The notes under the pieces: model-generated
What the model was told of the DNA's origin: nothing
Databases searched by the model: none
Seen by the model: only the letters and a program-made list of their open reading frames with translations
Part shown: one piece after another, positions 1-45,771 of the stretch
Layout of the letters: each line of letters begins with the position of its first letter
Numbering within the stretch: position 1 is the stretch's first letter
NCBI RefSeq assembly: GCF_017873555.1
Contig: NZ_JAGGKE010000017.1
Location: 1 to 45,771, forward strand
Direction: 5' to 3'
From: Halorubrum trapanicum
GTDB lineage: Archaea > Halobacteriota > Halobacteria > Halobacteriales > Haloferacaceae
Length of the DNA: 45,771 nucleotides
Translations under genes and position numbers: made by a program

Positions 1-22
1 GCTGGTCCTCGTGGATTTCACC

Positions 23-63
23 GTCTGCTTGCTTGGTATTAGACACACCTTCAGCAAGCAGAC
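23..63. repeat. 11-bp inverted repeat at the window edge
   Basis: GTCTGCTTGCT at 23-33 is perfectly repeated in inverted form as AGCAAGCAGAC at 53-63, with a 19-base spacer. It lies beyond the 3' end of the minus-strand gene ending at 95, so it could be a 3' hairpin of that transcript. No T-run follows it. Its role is unknown. Confidence 0.5.
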
Positions 64-94
64 GTCTCAACTAACCGGCTTTGTGATGTACTGA

Positions 95-583
95 TTATCG
101 GACAGTCACGAGACCCGCGAGAACGAGTAATGCACTATACGAAATCCCTAACAGCGGGGTGCTGAGACTGGAGGTCGAATCAATTGTGAGCCAGAGCGCA
201 GTACCCAAGCAACTGAGCGCGACGAGTGAGCTGAAGATTTCGATACGACGTGGCTTGGCAGTCCCAGTACGGAATCGGCTATACAGAGCGTGTCCAAGCA
301 CAGCGATAGGGAAGACGCCTGCGACCACGACCGCGAAATGAACTGCAACCACGCCTGCCATGTTGAGTGCTGGTATAATGTCTCTCATAAGTGTCCCAAG
401 AGCGTATACTCCGAGCAACCCCACCAAGAGAACCGCAAGGGAACGTTCGACGCTACTGGCCGACGGACGCGGGAAGCGGGAAACCGTCTTACCCATGCTA
501 AACTCTCTCGTCCAAAGCGTCATAAAGTCACCGTCAAGAAGCCGAGATACTCTATTGAATAGTTCGCAGTCCTCATCGGCCAA
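95..583 (-). CDS. Small multi-pass membrane protein, probably 5'-truncated
   Basis: The product (up to 162 aa) has an acidic N-terminal stretch and about four hydrophobic segments (roughly residues 47-70, 75-100, 115-133 and 140-160), so it is probably an integral membrane protein. I do not recognise the family. The first possible start is TTG at 583; in-frame ATGs occur at 523 and 496. The open frame continues upstream of 583 (CLKQLADEDCELF reads like genuine protein) until a stop near 606, next to an insertion-sequence-end-like motif at 620-630. I infer that the original N-terminus was lost and that translation, if any, starts internally. No partner gene lies nearby on this strand. Confidence 0.55.
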   Translation of the reverse strand: MADEDCELFNRVSRLLDGDFMTLWTREFSMGKTVSRFPRPSASSVERSLAVLLVGLLGVYALGTLMRDIIPALNMAGVVAVHFAVVVAGVFPIAVLGHALYSRFRTGTAKPRRIEIFSSLVALSCLGTALWLTIDSTSSLSTPLLGISYSALLVLAGLVTVR

Positions 584-619
584 CTGTTTCAGGCAAGAAT
601 ATACCTAATGAATAGGATT

Positions 620-630
620 TCAACAGAGCC
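620..630 (-). repeat. Insertion-sequence-end-like motif, left copy
   Basis: On the minus strand this reads GGCTCTGTTGA followed by AATCC. The same 11 bases start at 25730 on the plus strand. The motif resembles IS6-family terminal inverted repeats, but no transposase is present at either place. It sits where the open frame of the 95-583 gene stops, so it may mark the scar of an old insertion. Confidence 0.4.
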
Positions 631-964
631 ATAATTTCGCAATTTGGCGCTAAATGCTTACCAAACAATTAGTATCGGCTTGGTCGGGCGAGTCCCTACA
701 GTGCGTCTCCAACTCATACTCACGGGATCTATACTGACACCACGAATTTCTGCGAGGAATCGAAGGGTCTTCTGCCTATTCGTGTTGGCGCCCGAAATAT
801 CCGACTGCTGGTGGTTTTGTGACGGGTATATGTAGCACTATGGAACCTTCTGAGATAGCACTCCGAGACAATTTCTGTTGCTCCAAGAAGTACAAAATTT
901 GCTGCTGATTCAGTATAGCGATATACAGTATATTCCCTGTAGGCATATTCACAAAGGATCTGGT
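631..964. other. Non-coding stretch upstream of the recombinase
   Basis: I find no convincing gene here; the open frames lack coding character. The DNA is AT-richer than its surroundings, for example near 915-935 where TATA-rich sequence repeats. It may carry promoter or old insertion remnants. Confidence 0.4.
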
Positions 965-1001
965 GTGGGTTTAGCAGACTGAATTGGTCTGCCCAACCCA
1001 C
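965..1001. other. Lox-like dyad: candidate recombination site
   Basis: Two 15-bp arms, GTGGGTTTAGCAGAC at 965-979 and GTCTGCCCAACCCAC at 987-1001, are inverted repeats matching at 13 of 15 positions. They flank a 7-bp AT-rich centre, TGAATTG. Arm length and spacer are like the core sites of tyrosine recombinases, and the next gene downstream is one. An operator for that gene is the main alternative. Confidence 0.45.
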
Positions 1002-1144
1002 AAACTGATAAGGAATCCGATTGAAACGCTGAACGACTCGGATATGCCACTCTTAGAATCGCCATACTGGGCCGCGACCAGGTTTCTAACCGAATTCTGC
1101 ACCAATCCAATTTCGGACGGTCAAGTCCCCCAGAGATCGGTACA

Positions 1145-2452
1145 ATGAGTCGGTCGGATGCCGAGCAGGAGGGCAAAACCGACGCTGAGCGGGTGCCATC
1201 ATTCGATGGTGTCCGATGGACCTCGTGCTCGCTCGAGGACTTCACGGACCTGTACTGGGACGAGATTGCCCCTTGCCTCGAAGCAGAGGGTATCGATCCG
1301 AGAGGCGAGAAGCCTACCCACCAGTGGTTTCGGGATCACGATGCGCGGTCATTCCTCGCGGCTCTCCGCCGCCATCACGATCGCTCATTCGGGGAGTTCT
1401 GGAACGAGGACCTCGAGCTCGGTGATGATGAAGAGGGCTACACATGGGCAACGACGGATGATGCAACAATGGACGCCCTTGAACAGTTCCTCAACCGGCG
1501 GGAATCACGATACAGCCTTGCGACGTCGTCCGTCGACGCGCTGCGAACGCGACTGAATCTCTACGTCCGTGCTTATCGAGAGGCAAACGGGACAGATGAC
1601 CTCCTTACACCGATTCAACGAGATCAAGAGAATCCAGACTACGAAGCCGTTGACGCGTGCTATGCAGCATTCGACTGGTTGAATGAGGGAGCAGAACGGG
1701 AATACAGTGCCCAGACTCTCCAGCGTGTGCGGCGCGTCGTCGACGCCTGGTATCAGCATCTAGTCGGTCGACGGGTTGCCTCGATGAACCCTGCGAGCGG
1801 CCTCTATGACGAATTCAAGTGGGAAGTCGAAGATTCACCCACACCTTCGCTTTCAGCGAATCAGATTCGGAAACTGATGCAGGCGTCGGAGACAACGCGA
1901 GAACAGCTGCTCGTGGTGGCGTTAGCTGGCTGGGGACTTCGTGCAAGTGAGGTCGCCGCACTCCATGTATCGCAGTTCCACCGTGACGTTCCCGAAGACG
2001 ACATCCCCTTCATTACGTTCGAGAGTCGCAAGAACGGGCCCGGTGAGGTGTCTCTCCTGTACGGAATGGACGTTCTCGACTCCCGAATCGACGAGCTAGC
2101 GGAAGACGATACGTGGACTGGATACCTGTTCCCCTCCTCTCAGGGAGAAACGCCGTACGTGACCCGAGATACAATCCGGAATTGGTTCCAAAATCTTGCA
2201 TTGGAAGCAGATCTCCCCGAGCGGATCGAGGGTGAACGACCGAGTCCACAGCTCTGTCGTCGATTCTGGTACGACACCTATACAGCAGTCCTCGAAGGCG
2301 TTCTCGAAGGTGTTGACGAAATCGCTGCAGAGCAAGGTAGTAGCGATCCTCGGGTAGTGATGCAAAATTACCTGTCTGACTCGCGTGCTCGCCGAGTCCG
2401 ACGAGAATTCATGCGAGACCAACTTAACGCAGCCTTCGGAGAGAGAACGTAA
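1145..2452 (+). CDS. Tyrosine recombinase / integrase-like protein
   Basis: This 435-aa protein has the layout of a tyrosine recombinase: an N-terminal SAM-like DNA-binding part (about 105-215) and a C-terminal catalytic domain (about 235-425). Visible catalytic residues are Arg266 in GLRASEVAAL, a probable Lys296, Arg372 in QLCRRFWYD and Tyr409 in VVMQNYLSD. The His of the usual HxxR motif appears to be Gln369, a departure from canonical Xer proteins. The first 100 residues are an extra acidic domain. It probably cuts and rejoins DNA for plasmid dimer resolution or integration. ATG at 1145 is the first in-frame start with coding character. It sits between the lox-like dyad at 965-1001 and the partition repeats. 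Confidence 0.8.
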   Translation: MSRSDAEQEGKTDAERVPSFDGVRWTSCSLEDFTDLYWDEIAPCLEAEGIDPRGEKPTHQWFRDHDARSFLAALRRHHDRSFGEFWNEDLELGDDEEGYTWATTDDATMDALEQFLNRRESRYSLATSSVDALRTRLNLYVRAYREANGTDDLLTPIQRDQENPDYEAVDACYAAFDWLNEGAEREYSAQTLQRVRRVVDAWYQHLVGRRVASMNPASGLYDEFKWEVEDSPTPSLSANQIRKLMQASETTREQLLVVALAGWGLRASEVAALHVSQFHRDVPEDDIPFITFESRKNGPGEVSLLYGMDVLDSRIDELAEDDTWTGYLFPSSQGETPYVTRDTIRNWFQNLALEADLPERIEGERPSPQLCRRFWYDTYTAVLEGVLEGVDEIAAEQGSSDPRVVMQNYLSDSRARRVRREFMRDQLNAAFGERT

Positions 2453-2502
2453 CATCAACCCATCTGTCGAGCTATTCCAAATGTCTGTCCTCGGTTGATG
2501 AC

Positions 2503-2764
2503 TGAATCAATGAGTCACAGAGTCAATGAAGTATTGACTTCTGGAAGTTAAGAATCAAAGAGTCCATGATCTATAGCGTCATTTGCCACGATGGAGAGAA
2601 TGAATTCACCGACTCAGAGATTCATTGAGTCACTGAATCAGTGAGTGCCTGAAGCATTGAGTTGAGGATTCAGGAACACCAGACCCGTATCACGAAATCA
2701 CTGAATCAATGAATCAGTGAAATCCTGACGTTGTGAATCATTGATTCTGTGAGTCAATGATTCA
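2503..2764. repeat. 8-bp-phased direct repeats: candidate plasmid centromere
   Basis: About 25 units approximating nTGAnTCA run head to tail with an exact 8-bp step in three blocks: from 2503 to about 2570, 2601-2672 and 2693-2764. Clear units include TGAATCAA, TGAGTCAC, CTGAATCA and ATGATTCA. The half-symmetric heptamer and strict phasing resemble arrays bound by ribbon-helix-helix partition proteins. The array fills the whole gap between the recombinase and parA. More units occur at 2871-2886 and 4261-4284. Confidence 0.75.
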
Positions 2765-2867
2765 AAGACAGTGTTCGGGAAAGAGGTAATCATAGCTCTT
2801 AGCCCCTCAAACGCCGATATACGACAGAATCGCATTGAGAGAGATACAACTGAGTGTCTGACATGGA

Positions 2868-2886
2868 TTTATGAGTCATTGATTCA
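2868..2886 (+). promoter_or_regulatory. parA promoter with partition-repeat operator
   Basis: A TATA-like TTTATG at 2868-2873 lies about 27 bases before the parA start. Two 8-bp repeat units (ATGAGTCA at 2871, TTGATTCA at 2879) fall between it and the expected transcription start. The transcript would be nearly leaderless. Binding here would repress the operon, so autoregulation by the repeat-binding partner is likely. Confidence 0.5.
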
Positions 2887-2897
2887 ATGATCGAACT

Positions 2898-3809
2898 ATG
2901 ACCGAGACACCTCGTGGATGGGGCGTCACACCATCGACTGGCATCCCCACGATCGCCTTCGGCAACCAGAAAGGCGGGACAGGAAAGACAACGGCGACGA
3001 TCAACAGTGCCGCGGCGCTGGCCACTCGCGACCACGATGTTCTTGCAATCGATATGGACCCACAGGCCGACATGACGAAAGGGCTTGGACTGGGTCCGGG
3101 CGACGACAACGATCCATCAAGCCCGAAGAACGAACTCCCCAACACACTAGTCACCGATGACGAGAACCTACTCGACGTACTCGTCGACAATCCGCGCACG
3201 CACGATACTAGTCTTTCAGAAATCGTGATCGAAGCCGATGAGTACGATCATCTGAACTTCGACTTGATTCCCAGTCACAAGGACATGGGCCTTGCTCGAG
3301 ATTGGATGGACGATGCGAATGCTCGTCTCTCGCTGAAACTCGCCCTCGAAGAGATGGTTGACGACGGATACAACTACGATTTTATCGTAGTCGATTGCCC
3401 TCCCGACCTCTCAGTCCTGACGGACGCGGCCTTCATCGCGGCTCAGAACGTCTTCCTGGCTGCACAGACCCAAGCAACATCACGGGATGCACTTGACGAT
3501 CTGTGGGACCAGCTGGAGTCCATCGAGGACAACCAGCAGATCGAGATCGCAATCGTTGGACTCCTGGCGAACATGTACCGGGACGACGGTCAGTCGCAAA
3601 AGTTCCTCAACTCCTTCGACGAGTCCTTCGCGTCGATGGCACCGATTTTCAAACTCCCAATGCGAGTAGCAATCCAGCGTGCGTGGGACAACGGACGAGA
3701 TATTTTCGGATGGGAAGACGCGAACGACCAGCAAGTAGAGCGCGACCTCTTCCTGGAGGTTGCGGAGACGATGGAACGAGCGTTTGACAAAACGCAGGTG
3801 GAGGCGTAA
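2898..3809 (+). CDS. parA: ParA/Soj-family partition ATPase
   Basis: This 303-aa protein has the deviant Walker A motif KGGTGKTT (residues 25-32), the switch motif DMDPQAD (52-58) and the VVDCPPDLS Walker B region, all typical of ParA. Such ATPases bind DNA non-specifically with ATP and move plasmid copies through a centromere-binding partner. Length is normal for a ParA without an N-terminal HTH; residues 1-16 are a short extension. ATG at 2898 directly follows two partition repeats. The next gene starts two bases after the stop, so both are surely one operon. The strict repeat array at 2503-2764 completes a standard three-part partition locus. Confidence 0.93.
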   Translation: MTETPRGWGVTPSTGIPTIAFGNQKGGTGKTTATINSAAALATRDHDVLAIDMDPQADMTKGLGLGPGDDNDPSSPKNELPNTLVTDDENLLDVLVDNPRTHDTSLSEIVIEADEYDHLNFDLIPSHKDMGLARDWMDDANARLSLKLALEEMVDDGYNYDFIVVDCPPDLSVLTDAAFIAAQNVFLAAQTQATSRDALDDLWDQLESIEDNQQIEIAIVGLLANMYRDDGQSQKFLNSFDESFASMAPIFKLPMRVAIQRAWDNGRDIFGWEDANDQQVERDLFLEVAETMERAFDKTQVEA

Positions 3810-3811
3810 GA

Positions 3812-4264
3812 ATGCCCCGGGGAATGGACGAGCGGTTCGAGGATCCCTCAGACGAGGTGGATGAGGAGGACGCGGTCGCAGACGAGGAGACCACAGAGAC
3901 GTCGGAGGAATCGGAAGAACAGGGTCGTGAAACTGCGGCAGCAACCGAGGATCGATCAGATCAGCAGAGAACCGCATCCACGACCGATACTGATTCGTCG
4001 ACCAGTGAGGCAGGAGAGACAGATGACGAACCGCTGAACATCCGCGAAGATTGGGATTCAGCCACGATATACGTTGAACCGGAGCAAAGCGAGGACATCG
4101 AGATCACGTTCACTCGCCTGAAAAAGCAGCTCAAACGCGAGGACATCACGCTGGAGAAAAACAAGCATTTCTACCGCGGTGTTTTCGAGGTAGCGTTCGG
4201 CGAGCACCAGGAGGAAACGAAGGAGAAAATTCGCGAATTCGCCAAGGAAGACGGCGATCAGTGA
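3812..4264 (+). CDS. Putative centromere-binding partition protein (RHH-like)
   Basis: This 150-aa protein starts two bases after parA. Residues 1-75 are a highly acidic, low-complexity tail rich in Glu, Asp, Ser and Thr. The C-terminal half reads as a short strand (SATIYVEP, about 87-94), a helix (about 97-114) and a second helix (about 120-135). This order fits a ribbon-helix-helix fold, though I cannot confirm it. By position it is expected to bind the 8-bp repeats and stimulate ParA. Its stop codon lies inside the repeat unit GTGAATCA at 4261, so repeats bracket the operon. An unrelated adaptor role is possible, as no sequence family is recognised. Confidence 0.6.
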   Translation: MPRGMDERFEDPSDEVDEEDAVADEETTETSEESEEQGRETAAATEDRSDQQRTASTTDTDSSTSEAGETDDEPLNIREDWDSATIYVEPEQSEDIEITFTRLKKQLKREDITLEKNKHFYRGVFEVAFGEHQEETKEKIREFAKEDGDQ

Positions 4265-4284
4265 ATCACTGATTCACAGAATCC
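4261..4284. repeat. Partition repeats at the operon's 3' end
   Basis: Units GTGAATCA (4261), CTGATTCA (4269) and the degenerate CAGAATCC (4277) follow the 8-bp phasing of the upstream array and overlap the stop codon of the preceding gene. Confidence 0.6.
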
Positions 4285-4485
4285 CGAATGTTAAGAGGAT
4301 GGCCCGGCATCGAACGAGGTTCTCAGAATCGACCCTCTCCTGTTCTTTTGAAAGCCAAAATGAATCGTCATTCACTATACTATCGAGTCGTGGGTGGGAA
4401 AGGTCAGACCGGCCCCCTATCTATAATCCGTCCTGAAAAGAGATCCTTAGCAAAGTCTGTGTAGTCGCAAGTTGCAGTAGTCAGT

Positions 4486-4983
4486 ATGCCTTACTGCCCG
4501 AATTGCGGAGACCAAGTCAAAGACATTCATCACTACTGCGGGTCATGTGGTCAGGCGCTTTCTGATATTGCAGAGTCAGAAAACGAGCTTCCGATGGCCG
4601 TCGATCGCGAGGGCTTCCTCTCGTTGCGCTCACTCTCGTACGTCAACGACCTACTGAACGGAGAGCAAGAGCTGGACAGAGACTCGGTTTCGTATACCCA
4701 ATTGTCGCGAGAAGTGAGTGCTGCCTTCGCAGATTTCGCCCGTCTCGCGATGGTGAAGGAGTTAGATCTGCTCCGCCTCTGGGAAGCTGGTTCCAGCTCC
4801 GCCGCGTTGGACATGCCAGTTGCAGACATGAATAGCAATCAGTTCCGCGACTGGCTGGCCGCCATCGGCCTTTCTCGTACTCTACGGATGTACGACGAAT
4901 CTCTCCATACCGAGTTCGAGGACGACTTCAACGAGCGACTCCAGAAGCTCCTCGAGATTGCCGGGGAGGAACTCGATAGTTAG
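4486..4983 (+). CDS. Zinc-ribbon protein of unknown function
   Basis: The 165-aa product starts with a double-knuckle zinc ribbon: CPNCG near residues 4-8 and CGSCG near 18-22, likely binding one zinc ion. The rest is acidic and mostly helical with no motif I recognise. Such N-terminal ribbons are common in small haloarchaeal proteins and give no specific function. It stands alone between the partition operon and the helicase, with about 220 bases upstream and 180 downstream, so it is probably its own transcript. No membrane segment or signal peptide is visible. Confidence 0.65.
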   Translation: MPYCPNCGDQVKDIHHYCGSCGQALSDIAESENELPMAVDREGFLSLRSLSYVNDLLNGEQELDRDSVSYTQLSREVSAAFADFARLAMVKELDLLRLWEAGSSSAALDMPVADMNSNQFRDWLAAIGLSRTLRMYDESLHTEFEDDFNERLQKLLEIAGEELDS

Positions 4984-5086
4984 GGGTGTACCCAGCGAGA
5001 ATCCTCGTCTATGCACGCACTTGTATCGAGAGGTTACGTACGCGAACGTCCTGAATCGAACACTCTAACGCCGTACCTACATGCTC

Positions 5087-5105
5087 CACCCTCAAAGGGG
5101 TGATC
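5087..5105 (+). promoter_or_regulatory. Short hairpin upstream of the helicase gene
   Basis: CACCC and GGGTG pair around a short A-rich loop about 60 bases before the helicase start. It contains AAAGGGGTGA, which resembles the loop of the recurrent backbone hairpins, but it lacks their outer stem. It may be a distant relative or chance. Confidence 0.25.
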
Positions 5106-5165
5106 AGTTTCTAACCAGTCGCTCAATCGAGACGATTAACTCGTCACCACCCTATGATCAGATAG

Positions 5166-7100
5166 ATGGCTGGTGCTGATCCTGATGACTGCTGCCGGGG
5201 TGCTCACGTAGCTTCCCAACAGGGCGAGTTCACTCAAGCAACCGTCTGGGATGCATGCCGAGATGGGATTCAAGAGGCAATCGAGGCACAGCTCGACGAC
5301 GAGCAGGCACCACCAGTAATCATCGACGGCCTCCCCACGATCGGGAAAACACGACATGCAACAGAGACCGCGTTCGACCTAGACGTCCCAGCTGCAATCC
5401 TCACGCACCGGTACGAGACGCGAGACGTACACCTCAATCTCGCTGCCGAACATCAGAAAGCGGTAGTTGAAGTTCCAACACTCGACCGGGACTGTCCAAC
5501 CCGGCGAGGAGATCACGGATCCGGTTGGGCCGAACGAATCAACGACTATCGGTCGCGGGGCGCCTCACCGACGTATCTTCACTACTATCTGCAGGATGTG
5601 TTGCCCTGTATGCAAGACGGTGACTGTCCATACCTCGCACGCTGGGACGCGGTCGAGGCGGCAGACGTCATCGTCGGCGGGCCAGCCCACGCCGCCCTTG
5701 ATCGCGTCGTAGACGACCGCGTCGTCATCTTCGACGAAGACCCAGGAACCGCCTATCGAACGGAGTTTGACGCAAATCAACTCTCAACAGCGATTTCAAC
5801 CTTTCTCAGCAAGAACGACGACTTGCCGATAGACAATCACTTCGGGTTGATTGGAGCTGCAACAAATGAGGGGATGGAGGCGATACGAGATGCGATTCGT
5901 GACGAACTCTCAGATAACACCTCTATTGCCCGTCCAACGGAGGCAGTCGACGATGATGACGGTCATGCCGAGGCCCCGACTGCAGTGCTCGCTATGCTCG
6001 AACTCGGCGGACCAATTATTGGCGATACCGCACCGACGGAGTATGACTGGGACGATCAACTTCGGGAAGAAGCAGGACTTGATTATGTCGAGCTTCCAGA
6101 CGGATCACAGGTTGTCTACGATCACGCCGAATCACGGGTCGTCATTCGACGGCCGCCGACTCTTGATGCTGCTCGAGCAGTAGTTGGACTGGACGGAACG
6201 CCGGTCGAAGAACTCTGGCACGGACGGCTCGGCGTCGACGAGATAGTGAGTTGGCGAGTCCTTTGCGATGACTGTCGGGCCCGGTATCTCCGCGACGTCA
6301 TCGGCTACGAGTTCGTACAGACGACCTCGCACGTCAAGCCATACAGCAGTGGTGAATACGTCAATCGACGGGGCGACTTCGGGGTAATCGAGGCTGTCGC
6401 AAATCGCCACGATACAACACCAGGCGTCATCACGACCAAGAGTGCAGCTGAGCGTCTCTTCGAAGAGCCACCCAGTGAGCCGTTTATCGACATCGAACGA
6501 GTAACTGACCGAATTGCGGACGTCAAACACTACGGCGCGCTCCGGAGTAGCAACGACTTCACAGGGACGGAGGTGGGGGTCGTACTCGGTTCCCCCCACC
6601 CGGGAGACCGTCCGCTTCAGATTACGGCTGCACTAGAAGGCTACACGGCGATTAGAGGTGACGAGGGGAAGGGAACAGACCTCGACTACGGGATTCCTGA
6701 ACGGCCGTTTCTCCGGCACTATCGCGAACACAAGATTGCCCAAGCTGTCCTCCGGTTCGGGCGAACGACGGCTGCGACGGTCTACATCCACACAGGGGTA
6801 CTCCCTGAGTGGTTATCCGAGATGGTCACGGTCGGGCCAGAGGCTGTCACGATCGAAGAGCGCTCCGAGGGGCAACGAGGTGTGATTCGCGCGCTCCTGG
6901 ACGAGGGCCCGGGGACAGCCGCCGAGATCGCAAATCGAGAGGGAGTCTCAATCGGCGAGAAGCAAACCAGGGACTGGCTGAAGCGACTCCGGTCGGAAGG
7001 GTATGTTTCCCGTGATGACTCCCAGCCATACACGTGGGGTGCCAACGGCCTAGCTGACGCTCCGCATACCGCCCACGTGCGGCTGCCTGAACTCGAGTAG
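5166..7100 (+). CDS. XPD/DinG-like superfamily 2 helicase with C-terminal winged helix
   Basis: This 644-aa protein has a P-loop GLPTIGKT (55-62) and a Walker B-like FDEDP (189-193). Cysteines 110, 147 and 153 lie between them, followed by PYLARWDAVEAADVIV, matching the layout of Fe-S helicases of the XPD/Rad3/DinG group. A motif VI-like AQAVLRFGR lies near residue 540. DEDP replaces the usual DEAH, and I count only three of the four Fe-S cysteines. The last 60 residues look like a winged helix (EIANREGVSIGEKQTRDWLKR). It lies between the partition and origin modules, so plasmid replication initiation or unwinding is the likely role. ATG at 5166 is chosen although an upstream zinc-like CC pair (residues 9-10) is odd. 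Confidence 0.65.
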   Translation: MAGADPDDCCRGAHVASQQGEFTQATVWDACRDGIQEAIEAQLDDEQAPPVIIDGLPTIGKTRHATETAFDLDVPAAILTHRYETRDVHLNLAAEHQKAVVEVPTLDRDCPTRRGDHGSGWAERINDYRSRGASPTYLHYYLQDVLPCMQDGDCPYLARWDAVEAADVIVGGPAHAALDRVVDDRVVIFDEDPGTAYRTEFDANQLSTAISTFLSKNDDLPIDNHFGLIGAATNEGMEAIRDAIRDELSDNTSIARPTEAVDDDDGHAEAPTAVLAMLELGGPIIGDTAPTEYDWDDQLREEAGLDYVELPDGSQVVYDHAESRVVIRRPPTLDAARAVVGLDGTPVEELWHGRLGVDEIVSWRVLCDDCRARYLRDVIGYEFVQTTSHVKPYSSGEYVNRRGDFGVIEAVANRHDTTPGVITTKSAAERLFEEPPSEPFIDIERVTDRIADVKHYGALRSSNDFTGTEVGVVLGSPHPGDRPLQITAALEGYTAIRGDEGKGTDLDYGIPERPFLRHYREHKIAQAVLRFGRTTAATVYIHTGVLPEWLSEMVTVGPEAVTIEERSEGQRGVIRALLDEGPGTAAEIANREGVSIGEKQTRDWLKRLRSEGYVSRDDSQPYTWGANGLADAPHTAHVRLPELE

Positions 7101-7477
7101 TGGGCGAAAGTATTATCACCCCCACCAATGCGCTATCGGTTGATTTTCCGCGAAATCACAAGCAGCTCGCGCTGGCCCGCCTCGCGTCGGTTTCACACCA
7201 TCCGAATCCCCATCTCTAACGCAGAATCGACCCTTCCTACGTCTGGACTAAGCTGACTTCCCTTTGCTAAACTGAGACACTACGTATAGAACTCTATACG
7301 TCCTACCTCAGACTTCCTGACCTTCCCTCTCTTTTCAATCGGAACTGGTCCCAAGCGACTCACTGTGACCTGTCCCTTTCTGAACGATGCCTGAACTTTC
7401 ACCGTTGAATCGAGACATGCATCTCCTTCGTTGAATTTCCCTGGGTGATTGGGCCATCGCGAGGCGGGCCGGCGCGG
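7101..7477. other. Gap between helicase and primase-like gene
   Basis: No gene is seen in this stretch of about 375 bases. It is C+T-rich on the plus strand and holds the palindrome at 7272-7311. Confidence 0.4.
7272..7311. other. 40-bp nested palindrome
   Basis: ACGTATAGA (7282-7290) and TCTATACGT (7293-7301) form a perfect inverted repeat around two bases. Five bases outside each arm, CTGAG (7272) and CTCAG (7307) add a second perfect pair. It could be a dimeric regulator's operator or a replication-associated site; no promoter is evident beside it. Confidence 0.45.
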
Positions 7478-7527
7478 GGGCGCGCCTCACCGAAGGTGGA
7501 GCGCGCCCGTCGCGAGGTTGCGACGGG
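7478..7527 (+). promoter_or_regulatory. Two adjoining GC-rich hairpins in the leader
   Basis: GGGCGCGC (7478-7485) pairs with GCGCGCCC (7501-7508), with CACC and GGTG pairing inside it. CCCGTCGC (7506-7513) pairs with GCGACGGG (7520-7527). The first loop contains GAAGGTGGA, like the recurrent backbone hairpin loop. The pair ends 15 bases before the start at 7543. Confidence 0.55.
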
Positions 7528-7542
7528 GCGCGGCCACCGACT

Positions 7543-7917
7543 ATGAGCTCGAAACGCAACGTCCGCTCGCCGGACACGACCGATGCACAGACGAACGAGC
7601 CGACGCCCCGGTTCGAACAACCACTCAGTGACGACCAGATCTGGACGATGCTCCAGACGGCCGCGAACAGCGCCCGGATCATGCCGATCGTGAAAGGTGA
7701 CTGGGAGTCCTCGTCGCGCTCGTACGAGACGCGTGAGGACGCAGCCCGCGCCCTGATCTTCGACCTGAGCTTCTACGCCGACTATCGGTTCAGCCAGGTT
7801 CGCCGGCTGTTCCAGCAGACCGCAATGCGGGACGTCCTCACCAAGGCAGAGATCGACGACATCGTCGAGGAGGCCTACTTCCAGCAGAACGGACGGAGCT
7901 ATCCAACGTTCGCATAA
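7543..7917 (+). CDS. Primase-polymerase C-terminal-like small protein
   Basis: The 124-aa product has DDQIWTMLQTAANS, then GDW...SYETREDAARALIFDL and FSQVRRLFQQT. This pattern resembles the small helical C-terminal domain found in plasmid and phage primase-polymerases of the archaeo-eukaryotic primase type, for example the NrS-1 polymerase group. Here it stands alone without a catalytic domain, so it is either a remnant or a free-standing helper protein. The ATG at 7543 follows two GC hairpins. A family-B polymerase remnant lies 90 bases downstream and the origin after that, so this looks like the edge of a replication module that has decayed. The family match is by eye and moderate. Confidence 0.6.
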   Translation: MSSKRNVRSPDTTDAQTNEPTPRFEQPLSDDQIWTMLQTAANSARIMPIVKGDWESSSRSYETREDAARALIFDLSFYADYRFSQVRRLFQQTAMRDVLTKAEIDDIVEEAYFQQNGRSYPTFA

Positions 7918-8007
7918 TGTGAGGGAGGCTAGTTACGAAGTGCTGCTCGCGGGGCAGAGCCTTCGGAGCGTCCCAGAAGTCCGGGACTGAAGCAGGATAT
8001 TCGCTGA

Positions 8008-8273
8008 CACCGAGAAAGCTACACGCAGAATACTCAGGACCTTGCCGTCCATCCCGGACAGGATATCGAGTACGTGATCGTCGACGACGAGAAATCCTCG
8101 CGGGACCGCGTCGTCCTCGCTCACGAAGAGATCGACACCTCGACGCATCTCCCTACGATACGCAGATGGTCCGAGCTGTCGAGAGTATACTGTCTCGCTT
8201 TGACTGGGACTATAACAACATCCGACGCGAGCTCAGTGGAACACGTGTAGTTGATATCACGGACTGGGCCTGA
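8008..8273 (+). pseudogene. Frameshifted C-terminal remnant of a family-B DNA polymerase
   Basis: Frame one (8008 to about 8136) reads HPGQDIEYVIVDDEKSSRDR, and continues to HEEIDT. A second frame (about 8140-8273) reads QMVRAVESILSRFDWDYNNI and ends at TGA. Joined, they match the C-terminal tail of haloarchaeal family-B polymerases, in which a conserved IEYVVVDDEK-type segment precedes a Tyr-...-RAVESVL region. The upstream frame is closed by TGA at 8005 and no catalytic domain remains, so this is a pseudogene with at least one frameshift. It abuts the first ORB-like repeat, which suggests the origin once sat beside a polymerase gene. Confidence 0.65.
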
Positions 8274-8274
8274 C

Positions 8275-8670
8275 GAACCCCCTCCCCCCTTTTTCGAGTT
8301 GTAAACTCGTGACGAGGGGGAGGGGGTGAACAGGAAGAGGGGTTGCAAAACAGCCGATTATGGCAGATACACGCGATAGACGACCTGAAGACCCACTTCT
8401 CTAGCTTACAACTAAAAATGCGAAAGTTTATGTTATGCGTTATCTAACAGTATCCGTAATACAGACAAAAGAAAAAGATCTTCTAGCTCAGCTAGAAGAT
8501 TGAGATCTCTGGGTACAGAGAATCTCCTAACCTGGCAGATGGTTCCAATCCCGAGAATCATCACGTTTCATCGCCTCTACGTCCTATTTTGCGAACTCTA
8601 TTCTCACTCTATGGCATCTGGAGTGGTCTGCACCCGATGACTTACAACTCGAAAAAGGGGGGAGGGGGTA
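8275..8670. other. Replication origin core: inverted ORBs around AT-rich DNA
   Basis: An ORB-like repeat on the minus strand (8275-8304) and one on the plus strand (8642-8670) face each other. Each has TTACAACTCGAAAAAGG followed by a long G tract. Between them, about 8400-8600 is markedly AT-rich (for example TTTATGTTATGCGTTATC) and is a good candidate duplex-unwinding element. A degenerate TTACAACT lies near 8405. Opposed ORBs around AT-rich DNA next to an orc1/cdc6 gene are the hallmark of archaeal origins. Confidence 0.8.
8478..8500. other. Perfect 23-bp palindrome inside the unwinding region
   Basis: ATCTTCTAGCT (8478-8488) and AGCTAGAAGAT (8490-8500) flank a single C. It sits in the AT-rich centre of the origin and could extrude a cruciform or bind a dimeric protein. 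Confidence 0.6.
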
Positions 8671-8782
8671 GAATGTTCGAGTACACCACACGAACCTCAC
8701 CAACCATCGTGTTTGTAAACCGGTATTACTCTCACTCGCGAACTGCTCCTACGAGCGTTGCCCTTTCGCGACAATTCTGATG

Positions 8783-9142
8783 CTTACTACTCGAAAACGG
8801 GGGGTGTGGGATACACCGTTTCACCCTAAGCATCATTCGCAAAATTCAGACGATACAGATCTGCTCCTATACGCAGTGCGACTCACTGTTACTTACAACT
8901 CGAAAATGGGGCGGGTGGGAGAATCGAACCAGGTGTGATAACGCTCCTCGAAGTCTTACAACTCGAAAACGGGGGGTCTGGGTCATCGAGGGATTTTCGA
9001 CGATAGAGATTCCTAGCGATCCCTTACAACTCGACAACGGAGGGTGATAGATGCCGAAGACGGTATCTACCTCATTTCGAGAATACACGGCTGTAGTTGT
9101 TAGATAGCCTGTTTTCACCCAGTTACAACTCCACAAGGGTCC
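8783..9142 (+). repeat. ORB-like repeats between the origin core and orc1
   Basis: Direct repeats of the form TTAC(A/T)ACTCGAAAA followed by a G tract occur at 8783-8810, 8893-8920, 8955-8982 and 9023-9047, with a degenerate copy (TTACAACTCCACAAGGG) at 9122-9142. All face the Orc1 gene. They are likely Orc1/Cdc6 binding sites, the last perhaps also controlling its promoter. Confidence 0.8.
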
Positions 9143-9145
9143 ACA

Positions 9146-9153
9146 TTTTTATA
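9146..9153 (+). promoter_or_regulatory. TATA box of the orc1/cdc6 gene
   Basis: TTTTTATA is centred about 27 bases before ATG 9177, so the transcript is probably leaderless. It directly follows a degenerate ORB, which suggests feedback by Orc1. Confidence 0.65.
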
Positions 9154-9176
9154 CCCAGAGTTCGAGGGGGTTCATA

Positions 9177-10676
9177 ATGGGACGAAAGGGACGTAGAGCA
9201 GGTTCGAATCATCCAGAAGGTGAAAAGGATCGTGAAACCTCCTCTGCTGCTCCTGAGAATCCCGAGTCGATGGATGAGGAGATAGATTCTCCCGATACGT
9301 CACAGTCGACGTTCGAGGATGGCTCGGAACTCGCCGATTCTTCTCAAGACGCAACAAACGGTGACGGTGGTGGCATCTCAATCCGGGATCGACTCCAAAC
9401 CGAGTCGTCCGGTGGGGTCTTCGCGAACAAAGATCTCGTTCGGTCAGATACCATCATCGACGAGGATCGTATCGTCGGTCGTGATGACCAGCTGGGACGT
9501 GTCGTCGACAACCTAAAACCGGTACTCCAGAACGAAGGCATCCCGGATATGCTTCTGAGTGGTCCCTCTGGAACTGGGAAGTCGCTCATCATTCATGCAG
9601 TCTGCAAACAGATCGTCGAACTGTGTGAATCTCAAGGCAAGACCTTCGGGGTCATTTCAATCAACTGCGAGGGGCCGAAGACTGCAGATCGGGCTGTCTA
9701 TCGGTTAGTTAAAGCTGCTGCCGACGACCTCGGCGTTGATCCTGGTGTTCCCCAAACCGGCGTCTCAACGGATCAGAAACTGGAGCGACTGTACGAACTG
9801 ATGCGCGAGTACTACGACGGTGTCATCTTCATTCTCGATGAAATCGATATGCTTGAGGGACCGTATCAGGAAGCAGAGTACAATTCTCTCATCTACCAGC
9901 TTTCACGGGCTCGAAAACTTGCTGATTTTGATGGGCCGATTTCACTCACGGCTATCACGAACTACGCCGATTTCATGAAGGACCTCAACAGCCGCGCACA
10001 GAGTTCTTACAATCCTGATGATATCTTCTTCGACGATTACGATGCGAACCAACTCCGTAGTATTCTCCGCAACCGACGAGACGCCTTCAAGCCAGAATCA
10101 CTCGCAGATGACGTCGTTCCGCTTGTTGCCGCGTTCGGATCCCAAACGCACGGAGATGCACGGAAAGCAATTGATCTCCTCAGATGGGCTGGTGAATTAG
10201 CCGAGCGGCGTGGAGCTGACACTGTTACCGAGACTGATGTCCGTGATGCTCAGGAGAAATACACCGAAAACCGCAAGCTCCGCCATATCAGCGGCATTTC
10301 GACTCAAAAGAAACTCTCCATCTACGCTGTGGCGGCCACTGCCCACTACGCAAGAGAACATCCTGAGTGGATACCTGCTGGACCTGCGTTCAAAACGTAC
10401 CAATTCATTGCTGATACGATGGATTCGGATCAGTACAGTCGCGAGACGTTCGTAAATCACGTCACAGAGCAGAGTACGTACGGGGTATTGGACTTCGAGC
10501 GTCGAGGCAAGGGGCGAGGCAGAGGAGTGCATATGTATTTCTCCCTCTCCGAGGATCCGGAAACGATCATGGAGACGATTCGCGAGGATTCCCGGTTCGA
10601 AGATCTAGCTCACGAAGAGGCGACTATCAGCGCGGTTGTCCGCGAACGGCTGAAGCAGTTCCGGAGTAAGAACTAA
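9177..10676 (+). CDS. orc1: Orc1/Cdc6 replication initiator
   Basis: This 499-aa AAA+ protein has Walker A GPSGTGKS (129-136), Walker B LDEIDML (220-226) and a C-terminal winged-helix region (about 400-490) for DNA binding. Orc1/Cdc6 proteins bind ORBs and open archaeal origins. The first 90 residues form a longer than usual acidic, Ser-rich tail, common in plasmid paralogues. ORB-like repeats lie on both sides (8275-9142 and 10699-10894), which makes this the likely initiator of the replicon. ATG 9177 is supported by a TATA box 27 bases upstream. No partner gene is in the operon. Confidence 0.93.
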   Translation: MGRKGRRAGSNHPEGEKDRETSSAAPENPESMDEEIDSPDTSQSTFEDGSELADSSQDATNGDGGGISIRDRLQTESSGGVFANKDLVRSDTIIDEDRIVGRDDQLGRVVDNLKPVLQNEGIPDMLLSGPSGTGKSLIIHAVCKQIVELCESQGKTFGVISINCEGPKTADRAVYRLVKAAADDLGVDPGVPQTGVSTDQKLERLYELMREYYDGVIFILDEIDMLEGPYQEAEYNSLIYQLSRARKLADFDGPISLTAITNYADFMKDLNSRAQSSYNPDDIFFDDYDANQLRSILRNRRDAFKPESLADDVVPLVAAFGSQTHGDARKAIDLLRWAGELAERRGADTVTETDVRDAQEKYTENRKLRHISGISTQKKLSIYAVAATAHYAREHPEWIPAGPAFKTYQFIADTMDSDQYSRETFVNHVTEQSTYGVLDFERRGKGRGRGVHMYFSLSEDPETIMETIREDSRFEDLAHEEATISAVVRERLKQFRSKN

Positions 10677-10698
10677 TCTCGCTCAAATTCTCCCCGCA

Positions 10699-10894
10699 CT
10701 TACTACTCGAAAACGGGGGGTGTTCGCGACCCGGGTGATGCTTACAGCTCGAAAATGGAGGGTGTCATTTGTCGGGGTGTCTCGTTACTACTCGAAAACG
10801 GGGGGAGGGTGACCTTAGAGATACGACGTTCTATAGCATGTGCTGTGCTGTCTCCTTGCCCTCTCCGATTTACAGCTCGAAAATGGGGGGTGGA
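10699..10894 (+). repeat. ORB-like repeats downstream of orc1
   Basis: Four direct copies start at 10699, 10741, 10784 and 10869. They read TTAC(T/A)(A/G)CTCGAAAA followed by CGGGGGG, TGGAGGG or a similar G tract. Orientation is the same as in the left cluster. Confidence 0.8.
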
Positions 10895-11011
10895 TCCCAC
10901 GATTTTTGATCGTCCTCAGTGTCGTCGATGAAGACGTTGTGGAGAAACCTCCTACCGTACGGGGACTTCTGCTGTTAAGAGCTTCTCAATCACGGCACCC
11001 CTGGTGGTAGA

Positions 11012-11070
11012 CCATTCACACTGAGGGGTGTCGGTAAACCGATCCCATTCACACTCTGGGGGGTGTCGTC
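11012..11070 (+). repeat. Pair of a second repeat type near the origin
   Basis: CCATTCACACTGAGGGGTGT starts at 11012 and CCATTCACACTCTGGGGGG at 11045, 33 bases apart. Both end in GGGGTGTCG. They share the G tract of ORBs but not the TCGAAAA core. They may bind a second initiator or regulator. Confidence 0.5.
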
Positions 11071-11122
11071 AACTACGGGTTCAATGGTGCTGAACAAACC
11101 TTCGGCTCTGGTTCAATCTCGT

Positions 11123-11446
11123 CTAATCGTCGGGACTGACGGGGCCTTTATATTGAGATCGGATTTTTTCACCGTCTCGCCACTGCCAGTAGTAGTAGCG
11201 ATTGTCGTTGATTTCCTTGATCGTGATCGTCGCCTTTGCAGGGACGTCGTCTGGAAGGTCTTCGGGACGATCATCGACGTTGTCCTTGTCCGATTCCGCC
11301 TCAAGACGGGTCTTCCGTTCTATGTGTTCGGCTAACTCCTCAGCGTAGCGGGATACCTCCCGAAGCTGTTCCGGCGGAGACTCGTTGAGAGTCTCGACTA
11401 ATTCAGTCGGGAGGCCTGCAGGCGGGGTTGGTGGCTCGTAGGACAT
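11123..11446 (-). CDS. Small conserved haloarchaeal protein, possibly DUF6788-like
   Basis: The 107-aa product starts MSYEPPTPPAGLP, has an acidic helical middle (LVETLNESPPEQLREVSRYA) and ends in a strand-rich part with IKEINDNRYYYWQWRDG. Conserved haloarchaeal mobile-element proteins of the DUF6788 type have this layout, but I cannot verify the match. ATG 11446 is chosen because AGGAGG lies seven bases upstream, a rare clear ribosome-binding site here; a longer frame to 11563 would run through regulatory DNA. The promoter region overlaps the paired element at 11463-11503. It is divergent from the winged-helix regulator at 11584, which may control it. Confidence 0.6.
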   Translation of the reverse strand: MSYEPPTPPAGLPTELVETLNESPPEQLREVSRYAEELAEHIERKTRLEAESDKDNVDDRPEDLPDDVPAKATITIKEINDNRYYYWQWRDGEKIRSQYKGPVSPDD

Positions 11447-11462
11447 CGGCAGTTTCCTCCTA

Positions 11463-11503
11463 TTAACCAACAATAACCAGCGACCCATAATTTTGTTGGT
11501 TAA
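11463..11503. promoter_or_regulatory. Paired TTAACCAACA element, copy 1
   Basis: TTAACCAACA (11463-11472) and TGTTGGTTAA (11494-11503) are perfect inverted half-sites 31 bases apart. They lie just before the AGGAGG of the 11446 gene, so bound protein would cover its promoter or transcription start. Confidence 0.7.
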
Positions 11504-11530
11504 ACACTCTCGATTGACCGCTTCCGAATT

Positions 11531-11581
11531 TTGTAACACTACTCGAAACTTCCTTATATACAAGTTTCGTACTTTGTTACA
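11531..11581 (+). promoter_or_regulatory. Nested operator around the TATA box of the regulator
   Basis: TGTAACA (11532) pairs with TGTTACA (11575), and CGAAACTT (11544) with AAGTTTCG (11562). The centre holds TTATATA (11554-11560), a TATA box about 27 bases before GTG 11584. Both half-site pairs are symmetric about the box, so a dimer or tetramer bound here should repress the gene. Confidence 0.65.
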
Positions 11582-11583
11582 TT

Positions 11584-12504
11584 GTGCTTCGGCGTATCGA
11601 ACTTGAGGTCCTCGCCACCGTCGAACGGGGCGACACGATCTCTGACCTCGCGACGAAACTCGACCACAGCGAGAGTTATCTCTCCCGTGCCGTTGCGGAC
11701 CTCAGGGAGAACGGGCTGGTGTACACGGAACGCGACGGGCGTCGAAAGCGGGTTGTTCCCTCTGACAGCCGAGCCGTCGAAGTCTACCAGGATCTCGTCC
11801 GCCAGCACTCCCACATTGATTTCCCCGAGCTGTTGACCGGTAAGTCCCTCGAGGTGCTGAACTATCTCGATCAGCCGCGAACCGTCGCCGAAATCGCCGA
11901 CCTGAGCGACAACTACCGCAATACGGTCAACCGAGTTCTCAAGCGGTTCCGCGACCGTGGTCTCGTCGGCACGGACGACGGCCGCTACGATTTCAACGCC
12001 GACTTCGACCGACTACATGAGTTCGCACGCGAAGTTGTTCACCATCTCCATCGACAACGCCTCGAAGCGGTCGCGCCGAACGGGACGATTCTCTGGGAGG
12101 ACCACGACGAATTTCTTGCTCAGACCGAGACGGAGATCGACGTTGAGAACTTCCGCGAAACTGGGCTCGCTCTGTTCGCGGCCTTCGATCTCCTGTTCCT
12201 ACTGACTCGCCACCGCTACTACCTTTACTCTGAGGATATGGATGACCTTTCGCCGGCGGAGCTCTGCTGTCACACCTTGCTGATCGATAACGGCGCTCGC
12301 CACCGGTCGTACTGTCTTCTCCTGCTCAGCCGCATCGACGTTGACGAGAAAACGCTGCGGGACCGAGCGGCAAAGTACGGACTTGAAGACGAAATTGAAA
12401 TCCTGCTCCAGTATCTCAAGACTCACGGTGATGTCGACGATGATCGCTTCCCCGAGTGGGACGAGTTCCAGGAGCTCGCGGCTGAGTATGAAATCGACCA
12501 GTGA
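11584..12504 (+). CDS. Transcriptional regulator with two winged helices
   Basis: The 306-aa product begins with a MarR-like winged helix (about 5-55: GDTISDLATKLDHSESYLSR) and has a second HTH (about 85-130: RTVAEIADLSDNYRNTVNRV). The remainder is acidic and helical with no ligand motif recognised. The start is GTG 11584, giving a leaderless transcript from the TATA box at 11554. The symmetric operator around that box suggests autoregulation. It is divergent from the 11446 gene, whose promoter carries the TTAACCAACA element found at four other backbone loci, so it is a candidate for the protein that binds it. That assignment is inference. Confidence 0.7.
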   Translation: MLRRIELEVLATVERGDTISDLATKLDHSESYLSRAVADLRENGLVYTERDGRRKRVVPSDSRAVEVYQDLVRQHSHIDFPELLTGKSLEVLNYLDQPRTVAEIADLSDNYRNTVNRVLKRFRDRGLVGTDDGRYDFNADFDRLHEFAREVVHHLHRQRLEAVAPNGTILWEDHDEFLAQTETEIDVENFRETGLALFAAFDLLFLLTRHRYYLYSEDMDDLSPAELCCHTLLIDNGARHRSYCLLLLSRIDVDEKTLRDRAAKYGLEDEIEILLQYLKTHGDVDDDRFPEWDEFQELAAEYEIDQ

Positions 12505-12575
12505 TCGAGTGATGATAACGAGTCGATTTCGAGGAGTTACGCGTCGTCCGGGCGAGGCACGTTCTTCCGTCCGAA

Positions 12576-12615
12576 TCACCCAACATTAGCCAGGCTCGAC
12601 GGAATCGTTGGTTAA
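12576..12615. promoter_or_regulatory. Paired TTAACCAACA element, copy 2 (degenerate)
   Basis: TCACCCAACA (12576) and CGTTGGTTAA (12606-12615) are half-sites 30 bases apart; the left one has diverged. Unlike the other copies it lies between convergent genes and overlaps the stop codon of the SWIM gene. Confidence 0.5.
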
Positions 12616-13442
12616 GAACGAACATCCAGCTCAGTAGGGAGCCGGCCGTCTGGTCGTGGAACTCGTCCCTGTTTGATCTCGTAGTCGACCCGGCGCATAT
12701 GCTTGCAGCCGCCCTCGGGAGTCCGTTGTTGCCAGTCTGGACAGGTACACGACTTGCCGATGATATCGACGTCGTAGCGGTTCCCGGACGCGGACGCTAC
12801 CTCGTACCGGCCGCCTTTCGCGAGCAGCGAGACGTTCATCGGTTCGTCGACAGCGCGTCTGGTTCGTGGCTCGAGAGCATCCTGATGTGTCACCTGCTCA
12901 GCAACGACCATACGGTCGCGGATATCGCCAGTTTGTCCACCGTCCGGAGCGACAGTTCCGTCAGCGTGCTGAAGGCGCTCTTGCAGAAGCTCTTCGACAG
13001 GATGACCGTCCGGCCAGAGATAATGGACTTCACGCCGCTCATGATGGTCGTAGGACCCACAGGCGGTAGCATCCCCGTCCCAGACGCGCCACGCACCGAG
13101 GGCGGTCATTACGTCGATGATGACTCGGGGGACCGTTGTGCGGTCGTCTGGGTAGAACAGCCGAAATCGCGTACACTCCTCCCGTGGTGAGACCGTCTCC
13201 CACCACTCAACGTCGGAACCCCAGCTGTCGAACATCGATTTGTCCCGTCCATACCCGACCGTCACGCCGTCGACCTGCGGGAATCGTTCGGCTACCGCTT
13301 CCGACTGCCCTTCGAGTAGTCTGAGAACAGCATACCGGAGATACTCGTGTGTAGGGGACTCCGTGGATTGAGCGACCTGGTCGTAATTTTTAGCGACATG
13401 CTCCGCCTCTGCCAAAACAGCCGTGAGGTACTGATCAGACAT
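12612..13442 (-). CDS. SWIM zinc-finger protein
   Basis: The 276-aa product has a C-terminal SWIM finger: CTCPDWQQRTPEGGCKHM, a CxCx(n)CxH motif near residues 237-254. SWIM fingers bind DNA or protein and occur in recombination and mobile-element proteins. The N-terminal 200 residues contain no catalytic motif I know. A start at 13502 is possible, but I choose ATG 13442 because the frame before it is made of the paired element, a TATA-like TTTTTTAG and a backbone hairpin. The gene is last in a row of minus-strand backbone genes, each with its own promoter. Confidence 0.7.
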   Translation of the reverse strand: MSDQYLTAVLAEAEHVAKNYDQVAQSTESPTHEYLRYAVLRLLEGQSEAVAERFPQVDGVTVGYGRDKSMFDSWGSDVEWWETVSPREECTRFRLFYPDDRTTVPRVIIDVMTALGAWRVWDGDATACGSYDHHERREVHYLWPDGHPVEELLQERLQHADGTVAPDGGQTGDIRDRMVVAEQVTHQDALEPRTRRAVDEPMNVSLLAKGGRYEVASASGNRYDVDIIGKSCTCPDWQQRTPEGGCKHMRRVDYEIKQGRVPRPDGRLPTELDVRS

Positions 13443-13462
13443 GGTTCTGTGGAGGGTGGAAT

Positions 13463-13494
13463 GCGCCTCCGCCCCCTCGCGGGCGCTAAAAAAC
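13463..13494 (-). promoter_or_regulatory. Backbone hairpin promoter element of the SWIM gene
   Basis: On the minus strand, TATA-like TTTTTTA (13487-13494) is followed by GCGCC (13482-13486) and its complement GGCGC (13463-13467). The 14-base loop contains GCGAGGGGGC. The stem ends 20 bases before ATG 13442. Confidence 0.55.
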
Positions 13495-13536
13495 TTAACC
13501 AACGGTCAGCGGATTAACGTATCGTATGTTGGTTAA
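13495..13536. promoter_or_regulatory. Paired TTAACCAACA element, copy 3
   Basis: TTAACCAACG (13495-13504) and TGTTGGTTAA (13527-13536) are 32 bases apart. It directly abuts the TATA-like tract of the SWIM gene promoter, at the BRE position, where an activator or a blocker of TFB could act. Confidence 0.65.
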
Positions 13537-13548
13537 ACAGCCGAGAAT

Positions 13549-14475
13549 TTAATTCTCGAGGACCTCGATGATCTCTTCTGCTGTTCGACTGATTCGGCCG
13601 AGCCGCTCGCGAACGACTTCGGGATCGTCCGATTCCCACGCCGCGAGGTAGAACGCCGAGCCACTCGTATCGAGCCCGCAGTACCGCCCGACCACGTACG
13701 CGACGGCTTCGGCCTCGACCTCGCGCTTCGAGCGCTCGGTATCGTCGTCGACGTCGAAGTGGAGTAAGGCGTGTGCGTACTCGTGAATCAGCGTCCGGGC
13801 GAGATCCGCATTGTTCTCGCGGTCGCGAGCCTCGACGAGGGGCTTGACGTCGACAAGACTCACCCGCTCACAGACACCTTTTGCCTCTCCATGCGACCAT
13901 TCCTCCTCAGGGATAATTCGAACCGTCACCCCAAGGTCATCATCGGCGGCAGTCAACTGGGTGACGAGACCGTCGGCGTCGCCAGTCGCTTCTGTATCAA
14001 GTTCCGGAAGCGGCTCACCGTCGGTCTGGGCGATGTCGAACACCGGTGCGGGTCTGAACCCAACGAGCCCCTTCGACCACTCTTCAGGCGGTGTCTCGGC
14101 GTAGTCACAGTCGCTGCTCTCGTGGTAGCTCGGCGAGTTCTCGCACTCTGGACATTGTTTCGTGATGATTGGTGCCCAGATCCAGATCGCGCTTTCCCCC
14201 TCCTGGACGTGCCGATCAAAGTCTTCTTGCCATGTCCGATAGCCTGCCACGCGGGTCGCCTCGGGACACTGACGCTTGATCAGGAGCGTATTTCGGTAGG
14301 AATAGTCGTGGAAACGGCTCTGGACATCGAGCCACTCCTGGAACTCCGCGCTGGATTGCGCCTCGTCGACGCCGGCGACGAGGTCGTTGATCCACTGTTC
14401 GATGGTGCTGTTCATCTCGTCCGATCGCGTGTCGGTCTCGTCGAAGGAGACCGACGAGTCGCTGGTCGTAGCCAT
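13549..14475 (-). CDS. ArdC-like protein with M78-type metallopeptidase motif
   Basis: This 308-aa protein starts with an ArdC-like N-terminal domain (about 22-150: FHDYSYRNTLLIKRQCPEAT, then VAGYRTWQEDF). A zinc-binding HEYAH motif follows at 231-235 in TLIHEYAHALLHF. ArdC proteins of conjugative plasmids bind single-stranded DNA and block restriction on entry into a new host. A four-Cys/His cluster (residues 108-123) interrupts the N-terminal domain. A protective role during plasmid transfer is a reasonable inference. ATG 14475 follows a backbone hairpin, 45 bases away. Neighbours on the same strand are the 115-aa protein and the 333-aa protein, each with its own element. Confidence 0.8.
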   Translation of the reverse strand: MATTSDSSVSFDETDTRSDEMNSTIEQWINDLVAGVDEAQSSAEFQEWLDVQSRFHDYSYRNTLLIKRQCPEATRVAGYRTWQEDFDRHVQEGESAIWIWAPIITKQCPECENSPSYHESSDCDYAETPPEEWSKGLVGFRPAPVFDIAQTDGEPLPELDTEATGDADGLVTQLTAADDDLGVTVRIIPEEEWSHGEAKGVCERVSLVDVKPLVEARDRENNADLARTLIHEYAHALLHFDVDDDTERSKREVEAEAVAYVVGRYCGLDTSGSAFYLAAWESDDPEVVRERLGRISRTAEEIIEVLEN

Positions 14476-14519
14476 AATTTCTCTGAATCGAGTTCACCGC
14501 GACCGCGTCAGTTTAGAAC

Positions 14520-14549
14520 GCGCCGCACCCCTCTGGGGCGCACAAACAA
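14520..14549 (-). promoter_or_regulatory. Backbone hairpin element of the ArdC-like gene
   Basis: Minus strand: T-rich GTTGTTTGT, then GCGCC (14537-14541) and GGCGC (14520-14524) with loop CCAGAGGGGTGC. The stem ends 45 bases before ATG 14475. Confidence 0.6.
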
Positions 14550-14562
14550 CCTCCTCTGAGTG

Positions 14563-14910
14563 TCACCGGAGTTCGTGTGGTTCGTCCGCGAACCCGACTG
14601 TAACGAGGTATTCGAGATACTCGTCGAACTGCTCCACGTCGCTGGGCGTGTCTGTCGCGAGGTGCCGTGCCCACTCGATAGCCCACTGGAATGCGGGGTC
14701 GGTGCCACCCTTTCCGTGGATATACCACCAGCGGGCCGCTTTCAGCACGACGAGCGGATTCGTCGGCGGGTGCTCGCTTGCTAGCCCACAGGTGATCGAT
14801 TGGATCTCCTCGGGAACGTCTGCTGGATCTACCTCGGACGTCTGGGTGCTCGGTAGGTCGATTGGAATCTGATCGATTGAGATGTCACTCGGGTTCTGTT
14901 GTTGACTCAT
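14563..14910 (-). CDS. Small conserved haloarchaeal plasmid protein
   Basis: The 115-aa product has an acidic N-terminal tail and a helical C-terminal part containing ARWWYIHGKGGTDPAFQWAI. I do not know its function, and no catalytic motif, signal or membrane segment is visible. ATG 14910 follows a backbone hairpin element. It lies between the 333-aa gene and the ArdC-like gene on the same strand, so a role in the same plasmid maintenance or transfer programme is possible. Confidence 0.6.
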   Translation of the reverse strand: MSQQQNPSDISIDQIPIDLPSTQTSEVDPADVPEEIQSITCGLASEHPPTNPLVVLKAARWWYIHGKGGTDPAFQWAIEWARHLATDTPSDVEQFDEYLEYLVTVGFADEPHELR

Positions 14911-14942
14911 GTAGAATCACTCTCTTGTACGCTCTCTTTCGA

Positions 14943-14970
14943 GCCCTCACCCCTTCCGGGGGCGAAAAAA
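14943..14970 (-). promoter_or_regulatory. Backbone hairpin element of the 115-aa gene
   Basis: Minus strand: TTTTTT (14965-14970), then GCCC (14960-14963) and GGGC (14943-14946) around loop CCGGAAGGGGTGA, which also has an inner CCCC/GGGG pairing. The stem ends 32 bases before ATG 14910. Confidence 0.6.
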
Positions 14971-14981
14971 CGACTCGCTGC

Positions 14982-15983
14982 TCAGGCTGGCGGGAAGTAG
15001 ACGCTTTGTTCGCCGACTAGCTCTTCGAGCTGATTCCGATGCCGATGCGTGAAGTAGCAGTCGTAGCTACAGTACCCACAGATATCTCCCGTATCGTACT
15101 CTGCTACGTAGGGCCCTCGTTCAGTCGTCCAAACGTTCACATCGCACTCAGTACACGCCGCACTCTCGATATCACTCGGTGACGGACCGCGATACTCGAA
15201 CTCGACACCATCTTCCTTCGTTGTCGATTCGGGCCAAACGCCTCGTGCCTGCCAGAACTCCCGGACCTTTGCGAGACTGTACCGGACGGTTTTTCGGATC
15301 GTCATGTGCTCGGCGTCGCGACCGCTGTCGTCCCACCCACTAGCCGTCCAGAACTCGCCAAACTGTGCGCCACGGTGAAGCCCATTCCAGTCGAGACCTA
15401 CGATATCTGCGGGTGGATCTCCCGTCAGCGTTGGACGGGTGAGCTGCTTGATCACGTCCAGTTGTTTCGACGGACTCCCTCCGAGTATATGGACGCGACG
15501 ACCACGCCAATCGCTCGGTTCTGAAAACTCGTGAGCGAGCCGGTCGGCGTATCCACGGGAGTACCCGACGACGAGGTCATCAGGGGTCGCGTGAATCGCG
15601 CCACGGCATTTGGGGACGATGACGAGATCCGATTCTGGGTAGCTTCTTTGAATCTCGCGAGCAGCAGCGACGTATCGGTCTACTTCTTCGACTCCGTAGG
15701 CATCACCAATCACTCCGACCTGAGGCTCATATTCGAAAAAGTGTTCGACGTACCGATCAAGGTCTGGGTTTCGAAAATCGTTATCGAGCATCCCGACTGG
15801 CAACTCTAACGCTTTGAATTGTTGCTGTTGGTAGGTACAGTCTTCCCGAAACCCGGTGAGAAAACCGAGACGAAAGGCGTCAAATGCGAACGGAACTCGA
15901 TGAAGAAACGCCACGTGGTTGGCCTGCCGAGCAGCTGCAATTTCGCTGGCTGCGTTGCTGGTCGTCCTCGCTGTGATTGCCAT
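14982..15983 (-). CDS. DUF6610-like protein, possible transglycosylase-like fold
   Basis: The 333-aa product has a central region (about 85-225) where predicted strands and helices alternate. It includes GVIGDAYGVEEVDRYVAAAR, VHILGGSPSKQLDVI and DIVGLDWNGLHRG. The order of a His-x-Leu-Gly-like strand end followed by a Leu-Asp-x-Asn motif recalls the TIM barrel of tRNA-guanine transglycosylases and their DNA-acting relatives (DpdA). This is speculative. The C-terminus has a zinc-binding cluster (CTEC, CGYC, DCYF; about 280-315). I believe related haloarchaeal proteins are catalogued as DUF6610, unverified. ATG 15983 follows a backbone hairpin and a paired element. It leads the minus-strand group with the ArdC-like gene. 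Confidence 0.55.
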   Translation of the reverse strand: MAITARTTSNAASEIAAARQANHVAFLHRVPFAFDAFRLGFLTGFREDCTYQQQQFKALELPVGMLDNDFRNPDLDRYVEHFFEYEPQVGVIGDAYGVEEVDRYVAAAREIQRSYPESDLVIVPKCRGAIHATPDDLVVGYSRGYADRLAHEFSEPSDWRGRRVHILGGSPSKQLDVIKQLTRPTLTGDPPADIVGLDWNGLHRGAQFGEFWTASGWDDSGRDAEHMTIRKTVRYSLAKVREFWQARGVWPESTTKEDGVEFEYRGPSPSDIESAACTECDVNVWTTERGPYVAEYDTGDICGYCSYDCYFTHRHRNQLEELVGEQSVYFPPA

Positions 15984-16010
15984 GATGAATCAACGCGGGA
16001 ACTCGCCCCG

Positions 16011-16032
16011 CACCCCTCCTGGGGGAGAAAAA
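16011..16032 (-). promoter_or_regulatory. Backbone hairpin element of the 333-aa gene
   Basis: Minus strand: TTTTT (16028-16032), then CTCCCC and GGGGCGAG around loop CAGGAGGGGTGC; the stem continues to about 16003 with one bulged C. It precedes ATG 15983 by about 20-28 bases. Confidence 0.55.
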
Positions 16033-16052
16033 CTGCGACCGGCGGCTAATCG

Positions 16053-16093
16053 TTAACCAACATTGCTGGCGATTGTTCGACTTTGTTGGTTAA
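16053..16093. promoter_or_regulatory. Paired TTAACCAACA element, copy 4
   Basis: TTAACCAACA (16053-16062) and TGTTGGTTAA (16084-16093) are perfect half-sites 31 bases apart, 20 bases upstream of the TATA-like tract of the 333-aa gene. Confidence 0.7.
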
Positions 16094-16357
16094 TTAGAGG
16101 AGTGGCTCCTGTGTGTGTCTGCTACGACTGCGGCTCAGTACTGATATCTCGATTTTAACGGCTCAATATCTCCTACTTCGACAAGGCTCGCTTTTTGAAC
16201 CCAAATCTTCTTGGAACAGGTCGACAAGAGCGAACTTCGCACCAGCCGTGGATGAACACACATTGTTGAGTCACTACACACCGGCGTAGACGATATCTAT
16301 GTGTAACCTAGCGTAGAATAGTATCCAATTCCGAACCGAGTTTCGCAGCAGGTTTGA

Positions 16358-17815
16358 TCAGGTGGCTGCTGCGATTTGTTTGATGGCCTTGACGAATTCA
16401 TTATATTTATCGAGGGCTTCCCGACCAAGGACATCATAGGTAGTATACGATTGATTTACTGCTCCGATTTTTGACTCTATTCTAACATTTTCGGTAAATA
16501 TTCCATTTGGAATCTGTTCTTCGTCAATACTCACGCCAAACTGTTGATAATGTGAAGGTTCGACATCCACTCGTTCATCAGGATCGTCTTCAAGTGATTC
16601 TCCTTCGACCCAAAAACTGGATGTGTCCGATTTTGGATCGTAAATCCTTGAATGAGCAACGACATCTTCGGCGGTTGCCGTACCGATATTTCGAGATTCA
16701 AGACTTACAATAAAAGAACCATCTGTGTGTACCGCGATGTCTGTTGATTCTATTTCGAGTGCAGGTTGGGTAGGGATTTCTCGAAAGAGAAGGAGCGAGG
16801 CGTAGAGGACTGTAGCGCCAGTTAATATCGCATTGGTGCTTGTGAGATGGTAGGAAACAGCGGCGAAGAGAATTGGAAATAGGATTGCGAGTACGACCAT
16901 TCTTCGCAGAATAGCGATGTTGAGTTTCGTAGTGAGAAGGGGTTTGAGATATGATCGTTTTCGGACTTCGGTTCTGCCCCACTCGGTGAGAGTGAGTAAG
17001 ACGAGGCCTCCACCGAAGAGGCCTCCAAATAGTAGTCCCGCTGCATGACCGAAGATGTTCGTTACGCTTTGCTGGTGTATCCAATTGACGGGAAATAGGG
17101 CGGGGACCAAGAAAACTAGAACCGCGCTGCCATAGCTGATGAGTCCGATCTGGAATGGGCGCGTTTTGATGTCTTGTACCATTTGACCGGGGTTTAGTAG
17201 TTTATCAAGGGGAATGACGCCAAATACGACTAAGACTAAGCCGACCACGATGGAGATGTAGATGACGAGAGTACCTATTCCGGAGTAGAGGACGATCCCG
17301 CCGAGGATGGAGAGGATTAGTGCGAGAAAGTAGTTTGTAGTACGTTGCCAGTTCTGGCAGATGGTGTGGACTTCTTTGACGACGATGACGAGGAGGAGAC
17401 CGAATAATGCGGCAACGATTCCTGAAAAGCCACGGGTTGCTACTTGGTCAGTGACGTTGAGGAGGTATCGATAGACGAGGTAATCAGAGACCGAGATGAG
17501 TGGGGGAAGTACGACGAGGAAGGCGAGAACTATGTTCCGGAGTTCTTTCTGTGTGTTGTTTCGGTAGAAGATTGGCCAGAGGGCGGCGAGAGCGACTGAA
17601 TATCCGAGTAGGTTGCCGTTCAGGTGGTCGATATTTCGGTGGACGTAGGCAGAGGTCCAGAGCGTGTATACATTAAATCGGCTGTGATCAAAAATGAGCA
17701 CTGTGCGGATGTCGGGGGTTATCATCCAATAAAGTATCGCTAGGGTGACTGGTATGGAGAGTAATAATATACCCGTCCGAACCGTTTGAGGCCAGCGTTC
17801 AGAGTAGTTTACCAT
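16358..17815 (-). CDS. Rhomboid-family intramembrane protease with extra C-terminal domain
   Basis: The 485-aa product has about eight hydrophobic segments. The rhomboid signatures are the nucleophile Ser131 in RGFSGIVAALFG and the catalytic His257 in NIFGHAAGLLFGG. The His/Asn pattern near HLNGNLLGY (64-72) fits the oxyanion-side helix. Rhomboids cleave other membrane proteins inside the bilayer. Residues about 345-485 form a soluble strand-rich domain with a CARDB-like look (SFIVSLESRNIGTATAEDVV), unusual for a short rhomboid. The gene is AT-richer than its neighbours and has about 265 bases of non-coding DNA before the next backbone element, which suggests a separate origin. ATG 17815 is the first start. 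Confidence 0.8.
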   Translation of the reverse strand: MVNYSERWPQTVRTGILLLSIPVTLAILYWMITPDIRTVLIFDHSRFNVYTLWTSAYVHRNIDHLNGNLLGYSVALAALWPIFYRNNTQKELRNIVLAFLVVLPPLISVSDYLVYRYLLNVTDQVATRGFSGIVAALFGLLLVIVVKEVHTICQNWQRTTNYFLALILSILGGIVLYSGIGTLVIYISIVVGLVLVVFGVIPLDKLLNPGQMVQDIKTRPFQIGLISYGSAVLVFLVPALFPVNWIHQQSVTNIFGHAAGLLFGGLFGGGLVLLTLTEWGRTEVRKRSYLKPLLTTKLNIAILRRMVVLAILFPILFAAVSYHLTSTNAILTGATVLYASLLLFREIPTQPALEIESTDIAVHTDGSFIVSLESRNIGTATAEDVVAHSRIYDPKSDTSSFWVEGESLEDDPDERVDVEPSHYQQFGVSIDEEQIPNGIFTENVRIESKIGAVNQSYTTYDVLGREALDKYNEFVKAIKQIAAAT

Positions 17816-17919
17816 TCACTTGTTGGTGGTGACAATTCTGAAATAGTTCTTTCGACCATCAATTCTTGGTATTGAAGAGGCGTCACTTCCGGTTGATCAT
17901 CGACGCCGAATTCACTTTC

Positions 17920-18075
17920 TTACTGGCGATCGATCCAAAAGTCACGTTCACGATGGTCCACCTCCGCGCCGAACTCCTCAAAGGATGTCTCGACGCTCTG
18001 CTCGGTCACTTCGAGCTGCCCATCATTTCCAAATGCTGTCTGATGCCGGAGGTTGATATCTTGTCGATCGCTTAT
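17920..18075 (-). pseudogene. 51-codon gene with ATA at the start position
   Basis: From 18075 the frame reads (ATA)SDRQDINLRHQTAFGNDGQ and runs 51 codons to a stop at 17920, with coding-like acidic composition. The expected start codon is ATA instead of ATG. No ATG, GTG or TTG in frame exists upstream before the hairpin at 18129. A backbone hairpin lies 53 bases before it, the usual place for a gene start. Either a start-codon mutation silenced the gene or it uses a rare start. The product is not recognised. Confidence 0.4.
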
Positions 18076-18128
18076 CTGGATCGTGCCTCTACCTACTGAA
18101 CGCTCTGAAAAACGACGATTACGAGCTA

Positions 18129-18147
18129 GCTCACCCCTCTTGTGAGC
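18129..18147 (-). promoter_or_regulatory. Backbone hairpin upstream of the ATA-start gene
   Basis: Minus strand GCTCAC (18142-18147) and GTGAGC (18129-18134) pair around loop AAGAGGG. It overlaps the stop codon of the 18352 gene. The preceding tract is A-rich rather than T-rich, unlike other copies. Confidence 0.5.
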
Positions 18148-18352
18148 GGATTTTTTCTGCTCTCCGTTCAAGTCGGCGGAGAATCTGGACACGCTGCTGG
18201 TTCGCGTTCTCGTAGGCGACGCAGGCTCGGAGCGTCTCCATGTCGTGAATCGTCGCGATACCAGCATTGATGAGTCGGGTGTTTGGCGGTTCAAGACGCT
18301 GTTCCGGTGTGAGACCGTCTGATTCGACGGATGCATTCAACGAATCGCTCAT
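18131..18352 (-). CDS. Small helical plasmid protein
   Basis: The 73-aa product starts MSDSLNASVESDGLTPEQRL and has a charged helical C-terminal half (YENANQQRVQILRRLERRAE). It has no known motif. I choose ATG 18352 rather than a start at 18403 because a backbone hairpin lies just upstream and the longer frame would run through it. Its arginine-rich helix could bind nucleic acid, but this is weak inference. The stop overlaps the next hairpin. Confidence 0.5.
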   Translation of the reverse strand: MSDSLNASVESDGLTPEQRLEPPNTRLINAGIATIHDMETLRACVAYENANQQRVQILRRLERRAEKIRSQEG

Positions 18353-18359
18353 TTTTGTT

Positions 18360-18390
18360 CGCCTCCGCTCTCTCAAGGCGACAACAAACA
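18360..18390 (-). promoter_or_regulatory. Backbone hairpin element of the 73-aa gene
   Basis: Minus strand: TGTTTGTTGT, then CGCCT (18375-18379) and AGGCG (18360-18364) around loop TGAGAGAGCGG. The stem ends seven bases before ATG 18352. Confidence 0.5.
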
Positions 18391-18438
18391 GCGGCCAGGC
18401 CACTCCCAGTCGAAGAAATTCCTTGTCAGAACTCCAAG

Positions 18439-19098
18439 TCAGTTTGGACGGTAGTTCGCGTCAGTGTCGACGCTGTCGTACATGCGGCCGAGCATGTCGA
18501 GCGCTGACTGGAAGTGTGCGTAGTGCTCGTTTGCGAACGCTATGGTTTCTTGGAGGGAAATAACGGGCCGTCCGTCGACCATCTCGGCCTCGATCTGTGC
18601 CTCCGGCTCGAGGACCACCTGTATCGCACCATCGAGGTCAGCAGCGGGCAGGCGTTCTTCCGCAGTCGGGATTTCGAACCGATCGAAGAACGCCGTCCAG
18701 GCGTCGAAGTCGGACTCGTGGACGGCGATGAACAGCGGATAGTCCTCTGGGTCGCGAGCGACCTGGTAGCCACCGCGGGTCCAGACGTAGACTGCATCGA
18801 TGCCCGTGTATGCGTACTCCATCCCCGCGAACTGCGGGAGGACGTACGCCTCTGAGATCGACGGTGGCGAGATGTCTGCTACCACCGTCAGAAATTCGAG
18901 ACCGACGTCTCGGAGCGTCTGATCGACAAGCTGGAGGCCATCATCGTACGCGACGTATCCCGCCTCTTCGAGGCGATTCACGACGCGCCGAATCGTCTCC
19001 CGGTTCTCGTCGATCTTCCGCGCGACGCCGGAGATGGAATCGCCCGGGTCAAGCGCAAGGATGACCTTGAGTTCCTTCTCACCGCACACTTCGTACAT
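18439..19098 (-). CDS. Winged-helix transcriptional regulator
   Basis: The 219-aa product opens with a winged helix (about 1-60: GDSISGVARKIDENRETIRR, VVNRLEEAGYV). The C-terminal part has strands and a WTRGGYQVARDPEDYPLFIA segment, like haloarchaeal proteins that couple an HTH to a sensing or AbiEi-like domain. I cannot assign a ligand. ATG 19098 is preferred over TTG 19113 because the palindrome at 19106-19123 lies directly upstream and would otherwise be coding. This operator position suggests that it represses its own gene. It is next to the two small genes at 19139-19841 on the same strand but has its own promoter. Confidence 0.7.
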   Translation of the reverse strand: MYEVCGEKELKVILALDPGDSISGVARKIDENRETIRRVVNRLEEAGYVAYDDGLQLVDQTLRDVGLEFLTVVADISPPSISEAYVLPQFAGMEYAYTGIDAVYVWTRGGYQVARDPEDYPLFIAVHESDFDAWTAFFDRFEIPTAEERLPAADLDGAIQVVLEPEAQIEAEMVDGRPVISLQETIAFANEHYAHFQSALDMLGRMYDSVDTDANYRPN

Positions 19099-19105
19099 CC
19101 TGCGG

Positions 19106-19123
19106 TTACACAATTCTGTGCAA
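19106..19123 (-). promoter_or_regulatory. Palindromic operator of the regulator gene
   Basis: The 18-bp dyad TTGCACAGAATTGTGTAA on the minus strand ends eight bases before ATG 19098. A dimer of the encoded regulator is the likely ligand. Confidence 0.55.
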
Positions 19124-19138
19124 TACTCAAAAGAAATA

Positions 19139-19417
19139 CTATTCGTGTGGGTCGGCTGGCTGGATCTGGCGAGTGTCCTCAGCGAGGTCGTGGATGTACT
19201 CGCGGAGGGTTTCCATGTCCTCGCGGGCGTCTTCGAGCGTCTTGCCCTTCACTTTGGCCGTGATCTTGTCTTGATCGCGAGTGCCAGTACCGCGAGTGAG
19301 TTTGACGGTGAGTGAGACGCCGACATCGCTTCGCTCGACGTACTCGGTTGGTGCCTGACGCTCACGGTTCTGTTGCGATTCTGCGTCCGTACGAGGCTGC
19401 TGGGTGTGTTCTGACAT
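19139..19417 (-). CDS. Small conserved haloarchaeal protein
   Basis: The 92-aa product has a Gln/Glu-rich disordered N-terminus and a conserved core YVERSDVGVSLTVKLTRGTG, with a helix (ARVDMETLREYIHDLAED-like) at the end. This pattern is common in haloarchaeal plasmid and phage proteins, some of which I recall as DUF7389, unverified. Its function is unknown. It starts 19 bases after the stop of the 134-aa gene, so both are one transcript from the backbone promoter at 19871-19903. Confidence 0.65.
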   Translation of the reverse strand: MSEHTQQPRTDAESQQNRERQAPTEYVERSDVGVSLTVKLTRGTGTRDQDKITAKVKGKTLEDAREDMETLREYIHDLAEDTRQIQPADPHE

Positions 19418-19436
19418 TGATTGCGCTCTGTGATCG

Positions 19437-19841
19437 TTAGTTGACGGACGGTGCGACTGGCTCGTCGACTATCTCACGAAGGGCTGCATCTATCTCGCGT
19501 CCGGTGAGTCGCCAGCAGCCGTCGGGTCCTGTACACTCTAGCTGGCTCACCACTTCGGTCTTGAACGCCTTGTACTCCGCAAGCGCTACCTCCTCATCGT
19601 CAGTGTAATCGAGCAGGAGGGCGAGTGCGAGTTGGGCCGGCCCGCTGCCGCCATATCCCCATTCGAAGCCCGAAGGACTGTGATTCGCCAGCTCGAGACT
19701 CCGCTCTGGCGTGAGCTGTTGTTGGTCCGATTGCTTCTCGACGATGGCGCGGCCTCGACGACGGTAGCCGACGTAGATGACGTCGGGATCAGCCGAGGTC
19801 CGTGACTGTACGTGTGAGCGTGGGTCGCTGATTCCACTCAT
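19437..19841 (-). CDS. DUF6166-like small protein
   Basis: The 134-aa product contains YVGYRRRGRAIVEK near the N-terminus and a central NHSPSGFEWGYGGSGPAQLA block, then LALLLDY and a helical end. The WGYGGSGPAQLALALL segment is a strong signature of the DUF6166 family as I recall it; the function is unknown. It is the first gene of a two-gene transcript with the 92-aa protein. ATG 19841 follows a backbone hairpin by 30 bases. It is divergent from the Mrr-like nuclease gene, so regulation could be shared. Confidence 0.7.
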   Translation of the reverse strand: MSGISDPRSHVQSRTSADPDVIYVGYRRRGRAIVEKQSDQQQLTPERSLELANHSPSGFEWGYGGSGPAQLALALLLDYTDDEEVALAEYKAFKTEVVSQLECTGPDGCWRLTGREIDAALREIVDEPVAPSVN

Positions 19842-19870
19842 AGGTTGGTTCGCGGGAGGCTCGTTCGATC

Positions 19871-19903
19871 ACCTCCGCACCCCTCTTGGGGGGTTCAAAA
19901 ACA
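19871..19903 (-). promoter_or_regulatory. Backbone hairpin element of the DUF6166-like operon
   Basis: Minus strand: TGTTTTTG (19896-19903), then ACCCCC and GGAGGT pair with one mismatch around loop CAAGAGGGGTGC. There is also an inner CCCC/GGGG pairing. The stem ends 30 bases before ATG 19841. Confidence 0.6.
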
Positions 19904-19964
19904 GGACGTAGCTGCGTTCGGCAACGTATTTGACAGTTGCAACGTACTGTCCAGGTATATCCGG

Positions 19965-21329
19965 ATGGCTGTACTGGACGATCTTTCAGGGTTCGAGTTC
20001 GAGGACGTGATAGAGGACGTCTTCCGCAATCTCGGCTACGAGAACGTCCGTCAGGCCGACCGAACCGCCGACGAGGGTCGCGACGTTATCATGGAGGAGG
20101 TTGTCGACGGTACCCGCCGTGCGATCATCGTGGAGTGCAAGCACACGGGAACGGTCGGTCGCCCGGTCGTCCAGAAGCTCCACTCGGCGATCGCGACGTT
20201 CGACTTCGACGGCCCGAAACGCGGGATGGTCGTCACGACCGGCCGGTTCACGAACCCTGCTCAAGAGTACGGCCAACGGCTCCAACAAAATGACGATCCC
20301 CATCCAATCGAATTGCTTGATGGCGAGGACCTCCGGGAGATCGCCGACGAGATCGGTCTCGACCTCTACAACGGTCGCATCGAGATTCTCTGCGACGAGA
20401 CGCTACGCCCGTACGACCCAGCGGTCGACGTCGACGCGCCCGTGGAGGAGGTGTTCCGCGACATCGAGAACATCGAGGCCGCCGACCTCCCAGAACCACA
20501 TTCAGCGGTGACGTTCCGCCCGGTAGTCGCGGTCACCGCCGACACGAACGCCGTCTTCGAGACGTCGGTGGGTGTCATCCACCGCATCAACGACCGAACG
20601 CGATTCGTCGCCCACGCCGAACGCGGGCAGCCGCAGGTCGTCGATGAGGACGTCGGGACGCTGGTCACCGAGAACCTCCACGCGACAGTCGACCTCGACA
20701 CCGAGCAGTTCGCGGAGGTGTTCGACGACGTTGAGGAGCGCAGGTTCGGGCAGACCCAAACCGAGTACAAGGAGTGGGCCGTCGAGCGCCTCCAGCAGCA
20801 CCACACGACGACGGTCACCTACACCGGCGACAACAACGTCACGTACAACAAGACCTGCGAGCCGAACCGCTCGGACATCTCCGTCCAGTCGATCGAACCA
20901 GTGTACCTCCCGGAAGTTCGGCACACCACCGACATCCAGGAGTATACCTATCCCTACGAGTACTACGCGGCAGGCCCGTCACGAGTGACCGCTGAGGACG
21001 GCATCCATCAGTGCGTCCACTGTGACACGAGCGGCATCGACGAGACGTACACGTACTGTCCGAACTGCGGGGCGATCGCCTGCACCAGCCACACGAAAAC
21101 GGAGCGGCTGGAAGGTGAGCCGATCTGTACGGGCTGTGCGGTGACGGAACGGTTCGCGCTGAAGACGAAGTACTTCTACGACGAGGAGAATCTCGAGGCG
21201 TTCCGCGAGGAGTACGCCGAAATGCCGCTTCACGAAAAGGCGATGGAGAACAAGTGGCTGGCCGGGGGGAGCGTGCTTGCGACGCTGCTGGTTGTCGTCG
21301 GACTACTCGTCATCGGCGGCATCATCTGA
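19965..21329 (+). CDS. Mrr-like restriction endonuclease with zinc ribbon and membrane anchor
   Basis: The 454-aa product starts with an Mrr-type PD-(D/E)xK domain. It has GFEFEDVIEDVFRNLGYENV, then catalytic Asp40 in DEGRDVI and Glu57/Lys59 in IVECKH. Mrr nucleases cut modified or foreign DNA (type IV restriction). A middle region of about 190 residues is followed by a double zinc ribbon (CVHC, CPNCG, CTGC; about 340-395) and a final hydrophobic segment (about 430-452, GSVLATLLVVVGLLVIGGII) that would anchor it to the membrane. I choose ATG 19965 because the upstream extension lies in the divergent promoter. A membrane-bound Mrr suggests cutting of incoming DNA at the envelope. Confidence 0.8.
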   Translation: MAVLDDLSGFEFEDVIEDVFRNLGYENVRQADRTADEGRDVIMEEVVDGTRRAIIVECKHTGTVGRPVVQKLHSAIATFDFDGPKRGMVVTTGRFTNPAQEYGQRLQQNDDPHPIELLDGEDLREIADEIGLDLYNGRIEILCDETLRPYDPAVDVDAPVEEVFRDIENIEAADLPEPHSAVTFRPVVAVTADTNAVFETSVGVIHRINDRTRFVAHAERGQPQVVDEDVGTLVTENLHATVDLDTEQFAEVFDDVEERRFGQTQTEYKEWAVERLQQHHTTTVTYTGDNNVTYNKTCEPNRSDISVQSIEPVYLPEVRHTTDIQEYTYPYEYYAAGPSRVTAEDGIHQCVHCDTSGIDETYTYCPNCGAIACTSHTKTERLEGEPICTGCAVTERFALKTKYFYDEENLEAFREEYAEMPLHEKAMENKWLAGGSVLATLLVVVGLLVIGGII

Positions 21330-21342
21330 GCGGGCTAAGTGT

Positions 21343-21468
21343 TCACGCCGGCTCAGCGACCATCTCTTCGAGCGCGTGCTCAAGCGGGCCGTGGAACTGC
21401 CAGCTAGCCCGCTCGAAGGCTTCCTCGGTCGGGCCATCCCAGCGCGGGAATGCGGAATGACCGCTCAC
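21343..21468 (-). CDS. 41-aa small protein with conserved tryptophans
   Basis: From GTG 21468 the frame encodes 41 residues starting (M)SGHSAFPRWDGPTEEAFERA, and includes ASWQFHGPLEHALEEMV. It begins ten bases after the stop of the truncated gene at 21478, so the pair was probably an operon. Composition and frame are coding-like, but its function is unknown. It is easily missed because of its size. Confidence 0.5.
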   Translation of the reverse strand: MSGHSAFPRWDGPTEEAFERASWQFHGPLEHALEEMVAEPA

Positions 21469-21477
21469 CTTGACGGT

Positions 21478-21816
21478 TCACTCGGCTGGCTCATCGAACG
21501 GGTTCCGCGTCGGGAGTTGGACAATGTAGAGGTACTCCTCGTCACCGTGGATACCGTCGGCCGGATTCTCGACTCCGTGCCCCAGCAGGAACAGCGGCTG
21601 GTCCAGATGCTCCATATTGGACGGGTCAAGGAGATCCGCTGGCTGTGCTGCGTCGATCGTTCGGTCTGGGCCACCATCCAGAAATAGGTCGATCGTCGAG
21701 AGCTTGTCGAGGAACACGAACGTCGCCGCCGTGTAGCCCGGTCCTCGCTCGGCGCGGGTCGCATCGAGGAGTTCCTTCAGCTGCGCAAAATCGCGAAGAG
21801 TGGTTTCGTGTAGTGA
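21478..21816 (-). pseudogene. 5'-truncated backbone gene, cut by the island
   Basis: The open frame runs 113 codons from 21816 to 21478, starting without a start codon as ...ETTLRDFAQLKELLDATRAE. It then reads RTIDAAQPADLLDPSNMEHL and ends FDEPAE. It reads as the C-terminal part of a larger protein I do not recognise. An internal start at 21717 (GTG, FLDKLSTIDLFLDGGPD) could give a 79-aa peptide. The upstream boundary coincides with the start of the lower-GC island near 21820, so insertion of that island probably removed its 5' half. Confidence 0.6.
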
Positions 21817-21822
21817 CTAATT

Positions 21823-21833
21823 AGAACAGTTCT
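21823..21833. other. Palindrome at the left island border
   Basis: AGAACAGTTCT is an 11-bp palindrome exactly where the truncated gene ends and base composition drops. It may be chance or part of a junction. Confidence 0.3.
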
Positions 21834-21938
21834 GACCTTGATTGGTGAGGAGAGACTATCTTGGATGTCAGAGAAAGGGGTTCAACAAGGTCGTGGCTAC
21901 AGAAAAAGTTCAAAAAGGTGACTGTCAACCTCTAACTA

Positions 21939-23402
21939 ATGGCTGAGATGGATACTCCTCACGAAATGATCCTATCTTTCTTGGAACAGAAGGATCCAGA
22001 GATCCGGAAAAAGTACAACGAGTATAAGAAAGAACAGCTGGATCCTTTTCCTGAAGTCAGCAGAACTTCGCTGGACAAACAACAGAACAACGCCTTGTTC
22101 CCCCTCCTTCTCAAGGCCGAGATCTCGTTACATCATGCCTCAGATAGAAGGCCAAATGCGATATCTTCTGAAGCGTATAATGCGATGGGGTTCTGCTTCT
22201 TCCTTCAAATCTTAGAAGATGTTGACATCGTCGATCCTACCGGAAAGACGCTTTCTAAGAATATAGTAGATCTTTACGGCGAGGATATCGTGAACGACTT
22301 CGCCTCTTTCTGGGACGTGTATTTTGAGATGGAGGTTGCGCACAAGTTTGTCCTCGAGGAGTTAGATGCTAGTCCCATCGATGAATCTGCGGTTTCTGGT
22401 CCTGGTTCTGACGTGTTCTACAGGGCTGAAGATCGAGACTTCTGGGTGGAATGCAAGAACAAGAGGGAGACTACGAGCTACGGCTGGGAATTGGAGAGAT
22501 TTGGACGTGAGATAGCGGATAGTCTCTGGCTGGACTACGATCTGGAGGATGACGTTGGAGAGGACAGTTTTGCAGTAAGGGTTTCCAGCCGCGATGAAAT
22601 CTCGGAAAAGGTAATTGAGAACTCCAGTTTCAGAGAACGGGTGATTCAGGAGGTCGCCGGAGAACTGGCTGAGTTGATTAAGCAGAGGAACTCGAAGGCA
22701 GAGGTCGAGATTGCAGACGCGAATTTCGAGGTTGAGCTGATTAAGTACTACCGCGGTCGCCATTCAGTCACTCTCTCCGAAGAACAGATGGACGCCGTGA
22801 AGAAGCGGGCTAATCTGGCTAAAGTCATTAATCCGTATGGACATCTAGGAATTAACCCTGACATCCTGGATACGGATGGCCACGGGACTGTCTATGCAGA
22901 AAAAGCGGGTGATAATGAGATCGAGATCTTCAGTACGTACGCTTTCCTTCTCAATATCCCGTGGGAGAACCCGTACGACTCCTGGATCTTCTCGACGATT
23001 GACGGGGTTACAGATCAGTTTCCAGACTACCCGGATATCATAATCTTCGTCAAAATTCCTCCCGGTTTTGTCTACCAGATGATGAGGGAGAAAACAGTCA
23101 ACCACAGGGACGAAAGGGTGAGTAAGTGGGAGCGTTTGAAGGAGAAGATCATCGGGATATACGCTAACCCTGACCGCGAGAACCGGGTTAAGGCCGTTGT
23201 CTTGATGACTGATGTGGTTCTGGATGAGGTGACGGAGGAGGGGCGAAATGTAATGCTGCAGTCCGCTGTGGAAGCGGTCTATAATGAGAATGTGGCGGAT
23301 CAGATCCCGGCTGAATTCATCGATCTAATCGATGGACAGAATCAGATACAGGAGATCTTCAGTAGGCCAGGGCAATTAAGCCTGAAGGACCAGCACCTGT
23401 AG
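21939..23402 (+). CDS. PD-(D/E)xK nuclease-like protein of the lower-GC island
   Basis: The 487-aa product has a likely nuclease core: Glu132 (MEVAHKFVLEEL), Asp158 in GPGSDVFYR and Glu171/Lys173 in FWVECKNKRE. The SDV and ECKNK motifs are typical of restriction-like nucleases. The rest, including IFSTIDGVTDQFPDYPDIII, is not recognised. The gene uses more A/T-rich codons and AGA/AGG arginine codons than its neighbours, so it is a recent arrival. It converges on the HEPN-like gene with a gap of 20 bases, and the two likely form one defence cassette. ATG 21939 follows AT-rich DNA with possible TATA tracts. Confidence 0.6.
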   Translation: MAEMDTPHEMILSFLEQKDPEIRKKYNEYKKEQLDPFPEVSRTSLDKQQNNALFPLLLKAEISLHHASDRRPNAISSEAYNAMGFCFFLQILEDVDIVDPTGKTLSKNIVDLYGEDIVNDFASFWDVYFEMEVAHKFVLEELDASPIDESAVSGPGSDVFYRAEDRDFWVECKNKRETTSYGWELERFGREIADSLWLDYDLEDDVGEDSFAVRVSSRDEISEKVIENSSFRERVIQEVAGELAELIKQRNSKAEVEIADANFEVELIKYYRGRHSVTLSEEQMDAVKKRANLAKVINPYGHLGINPDILDTDGHGTVYAEKAGDNEIEIFSTYAFLLNIPWENPYDSWIFSTIDGVTDQFPDYPDIIIFVKIPPGFVYQMMREKTVNHRDERVSKWERLKEKIIGIYANPDRENRVKAVVLMTDVVLDEVTEEGRNVMLQSAVEAVYNENVADQIPAEFIDLIDGQNQIQEIFSRPGQLSLKDQHL

Positions 23403-23422
23403 ACGAGATCTGGAATCGGATT

Positions 23423-24217
23423 TTAAAGATTCTCTTTGACCTGGAACAGAATTTGGGAGGCGTGTCGGGCTTGTTCCCGGTAGTCTTCCATCTCGTCTTC
23501 GCTAATATTGGTCTCGATGGAGTGGGCTTCTGCGTTGGCGTTTTGCCGGAAGGCGTTCAGTTCGTCTATGAAGTCACTGCCAAGGCCTCCAGAGAGATGT
23601 CGGAAGTCGTTGAGGTTTTCCTCGAAGCTGTTGAGGAGGGTGCTGAAGTTCTTGAATCGGTGGTTCTCAGGGAGGTAGTACAGGTTTATTCTTTGTTTCC
23701 CGTACTGTTTTCGGAGGATGTCGATGAGCAGGTTTTCCAGCAGTTTCCGTGTCAGTACGAGAGTGGCGTCGTTGACTCCGATATTGTAGCACTGGTTGAT
23801 GTCGTCGACGAGATCGGGGTAGAACGTACCAGGGATGTTGTCGAGATCGAGGAATTGTTCAGAGCGGAACGTTGAGTGCAGAACTCCTGTTTCAGGATTT
23901 TTGTTTTCCAGGATTTCCAGGGCAGGATATTTTTCCAGTGTGTCACTATCGGTTTCGGCCAAGGTATAGATTCGGTGCATTACTCCGAGGGCTTTGTCTT
24001 CGTCTTCTTCGGCTACCTCTCTGAGGAACTGGGTTGTGTTGGCTTGCTGGTCATTGTCCCTGTGGTCCCAGCTGGCGTGGAAGCGGTCGATATCTTTCAG
24101 AGTGTCATTGACGCCGAACTCTGTCGCAGCCATCACCCAGTCATTAGTGTCTAAGTCTGTGCCGATGGTAAACCGGGAAAATTGGCCGATAAGAGTTTCC
24201 ATAGGATTTTGAGACAT
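23423..24217 (-). CDS. HEPN-like protein of the lower-GC island
   Basis: The 264-aa product has an acidic N-terminal half and a helical C-terminal domain with ATLVLTRKLLENLLIDILRK and, further on, FRQNANAEAHSIET. The Arg...Asn...His pattern (R, N and H within nine residues) resembles the HEPN/DUF4145 group, whose members are often toxins or RNases in abortive-infection systems. Spacing between Arg and His is longer than the standard Rx4-6H, so catalytic activity is uncertain. It converges on the nuclease-like gene. Its codon use and lower GC match that gene and differ from the flanking backbone. Confidence 0.55.
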   Translation of the reverse strand: MSQNPMETLIGQFSRFTIGTDLDTNDWVMAATEFGVNDTLKDIDRFHASWDHRDNDQQANTTQFLREVAEEDEDKALGVMHRIYTLAETDSDTLEKYPALEILENKNPETGVLHSTFRSEQFLDLDNIPGTFYPDLVDDINQCYNIGVNDATLVLTRKLLENLLIDILRKQYGKQRINLYYLPENHRFKNFSTLLNSFEENLNDFRHLSGGLGSDFIDELNAFRQNANAEAHSIETNISEDEMEDYREQARHASQILFQVKENL

Positions 24218-24308
24218 AGACAGGGGTAGTGAAGTGAGCTACGTGTAACTACCGCCGGCCTGGATCAGGTATTAATGGACATTTGGTAGGTGAGTGTGAT
24301 GAATACCA

Positions 24309-24704
24309 TTACGCTAAGTGCGACACCTCGTCTGGTTCCTCGACGTCGTCGAACTCTCCCCGCTCAACAGGTTTCCAGTCCTCACCCGGCTCGGGACTCC
24401 ACCAGTCGACCTCATAGGCGCCCGGTGCGCCGAAGACCTTCACCCGAGCCGACCCATCAGGCAGGTCGCGACGCAGTTTTTCATCGACGTGGAGGTTCCA
24501 GGTCGTCGTGGTATCGAAACTGGCGAGGACGGCCTCCTCGTAGCCGCGTGTTTCTCTGGATTCTTGAAGTTCGACCTGTGTGTTGCAGTTCTTGCAGAAC
24601 ACCCCCTCGAAGGGAATGTGACTGAATTTCTCGTGCCCGCAGACGGGACACCAGAGGAACTCGAACAGTGCCTCACTGTGTCGGTTGAGTATTTCGAGAC
24701 TCAT
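24309..24704 (-). CDS. Zinc-ribbon small backbone protein
   Basis: The 131-aa product has a zinc ribbon with CPVCGH (about 19-24) and CKNCN (about 37-41). A strand-rich C-terminal half follows, with RVKVFGAPGAYEVDWWSPEP. Function is unknown; related small proteins occur on haloarchaeal plasmids. I choose ATG 24704 rather than a start at 24782 because the longer frame passes through the hairpin at 24726-24747 and overlaps the previous gene. It lies just right of the lower-GC island. Confidence 0.65.
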   Translation of the reverse strand: MSLEILNRHSEALFEFLWCPVCGHEKFSHIPFEGVFCKNCNTQVELQESRETRGYEEAVLASFDTTTTWNLHVDEKLRRDLPDGSARVKVFGAPGAYEVDWWSPEPGEDWKPVERGEFDDVEEPDEVSHLA

Positions 24705-24725
24705 CGTTGGACTGACCCAGTCGAA

Positions 24726-24759
24726 CCGGGCCACCCCTCGTGCCCGGACGAAAAACAAC
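24726..24759 (-). promoter_or_regulatory. Backbone hairpin element of the zinc-ribbon gene
   Basis: Minus strand: GTTGTTTTT (24751-24759), then CCGGGC (24742-24747) and GCCCGG (24726-24731) around loop ACGAGGGGTG. The stem ends 21 bases before ATG 24704. Confidence 0.65.
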
Positions 24760-24778
24760 ACGACGGACGTCCGCTTAG

Positions 24779-25144
24779 TCACCGCTCGGTAGCGTAGACG
24801 ATGCGTGATGGTGCTTCATACCCACAGTCCGGACAGTCGAACCAGCGCTGGACCTTCGCCCCGTCTGCTGATTTCTCACCGACGAGGACGTCCTTGCTCG
24901 GACACTCCGGACAATTCAGCTTGGGCGCAGGCCGCTTCCGGAGTTCATCTCGGAACGACTTCGCGTCCTTCGTCTCGTACCCCCGCGACCACACCGGGTA
25001 CCCCTCGACGAGGATAGCGCCACGCCACTTGTACCGGTAGGAGTCGGGGGATCGGTGCAGGACGGCTCGGGAACCGGTCTCGGTGTTTCGATACGCGAGC
25101 GTCGGCGTGCGACTTTTTCGTGCCCAGTTGGTGATCCGTGGCAT
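24779..25144 (-). CDS. Small zinc-ribbon protein
   Basis: The 121-aa product has a basic, strand-rich N-terminal half (SYRYKWRGAILVEGYPVWSR) and a C-terminal zinc ribbon with CPECPSK and CPDCGYEAPSR (about 77-112). Function is unknown. It starts five bases after the stop of the 163-aa gene and so shares its transcript. No signal or membrane segment is visible. Confidence 0.65.
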   Translation of the reverse strand: MPRITNWARKSRTPTLAYRNTETGSRAVLHRSPDSYRYKWRGAILVEGYPVWSRGYETKDAKSFRDELRKRPAPKLNCPECPSKDVLVGEKSADGAKVQRWFDCPDCGYEAPSRIVYATER

Positions 25145-25149
25145 CGTCG

Positions 25150-25641
25150 TTAGAAGTGGACGTCCGCGGGGACGATCCAGAGCTCCTCGCTCTCTTCGAG
25201 GACTCGATCCAGTTGTTCACGGTGACGGATGCCGTTCGCGTATTCGTTGTACAGAAAGATCGTCGGACCGTCGTACGCACCCACCTGATGGAACGCGTGG
25301 CGGGCGAGATCCTCGTCGCGCATAATCTCCTCGTCGGAGAGTTCGTCGAGTGCTTCCTTCACCCGGTCGAGATTGCGCTCGAACTCTTCTTTCGTCGCCT
25401 CCCAGCCACGCTCAAGCATATCTTGGCCATCGTCGGAGTCGACGGGGGCCGCGGTCGGGAGATCACCCCATCGGGCCTTCCCCGCAACGGACGTGTCTTC
25501 CTCATCAAAAGTCACGTGGTAGTCGAAGACTGCGCCGGCGTGTGGGTCGGCGCCGACCAGGCGGTCGAACACCCTCTTTCCAGTGGCCAGCGCGTCGTCG
25601 TGCGTCGATGCCTCTACCAGAGCGTATATCACCATATGCAT
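25150..25641 (-). CDS. Conserved haloarchaeal plasmid protein
   Basis: The 163-aa product starts MHMVIYALVEASTHDDALA and has acidic helical sections such as EEFERNLDRVKEALDELSDE. It ends with a strand pattern (TIFLYNEYANG). I recall similar haloarchaeal proteins as DUF7995, unverified; the function is unknown. ATG 25641 is preferred over the frame to 25722 because a hairpin fills the longer part; ATG 25635 is also possible. It leads a two-gene transcript with the 121-aa zinc-ribbon protein. Confidence 0.6.
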   Translation of the reverse strand: MHMVIYALVEASTHDDALATGKRVFDRLVGADPHAGAVFDYHVTFDEEDTSVAGKARWGDLPTAAPVDSDDGQDMLERGWEATKEEFERNLDRVKEALDELSDEEIMRDEDLARHAFHQVGAYDGPTIFLYNEYANGIRHREQLDRVLEESEELWIVPADVHF

Positions 25642-25690
25642 CTCGAACACCTCGAACGCCGACGCACCGGGGGTCGTTGCTCGCTCCTGC

Positions 25691-25724
25691 TGCGCCGGCA
25701 CCCATCGCCGGCGCAATAACAAAC
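25691..25724 (-). promoter_or_regulatory. Backbone hairpin element, longest stem
   Basis: Minus strand: GTTTGTTAT, then TGCGCCGGC (25707-25715) and GCCGGCGCA (25691-25699), a perfect 9-bp stem around loop GATGGGT. The stem ends 49 bases before ATG 25641. Confidence 0.65.
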
Positions 25725-25729
25725 ACGAT

Positions 25730-25740
25730 GGCTCTGTTGA
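25730..25740 (+). repeat. Insertion-sequence-end-like motif, right copy
   Basis: GGCTCTGTTGA here continues with GAACCC on the plus strand. The same 11 bases occur inverted at 620-630. No transposase follows. It marks the border between the plasmid backbone and the aconitase block. Confidence 0.35.
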
Positions 25741-26000
25741 GAACCCATAACTGTTGATTGGTGTCTGGGACTGTGTGAATGGCCGAACGCAGTATGGGTG
25801 GCTTGAGTGTAATTGGTAGCGTGATTAGTTGGTTTAGAATGGTACTATAGCGGCCAATCGTCTTTGGAATAAACCGAGAACCTCAACCAAATCTGGCACC
25901 TCTTCAACACAGAAACTGCTGTTTCAGATTCCAGATGGTTCCGAATAGGGAATCAGGTATCCGAAAGCAGCCATCTCTCCGTGATTTCACTCGGAATGAG
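25741..26000. other. Non-coding border DNA
   Basis: No convincing gene. A short open frame with ENLNQIWHLFNTETAVSDSR (near 25880) could be a decayed protein fragment, but I cannot assign it. Confidence 0.3.
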
Positions 26001-28817
26001 TTACGATTCCGTCAATAGCTGTCGAAGTACGTAATGTAAGATGCCGCCGTGCTCAATATATCGCACTCCGGCGGGCGTCCCGACTTGGGCTGTCACTGGG
26101 AATTCAACCGATGACCCGTCTGGCCGCTCGGCAGTCACGGTCAACTCAGCCATCGGCGTCAGCCCGTCGTCCAACCCGTAGATCGTGTAGACCTCCGAGC
26201 CGTCTAAACCAAGCGCCTCCCAGGAGTCCCCGTCCTGGAACTGTAACGGCAGCACGCCCATCCCAACGAGATTGTCCCGATAAATTCGCTCGTAGCTCTC
26301 AGCGATGGTCGCACGCACACCGAGGAGGTCGGTCCCCTTCGCCGCCCAGTCACGACTCGATCCGGTCCCGAACTCCTCGCCAGCCATCACGACGAGGGGT
26401 GTTCCCTCGTCGCGGTAGCGCTGGCTGGCCTCGAAAACGGTCGTCTGCTCATCCGTTGGGTGATGGATAGTGTAGCCGCCTTCGACGTCGTCGAGCATCT
26501 GATTCTCGATGCGGACGTTGGCGAACGTGCCCCGCATCATCACCTCGTGGTTCCCTCGACGAGCACCGTACGTGTTGAACTCGTGGGGCTCAACGCCGTG
26601 ATCCATGAGCCACTGGCCGGCCGGCTGATTCGTACTAAACGGTCCAGCAGGACTGATGTGGTCGGTCGTAACCGTGTCACCCAGCGTTAGCAGACACCGT
26701 GCATCCTCGACGTTGGAGACACCAGGTTTCTCCAGCGGGAAGTCCTTGAAGAACGGCGGTTCCCGAATATACGTGGAGTCCTCGTCCCACTCGTAGACCT
26801 CGCCCGTCGGCGCATCCAGTGCGTCCCACCGCTCGTCACCCTCGAACACTTCGGCGTACTTCTCCTCAAACATCGACGGGTCAACGAAGTCGTGAACCGC
26901 TTCGTGAATCTCGTCACTACCCGGCCAGAGGTCTGCGAGATAGACCGGGTTACCGTTCTCGTCGTACCCAAGGGGGTCGTGTTCCATGTCGATGTCCATC
27001 CGCCCGGCGAGCCCGTAGGCGACCACGAGCGGCGGACTGGCAAGGTAGTTCGCACGCACCTTCGGATGAATGCGCGCCTCGAAGTTCCGGTTCCCGGAAA
27101 GGACGCTCGTCGTCCAGAGGTCGTGCTCGTCGATGGCTGCCTCGATGGGTTCTGGGAGCGGCCCTGCGTTCCCGATACAGGTCGTACAGCCGTAGCCCAC
27201 GACGTTGTAGCCGAGTTTCTCAAGATACGGAAGCAGTCCCGACGCTTCGAGATACTGGGTTACGACGCGGCTGCCAGGTGCGAGGCTCGTCTTGACGTAG
27301 TCCGGGACGTCGAGGCCCCGCTCGACAGCATTTTTCGCCAGGAGCCCGGCTGCCAGCATCACGGAGGGATTCGATGTGTTCGTACAGCTGGTGATCGCGC
27401 TAACGACGACGCTCCCGTGCCCGATCTCGACGTCGGTCCCATCAACCGTTACTGTCGCACGCTCCGTGAGCGGTCCCAGGTCCGGTTTCTCAGTCTGGGC
27501 CTCTTGCTGAACGCCGCCGTTTGTTCGTTCGACGTCGGTTGGTTCACCGGTCAACTCGGTCTGGGTGTTGCCGCCCTCTGCGATCCAGCGGTCGATGGCC
27601 TCCTGGTCCACGTCGCCGAGGTCCTCCTCGAACTCGCCGTGAAGCAACTCCCGGAAATGGCTCCGCATGTCGCCCATCTCGACACGTGACTGCGGCTTCT
27701 TCGGCCCGGCAAGACTCGGTGTCACCGTCGAGAGATCCAGTTCGACAGTCTCGGTGTATTCGGGATTCTGCTCGCCGAACAGCCCTTGGGCATCGAGGTA
27801 CTCTCGCACGAGTTCGATGTGGTCCTCGTCGCGCCCCGTCAGTTTGAGGTAATCGAGGGTGGCCTCGTCGACGGGGAACATGCTGATGGTCGAACCTTGC
27901 TCGGGCGCCATATTCGCGATCGTTGCCCGGTCAGGGACGGTCAGCGTCTCCACGGCTGGCCCGTAGAACTCGACGAACCGGTCGACGACACCGACGTCAC
28001 GGAGCAGTTCGGTGACGTGCAGTACGAGGTCGGTCGCTGTCGCGCCCTCAGGGAGTTCGCCGGTGAGTCGAACGCCGACGACTTCGGGGACGTTCATCGT
28101 GATGGGCTGGCCGAGCATCGCGGCCTCGGCTTCGATGCCGCCGACGCCCCAGCCGACGACGCCGATGCCCCCGATCATCGGGGTGTGGCTGTCTGTCCCG
28201 ACGAGCGTGTCCGGGAACAGCCAGTTCTCACCGTCATGCTCGCGCTCGTGGACGACCCGTCCGAGGTGCTCTAGGTTCACCTGGTGAACGATACCCGTCC
28301 CGGGTGGCACGACACTGAAGTCATCAAAGGCGTTTTGTGCCCACTTCAGTGCGCGGTACCGTTCCCCGTTGCGTTCGTATTCGAGTTCGACGTTCTTCTC
28401 GTAGGCCTCCTCGTTGCCGAAATAGTCCACTTGGACGCTGTGGTCGATGACCAGGTCGATGGGGACCTCCGGTTCGACGAGACTCGGGTCTCGATCCTGG
28501 CGGTCGACGGCCGACCGTAGAGCGGCCAGGTCAACGACGGCCGGGACGCCGGTGAGGTCTTGCAGGATGACCCGGGACGGTTGGAACGGGATGTCGGCGT
28601 CGGGCACGTCCGGTTGCCAGCCAGCGAGGTCACGGATGTCTTCCTCGGTGATGTCCTCCCCGTCGGCATTTCGGAGCACGGATTCGAGGAGGACACGGAT
28701 GCTGACCGGTAGGTTGTCGAGGTCACAGAGGCCTTGCTCTTCGAGGACGGTGAGGTCGGCCATCTTGTAGGCCGTTCCATCGGCTTCGAACTCGCGGATC
28801 GCATTGAAGGGGTTCAT
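26001..28817 (-). CDS. acnA: Aconitate hydratase (AcnA type)
   Basis: This 938-aa enzyme interconverts citrate and isocitrate in the TCA cycle. The Fe-S cluster cysteines are visible in SAITSCTNTSNPS and YGCTTCIGNAG. Substrate-binding motifs include SHTPMIGGIGVVGWGVGG and, near the C-terminus, GEEFGTGSSRDWAAKG. Length and order match the IRP1/AcnA type. ATG 28817 (MNPFNAIREFE) is preferred to ATG 28835, since the latter lies in an AACGG/CCGTT dyad. Aconitase is normally a chromosomal gene, so its presence beside plasmid genes suggests a megaplasmid, a second copy or a chromosomal junction. Confidence 0.95.
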   Translation of the reverse strand: MNPFNAIREFEADGTAYKMADLTVLEEQGLCDLDNLPVSIRVLLESVLRNADGEDITEEDIRDLAGWQPDVPDADIPFQPSRVILQDLTGVPAVVDLAALRSAVDRQDRDPSLVEPEVPIDLVIDHSVQVDYFGNEEAYEKNVELEYERNGERYRALKWAQNAFDDFSVVPPGTGIVHQVNLEHLGRVVHEREHDGENWLFPDTLVGTDSHTPMIGGIGVVGWGVGGIEAEAAMLGQPITMNVPEVVGVRLTGELPEGATATDLVLHVTELLRDVGVVDRFVEFYGPAVETLTVPDRATIANMAPEQGSTISMFPVDEATLDYLKLTGRDEDHIELVREYLDAQGLFGEQNPEYTETVELDLSTVTPSLAGPKKPQSRVEMGDMRSHFRELLHGEFEEDLGDVDQEAIDRWIAEGGNTQTELTGEPTDVERTNGGVQQEAQTEKPDLGPLTERATVTVDGTDVEIGHGSVVVSAITSCTNTSNPSVMLAAGLLAKNAVERGLDVPDYVKTSLAPGSRVVTQYLEASGLLPYLEKLGYNVVGYGCTTCIGNAGPLPEPIEAAIDEHDLWTTSVLSGNRNFEARIHPKVRANYLASPPLVVAYGLAGRMDIDMEHDPLGYDENGNPVYLADLWPGSDEIHEAVHDFVDPSMFEEKYAEVFEGDERWDALDAPTGEVYEWDEDSTYIREPPFFKDFPLEKPGVSNVEDARCLLTLGDTVTTDHISPAGPFSTNQPAGQWLMDHGVEPHEFNTYGARRGNHEVMMRGTFANVRIENQMLDDVEGGYTIHHPTDEQTTVFEASQRYRDEGTPLVVMAGEEFGTGSSRDWAAKGTDLLGVRATIAESYERIYRDNLVGMGVLPLQFQDGDSWEALGLDGSEVYTIYGLDDGLTPMAELTVTAERPDGSSVEFPVTAQVGTPAGVRYIEHGGILHYVLRQLLTES

Positions 28818-28834
28818 TATTGTGGAAGATTTCA

Positions 28835-28849
28835 AACGGAGTAACCGTT
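28835..28849 (-). promoter_or_regulatory. Small dyad before aconitase
   Basis: AACGG (28835-28839) and CCGTT (28845-28849) flank five bases, 18-32 bases upstream of ATG 28817. It may be an operator; no regulator is assigned. Confidence 0.3.
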
Positions 28850-28992
28850 ATTCTTGTCCCCGCTCTCGGGAGACGGGATTCGAGCAGTTCGACTTATACG
28901 TTGGACCCGCCCGAAGGGGTTCAAAGAGCTCGTTGCTCTCACGGTCGACGCGTGATACAGTTCTGGGGTGACACTGTCTTCTTCGGTAACGT

Positions 28993-31389
28993 TCATGCAC
29001 TCGTTTCTTGGCCAGTCTCACCGCCCATGCGTTCAGGCGCGATTCGCGACAGCCGCATCGCGTTGCCGGTGACGCCGAGGCTCATCCCCATATCTCCGAC
29101 GACGACAGCGACGGCGACACTGACGAGCCCAATCGGCACGCCGACGGCAAGCAGCGCCTTCACGCCGAGACTCGCCCAAATGTTCTGCCGGATCACGCCG
29201 TTGGCCGTATGCGACAGGTCGTACAGGTACGGGAGTTTCCCGATGTCGTCGCCCATCAACGCAATATCAGCCGTTTCGAGGGCGGTGTCGGTGCCCGCCG
29301 CGCCCATCGCGATGCCGACCTCCGCAGTGGCCAGCGCGGGGGCGTCATTGATGCCGTCGCCGACCATCGCGACCTCCCCGTACTCCGCCTGTAACTCCTC
29401 GACTGCGTCGACCTTCTCGTCGGGTAGGAGTTCGGCGCGATATTCATCGACACCGACCTGCTCGGCGATGGCGCGGGCGGTGCCCTCGTTGTCCCCGGTC
29501 AGCATCACCACGCGCTCGACGCCCAGCTCGTGCAGGCGTTCGACAGCCCGCTTCGAGGCCGGGCGCACCTCGTCGGCGATGGCGATTGCACCCAGCAGTT
29601 CCGACTCCGTCCCGACGATAACGACCGTCTTGCCCTCCCGCTCCAGTGAGGTGAGCGCGTCCTCGGCGAACGCCCCGTCGTCGGCCTCGGTCGCCTCTTC
29701 CGCCACGACGCCGCCGTCTGTCTCGCGGCGTGCTCGAGCGAGGTCGAAGCCCAGCTCCTCGAAGAGCGCGGGCTTGCCCGCATAGTACGTCTCGCCGTCG
29801 ATCTCGCCCCGGATGCCCTTCCCCGTGAGGCTCTCGAAGCCACTCGGGTCGGGCAGGTCGCCCACGCCCGCCTCCTCAGCACGGGCGAGAATCGCCGCAG
29901 CGATGGGGTGCTCACTGCGCCGCTCCAGCCCGGCGGCGCGACGGAGCAGATCATCCTCAGTGGTGTCGCCGACCGGGACGACATCGGTGACGGCGAGTTC
30001 GCCCTTCGTGAGCGTCCCCGTCTTGTCGAGCGCGACGGCATCGACTTCGCCCATCGCTTCGAGGTAGTTGCCGCCCTTGATCAGGACGCCGTTCTTCGCG
30101 GCGCTGGTGATGCCCGACACCACCGAGACGGGTGTGGAGATGACGAACGCACAGGGGCAGGCGATTACCAGCAGGGTGAGCCCGCGGATGAACCAGGTCT
30201 GCCAGTCGCCGGCGAAAGTGAACCCGTACCCGGCCACGTCCACCGAGATGGGGTCGGCGATAACCAGCGGCGGGATAGCGGCGGTCAGGATTGCCAGCAC
30301 GACGACGAGGGGTGTGTAGTAGCCGGCGAACTGGTCGACGAACTGCTCAGACTCGGTCTTCTTCGCCTGTGCGCCCTGTACCATCTCGATGATGCGCGAG
30401 AGCGTCGAATCGCCAGCGGTCGAGGTGACCTCTACCTCGAGGTACCCCTCTTCGTTGATCGCGCCGGCGTAGACCTCGTCGCCGGCAGTCTTGTCGACGG
30501 GGACGCTCTCGCCCGTGATCGGCGACTGGTCGACTGCACTCTCGCCGTCGATGACCGTTCCGTCGAGCGGAATCTTGTCGCCGGGGCGGACGACGACGGT
30601 CTCGCCAACGTCGACCTCCTCGGCGGGAACGGTCACTTCCTCACCATCGCGAAGGACGGTCGCCTCGTCGGGCGAGAGTTCCATCAGCTCGCGCAGGGAG
30701 TCCCGTGCCCTGTCCATCGCGTAGTCCTCGAGCAGCTCGGCGATGCTGAATAGGACGGCCAGCGTGGCGGCCTCGACGAAGTAGCCGATACCGGTCGCCG
30801 CGATGATCGCCGTCCCCATCAGCAGGTCGATGTCGAGGCTTCGGTTCTTCGCGGAGTAGTACCCGCTACGGACGACGGGGATGCCGCTGGCGGCGACGGC
30901 GCCGAGGAACAGGACATCTGCGATGTGGAGCGGGTACTCGAGGACGCTCGCCACCGTGACGTTCTGTCCGGTGAGGAGGAATTCGAAGAGGAGGCCGAGC
31001 GTGACGAACGCCGCGCCGAGCCACGTCTTCTTCGCGCGAGGACTCGTCCAGACCTCCGATGGTGGCGCGATGTCGACGCCGTCGGTCGCCTGGTTGTCCT
31101 CATCATCGCCCTCAGCGTCCGAGCCCCCGACGACCTCGTAGCCGGCGCCTTCAATCGCCTTGATTACGTCGGCTTCGCTAGTCCGATCAGGGTCGTACGT
31201 GACGTTGGCCGTGCCGGTGGTCGGCTGGAGCGTGGCGTCAGTAATGCCGTCGACACGCTGGAGGCTCTTGTCCACCTTTTGGGCGCAAGAGGGACAGTCC
31301 ATCTCGGGAACGGCGAGGCGGGCGGTCAGCTCACGTCGCTGTCCGCCGCCGCTCGTTTCTCCTGCTGCGTCCGGATTCTCTGTCATCAC
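28993..31389 (-). CDS. Zn/Cd/Pb-type P1B-ATPase
   Basis: The 798-aa ATPase exports heavy-metal cations across the membrane. It has an N-terminal metal-binding domain with MDCPSC (30-35), the transmembrane CPC at 411-413, phosphorylation Asp455 in DKTGTLTKG, TGES (292-295), SEHPIAAAIL and GDGINDAP. DMGMSLGVTGNAMRL in the last membrane helices matches the Asp-x-Gly of the ZntA/CadA subgroup, so zinc, cadmium or lead are the likely substrates rather than copper. The upstream regulator gene on the same strand and the operator between them suggest metal-inducible expression. Confidence 0.93.
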   Translation of the reverse strand: MMTENPDAAGETSGGGQRRELTARLAVPEMDCPSCAQKVDKSLQRVDGITDATLQPTTGTANVTYDPDRTSEADVIKAIEGAGYEVVGGSDAEGDDEDNQATDGVDIAPPSEVWTSPRAKKTWLGAAFVTLGLLFEFLLTGQNVTVASVLEYPLHIADVLFLGAVAASGIPVVRSGYYSAKNRSLDIDLLMGTAIIAATGIGYFVEAATLAVLFSIAELLEDYAMDRARDSLRELMELSPDEATVLRDGEEVTVPAEEVDVGETVVVRPGDKIPLDGTVIDGESAVDQSPITGESVPVDKTAGDEVYAGAINEEGYLEVEVTSTAGDSTLSRIIEMVQGAQAKKTESEQFVDQFAGYYTPLVVVLAILTAAIPPLVIADPISVDVAGYGFTFAGDWQTWFIRGLTLLVIACPCAFVISTPVSVVSGITSAAKNGVLIKGGNYLEAMGEVDAVALDKTGTLTKGELAVTDVVPVGDTTEDDLLRRAAGLERRSEHPIAAAILARAEEAGVGDLPDPSGFESLTGKGIRGEIDGETYYAGKPALFEELGFDLARARRETDGGVVAEEATEADDGAFAEDALTSLEREGKTVVIVGTESELLGAIAIADEVRPASKRAVERLHELGVERVVMLTGDNEGTARAIAEQVGVDEYRAELLPDEKVDAVEELQAEYGEVAMVGDGINDAPALATAEVGIAMGAAGTDTALETADIALMGDDIGKLPYLYDLSHTANGVIRQNIWASLGVKALLAVGVPIGLVSVAVAVVVGDMGMSLGVTGNAMRLSRIAPERMGGETGQETSA

Positions 31390-31423
31390 CTCACGGTAGG
31401 TGCGTCAGATCGATAAGCCTTTG

Positions 31424-31437
31424 TTGGAGTATTCCAA
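31424..31437 (-). promoter_or_regulatory. Palindromic operator of the metal ATPase
   Basis: TTGGAGTATTCCAA has five-base arms TTGGA and TCCAA. It lies nine bases past the regulator's stop and about 35 bases before the ATPase start, just upstream of a CTTATCG TATA-like tract on the minus strand. Confidence 0.55.
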
Positions 31438-31445
31438 ATCAAGGG

Positions 31446-32195
31446 TCAGCGTGTTGCTGGGGGCTCTTCGGGCAATCGTTCCCCGGCGACGTGCTGCTTC
31501 GCCAAGTGTTCCTCCGCCCGGCGGAGCCGGTAGGTGAGCGTCGACCGCGGCACGTTGAGATGCTCGGCCAGTTCGCCGACGTCGACCTCACGTGGGGACT
31601 CGTAGTATCCGTGTTCGACGGCTGCCTGAAGCGCGGCCTCTTGCTTCGGAGACATGTCACTTTGCGTCTCGTCGACTCCTTCCCCCGACGCCGTTGTGTC
31701 CGCTGTGCGGAGCATCTCCATCTGGGCGCACTCCCCGACGGCGACTTTGAGAGCGTCGAAGAACGCCGCCACGTCGCCCTCACCGGAGTGGATGAGTCGC
31801 CACGTGTAGTGGCGGCCCTCGTGACGAGTCTCGAACAGTACGCCGTCGCCGAGGTGGTCGCGAGCGATGTGGGGGACTGAGGCGCAGGTCGGAGTGCGCT
31901 CCCAATCTGAGTAGAGGATGAGCGCGTCGTCCGTGCGGTCGAGGATGCGGGTGGTCTGTGTGGCGTTGCAGTCCTCGGTGGCGAGACAGTCAGCGTAGTA
32001 GTCGCCGTTGAGAAAGGCGTCCTCGATGGCGTTGAGCGCCTCAGGCGTACCGGTGGCATGGTCGACCCGCCAGAGACGCTCGGCAGTGGCGTGCAGCGAG
32101 AGCGAGCGAACGCGAGCGTCGGGGTGGTCGGCGAGGGCGTCCGCCACCCTGTTACAGCCGGGCTCGTATTCGAGAGCGAAGACGAGTTCGCGCAT
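31446..32195 (-). CDS. Bat-type HTH regulator, probably metal-responsive
   Basis: The 249-aa product ends with a bacterio-opsin-activator-type HTH (about 185-235): SPKQEAALQAAVEHGYYESP, then DVGELAEHLNVPRSTLTYRL. The N-terminal part is acidic and has cysteines at CLATEDC, ATQ and CASV that could bind metal. I choose ATG 32195 (MRELVFALEYEPGCN); a longer frame from 32228 has poorer coding character. It precedes the Zn/Cd/Pb ATPase on the same strand, with the TTGGA dyad between them, so it probably senses metal and controls the exporter. Confidence 0.8.
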   Translation of the reverse strand: MRELVFALEYEPGCNRVADALADHPDARVRSLSLHATAERLWRVDHATGTPEALNAIEDAFLNGDYYADCLATEDCNATQTTRILDRTDDALILYSDWERTPTCASVPHIARDHLGDGVLFETRHEGRHYTWRLIHSGEGDVAAFFDALKVAVGECAQMEMLRTADTTASGEGVDETQSDMSPKQEAALQAAVEHGYYESPREVDVGELAEHLNVPRSTLTYRLRRAEEHLAKQHVAGERLPEEPPATR

Positions 32196-32256
32196 ACCCA
32201 GTCTAAGGCCTGCTACGACATAACCCATGGCCTGTAGCGTTGTCGACCAGTAGACC

Positions 32257-32541
32257 TCAGATTACGTCGTCAGGGTCGTGGACTTCCTGCATTCGCTGTG
32301 CTTCGGCCGCGTATTGCTCTTGGAGGTCGGGGTCATCGACCATGCCAAGATTGCCGGGTTCAGCATCGACTGCTGCTGTCGTGTCTCGGACGTCGGTGAA
32401 GGATGTGAGTGCGCGTTCCTTCCGATAGTACTGTTCTCCATCGGGTGTTGCGTAGGTGAGGATGATCAGGTTCTGCTCGTCATCAGAGTACGTCCGTTCG
32501 ACAAGCCAAACACGAACGTCATCTTCAGACTGATTTGACAT
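32257..32541 (-). CDS. Small conserved haloarchaeal protein
   Basis: The 94-aa product starts MSNQSEDDVRVWLVERTYSD and has a strand-rich first half (NLIILTYATPDGEQYYRKER) and a helical acidic tail. It has no motif I know. ATG 32541 is preferred to 32565 because the shorter start fits small haloarchaeal proteins. It lies 62 bases before the Bat-type regulator. Confidence 0.6.
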   Translation of the reverse strand: MSNQSEDDVRVWLVERTYSDDEQNLIILTYATPDGEQYYRKERALTSFTDVRDTTAAVDAEPGNLGMVDDPDLQEQYAAEAQRMQEVHDPDDVI

Positions 32542-32578
32542 ACTTAGACGTCCCTCGATACCCACTAAGGGATTGGTG

Positions 32579-32884
32579 TTACGGCTTGCCGAAACTCGCT
32601 GTCTCTAAGGGTGATTCTCCGGTCGGGATGAGCAGCTCCTGTCGGTCTCCGACTCGCTCGGCCAGCTTCCGTTTCAGGTACTGTCTCGCCGTCGACGGCG
32701 TGAAGACGCCCTTGTCGAGCATATCGCCGACGACGTCTTTGAGGGCCGCGAACTGTCCCTGGAGGTGGCCGTCGCCGACCGGCTCGCCGTCGTACCAACG
32801 CACTGTCGCGAGCGCACCGTTCCCGACGGTCTCTCTCTGTTCGACCGTTTCGGAGTCGTATTGGAGACTGAACCACAGCGTCCG
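32579..32884 (-). pseudogene. 3' part of a gene interrupted by the TnpB element
   Basis: The frame after the element's right end reads RTLWFSLQYDSETVEQRETV and continues with GNGALATVRWYDGEPVGDGH to a stop at 32579 (about 101 codons). Starts at 32911 or 32925 would lie in element DNA, so they are probably artefacts. The missing 5' part should be on the other side of the element, near 34204-34300, where a 35-aa open frame with its own promoter begins MRSNTHKWEALRENGIFHP. The rejoined gene cannot be proven from this window alone. Confidence 0.5.
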
Positions 32885-32937
32885 GTGACATCCTCCGCGC
32901 CGTTCTGGCACGGCTTCCCGCGCATGGGGAATACCAG

Positions 32938-34203
32938 CTAAGTGCGACTATTGCTGGCAGAAGGTTCCGACCCGCAAAATGCCGAGAGAGTCATCTGCGA
33001 GTATTGCTCGCTCCTCTCACGGTGGGTCGTGGTGCTGTCACAGGCACTCCCATCCCGAGGCGAGTCATTGCCTGCCGGTTTCAGCGGCACGCTCTCTCCC
33101 CACGGGTCAGCCCGTTGTGCAACGTTGATTGCGCCGTTGATATCGCCCTGAAACACCGTGATGTGACACTCGTCGTTCGTACACCGGAACGTGCCTTGGG
33201 CGGCTCTGCTTCCGATGTGATCGCAGGCATGACACGTCTGGCTCGTGTACTCTGGCCGGACGTACTTGACCGGGATACCTGCCTCTCGCGCTTTGTCCTC
33301 AACGCGTTTCTGTAGCCGAGCGAACGCCCAGGCATGGAGCCGGCGGTTCATGTACCCGCCGTAGTCCAATTCTTCGCGGATATAGGTCAAGTCCTCCATC
33401 ACGATTACCGGCTTCTCGAAGCGACGGGCGTATTCGATAGCCTGCCGAGACACCTTCTCGACAATATCTGTCAGCGCGTTCTGGAAATAGTCAAATCGTT
33501 CGTCAATCCGCCACTCGGCGGCGTCACGCTCTTGGAGTCGTTTCAGGGTGGTGTGCATCTCTTTGCGGAGATGCTTCGCACGCGAACCGTCACACACGAA
33601 CGGGCCAGTCGGTGAACCGTCCTTGAGGGCACAGCCCGTAATCAGGGCCGATTCACCGATGTCCAGACCGATGTGTGTCACGTCGTCACTATCTGTCGTG
33701 TAGTCGGGTTCTTCGACCGGGAACTCGACAGTAACGTGGAGCGTCCACGAGGTGTGATTCCGTTGCAGGCGTAGTTGTCCTGGGGGTGCATCCCCGTCCA
33801 CGAGGTCATGCCACAGCCCCTTTTGCTCGGGATTGATTCGAAGCGGTATCCAGAAGTTCGTCCCGCGACCGGGCTGTGGTACCCACCACGTAAACTCGTA
33901 ATCGCGTTCTGGGGAGTGGTCAAATTCGGCGGCTTGGTTGGTGAGCCGAACCGGGTGGTCGTCATCCAACTCCTCTGCGTCGTAGGTGTCGTGGAGCTGC
34001 GGGACGTAGTTGCAGAGCGCCGCTTTCGCCTGATACGGTAGGTCGTAGGGCGTCACAACGTCGCTGGTTGCGCTCATCGTGTCGCACCCAGCCTCGAACG
34101 CCTCGTGTAGCCCCTCACGGTAGGTGTCGAGCAGATCACACAGTTTGTGCTCTTTGTGGGCTGTTGGCGGCGCGAGTGTGGCTTCGAGCGTCTTAGTTGG
34201 CAT
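32938..34203 (-). CDS. tnpB: TnpB RNA-guided nuclease
   Basis: The 421-aa protein has all three RuvC catalytic acids: Asp181 in IGLDIGES, Glu270 in VIVMEDLTYI and Asp354 in FQGDINGAINVA. A four-Cys zinc finger (C324, C327, C341, C346) sits before the last. TnpB nucleases use a reRNA made from the element's right end to cut DNA, which helps the element persist. The last 50 residues after RuvC III are a Ser/Thr-rich tail and may overlap the reRNA. ATG 34203 overlaps the end of the 35-aa frame by 11 bases, so translation may be coupled. Confidence 0.92.
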   Translation of the reverse strand: MPTKTLEATLAPPTAHKEHKLCDLLDTYREGLHEAFEAGCDTMSATSDVVTPYDLPYQAKAALCNYVPQLHDTYDAEELDDDHPVRLTNQAAEFDHSPERDYEFTWWVPQPGRGTNFWIPLRINPEQKGLWHDLVDGDAPPGQLRLQRNHTSWTLHVTVEFPVEEPDYTTDSDDVTHIGLDIGESALITGCALKDGSPTGPFVCDGSRAKHLRKEMHTTLKRLQERDAAEWRIDERFDYFQNALTDIVEKVSRQAIEYARRFEKPVIVMEDLTYIREELDYGGYMNRRLHAWAFARLQKRVEDKAREAGIPVKYVRPEYTSQTCHACDHIGSRAAQGTFRCTNDECHITVFQGDINGAINVAQRADPWGESVPLKPAGNDSPRDGSACDSTTTHRERSEQYSQMTLSAFCGSEPSASNSRT

Positions 34204-34300
34204 TAGCCACTAACCCCTTCTCGATTATCTCGCTGTTGGCACGCGGATGGAAGATACCATTCTCACGGAGCGCCTCCCATTTGTGTGTATTTGACCGCAT
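34193..34300 (-). CDS. 35-aa protein overlapping the tnpB start
   Basis: From ATG 34300 the frame starts MRSNTHKWEALRENGIFHPR and ends ...GLVANAN at 34193, 11 bases inside tnpB. It follows a backbone hairpin promoter by 33 bases, so it is probably the 5' end of a backbone gene cut by the TnpB element. The remainder would be the frame at 32579-32884. As it stands it could also serve as a translated leader for tnpB. The function is not known. Confidence 0.5.
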   Translation of the reverse strand: MRSNTHKWEALRENGIFHPRANSEIIEKGLVANAN

Positions 34301-34333
34301 TTGTTTCCCTTCGCAGACCGTCCACGACTGGTT

Positions 34334-34364
34334 CGCCCCCACCCTTCTTGGGGGCGATAAACAC
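34334..34364 (-). promoter_or_regulatory. Backbone hairpin element before the 35-aa frame
   Basis: Minus strand: GTGTTTAT (34357-34364), then CGCCCCC (34350-34356) and GGGGGCG (34334-34340), a perfect 7-bp stem around loop AAGAAGGGT. The stem ends 33 bases before ATG 34300. Confidence 0.65.
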
Positions 34365-34405
34365 TCTCGGAAGCGATTCGGCCAAATTCATCGTTGCGAC
34401 ACCGT

Positions 34406-34594
34406 TCAGAACTCGACCTGTGTATCGGCGTCCCCGCTGTGTTCCGGCTGGGAGAGAAGACTCACGTCTTGCAGGAGAGATCTCGCTGCCTCGATCCGCT
34501 CCTGATCGGCGTCGTCGAGTCCGGCCGTCTCGATGCGCTTGAGATTGGTGAGTGAGCGATGCAGTCGATATCCGGGTGTGTTGCGTGGGTCCAT
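34406..34594 (-). CDS. 62-aa small plasmid protein
   Basis: The product starts MDPRNTPGYRLHRSLTNLKR and continues with a helical acidic part (DDADQERIEAARSLLQDVSL). It has no recognised motif. ATG 34594 follows a backbone hairpin by only five bases, so the transcript is nearly leaderless. The paired TTAACCAACA element lies 75-115 bases upstream. It resembles the other small helical backbone proteins (such as the 73-aa one) only in composition. Confidence 0.5.
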   Translation of the reverse strand: MDPRNTPGYRLHRSLTNLKRIETAGLDDADQERIEAARSLLQDVSLLSQPEHSGDADTQVEF

Positions 34595-34599
34595 GTGAA

Positions 34600-34630
34600 G
34601 CGCCTCGCCGATTCACGGCGCAGAGAAACC
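34600..34630 (-). promoter_or_regulatory. Backbone hairpin element of the 62-aa gene
   Basis: Minus strand: GGTTTCTCT, then GCGCC (34617-34621) and GGCGC (34600-34604) around loop GTGAATCGGCGA. The stem ends five bases before ATG 34594. Confidence 0.5.
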
Positions 34631-34668
34631 TCTCCGGCTGCGGGTAGCTGTCGGACTGGGCCTGCTCG

Positions 34669-34710
34669 TTAACCAACATTAGTGTGTACCTGCGTCGCTA
34701 TGTTGGTTAA
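34669..34710. promoter_or_regulatory. Paired TTAACCAACA element, copy 5
   Basis: TTAACCAACA (34669-34678) and TGTTGGTTAA (34701-34710) are perfect half-sites 32 bases apart. The right half overlaps the stop codon of the 302-aa gene at 34707. Confidence 0.7.
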
Positions 34711-35615
34711 GACGAGTCCTGACCCGCTTTGCTGGGTCCGTAGCGAGCCGAGCCACACACCCGACACTCCCAGATCGGTTGCCCCGTCAACGCCGCATCC
34801 GGGACCGACTCGTGGGTCTTGAACCGATGGTCGGTCGCCCGTCCACAGGTTTGACAGTCGAGTTCCTGCGTCGTCGGTACCGACGACTCCTGCCGATCAG
34901 CCCCAGCTTCGCCAGTGGATTCGGTCAGCGCTATCGCTGGAACCAGCCACACCGCGTCGTCGGCGTCGTCGAGGATCGCGTCGAGACGCGACGCGTCGCG
35001 GATGCCGTCCCCACGCTGGTCGTAGAGCCTCGGCGGGGCCTGCTCCGGACGTTCCGACGCTTCCTGCCCGTGCCACCCAGTCCGGTCACGGGCGGCACTG
35101 AGAAGCCGCTCTCCCTCCGCTGACGCCACCTGTACCGCGTCGGGGAGTGAGGGCCACTGCTCGGCCAGCTGGCGCGCCGGCGCCTCGTCGAGATCGTAGA
35201 TGAGCGTGTAGTCGTCGACGTCCGGCTCCGCCTCGTTGGCAGAGAGGAGGTTCGCCGCGGCGCCGCCCTTCGCGATGGCGCCGTAGAACGTGGTCGACTC
35301 AACGATCAGGTGGCCGATGCTGAGGAACGTCGTCGACGCTGCCTCGTTCGTGCTGGTGGCGTCACTCCCGAGATGGTTAGAGAGACAGAACCGACATTTC
35401 GTCTGGCCGTCTGGGACGGACGCCCCACAGGACCGGCACTCGCCATCGGCTGCCGCCGGCGCATCGGGGTAGCCACCAGCGCTCGTCGCGACGCGTTGCC
35501 GCCGGGGGGCACCCTCACACCCCTCGTCCAGCTTCGTGTCCGGAATGTGGGACGCCTCGCCGGTCGGCCGCAGTTCCTCAAAGTCAGTATATCGGTTGTG
35601 CATCGGTTGGCTCAT
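34707..35615 (-). CDS. Protein with two zinc ribbons
   Basis: The 302-aa product has a zinc ribbon with CRSCGASVPDG and CRFC (about 60-76) and a second one near the C-terminus with CQTCG and CRVCG (about 254-290). Between them is a hydrophobic-rich section (SIGHLIVESTTFYGAIAKGG) and acidic helical sequence. It could be a nucleic-acid or protein adaptor; I do not know its function. ATG 35615 is used, but ATG 35603 (MHNRYTDFEEL) is also possible. It has no backbone hairpin, and its stop lies inside the paired element that serves the 62-aa gene. Confidence 0.65.
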   Translation of the reverse strand: MSQPMHNRYTDFEELRPTGEASHIPDTKLDEGCEGAPRRQRVATSAGGYPDAPAAADGECRSCGASVPDGQTKCRFCLSNHLGSDATSTNEAASTTFLSIGHLIVESTTFYGAIAKGGAAANLLSANEAEPDVDDYTLIYDLDEAPARQLAEQWPSLPDAVQVASAEGERLLSAARDRTGWHGQEASERPEQAPPRLYDQRGDGIRDASRLDAILDDADDAVWLVPAIALTESTGEAGADRQESSVPTTQELDCQTCGRATDHRFKTHESVPDAALTGQPIWECRVCGSARYGPSKAGQDSS

Positions 35616-35740
35616 AGTTTCAGTCGGTTTCGTATTTCAACGTCAGGATCCCCCCCGTTCGTAATGGCCTCTTGATTATGCGAGACAGTACAAACATATA
35701 TGTGGGTTAAGCGCTAACACAGTCGCAAGAGGTGCCAAGC

Positions 35741-36292
35741 ATGTCCGAATCCTCGGGAGATGGCGTCCCGTCGTGGACTGAATCGATGAGCGCCCGCGAC
35801 CGTATTCGAGCGGTCGCTGAGACGCTTCGCGAACCGCGGTCGGTCAACTGGATTAGCGAACAGGCCGACGCTGCCTGGAGTACGACCAACGAGGAACTCC
35901 AGGATCTCGTCGACCAGGGCCAGCTGCGCCGCGTCGAGGCCGGCGAGACCACGCGCTATCAGCCGGACTATACGCGACTGCTCTTCGAGGAGATCCGCAC
36001 GCTCATCGAAGAGAACACGCGCGAGGAGCTACGCAACGAATTGGCCGCGATCACCGAGGAGATCGAGGAGTGGCAGGCAACCTACGACGTCGAGACGTGG
36101 GAGGAGCTCGAACAGTCGCTCGCCGACGGCGACCTCGCAAGTGCCGAGCTCCGCGAGCGCCGCGACGTCATCGCGTTCTGGCGTGAGAACGAGGAAGATC
36201 GCCGCCTCATCAAACACGCCTTGGAACTCTACTCTGACGTCGAAGCCGCCCGCGAACAGATGACCGACGTGGCCGACCGCGCCACGAGCTAA
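35741..36292 (+). CDS. HTH protein, candidate antitoxin
   Basis: The 183-aa product has a winged helix near residues 18-70 (ARDRIRAVAETLREPRSVNW, ISEQADAAWSTTNEELQDLV), followed by long charged helices. Similar haloarchaeal proteins are known as DUF7342, unverified. It starts the two-gene unit with the 162-aa protein, 17 bases apart. By analogy with HTH/TumE pairs it may be an antitoxin that also represses the operon. ATG 35741 is preferred to GTG 35732; ACATATATGT upstream (35693-35702) could serve as TATA box or operator. Confidence 0.6.
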   Translation: MSESSGDGVPSWTESMSARDRIRAVAETLREPRSVNWISEQADAAWSTTNEELQDLVDQGQLRRVEAGETTRYQPDYTRLLFEEIRTLIEENTREELRNELAAITEEIEEWQATYDVETWEELEQSLADGDLASAELRERRDVIAFWRENEEDRRLIKHALELYSDVEAAREQMTDVADRATS

Positions 36293-36309
36293 TCCTCCTC
36301 TCTCACAGC

Positions 36310-36798
36310 ATGATCTTTCTCGCCGGTCGCGACCGCTATACACAGCGGACCCTCCTGCGCGACGTTCATGACCGATTGACGAATCAAGCGGGTTGTGAGG
36401 ACGTGCGCTATCGCCCGTCTCGACGCCGACCCCGGTACGTCATCGCCGATGTCGATCCGACGACGTTCCTGAGTGACTCCTACGATGCCGCGACCGCACG
36501 ACTGGAGGTTCGCTTCTGGTACCCCGCCGGCGTCGACCATGAATACTACCGCATCAACTGGGTCGAACCGGACCGGAATCTGATGCTGGGCTTCCACCAG
36601 GACGCCGATCATCCGGACCTTGGGCCCTGTCACATCCAACTCAATCACGAAGACACGCCCGTCGACCGGCATAGCGCGTCGTTTCTCGATGCGCATCCAC
36701 TCGCCGTCCTCGATGGCCGACTACAGCAACTTCCGGCGGCGGTAGAGGCGATTCGCTGGGAGAATGGCACGCCCTCGCTTCCTACCTGGCCTGTCTAG
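36310..36798 (+). CDS. TumE-like protein, candidate toxin
   Basis: The 162-aa product has a strand-rich core with ARLEVRFWYPAGVDHEYYRI, NWVEPDRN and LMLGFHQDADHPDLG, followed by CHIQLNHED. This resembles TumE/DUF6516-type proteins, which pair with an HTH antitoxin, but the similarity is only in pattern. It lies 17 bases after the HTH gene in one operon, a typical toxin-antitoxin layout. The stop overlaps the 3' end of the TFB gene by four bases on the other strand. Confidence 0.5.
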   Translation: MIFLAGRDRYTQRTLLRDVHDRLTNQAGCEDVRYRPSRRRPRYVIADVDPTTFLSDSYDAATARLEVRFWYPAGVDHEYYRINWVEPDRNLMLGFHQDADHPDLGPCHIQLNHEDTPVDRHSASFLDAHPLAVLDGRLQQLPAAVEAIRWENGTPSLPTWPV

Positions 36799-37721
36799 AC
36801 TGCGAGTTCATCGAGCGTTTCGTGATGCGTCCGGACAGTCGTTGGCGTGACGTTCCCTGTCTCCGCGACGTCGCTTTGCGTTACCCACTGCCCCTGTTCC
36901 TGCCCCGCTTTGTAGAGGCAGGCCGCTGCGAACCCGGCCGGATGGACGCCCGTCGTGAGGCCGTGCTCCTCGGCCTGTTCCGCGAGGGCTCGGGCCCGCT
37001 GTCGGATTTCGTCCGGACACTCGAGGTCCGACGCGAGGCGCGGCACGAACATACTGGGGGAGACGGGCTCAGCGGGGAGGCCCAGCTCTTCGTTCAGCGT
37101 TTTGTACGCGTTCGTGACTCGTGACTCCGCGACGCGGGCCATCTCGCTGACGTCGTCCACTAACCGCGAGCGGCCGTTGCACCGACATGCCCCGTAGATG
37201 CTGGCCGCGGCGATGGCCTCGATGGATCTGCCACGAAGCAGATCCTCGTTCTGGGCGCTCCGGAAGAGCTGACACGCCTGGTCGCGAACCGAATCGGAGA
37301 GTTCGAGCGCACTCGCCAACCGACGCACTTCGCCCAGGCCGTGGGCGAGATTCCGTTCTGCTTTCGACCGCCAGCGGCCACGGGTCTGCTCACGGCGCAT
37401 CCGTGCCAGTCGCCGTCGCTTCTGCCCCGAGAGTTCGTTCCCCTTCGCGTCGGTGCCGCGACCGATCTCCGTCGACAGGCCGCGATCGTGGCGGGCCGCA
37501 GTGAGTGGGGCACCCGTTCGTTCGCACCCCTCGTCGTCGTACGGCCGCCACTCCGGCCCGTGATCGATACGCTGTTCGTCGATGACCAGCCCACAGTCCT
37601 CGCAGACCGTTTCGACCGCGTTCGTGGTGACTCGACCGTCGCACTCGGGACACTGGTTCGCACTCGATTCCGTTCGGACGTCTTCGTCGAAGCTGGTTTC
37701 GTAGATGTCTCTGGTTGCCAT
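36795..37721 (-). CDS. tfb: Transcription initiation factor TFB paralogue
   Basis: The 308-aa product has the TFIIB zinc ribbon, CPEC (24-27) and CEDC (40-43), a B-finger region, and two cyclin-like repeats (about 110-200 and 205-300). TFB recruits RNA polymerase to BRE/TATA promoters. Haloarchaea carry several TFBs that direct different promoter sets. ATG 37721 (MATRDIYETS) is preferred to 37772, as the hairpin at 37761 lies in the longer frame. It is driven by a backbone hairpin promoter itself, so it may be part of the circuit that it helps express. Its last bases overlap the convergent TumE-like gene. Confidence 0.92.
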   Translation of the reverse strand: MATRDIYETSFDEDVRTESSANQCPECDGRVTTNAVETVCEDCGLVIDEQRIDHGPEWRPYDDEGCERTGAPLTAARHDRGLSTEIGRGTDAKGNELSGQKRRRLARMRREQTRGRWRSKAERNLAHGLGEVRRLASALELSDSVRDQACQLFRSAQNEDLLRGRSIEAIAAASIYGACRCNGRSRLVDDVSEMARVAESRVTNAYKTLNEELGLPAEPVSPSMFVPRLASDLECPDEIRQRARALAEQAEEHGLTTGVHPAGFAAACLYKAGQEQGQWVTQSDVAETGNVTPTTVRTHHETLDELAV

Positions 37722-37760
37722 CGTTCTCACCGTGTTTCGGAAACCCGCCAGTACAGCGAG

Positions 37761-37788
37761 CCCCTCACCCATTGAGGGGAAAATAAAC
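37761..37788 (-). promoter_or_regulatory. Backbone hairpin element of the tfb gene
   Basis: Minus strand: TTTATTTT (37781-37788), then CCCCTCA (37773-37779) and TGAGGGG (37761-37767), a perfect 7-bp stem around loop ATGGG. The stem ends 39 bases before ATG 37721. Confidence 0.65.
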
Positions 37789-37862
37789 GCTATCGACTAC
37801 GAACCTCGGTCAGTTGACTTGTGGCTCAGTAATGTACCCCTCAGACAGCTGCTTTGCCTACC

Positions 37863-38549
37863 CTACTCCCGTGGATGTATCTCGGTGAGTTCGACGGCCC
37901 GCTTTTCACATTCCTCCTCTACTCGCTCGTAGCGCCGCTGAGCCTTCGCCGTACTCCGACTATCGACCTCTCCTTGCTGGAATGGGTTCTTGTTCGAGAC
38001 GACAATGAGGTGCCGTGATTCGGCATTCGAGAGATCGCCTAGCTTGACTAAATCCGCGGAGAAATGCGGCCACTCGTCGATGTTGTTGCGCTCGAACTTC
38101 GCGCCGGCGACGTCCACGTTCTTGATGTACTTGAGCTCGATTGCGTGCTTGACCGATGCAGCCGAGAAGTATTTGCTTCCGTCGATGAGGCGGACTGTGA
38201 CCCTCGGGCTATCTACCTCCGGCAGGTATTCGAGGTCGTCATACTCCGTCTCGTGACGCGGCTCTAGAATTGCGATATCGAGGCTCCGATTCCCGTCGCC
38301 GGACATTCCGAAGTTCACCTCCGGCTGGACACTACTGATGGACTGTGGCTTCGCGATTCGATCGAGATATTTTCGCTTATACCCGGTCGCATCGGCCGTA
38401 TTGTAGCCACCGCGTACCTGAATCGTCGTTCCCACCTCTGCCCGTAGGAGTTCAAGGAGCCGGGCTTGAAGCGCGGTCTCGACTGTGAACCCCAGAGGTG
38501 TCTCTTGAAATTCAGCGTCCAGTCGATTAATTGCCTCTTGAACCGTCAT
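37863..38549 (-). CDS. PD-(D/E)xK nuclease-like protein
   Basis: The 228-aa product has Glu25, Asp91 in RSLDIAILEPR and Glu138/Lys140 in KHAIELKYIKN, a likely PD-(D/E)xK active site. A helical, charged C-terminus follows. It is the third gene of an operon with the 41-aa protein and the DUF429 protein; its start overlaps the DUF429 stop by four bases (ATGA). The trio looks like a compact defence unit with a nuclease at its end. Activity and substrate are unknown. Confidence 0.6.
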   Translation of the reverse strand: MTVQEAINRLDAEFQETPLGFTVETALQARLLELLRAEVGTTIQVRGGYNTADATGYKRKYLDRIAKPQSISSVQPEVNFGMSGDGNRSLDIAILEPRHETEYDDLEYLPEVDSPRVTVRLIDGSKYFSAASVKHAIELKYIKNVDVAGAKFERNNIDEWPHFSADLVKLGDLSNAESRHLIVVSNKNPFQQGEVDSRSTAKAQRRYERVEEECEKRAVELTEIHPRE

Positions 38550-39268
38550 GGTTTACTCCACGATCTATCTGCAAGCGCGGGTGTGGTCGGGTAGTAGATA
38601 CGTGGGACCTCCGGGCCTGGGTCTTCTGGGACGCTCTGTAACTCCTCACTCTGCGCGGCGAGTGCGAGGACCATTGAATCGAGAATGTCGTCTCGCCGGA
38701 CTTCCTTCCGGAGAGTGTCGTCAAGTACCTGCTCGTACTCGTCGTCTATGCCAGAGCGCTTCTGCTCGAGAAGCTGCCGACGGAACGTGAGGCCTCGCTT
38801 CGAAGACTTCGAGTAAGCAATCGGCTGCCCGTTGAGCGCGTAGAAACAGAGTTCTGGATGACTTTCGTAGATCGGCCCGTCATAGGCCTCGCTCACGACC
38901 GCTTGTACCTCGTTGATTTTGTCGCTGATCGCGTGGGCTTGCTGGGAGAGACCGTGCATCATCTTCTCTCGATGCATCGCGTTCGCCTCGTCGTAATCCT
39001 CAATGGCGGCTGCAGACTCACACGGCGGAAAGAACACGGAGTTACCACGGCAGCCGAGTAGGTCACGCGCTTTGATGTCGCATCGGCGCCTACCCCCCGT
39101 CGGGAGCCCGACTGGAATATCCACGAACACTCGAGCCTCCTGGAAGTCTGATTGAACTTCGGAAAAGTCCTCGTATAGCTCCGTTTCGATGCTGCCTTCG
39201 GAAAGGGCAGTCGCGAACCATCCGTATGGGCAGGCATCGACACCGACCGCGCTCTCAGCTCTTGGCAT
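38546..39268 (-). CDS. DUF429 family protein (predicted RNase H-like)
   Basis: The 240-aa product starts MPRAESAVGVDACPYGWFAT and has VFVDIPVGLP near residue 47. Both are typical of DUF429, a predicted RNase H-like fold in which the first Asp (10) and a later Asp are possibly catalytic. Further conserved-looking parts are SHPELCFYALNG and KRGLTFRRQLL. ATG 39268 is chosen, 14 bases inside the 41-aa frame. It is followed by the PD-(D/E)xK gene with a 4-base overlap, so all three are one operon. Confidence 0.75.
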   Translation of the reverse strand: MPRAESAVGVDACPYGWFATALSEGSIETELYEDFSEVQSDFQEARVFVDIPVGLPTGGRRRCDIKARDLLGCRGNSVFFPPCESAAAIEDYDEANAMHREKMMHGLSQQAHAISDKINEVQAVVSEAYDGPIYESHPELCFYALNGQPIAYSKSSKRGLTFRRQLLEQKRSGIDDEYEQVLDDTLRKEVRRDDILDSMVLALAAQSEELQSVPEDPGPEVPRIYYPTTPALADRSWSKP

Positions 39269-39380
39269 GTTTTTCGCTGGGTGCGCGGATGTGCGGCCCG
39301 ATGATGCCACGGAGGGCGTGGAGCTCCTGTAGCGTCGCCCTCAGCTTCGCAGTATCAGTAAGGCCTTCAGTCCTTGACAT
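39255..39380 (-). CDS. 41-aa helical protein leading the DUF429 operon
   Basis: From ATG 39380 the frame starts MSRTEGLTDTAKLRATLQEL and runs 41 residues to a stop at 39255. It overlaps the DUF429 start by 14 bases, which suggests translational coupling. The peptide is predicted helical and basic at its end. It has no known family. The arrangement of a short overlapping frame before the effector genes argues that it is translated. Confidence 0.5.
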   Translation of the reverse strand: MSRTEGLTDTAKLRATLQELHALRGIIGPHIRAPSEKHAKS

Positions 39381-39621
39381 TCATTCTCACAAACGGATAG
39401 ACACGGAATGAGCGTTTCGGCGAAGATACGGAAGTCCCACTTATCGGGCACTATCCGCTAGTCTTGGCTCACTATTTTCTCACCCGGCGTGATCAGGACT
39501 ATCCCGTCAATTCACCGGCCTGAATGGCGGTTGAACCGCTTGAGATGCGTTTTCGTTTCTGGGGCCGCCTTCCCTCAAAGTAGCTTAGTGACTTCCAAGA
39601 CCCGCAGAGATAGTCCTCCAC
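39381..39621. other. Intergenic region before the DUF429 operon
   Basis: No gene is seen in this 241-base gap. It probably holds the promoter of the 41-aa/DUF429 operon, but no clear TATA box stands out. Confidence 0.3.
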
Positions 39622-40008
39622 TTATCCTTCGGTTTCGGGGCTATATGTCAGTACTTCAGCGTCGATGAGACGAACTGCGTCATCGTAGAATTGTCCCTCA
39701 ACAGTTCCCTCAAAGTGCTCCAGAAGCCCCTCAACTACTGCCTGTTCCTTGCCGACCTGCCGTCCTTCCTCTGGGAGTCGGCGGGCATCATCGCAATTCG
39801 CACAGAATCGGAACCGCTGGTACCACTCTTCATCATCCCGTTCGTGGTCTTTCACGTAGTAGATGATGACACCATCTCCGGCCTCCATGCTCTCCTTACA
39901 GTTATGACGGCCGTAGTCAACCTTCCCCATCTGTGGGTGTCCTTGGCAGTGGACGACGCCGCCCTTCGTGTGCCGGACGACATCTCCGATAAACTCCTCT
40001 CGATTCAT
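39622..40008 (-). CDS. Conserved hypothetical protein of the defence island
   Basis: The 128-aa product has cysteines and histidines at VVHCQGHPQ, GRHNCKE and CANCDD that could form a zinc site. Acidic sequence surrounds them. I do not recognise it. It starts 43 bases after the membrane-anchored 330-aa gene on the same strand and is probably co-transcribed with it. Confidence 0.55.
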   Translation of the reverse strand: MNREEFIGDVVRHTKGGVVHCQGHPQMGKVDYGRHNCKESMEAGDGVIIYYVKDHERDDEEWYQRFRFCANCDDARRLPEEGRQVGKEQAVVEGLLEHFEGTVEGQFYDDAVRLIDAEVLTYSPETEG

Positions 40009-40051
40009 TTGATCAGGTTGTTGTCTTGAGATTCATTAACCTGACGAGCAG

Positions 40052-41044
40052 TCATAGCGTCACTTCCTCGAGATACTCACAGTCCTCCAGATAAATCGGG
40101 TGCCCTTCGTGCTCAACCAGCTTCGCCTTGAGTTCCTCCACGCTCTCAGCCATTTCGTCAAGAATACAAGCGGCCTCAACAGCGTGGTCGTATAGTTCAC
40201 CATCTCCGATTTCGTCTATAGCGTTCCAGTGGATTTCCACAAGACGTGAGTCGATTTCCTCCTCGTTCTCCTCAATATCATCGTAGTCGCCAGAGACTGC
40301 ACTCGCCTCGTATGTTGCTGGACCTCTATCCTCGACCCCTGAGGCACTATAGTACTTCTCTCCGCTGTTGGGATCAGCGGAGTTCGTCCCCTTGAGACGG
40401 CTTTCGACGATATCCTTCATCTTCTGCTTCTCACGCTCTCGTTGTTTCCGATTCAACAGAACTGCTCGCTTAAATACCCATTCAGTGAACGCCCGTCTTG
40501 GTTGTAGAGTGTATTCCTCTGTCTCGACGGTGGGACCACCAGAATACGCCTCATAGAATGCTTCCCTGGCCCTATCGAATTCCTCATACTGCTGTTCGAT
40601 ATCCTCTTTCAGCCCTCGAAGGTCATGAGCATGGTTCTCCAGTAGATCCTGTAGATACCGGTCGTCTTCGAGGGCTTCGGGTACTACACGGAACTCCACA
40701 TTCTGCCCGATAACATTGACAAGCGGAGGTGCCGGTTCAACATCCACTCCGGTCACCTTCGGGAGATTCGTCTCATCAGAGAACCACCCCCCTCCTTCCT
40801 CCACGCCGATCTCGTCTATATCGCCGTGCCAGGCACGAATCCGCTTGCGAAGTGTTTCCGTGTGTCCTTGGCGGACTTCCCGATTCAATTCCCGTCGGAG
40901 CAGATCTTGCTGGTCTTCTTGAATAGATGTCTGACGACTGTAGAGGTAAACCAGACCAGCAGTCAGCGCGATTGAACCGAGTCCCGATATAACAGCCGCC
41001 CACTCCTGAAGCCACACCGCAATTGCGGAAACGATACTCGCCAT
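40052..41044 (-). CDS. Membrane-anchored coiled-coil protein
   Basis: The 330-aa product has an N-terminal hydrophobic segment (about 17-36: AVISGLGSIALTAGLVYLYS) and then charged helical sequence with long coiled-coil-like parts (about 40-75, 135-165 and 190-220). The bulk is soluble and cytoplasmic if the anchor is N-in. It is divergent from the Mrr-like gene at 41131, about 85 bases apart, and could be its membrane partner. I see no catalytic motif. Confidence 0.6.
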   Translation of the reverse strand: MASIVSAIAVWLQEWAAVISGLGSIALTAGLVYLYSRQTSIQEDQQDLLRRELNREVRQGHTETLRKRIRAWHGDIDEIGVEEGGGWFSDETNLPKVTGVDVEPAPPLVNVIGQNVEFRVVPEALEDDRYLQDLLENHAHDLRGLKEDIEQQYEEFDRAREAFYEAYSGGPTVETEEYTLQPRRAFTEWVFKRAVLLNRKQREREKQKMKDIVESRLKGTNSADPNSGEKYYSASGVEDRGPATYEASAVSGDYDDIEENEEEIDSRLVEIHWNAIDEIGDGELYDHAVEAACILDEMAESVEELKAKLVEHEGHPIYLEDCEYLEEVTL

Positions 41045-41130
41045 AAGATTAGACGACGTGCCTATGGGATGAAAGTTCGTAGTCCGAGGAAGTACACATT
41101 TTCTTGGGAGAGGGATATCTTTGGGAGGTT

Positions 41131-42228
41131 ATGAGCGACGACGGCTTACAGACGGTCTATATCCGTCACAAGATCGGCGTTAACGCAGACGCTATCCAAT
41201 GGCTCTACGAGAACCACTATTTTGCAATACACTATACTGAGACTCCCATCACTGCCAGCAAATCGGAGGCGCAGGACCACGCGAATAGTAAACAGAGTAC
41301 CGAGTGGAAGATGGGTAACAAGCTTGACTGGCTCAAGGAATGGGGACAGGATGGAATCATCGTGGGTGCCGACTACGGCACGAAGAACTCGACCTACAAG
41401 GGTGGGATGCGTGTCGGGAAAGTTCAGCCTGGAACCGATATCACGATACTCGCGTTCCAAGACAACCAGTTCCAGGATAGTGTAACCGTTGAGCCAGGCA
41501 CGCCCGAAGAGAAGATCTACAACGACTCTGATACCTCAGACGAGTTCCGCTGGCTGATGGACACCGTCAACGACCGTGGTGAGGATGGATACGATGAGGA
41601 CAAGATTCGGTTCCTGAAGGCCCTCAAGATTGACGAAGAGAGTGCTGATTGGGTCTGGTACCGGGACTATCCAGCCTTGCTGGCGGTACAGCCACAAGGA
41701 GGTACGTTCAGTAAGTGGAAGCAGGGTGCCGATCACCTCCGAGCAGCATTCAATCAGGTGGAGCATCTGACCGAGATCCTTGACGACCCGAGCTACGAGC
41801 AGAAGGCAAAACTCCTCGCTCCTGGTCAGCTTGAGATTCTCTGTAACGAGTTCCTAAGAGGGAAGCACGATGATTACCTACAGCACCTTCCGGTTGGACG
41901 GTCGTTATCAGATGTAGACATTATCTCCCGCCAGGAACCGAATGGGAAACGTGTTCTTGCTCAGGTCACGCACGCAGACAAGACTGGCAAACTAACCGAG
42001 AAAGCACGCGATCTCATCGAATATGAGCGAGGGAGCACTACCTCAGAGACTCATGTGATGTTCTTCGGGCCCAAAGGGAAGGAGTCGGATCTCCCCAGCG
42101 ATGTCGTCGAAGATATCGACGAGTACGTTGAGAATCGCCACGTCTTTGAGATAATGGAGAAAGAGCGACCGGAGCTCGTTGAGGAGATGCTGACAGTCCC
42201 GCCAGCGCGAAAGACACCTGAGCCTTAG
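41131..42228 (+). CDS. Restriction-like protein with variant PD-(D/E)xK core
   Basis: The 365-aa product has an N-terminal region that may read DNA or a modification (VGADYGTKNSTYKGGMRVGK), then a C-terminal Mrr-like fold with LLAPGQLEILCNEFLRGKHD. The catalytic area is SDVDIISRQEPNGKRVLAQV followed by THADKTGK, where Gln-x-Thr-His takes the place of Glu-x-Lys. ATG 41131 is supported by GGGAGG at 41123-41128. The nearby 44699 gene shows EVVTH at the same place, so the two may share a variant active site. Confidence 0.55.
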   Translation: MSDDGLQTVYIRHKIGVNADAIQWLYENHYFAIHYTETPITASKSEAQDHANSKQSTEWKMGNKLDWLKEWGQDGIIVGADYGTKNSTYKGGMRVGKVQPGTDITILAFQDNQFQDSVTVEPGTPEEKIYNDSDTSDEFRWLMDTVNDRGEDGYDEDKIRFLKALKIDEESADWVWYRDYPALLAVQPQGGTFSKWKQGADHLRAAFNQVEHLTEILDDPSYEQKAKLLAPGQLEILCNEFLRGKHDDYLQHLPVGRSLSDVDIISRQEPNGKRVLAQVTHADKTGKLTEKARDLIEYERGSTTSETHVMFFGPKGKESDLPSDVVEDIDEYVENRHVFEIMEKERPELVEEMLTVPPARKTPEP

Positions 42229-42315
42229 GACTATCACCTAGGAAAAAGACCTTCCAGAAGAGCAAGTGACCACGATGCAGACCTGTCGGTCTAGATCCGC
42301 GGATGTGACGTGTTG

Positions 42316-43236
42316 CTACTCTGTATTGTCCACGTGTTTCTGCTCGTAGCGGTTGATGATGAACACAAGGTAGGCCGAGACTTGGTGGAGAAGCATCGAG
42401 CAGTAGTAGCGGTCCATATCAGGGCTGTGCCGGTTCTTTCGGTCGTTTCCTACCTTAGCGAATGTCTTTTCCAGTGAATCTGCCATCTCCCGGATCTCGT
42501 CCTTCATGATCGGGTTGGGGGAGAACACGTCTTTCTCTCGGAGAATGTCGAGGTAGTGGACGAGGTTGCGGTCACGGTTGTCCTCCCAATCCTCTAGGTC
42601 AACGCAGATCGTTTTAACTGTGTCCTCGATAGCGTTGTAGAGTTTCTCCGGAATCTCGCTTCCATATTTTCGGTCCAAATAGAGTTCGTAAGCCTTGTTG
42701 AAGTCGTTTAGTGGCTCCTCCCAGATCGTGCCCATCATCAGTCCCGTCAATTCCTCGTCAGCCTCCTTCATCAGTTCATGGCCGATTTCCTGAAATCGAA
42801 ATTGTCCGTCGGCATCGTGTTTCAGTTCCCAGAGGATGCCCTCACTCTCAAGGATTTGCTGTACCTGCTCTGCGTTCCCTACCACGTCCTTGTTCTCGAC
42901 AGAGTCACCGTTCCACGTCTTCCAGTACGCATATTCGAGGTAGGACAACACGGTGATGGTGTTCGCTGTGAGGAGAACGTGGTTGTGTGCTTCCTGGAAG
43001 TCCTCGCCGAACCAGTCCACAATTTCCGTTGGATCGGTATCGAGTTCGAGTTCTTCGGTGAGTTCTGAAAAGCCGCGCCGAGCGACGAGTCCTTGGAACG
43101 CTTCGTGATGATTTCGAAGGCCGTTACCGTATGTCTGAAAGGCGAGTCGCTCTCGACAACGATGGGTGAGGTCGTTGTTCACCCGTGGTTCGTCGTCTCG
43201 CCGGCGATCATAGAGAGATTCAAATTCGTCGGGCAT
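42316..43236 (-). CDS. Helical protein, HEPN/AbiJ-like
   Basis: The 306-aa product is almost entirely helical. Its C-terminal part has VGNDRKNRHSPDMDRYYCSM and LLHQVSAYLVFIIN, like the HEPN RNase motif of some AbiJ-type abortive-infection proteins (Arg-x3-4-His). The N-terminal part (RCRERLAFQTYGNGLRNHHE) is not recognised. It sits among other nuclease-like genes of the island. Activity is inferred only from the motif. Confidence 0.5.
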   Translation of the reverse strand: MPDEFESLYDRRRDDEPRVNNDLTHRCRERLAFQTYGNGLRNHHEAFQGLVARRGFSELTEELELDTDPTEIVDWFGEDFQEAHNHVLLTANTITVLSYLEYAYWKTWNGDSVENKDVVGNAEQVQQILESEGILWELKHDADGQFRFQEIGHELMKEADEELTGLMMGTIWEEPLNDFNKAYELYLDRKYGSEIPEKLYNAIEDTVKTICVDLEDWEDNRDRNLVHYLDILREKDVFSPNPIMKDEIREMADSLEKTFAKVGNDRKNRHSPDMDRYYCSMLLHQVSAYLVFIINRYEQKHVDNTE

Positions 43237-43365
43237 TCTCTAGATAGAAGTATCCTGTTCGGTACTATGAACGTTTGGTGCCCTTCTCAGTTTACCGCCA
43301 TTCGTGACCCGTTGACGGGATGATTCTGCGAAACGAGTTTACCAGCTCCTCGTCGAGTATGCCAC

Positions 43366-44157
43366 ATGCCCGAGGACCTGAAGGACGCGCACATCCAGGA
43401 CGTGGCAGACGTTCTCAGCGGTGAATACCGTCATGCAGAACTCACCGAGATTCTACGACGGTTCGACGCTGAACATCTCCGGTTCGATGAGGACGAGACT
43501 GTAGACGACATCACCCACGTTAGCCGATACGACCGAGTTTCTCACTGGCTTCGTGAATCGAATGGGACGCCGACCGGCCGTAAACTCCTCACCCACCTCG
43601 TTGAGAACGCCCAGTTGCGAGTGGACCAGCGGGAAGCACTGGAAGAGGCTCTGGCCGGCTCACGGTTCGTTCTCTCCGAGACTGATGATGGCCTTGAGTT
43701 GATGCTGCGGATCAGTGCCACCGCCGAAAAGGAGGTGAAAGACCAGCGGGGTTACATCGAGGAGCACGCCCCGGATGCTGTCCTGGAGAAGATAGAGGCC
43801 GCTAAGGATAGACTCACGAACGGCGACCCGGACAACGCTCTACAAGAGGCTCGCCGGGCACTGGAGGCGTGTACCCAGGGCAACTACAACGAGGCGCTTG
43901 ACGAGTTGTACTCCGAGGGGTTGATTGAGAAATGGGATGGCAACGGGTCGCGTGAAACCCGTGACTGGCGGATGCTGTATACGCCGTACGGGTACTGTTC
44001 TACAATCGGATCGCACACGTCGGGGAACGCCTCGGACACCACCTTGCTTCAGGCTCAGACCGGTGTCATCCTCGCCGAGGAAGCGATACATTACGTACTG
44101 CGGATTATTGAGGAGGCTGAGGAACAGGGCATCCAGCTGGACCGGTGGGTTGTTTAA
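43366..44157 (+). CDS. Abortive-infection-like protein
   Basis: The 263-aa product has helical charged sequence and a C-terminal part with LYTPYGYCSTIGSHTSGNAS, followed by DTTLLQAQTGVILAEEAIHYV. This order resembles the Abi C-terminal domain, with a Ser/His/Gly-rich turn before an all-helical end. DAVLEKIEAAKDRLTNGDPD precedes it. The function is inferred from family likeness only. The last four bases overlap the convergent 132-aa gene. Confidence 0.55.
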   Translation: MPEDLKDAHIQDVADVLSGEYRHAELTEILRRFDAEHLRFDEDETVDDITHVSRYDRVSHWLRESNGTPTGRKLLTHLVENAQLRVDQREALEEALAGSRFVLSETDDGLELMLRISATAEKEVKDQRGYIEEHAPDAVLEKIEAAKDRLTNGDPDNALQEARRALEACTQGNYNEALDELYSEGLIEKWDGNGSRETRDWRMLYTPYGYCSTIGSHTSGNASDTTLLQAQTGVILAEEAIHYVLRIIEEAEEQGIQLDRWVV

Positions 44158-44552
44158 CTCCCCTCGTCCTGCTGGTTCTCGCGGTGGGCTTGGAGGATAA
44201 CCTCGAGCGTGATGTCGTCGTGCTCTTCGACGCGATCCTCGACCCGGATGAGAACCTCCCGAGGAATCTCCACACCCGCCTCGTCACCGAATGTCTCCCT
44301 GGTTAAAGCGCTTTTCACGGTCTCGGCGCTTCGGCTGATCTCTTCACCGACCTGGTTCGCGGCCTGGGTGAACCGGTCCTGCGGCGTCCGCTCGGTCTGG
44401 AGCATGAACGCTCGGGCCATCTTCGCCCATTTCTCGCCGCGTTTCTCAGTCTTGTCCCAGTAGTAGTCGTCCGGTATGACCTCGTCGAGGAGGTCGGGGA
44501 TAATTTCGTGCTCGTCGTAGTCGCGCGTGGGCCGGAACTGTCCTAATCCCAT
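44154..44552 (-). CDS. Small acidic hypothetical protein
   Basis: The 132-aa product starts MGLGQFRPTRDYDEHEIIPD and has helical acidic sequence, including EISRSAETVKSALTRETFGD. I do not recognise it. It converges with the Abi-like gene and lies in the defence island, with its own upstream gap of about 145 bases. Confidence 0.55.
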   Translation of the reverse strand: MGLGQFRPTRDYDEHEIIPDLLDEVIPDDYYWDKTEKRGEKWAKMARAFMLQTERTPQDRFTQAANQVGEEISRSAETVKSALTRETFGDEAGVEIPREVLIRVEDRVEEHDDITLEVILQAHRENQQDEGS

Positions 44553-44698
44553 ATTCGGTGTGTGGGGCGTGTGGGTATTAGTGGCAACGGAGATAAGGGT
44601 GATTTCTAGCGCTAGGATGCCTAGGACGGCAGTATGGACTAGGACATAGTATGATCATTCTTCTTGCTCAGTCTTCTAGGAGCAGTGCCTAGTCTGGA

Positions 44699-45208
44699 TC
44701 ATGAGAGGTTTTCGAATATTTGGAGAAAGCGGAAGGCGAGATCGTTCGTCTGTGCGTTCTTTGAGGAGGCGAGGTCTCGGAGGTCCTGAATCCTCTCGGT
44801 ATAGTCGTCATTCATCACCAGTTCCAGTTCGTAGCCGGTGTCGTCCTCAAACTCGTCGGCCAGTTCTGAGAGCGGAGTTACCAGTCCTTTCGGCGTGTTC
44901 AGACTCCAGAGCTGGAAGGTGTACGTCCCGGCGGTGTCGTATTCGGTAGTCACCAGTTTCTCGGCCCGTTTGAATTTCCGCTCTAACCGGTCACGGTTCT
45001 CCTGGTAGGAGCCATAGCCCATTCCACCGAGGTGGGTCACGACCTCGCAGGCGTAGATCTCTTGTTCGCCGTCTAAGTCGACGCCGACCACATCGACCTC
45101 CGTCTGAGTGTCCAAGGAAGTCTTCTGATAGGTAACGAAGTCACAGTCTCCGATGAATTTGTGATAGGCTCCGACCAACATCTCCCCGGCTTTCGCCTGT
45201 GTTGACAT
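44699..45208 (-). CDS. Nuclease-like protein with Glu-Val-Val-Thr-His core
   Basis: The 169-aa product starts MSTQAKAGEMLVGAYHKFIG. It has Asp39 in TEVDVVGVDLDG and Glu55 in YACEVVTHLGG, where Val occupies the place of the usual Lys of ExK. This resembles the QVTH segment of the 41131 protein. The small size suggests a single restriction-like domain. ATG 45208 is chosen because the frame before it lacks coding character. Whether it cuts DNA is unknown. Confidence 0.55.
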   Translation of the reverse strand: MSTQAKAGEMLVGAYHKFIGDCDFVTYQKTSLDTQTEVDVVGVDLDGEQEIYACEVVTHLGGMGYGSYQENRDRLERKFKRAEKLVTTEYDTAGTYTFQLWSLNTPKGLVTPLSELADEFEDDTGYELELVMNDDYTERIQDLRDLASSKNAQTNDLAFRFLQIFENLS

Positions 45209-45371
45209 GGCCGATCGTTCTCTGGGCTCAGGAATAAATCGTGCCGTCAAGGGGGTCACGGTCCGAACGTTTAGAGGTGGAGGGTTTGTTCGCAACGCTA
45301 GCGGTGAGCGTTTAGAATGTATGCTGGCGACCGGGTTACGACCACTCCCGAAAGCTGTGGCTCCGGTTGTG

Positions 45372-45402
45372 GCTGCCGGCCGACCATAGGGAGGCCGGCA
45401 GC
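45372..45402. repeat. GC-rich 10-bp inverted repeat
   Basis: GCTGCCGGCC (45372-45381) and GGCCGGCAGC (45393-45402) are perfect, with an 11-base spacer. The role is unknown. Confidence 0.5.
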
Positions 45403-45720
45403 GGAGGGTGGGGTGGTGGGGTCTGGGGCGGTCCGGCACACAGCAAAAAAGAAGGCTACTCCGACTGGCTATTCTTCCCACCATCGACCGCTCTCAGGGT
45501 GGTCAACTGACCCCGCTAGTTAGAATCACGGAGTTTCTTGTTGACTCCGACAAGTGACCGAATCGGATCATATCCCTACCACTCCCCTCAGTGGACAAAC
45601 TAAAATAGTCTCAGTACCTCACAAAGCATCCTCGGCTAGCTGTTTCTGAAGCCTGAGTTCTGTGGCAGAGCGGTTGCACTAGCGGTCTCGACGAGAGAAT
45701 CTTGGGCGAACCGACGGAGA

Positions 45721-45760
45721 GCTGTCGCTGTCGGCGGCAGCCGCCGCCGACAGCGACAGC
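45721..45760. repeat. Perfect 18-bp-arm hairpin
   Basis: GCTGTCGCTGTCGGCGGC (45721-45738) and GCCGCCGACAGCGACAGC (45743-45760) pair perfectly around AGCC. No T-run follows, so a simple archaeal terminator is unlikely. A recombination end, protein-binding site or structured RNA is possible. Confidence 0.6.
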
Positions 45761-45771
45761 GTCGCCACTCC

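Follow-up and report, generated by a model that had tools for sequence, protein, structure and literature searches.

A conserved inverted repeat as the probable core recombination site of a tyrosine recombinase carried on haloarchaeal plasmids

A dyad beside a divergent tyrosine recombinase

An inverted repeat upstream of a recombinase gene raises the question of whether that enzyme exchanges strands at the repeat and, if it does, which DNA molecules are joined or separated there. The repeat considered here lies in what we call the window, the whole stretch of DNA that was analyzed, which is one complete contig of 45,771 bp from a 3.08-Mb haloarchaeal draft genome. It occupies 37 bases (positions 965 to 1001, forward strand) and ends 143 bp before the start codon of the recombinase. 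Two arms that are kept across orthologs, a left half-site (GTGGGTTTAGCAGAC, 965 to 979) and a right half-site (GTCTGCCCAACCCAC, 987 to 1001), flank a 7-bp center, TGAATTG (980 to 986), which varies among plasmids and is the putative overlap region for strand exchange. The 15-bp arms are complementary at 13 positions, or at 14 of 16 when an extra T/A pair at 964/1002 is counted. These coordinates and this geometry are as an earlier note on the locus had given them. Its description of the center as AT rich holds for this copy (5 of 7 bases) and not for the family, where TCTCCCG, TCTGCCA, and TGCAGAG are also found. The term "lox-like" was apt in pointing to the core of a tyrosine recombinase site, while the layout of half-site, 7 bp, and half-site around an odd center departs from that of loxP, which is 13-8-13 with an even center.

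The gene beside the dyad (1145 to 2452, forward strand) encodes a protein of 435 amino acids that was assigned to the tyrosine recombinases on its catalytic residues and predicted fold. R266, K296, R372, and Y409 are invariant in all 70 diverse homologs compared. The histidine of the HxxR motif (position 369) is Q in 35 of these, K in 28, and H in 7 and is thus replaced in 63 of the 70, which is unusual for a tyrosine recombinase; position 400, the second active-site H/W position, is mostly S or A and also D. Because both positions are replaced, recombinase activity is not guaranteed. An AlphaFold model (mean pLDDT, 84) was matched by Foldseek to recombinases (lambda Int, Cre, XerA, and XerH), and the best matches in the PDB include lambda Int bound to core. 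The protein scores 19.4 bits against PF00589, under the gathering threshold of 27.1, and 35.6 bits against the XerA profile, for which the cutoff is 220. By these comparisons, the enzyme is a divergent tyrosine recombinase and not XerA. It is the only recombinase detected on the contig, as had been claimed; the genome has further PF00589 genes on other contigs.

The earlier note had staked its reading on the presence of the dyad beside orthologous recombinases, and the claim survived this check. Among 37 nonredundant loci whose recombinases are 74 to 100% identical, 36 carry GTGGGTTNNGCNGAC-N7-GTCNGCNNAACCCAC, mostly starting at −180, and the left half-site GTGGGTTNNGCAGAC is likewise found in 36, with few single-base deviations; the one locus lacking the dyad (L049) sits on a 3.8-kb contig, where the match is fragmentary. 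In both half-sites of the 36 sites, 11 arm positions hardly vary. The center bases are variable, with 18 sequences among the 36 sites, T coming first in 35 and a purine last in all 36. Centers differ in the same-clade pairs of coresident plasmids that were inspected, but identity would arise by chance in only about 9%, so the difference is not informative.

On a plasmid of Natrinema sp. DC36 (L075/L218), the center plus right arm, CAATTCA GTCTGCTAAACCCAC, reads as the usual left arm and center in exact reverse complement, which an intrastrand template switch or an antiparallel exchange could have produced. Two sites were considered for this plasmid; the second is apparent only, and there is one near-palindromic site. 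It shows what would be a striking case of center drift.

Crossovers at the site and the candidate roles

Two coresident plasmids of Haloarcula marina, NZ_CP100409 (187 kb) and NZ_CP100410 (94 kb), were compared. Left of the site, the nearest 4.6 kb show no differences, and the match is virtually perfect over about 9 kb. Identity continues through the left arm into the center as far as its third base (TGTTACG versus TGTATTG), beyond which it drops to 74 to 79% per 500 bp. Two pairs drawn from genomes G071 and G030, which we take to be Deep Lake haloarchaea, give the mirror image: they are essentially identical rightward from inside the left arm or the center for about 6 kb or more, while the sequence directly left of the arm is unrelated apart from a conserved box described below. 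In one of these pairs, the breakpoint lies right of arm position 9. A replicon of 431,338 bp in G030 is presumably the match to pHLAC01 of Halorubrum lacusprofundi. Among pairs within clade A, 42 share at least 93% identity in the right flank, and in 25 of these the left flanks are less than 70% identical; these pairs are not independent, and several distinct left-flank types are represented, one of which is the flank beside the window's own site. Comparison of these replicons places the crossovers between recombinase-carrying replicons at the dyad, and homologous recombination would have to have stopped repeatedly within one 37-bp element to produce them. Published rearrangements in H. lacusprofundi were attributed to copies of ISH3 and not to the dyad site (PMC10544981).

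Close relatives of the recombinase occur across haloarchaeal genera, and the recombinase was found on 130 haloarchaeal plasmids in PLSDB. A viral origin was considered and rejected: none of 50,697 phage records and none of the IMG/VR viral contigs holds a homolog, and neither set holds an exact copy of the site. With up to three mismatches allowed, the site pattern is present in 15 of 196 related genomes, in one or two copies each (a reversed control pattern gave 0 matches), and 16 more genomes with the recombinase have a single copy each. Each replicon searched has a single site, with the recombinase and a ParA locus next to it. That the dyad stands alone, as had been stated, was confirmed by a search for a second copy, which returned a single site in the whole genome; no second site within three mismatches was found in this genome or its relatives save at paralogous recombinase loci. 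An integrase acting on a chromosomal attB was likewise rejected, with no second compatible site in the same genome or the relatives searched. Sites adjoin a recombinase homolog, the exception being an orphan composite site in genome G078. At this locus (L056, 1501 to 1590), core and box are present, their own recombinase is gone, and they abut the end of a recombinase that belongs to another clade and is frameshifted.

The segment that the window shares with unrelated plasmids begins at 913 or 965 and reaches about 4300, with homology lost beyond either edge. The cassette so defined (913 to 4313) comprises the box, the dyad, the recombinase, an array of the 8-bp repeat TGANTCAN (2501 to 2890), a ParA-family partition ATPase (2898 to 3809, forward strand; AAA_31, 3e-35), and a small acidic protein of 150 amino acids (3812 to 4264, forward strand), which is a putative centromere-binding partner of ParA. 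The spacing of the ParA gene is the same in other plasmids, the order of the genes is conserved, and ParA lies nearby in several annotated plasmids; profile searches with the partner protein gave no family match. Repeats of the TGANTCAN type flank parA and the partner gene on both sides and are likely an archaeal plasmid centromere, with the array serving as the putative centromere of this ParA system. A distal pair of TGANTCA repeats (4262 to 4279) marks the right edge of the cassette, and homology ends just after it.

The reading of the dyad as a core site is supported by half-sites that covary with recombinase clade (see below), by the single site per replicon, by linkage to a partition locus, and by crossovers inside the site. 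With the dyad retained beside nearly all orthologs and sharp natural crossovers within it, we conclude from sequence comparison that it is almost certainly the core site at which the neighboring tyrosine recombinase acts, as first proposed. The adjacent enzyme would perform the crossover by the usual tyrosine mechanism: two protomers would bind the two arms, a pair of sites would synapse, and strands would be exchanged across the 7-bp center. The normal substrate would be two copies of the site within a plasmid multimer, a proposal drawn from the one site per replicon, the neighboring partition locus, the lack of a second chromosomal site, and the centers, which can drift freely since each partner in the reaction is a copy of the other. 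Since both sites of a dimer share the same center, the reaction would yield monomers from multimers, and this resolution would precede ParA-driven partition of the low-copy plasmid. Overall, the module most likely separates fused plasmid copies, which is the best supported of the roles that we infer, and we consider it probable that the dyad is a recombinase core site converting multimers of low-copy plasmids to monomers before partition.

The main rival to multimer resolution is plasmid fusion or exchange. Here the adjacent recombinase would still use the dyad as its core site, but the dyad would act chiefly between replicons, in plasmid integration or exchange, cointegration, or cassette shuffling. 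Every crossover seen is between replicons, which a resolution system should suppress and which counts against pure resolution, although dimer resolution itself leaves no sequence scar. The cassette of site, recombinase, and par genes is also found in unrelated plasmid backbones, and recombinase homologs occur in chromosomal contigs as well, for example, in G071. We nevertheless regard a chiefly inter-replicon role as unlikely, as no genome searched holds a second compatible site or attB, no flanking pairs of sites were found around integrated copies, and the difference in centers between close relatives and between coresident plasmids suits a system whose site partners with itself. Under multimer resolution, the module would still swap DNA between plasmids in nature: plasmids with matching centers would occasionally recombine with one another, which would account for the mosaic flanks.

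The upstream box and the distant homologs

A conserved box, GTATAGCGATATACAGTATATTC (913 to 935, forward strand; family consensus, RTATMGCRNYATANRRTTTAT), was missed by the earlier note. The TATAGCG within it starts exactly 66 bp ahead of the core center, and the same distance was found in 68 of about 80 loci in which a box was scored near a called dyad; the distance from dyad center to start codon varies from about 25 to 165 bp across homologs. The box thus keeps its place relative to the dyad, not to the start codon. On four plasmids the left edge of homology lies about 12 bp outside the box, which supports box and dyad as one unit. The box is unclear in about 29 of 137 loci.

Elsewhere in the same genome (G000), the pattern TATAGCG..ATA..TTTAT occurs about 12 times, at contig positions C1:225394, C1:231172, C4:208855, C4:209913, C6:51566, C18:36867, and others. 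One copy lies 76 bp before the ATG of a Rio1-like kinase gene, one lies 246 bp before another integrase-like gene, and one lies upstream of a gene for an MBL-fold-like protein. The box may be a promoter or a host-regulator site, possibly a haloarchaeal motif of this kind that has gone unreported, and its constant distance to the core is compatible with an accessory site and with an operator-promoter pair alike. It would serve either as an accessory element that biases the reaction toward resolution or as the promoter of the recombinase, and if it is the promoter, the bound core would also autoregulate. Invertible segments were considered as well, since boxes face each other in pairs in this genome; no matching cores lie 66 bp away, and invertons were rejected. 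Copies of the box are also located upstream of ordinary genes.

Homologs down to about 35% identity have a dyad of different sequence with the same odd-centered geometry and covarying arms. Arm sequence tracks recombinase clade, the forms being GTGGGTYNNRCNGAC, GGTGTTCACACAGAC, GTTGACTGCGCAGAC, and arms ending in GTTGTC or GTGTC. Pairing was scored at 72 nonorthologous loci aligned on the box, an anchor chosen because it is independent of dyad calling. On average, 6.2 of 11 pairs formed at the same center against a background of 2.8 (standard deviation, 0.5), and the excess appeared only at odd spacings. Most arm positions pair above independence; position 2 does so in 56 of the 72 loci against 22.9 expected, as A-T 29 times and T-A 21 times. 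An odd center excludes symmetric overlaps of 6 or 8 bp and fits one of 7 bp, and a length of 7 bp is how the arm boundaries and the odd symmetry together are best read. Automatic calling gave no convincing dyad at some distant loci and does not work for some members of the most distant clade (35 to 42% identity), where the counts are conservative.

The box also lends some credence to the proposal that the dyad serves in regulation, as an operator or another promoter-proximal element through which the recombinase represses itself or another regulator acts, rather than a site of strand exchange: the dyad lies about 30 bp downstream of a promoter-like element with some dozen further copies in the genome. 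As the sole function this is very unlikely, for it leaves unexplained both the abrupt crossovers within the site in pairs of otherwise identical replicons and the hypervariable centers between conserved arms; an operator role could be additional to recombination. An RNA hairpin, either a terminator or a leader structure, would suit a strong intergenic inverted repeat upstream of a gene and is hardly credible here. The repeat has no T-run, and center parity and position relative to the box are the same in all clades. Arm positions 8 and 9 are unpaired in 28 and 33 of the 36 orthologous sites, respectively, while neighboring bases are fixed, and at position 12 the left half-site has A and the right one often T; with these positions free to mismatch, the arms look like protein half-sites and not like a paired stem, and the hairpin was rejected on this pattern of tolerated mismatches. 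Finally, although one further dyad of equal quality (13 of 15, spacer of 7) lies in the window at 18691, and Markov simulations yield about 0.1 such dyads per 45.8-kb window (1 in 8 windows), so that a single copy alone could be chance, a chance repeat has next to no probability given the conservation beside orthologs and the covariation in distant homologs.

Relation to known systems and contig context

As in Cre/loxP of P1, the subject of earlier work on plasmid maintenance (PMC2409434), a plasmid-encoded tyrosine recombinase and its own single site lie beside maintenance genes on a low-copy plasmid with ParA, and inverted half-sites flank an asymmetric center. Unlike in Cre/loxP, the center is odd (7 bp), the arms are about 15 bp rather than 13 bp around 8 bp, and a conserved box lies upstream. 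The archaeal Xer/dif site is chromosomal, with an 11-6-11 layout (PMC2958812, PMC8371274); a single site per replicon, presumed monomerization, and the enzyme fold are shared with Xer/dif (XerA, XerCD), whereas here the recombinase is plasmid borne, is no equivalent of XerA, XerC, or XerD, and adjoins its site, which has an odd center and lacks the 11-6-11 form. Lambda-type integrases and their att sites also have a 7-bp center between inverted core sites, but here no compatible second site was found in the host chromosome, and the system is absent from the phages and viral contigs searched. In contrast to suicidal integrases of the SSV/pTN3 type, whose site is within the integrase gene, the site lies upstream of the start codon.

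Sites of the cer/psi type resemble this one in combining a core with an upstream element at a fixed distance, an element also found at host genes (compare ArgR-type sites), and by analogy the box may act as an accessory element. They differ in that the recombinase here is encoded by the plasmid and not by the host, and the box may be a mere promoter. We hold as tentative the wider proposal, modeled on cer/psi, of a family-wide archaeal plasmid resolution system with a composite site in which a host protein bound at the box would enforce resolution; such a system would pair a recombinase mostly lacking both catalytic histidine positions with a host-type box 66 bp from the core. The system works like Cre/loxP or a cer-type site, falls under neither definition, and is best called a variant among plasmid-encoded tyrosine recombination systems.

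Haloarchaea have many large low-copy replicons, and in the literature searched, mostly papers open without subscription, neither multimer avoidance nor a site for multimer or dimer resolution of haloarchaeal plasmids is described. With an enzyme, a core site, and an upstream box identified on more than 100 plasmids, and with natural crossovers pointing to where exchange takes place, the resolution of archaeal plasmids can be tested in Haloferax or Halorubrum. The system would explain part of the mosaicism of haloarchaeal plasmids and may offer a salt-tolerant tool for site-specific recombination.

Positions 1 to 95 of the window are the end of an ISH3-family insertion sequence, which has many copies in haloarchaeal plasmids. 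As the contig starts inside this repeat, the break reflects a collapsed repeat and not a plasmid end, and the replicon is a putative plasmid. The following 538 bp (94 to 631) are 100% identical to a plasmid of Halolamina sp. CBA1230 (NZ_CP054589) and to the Halorubrum-group genome G039, and the segment looks like a recently moved nonautonomous element. At the right end of the contig (45718 to 45768) lies a perfect, long, GC-rich inverted repeat, GTCGCTGTCGGCGGC/GCCGCCGACAGCGAC.
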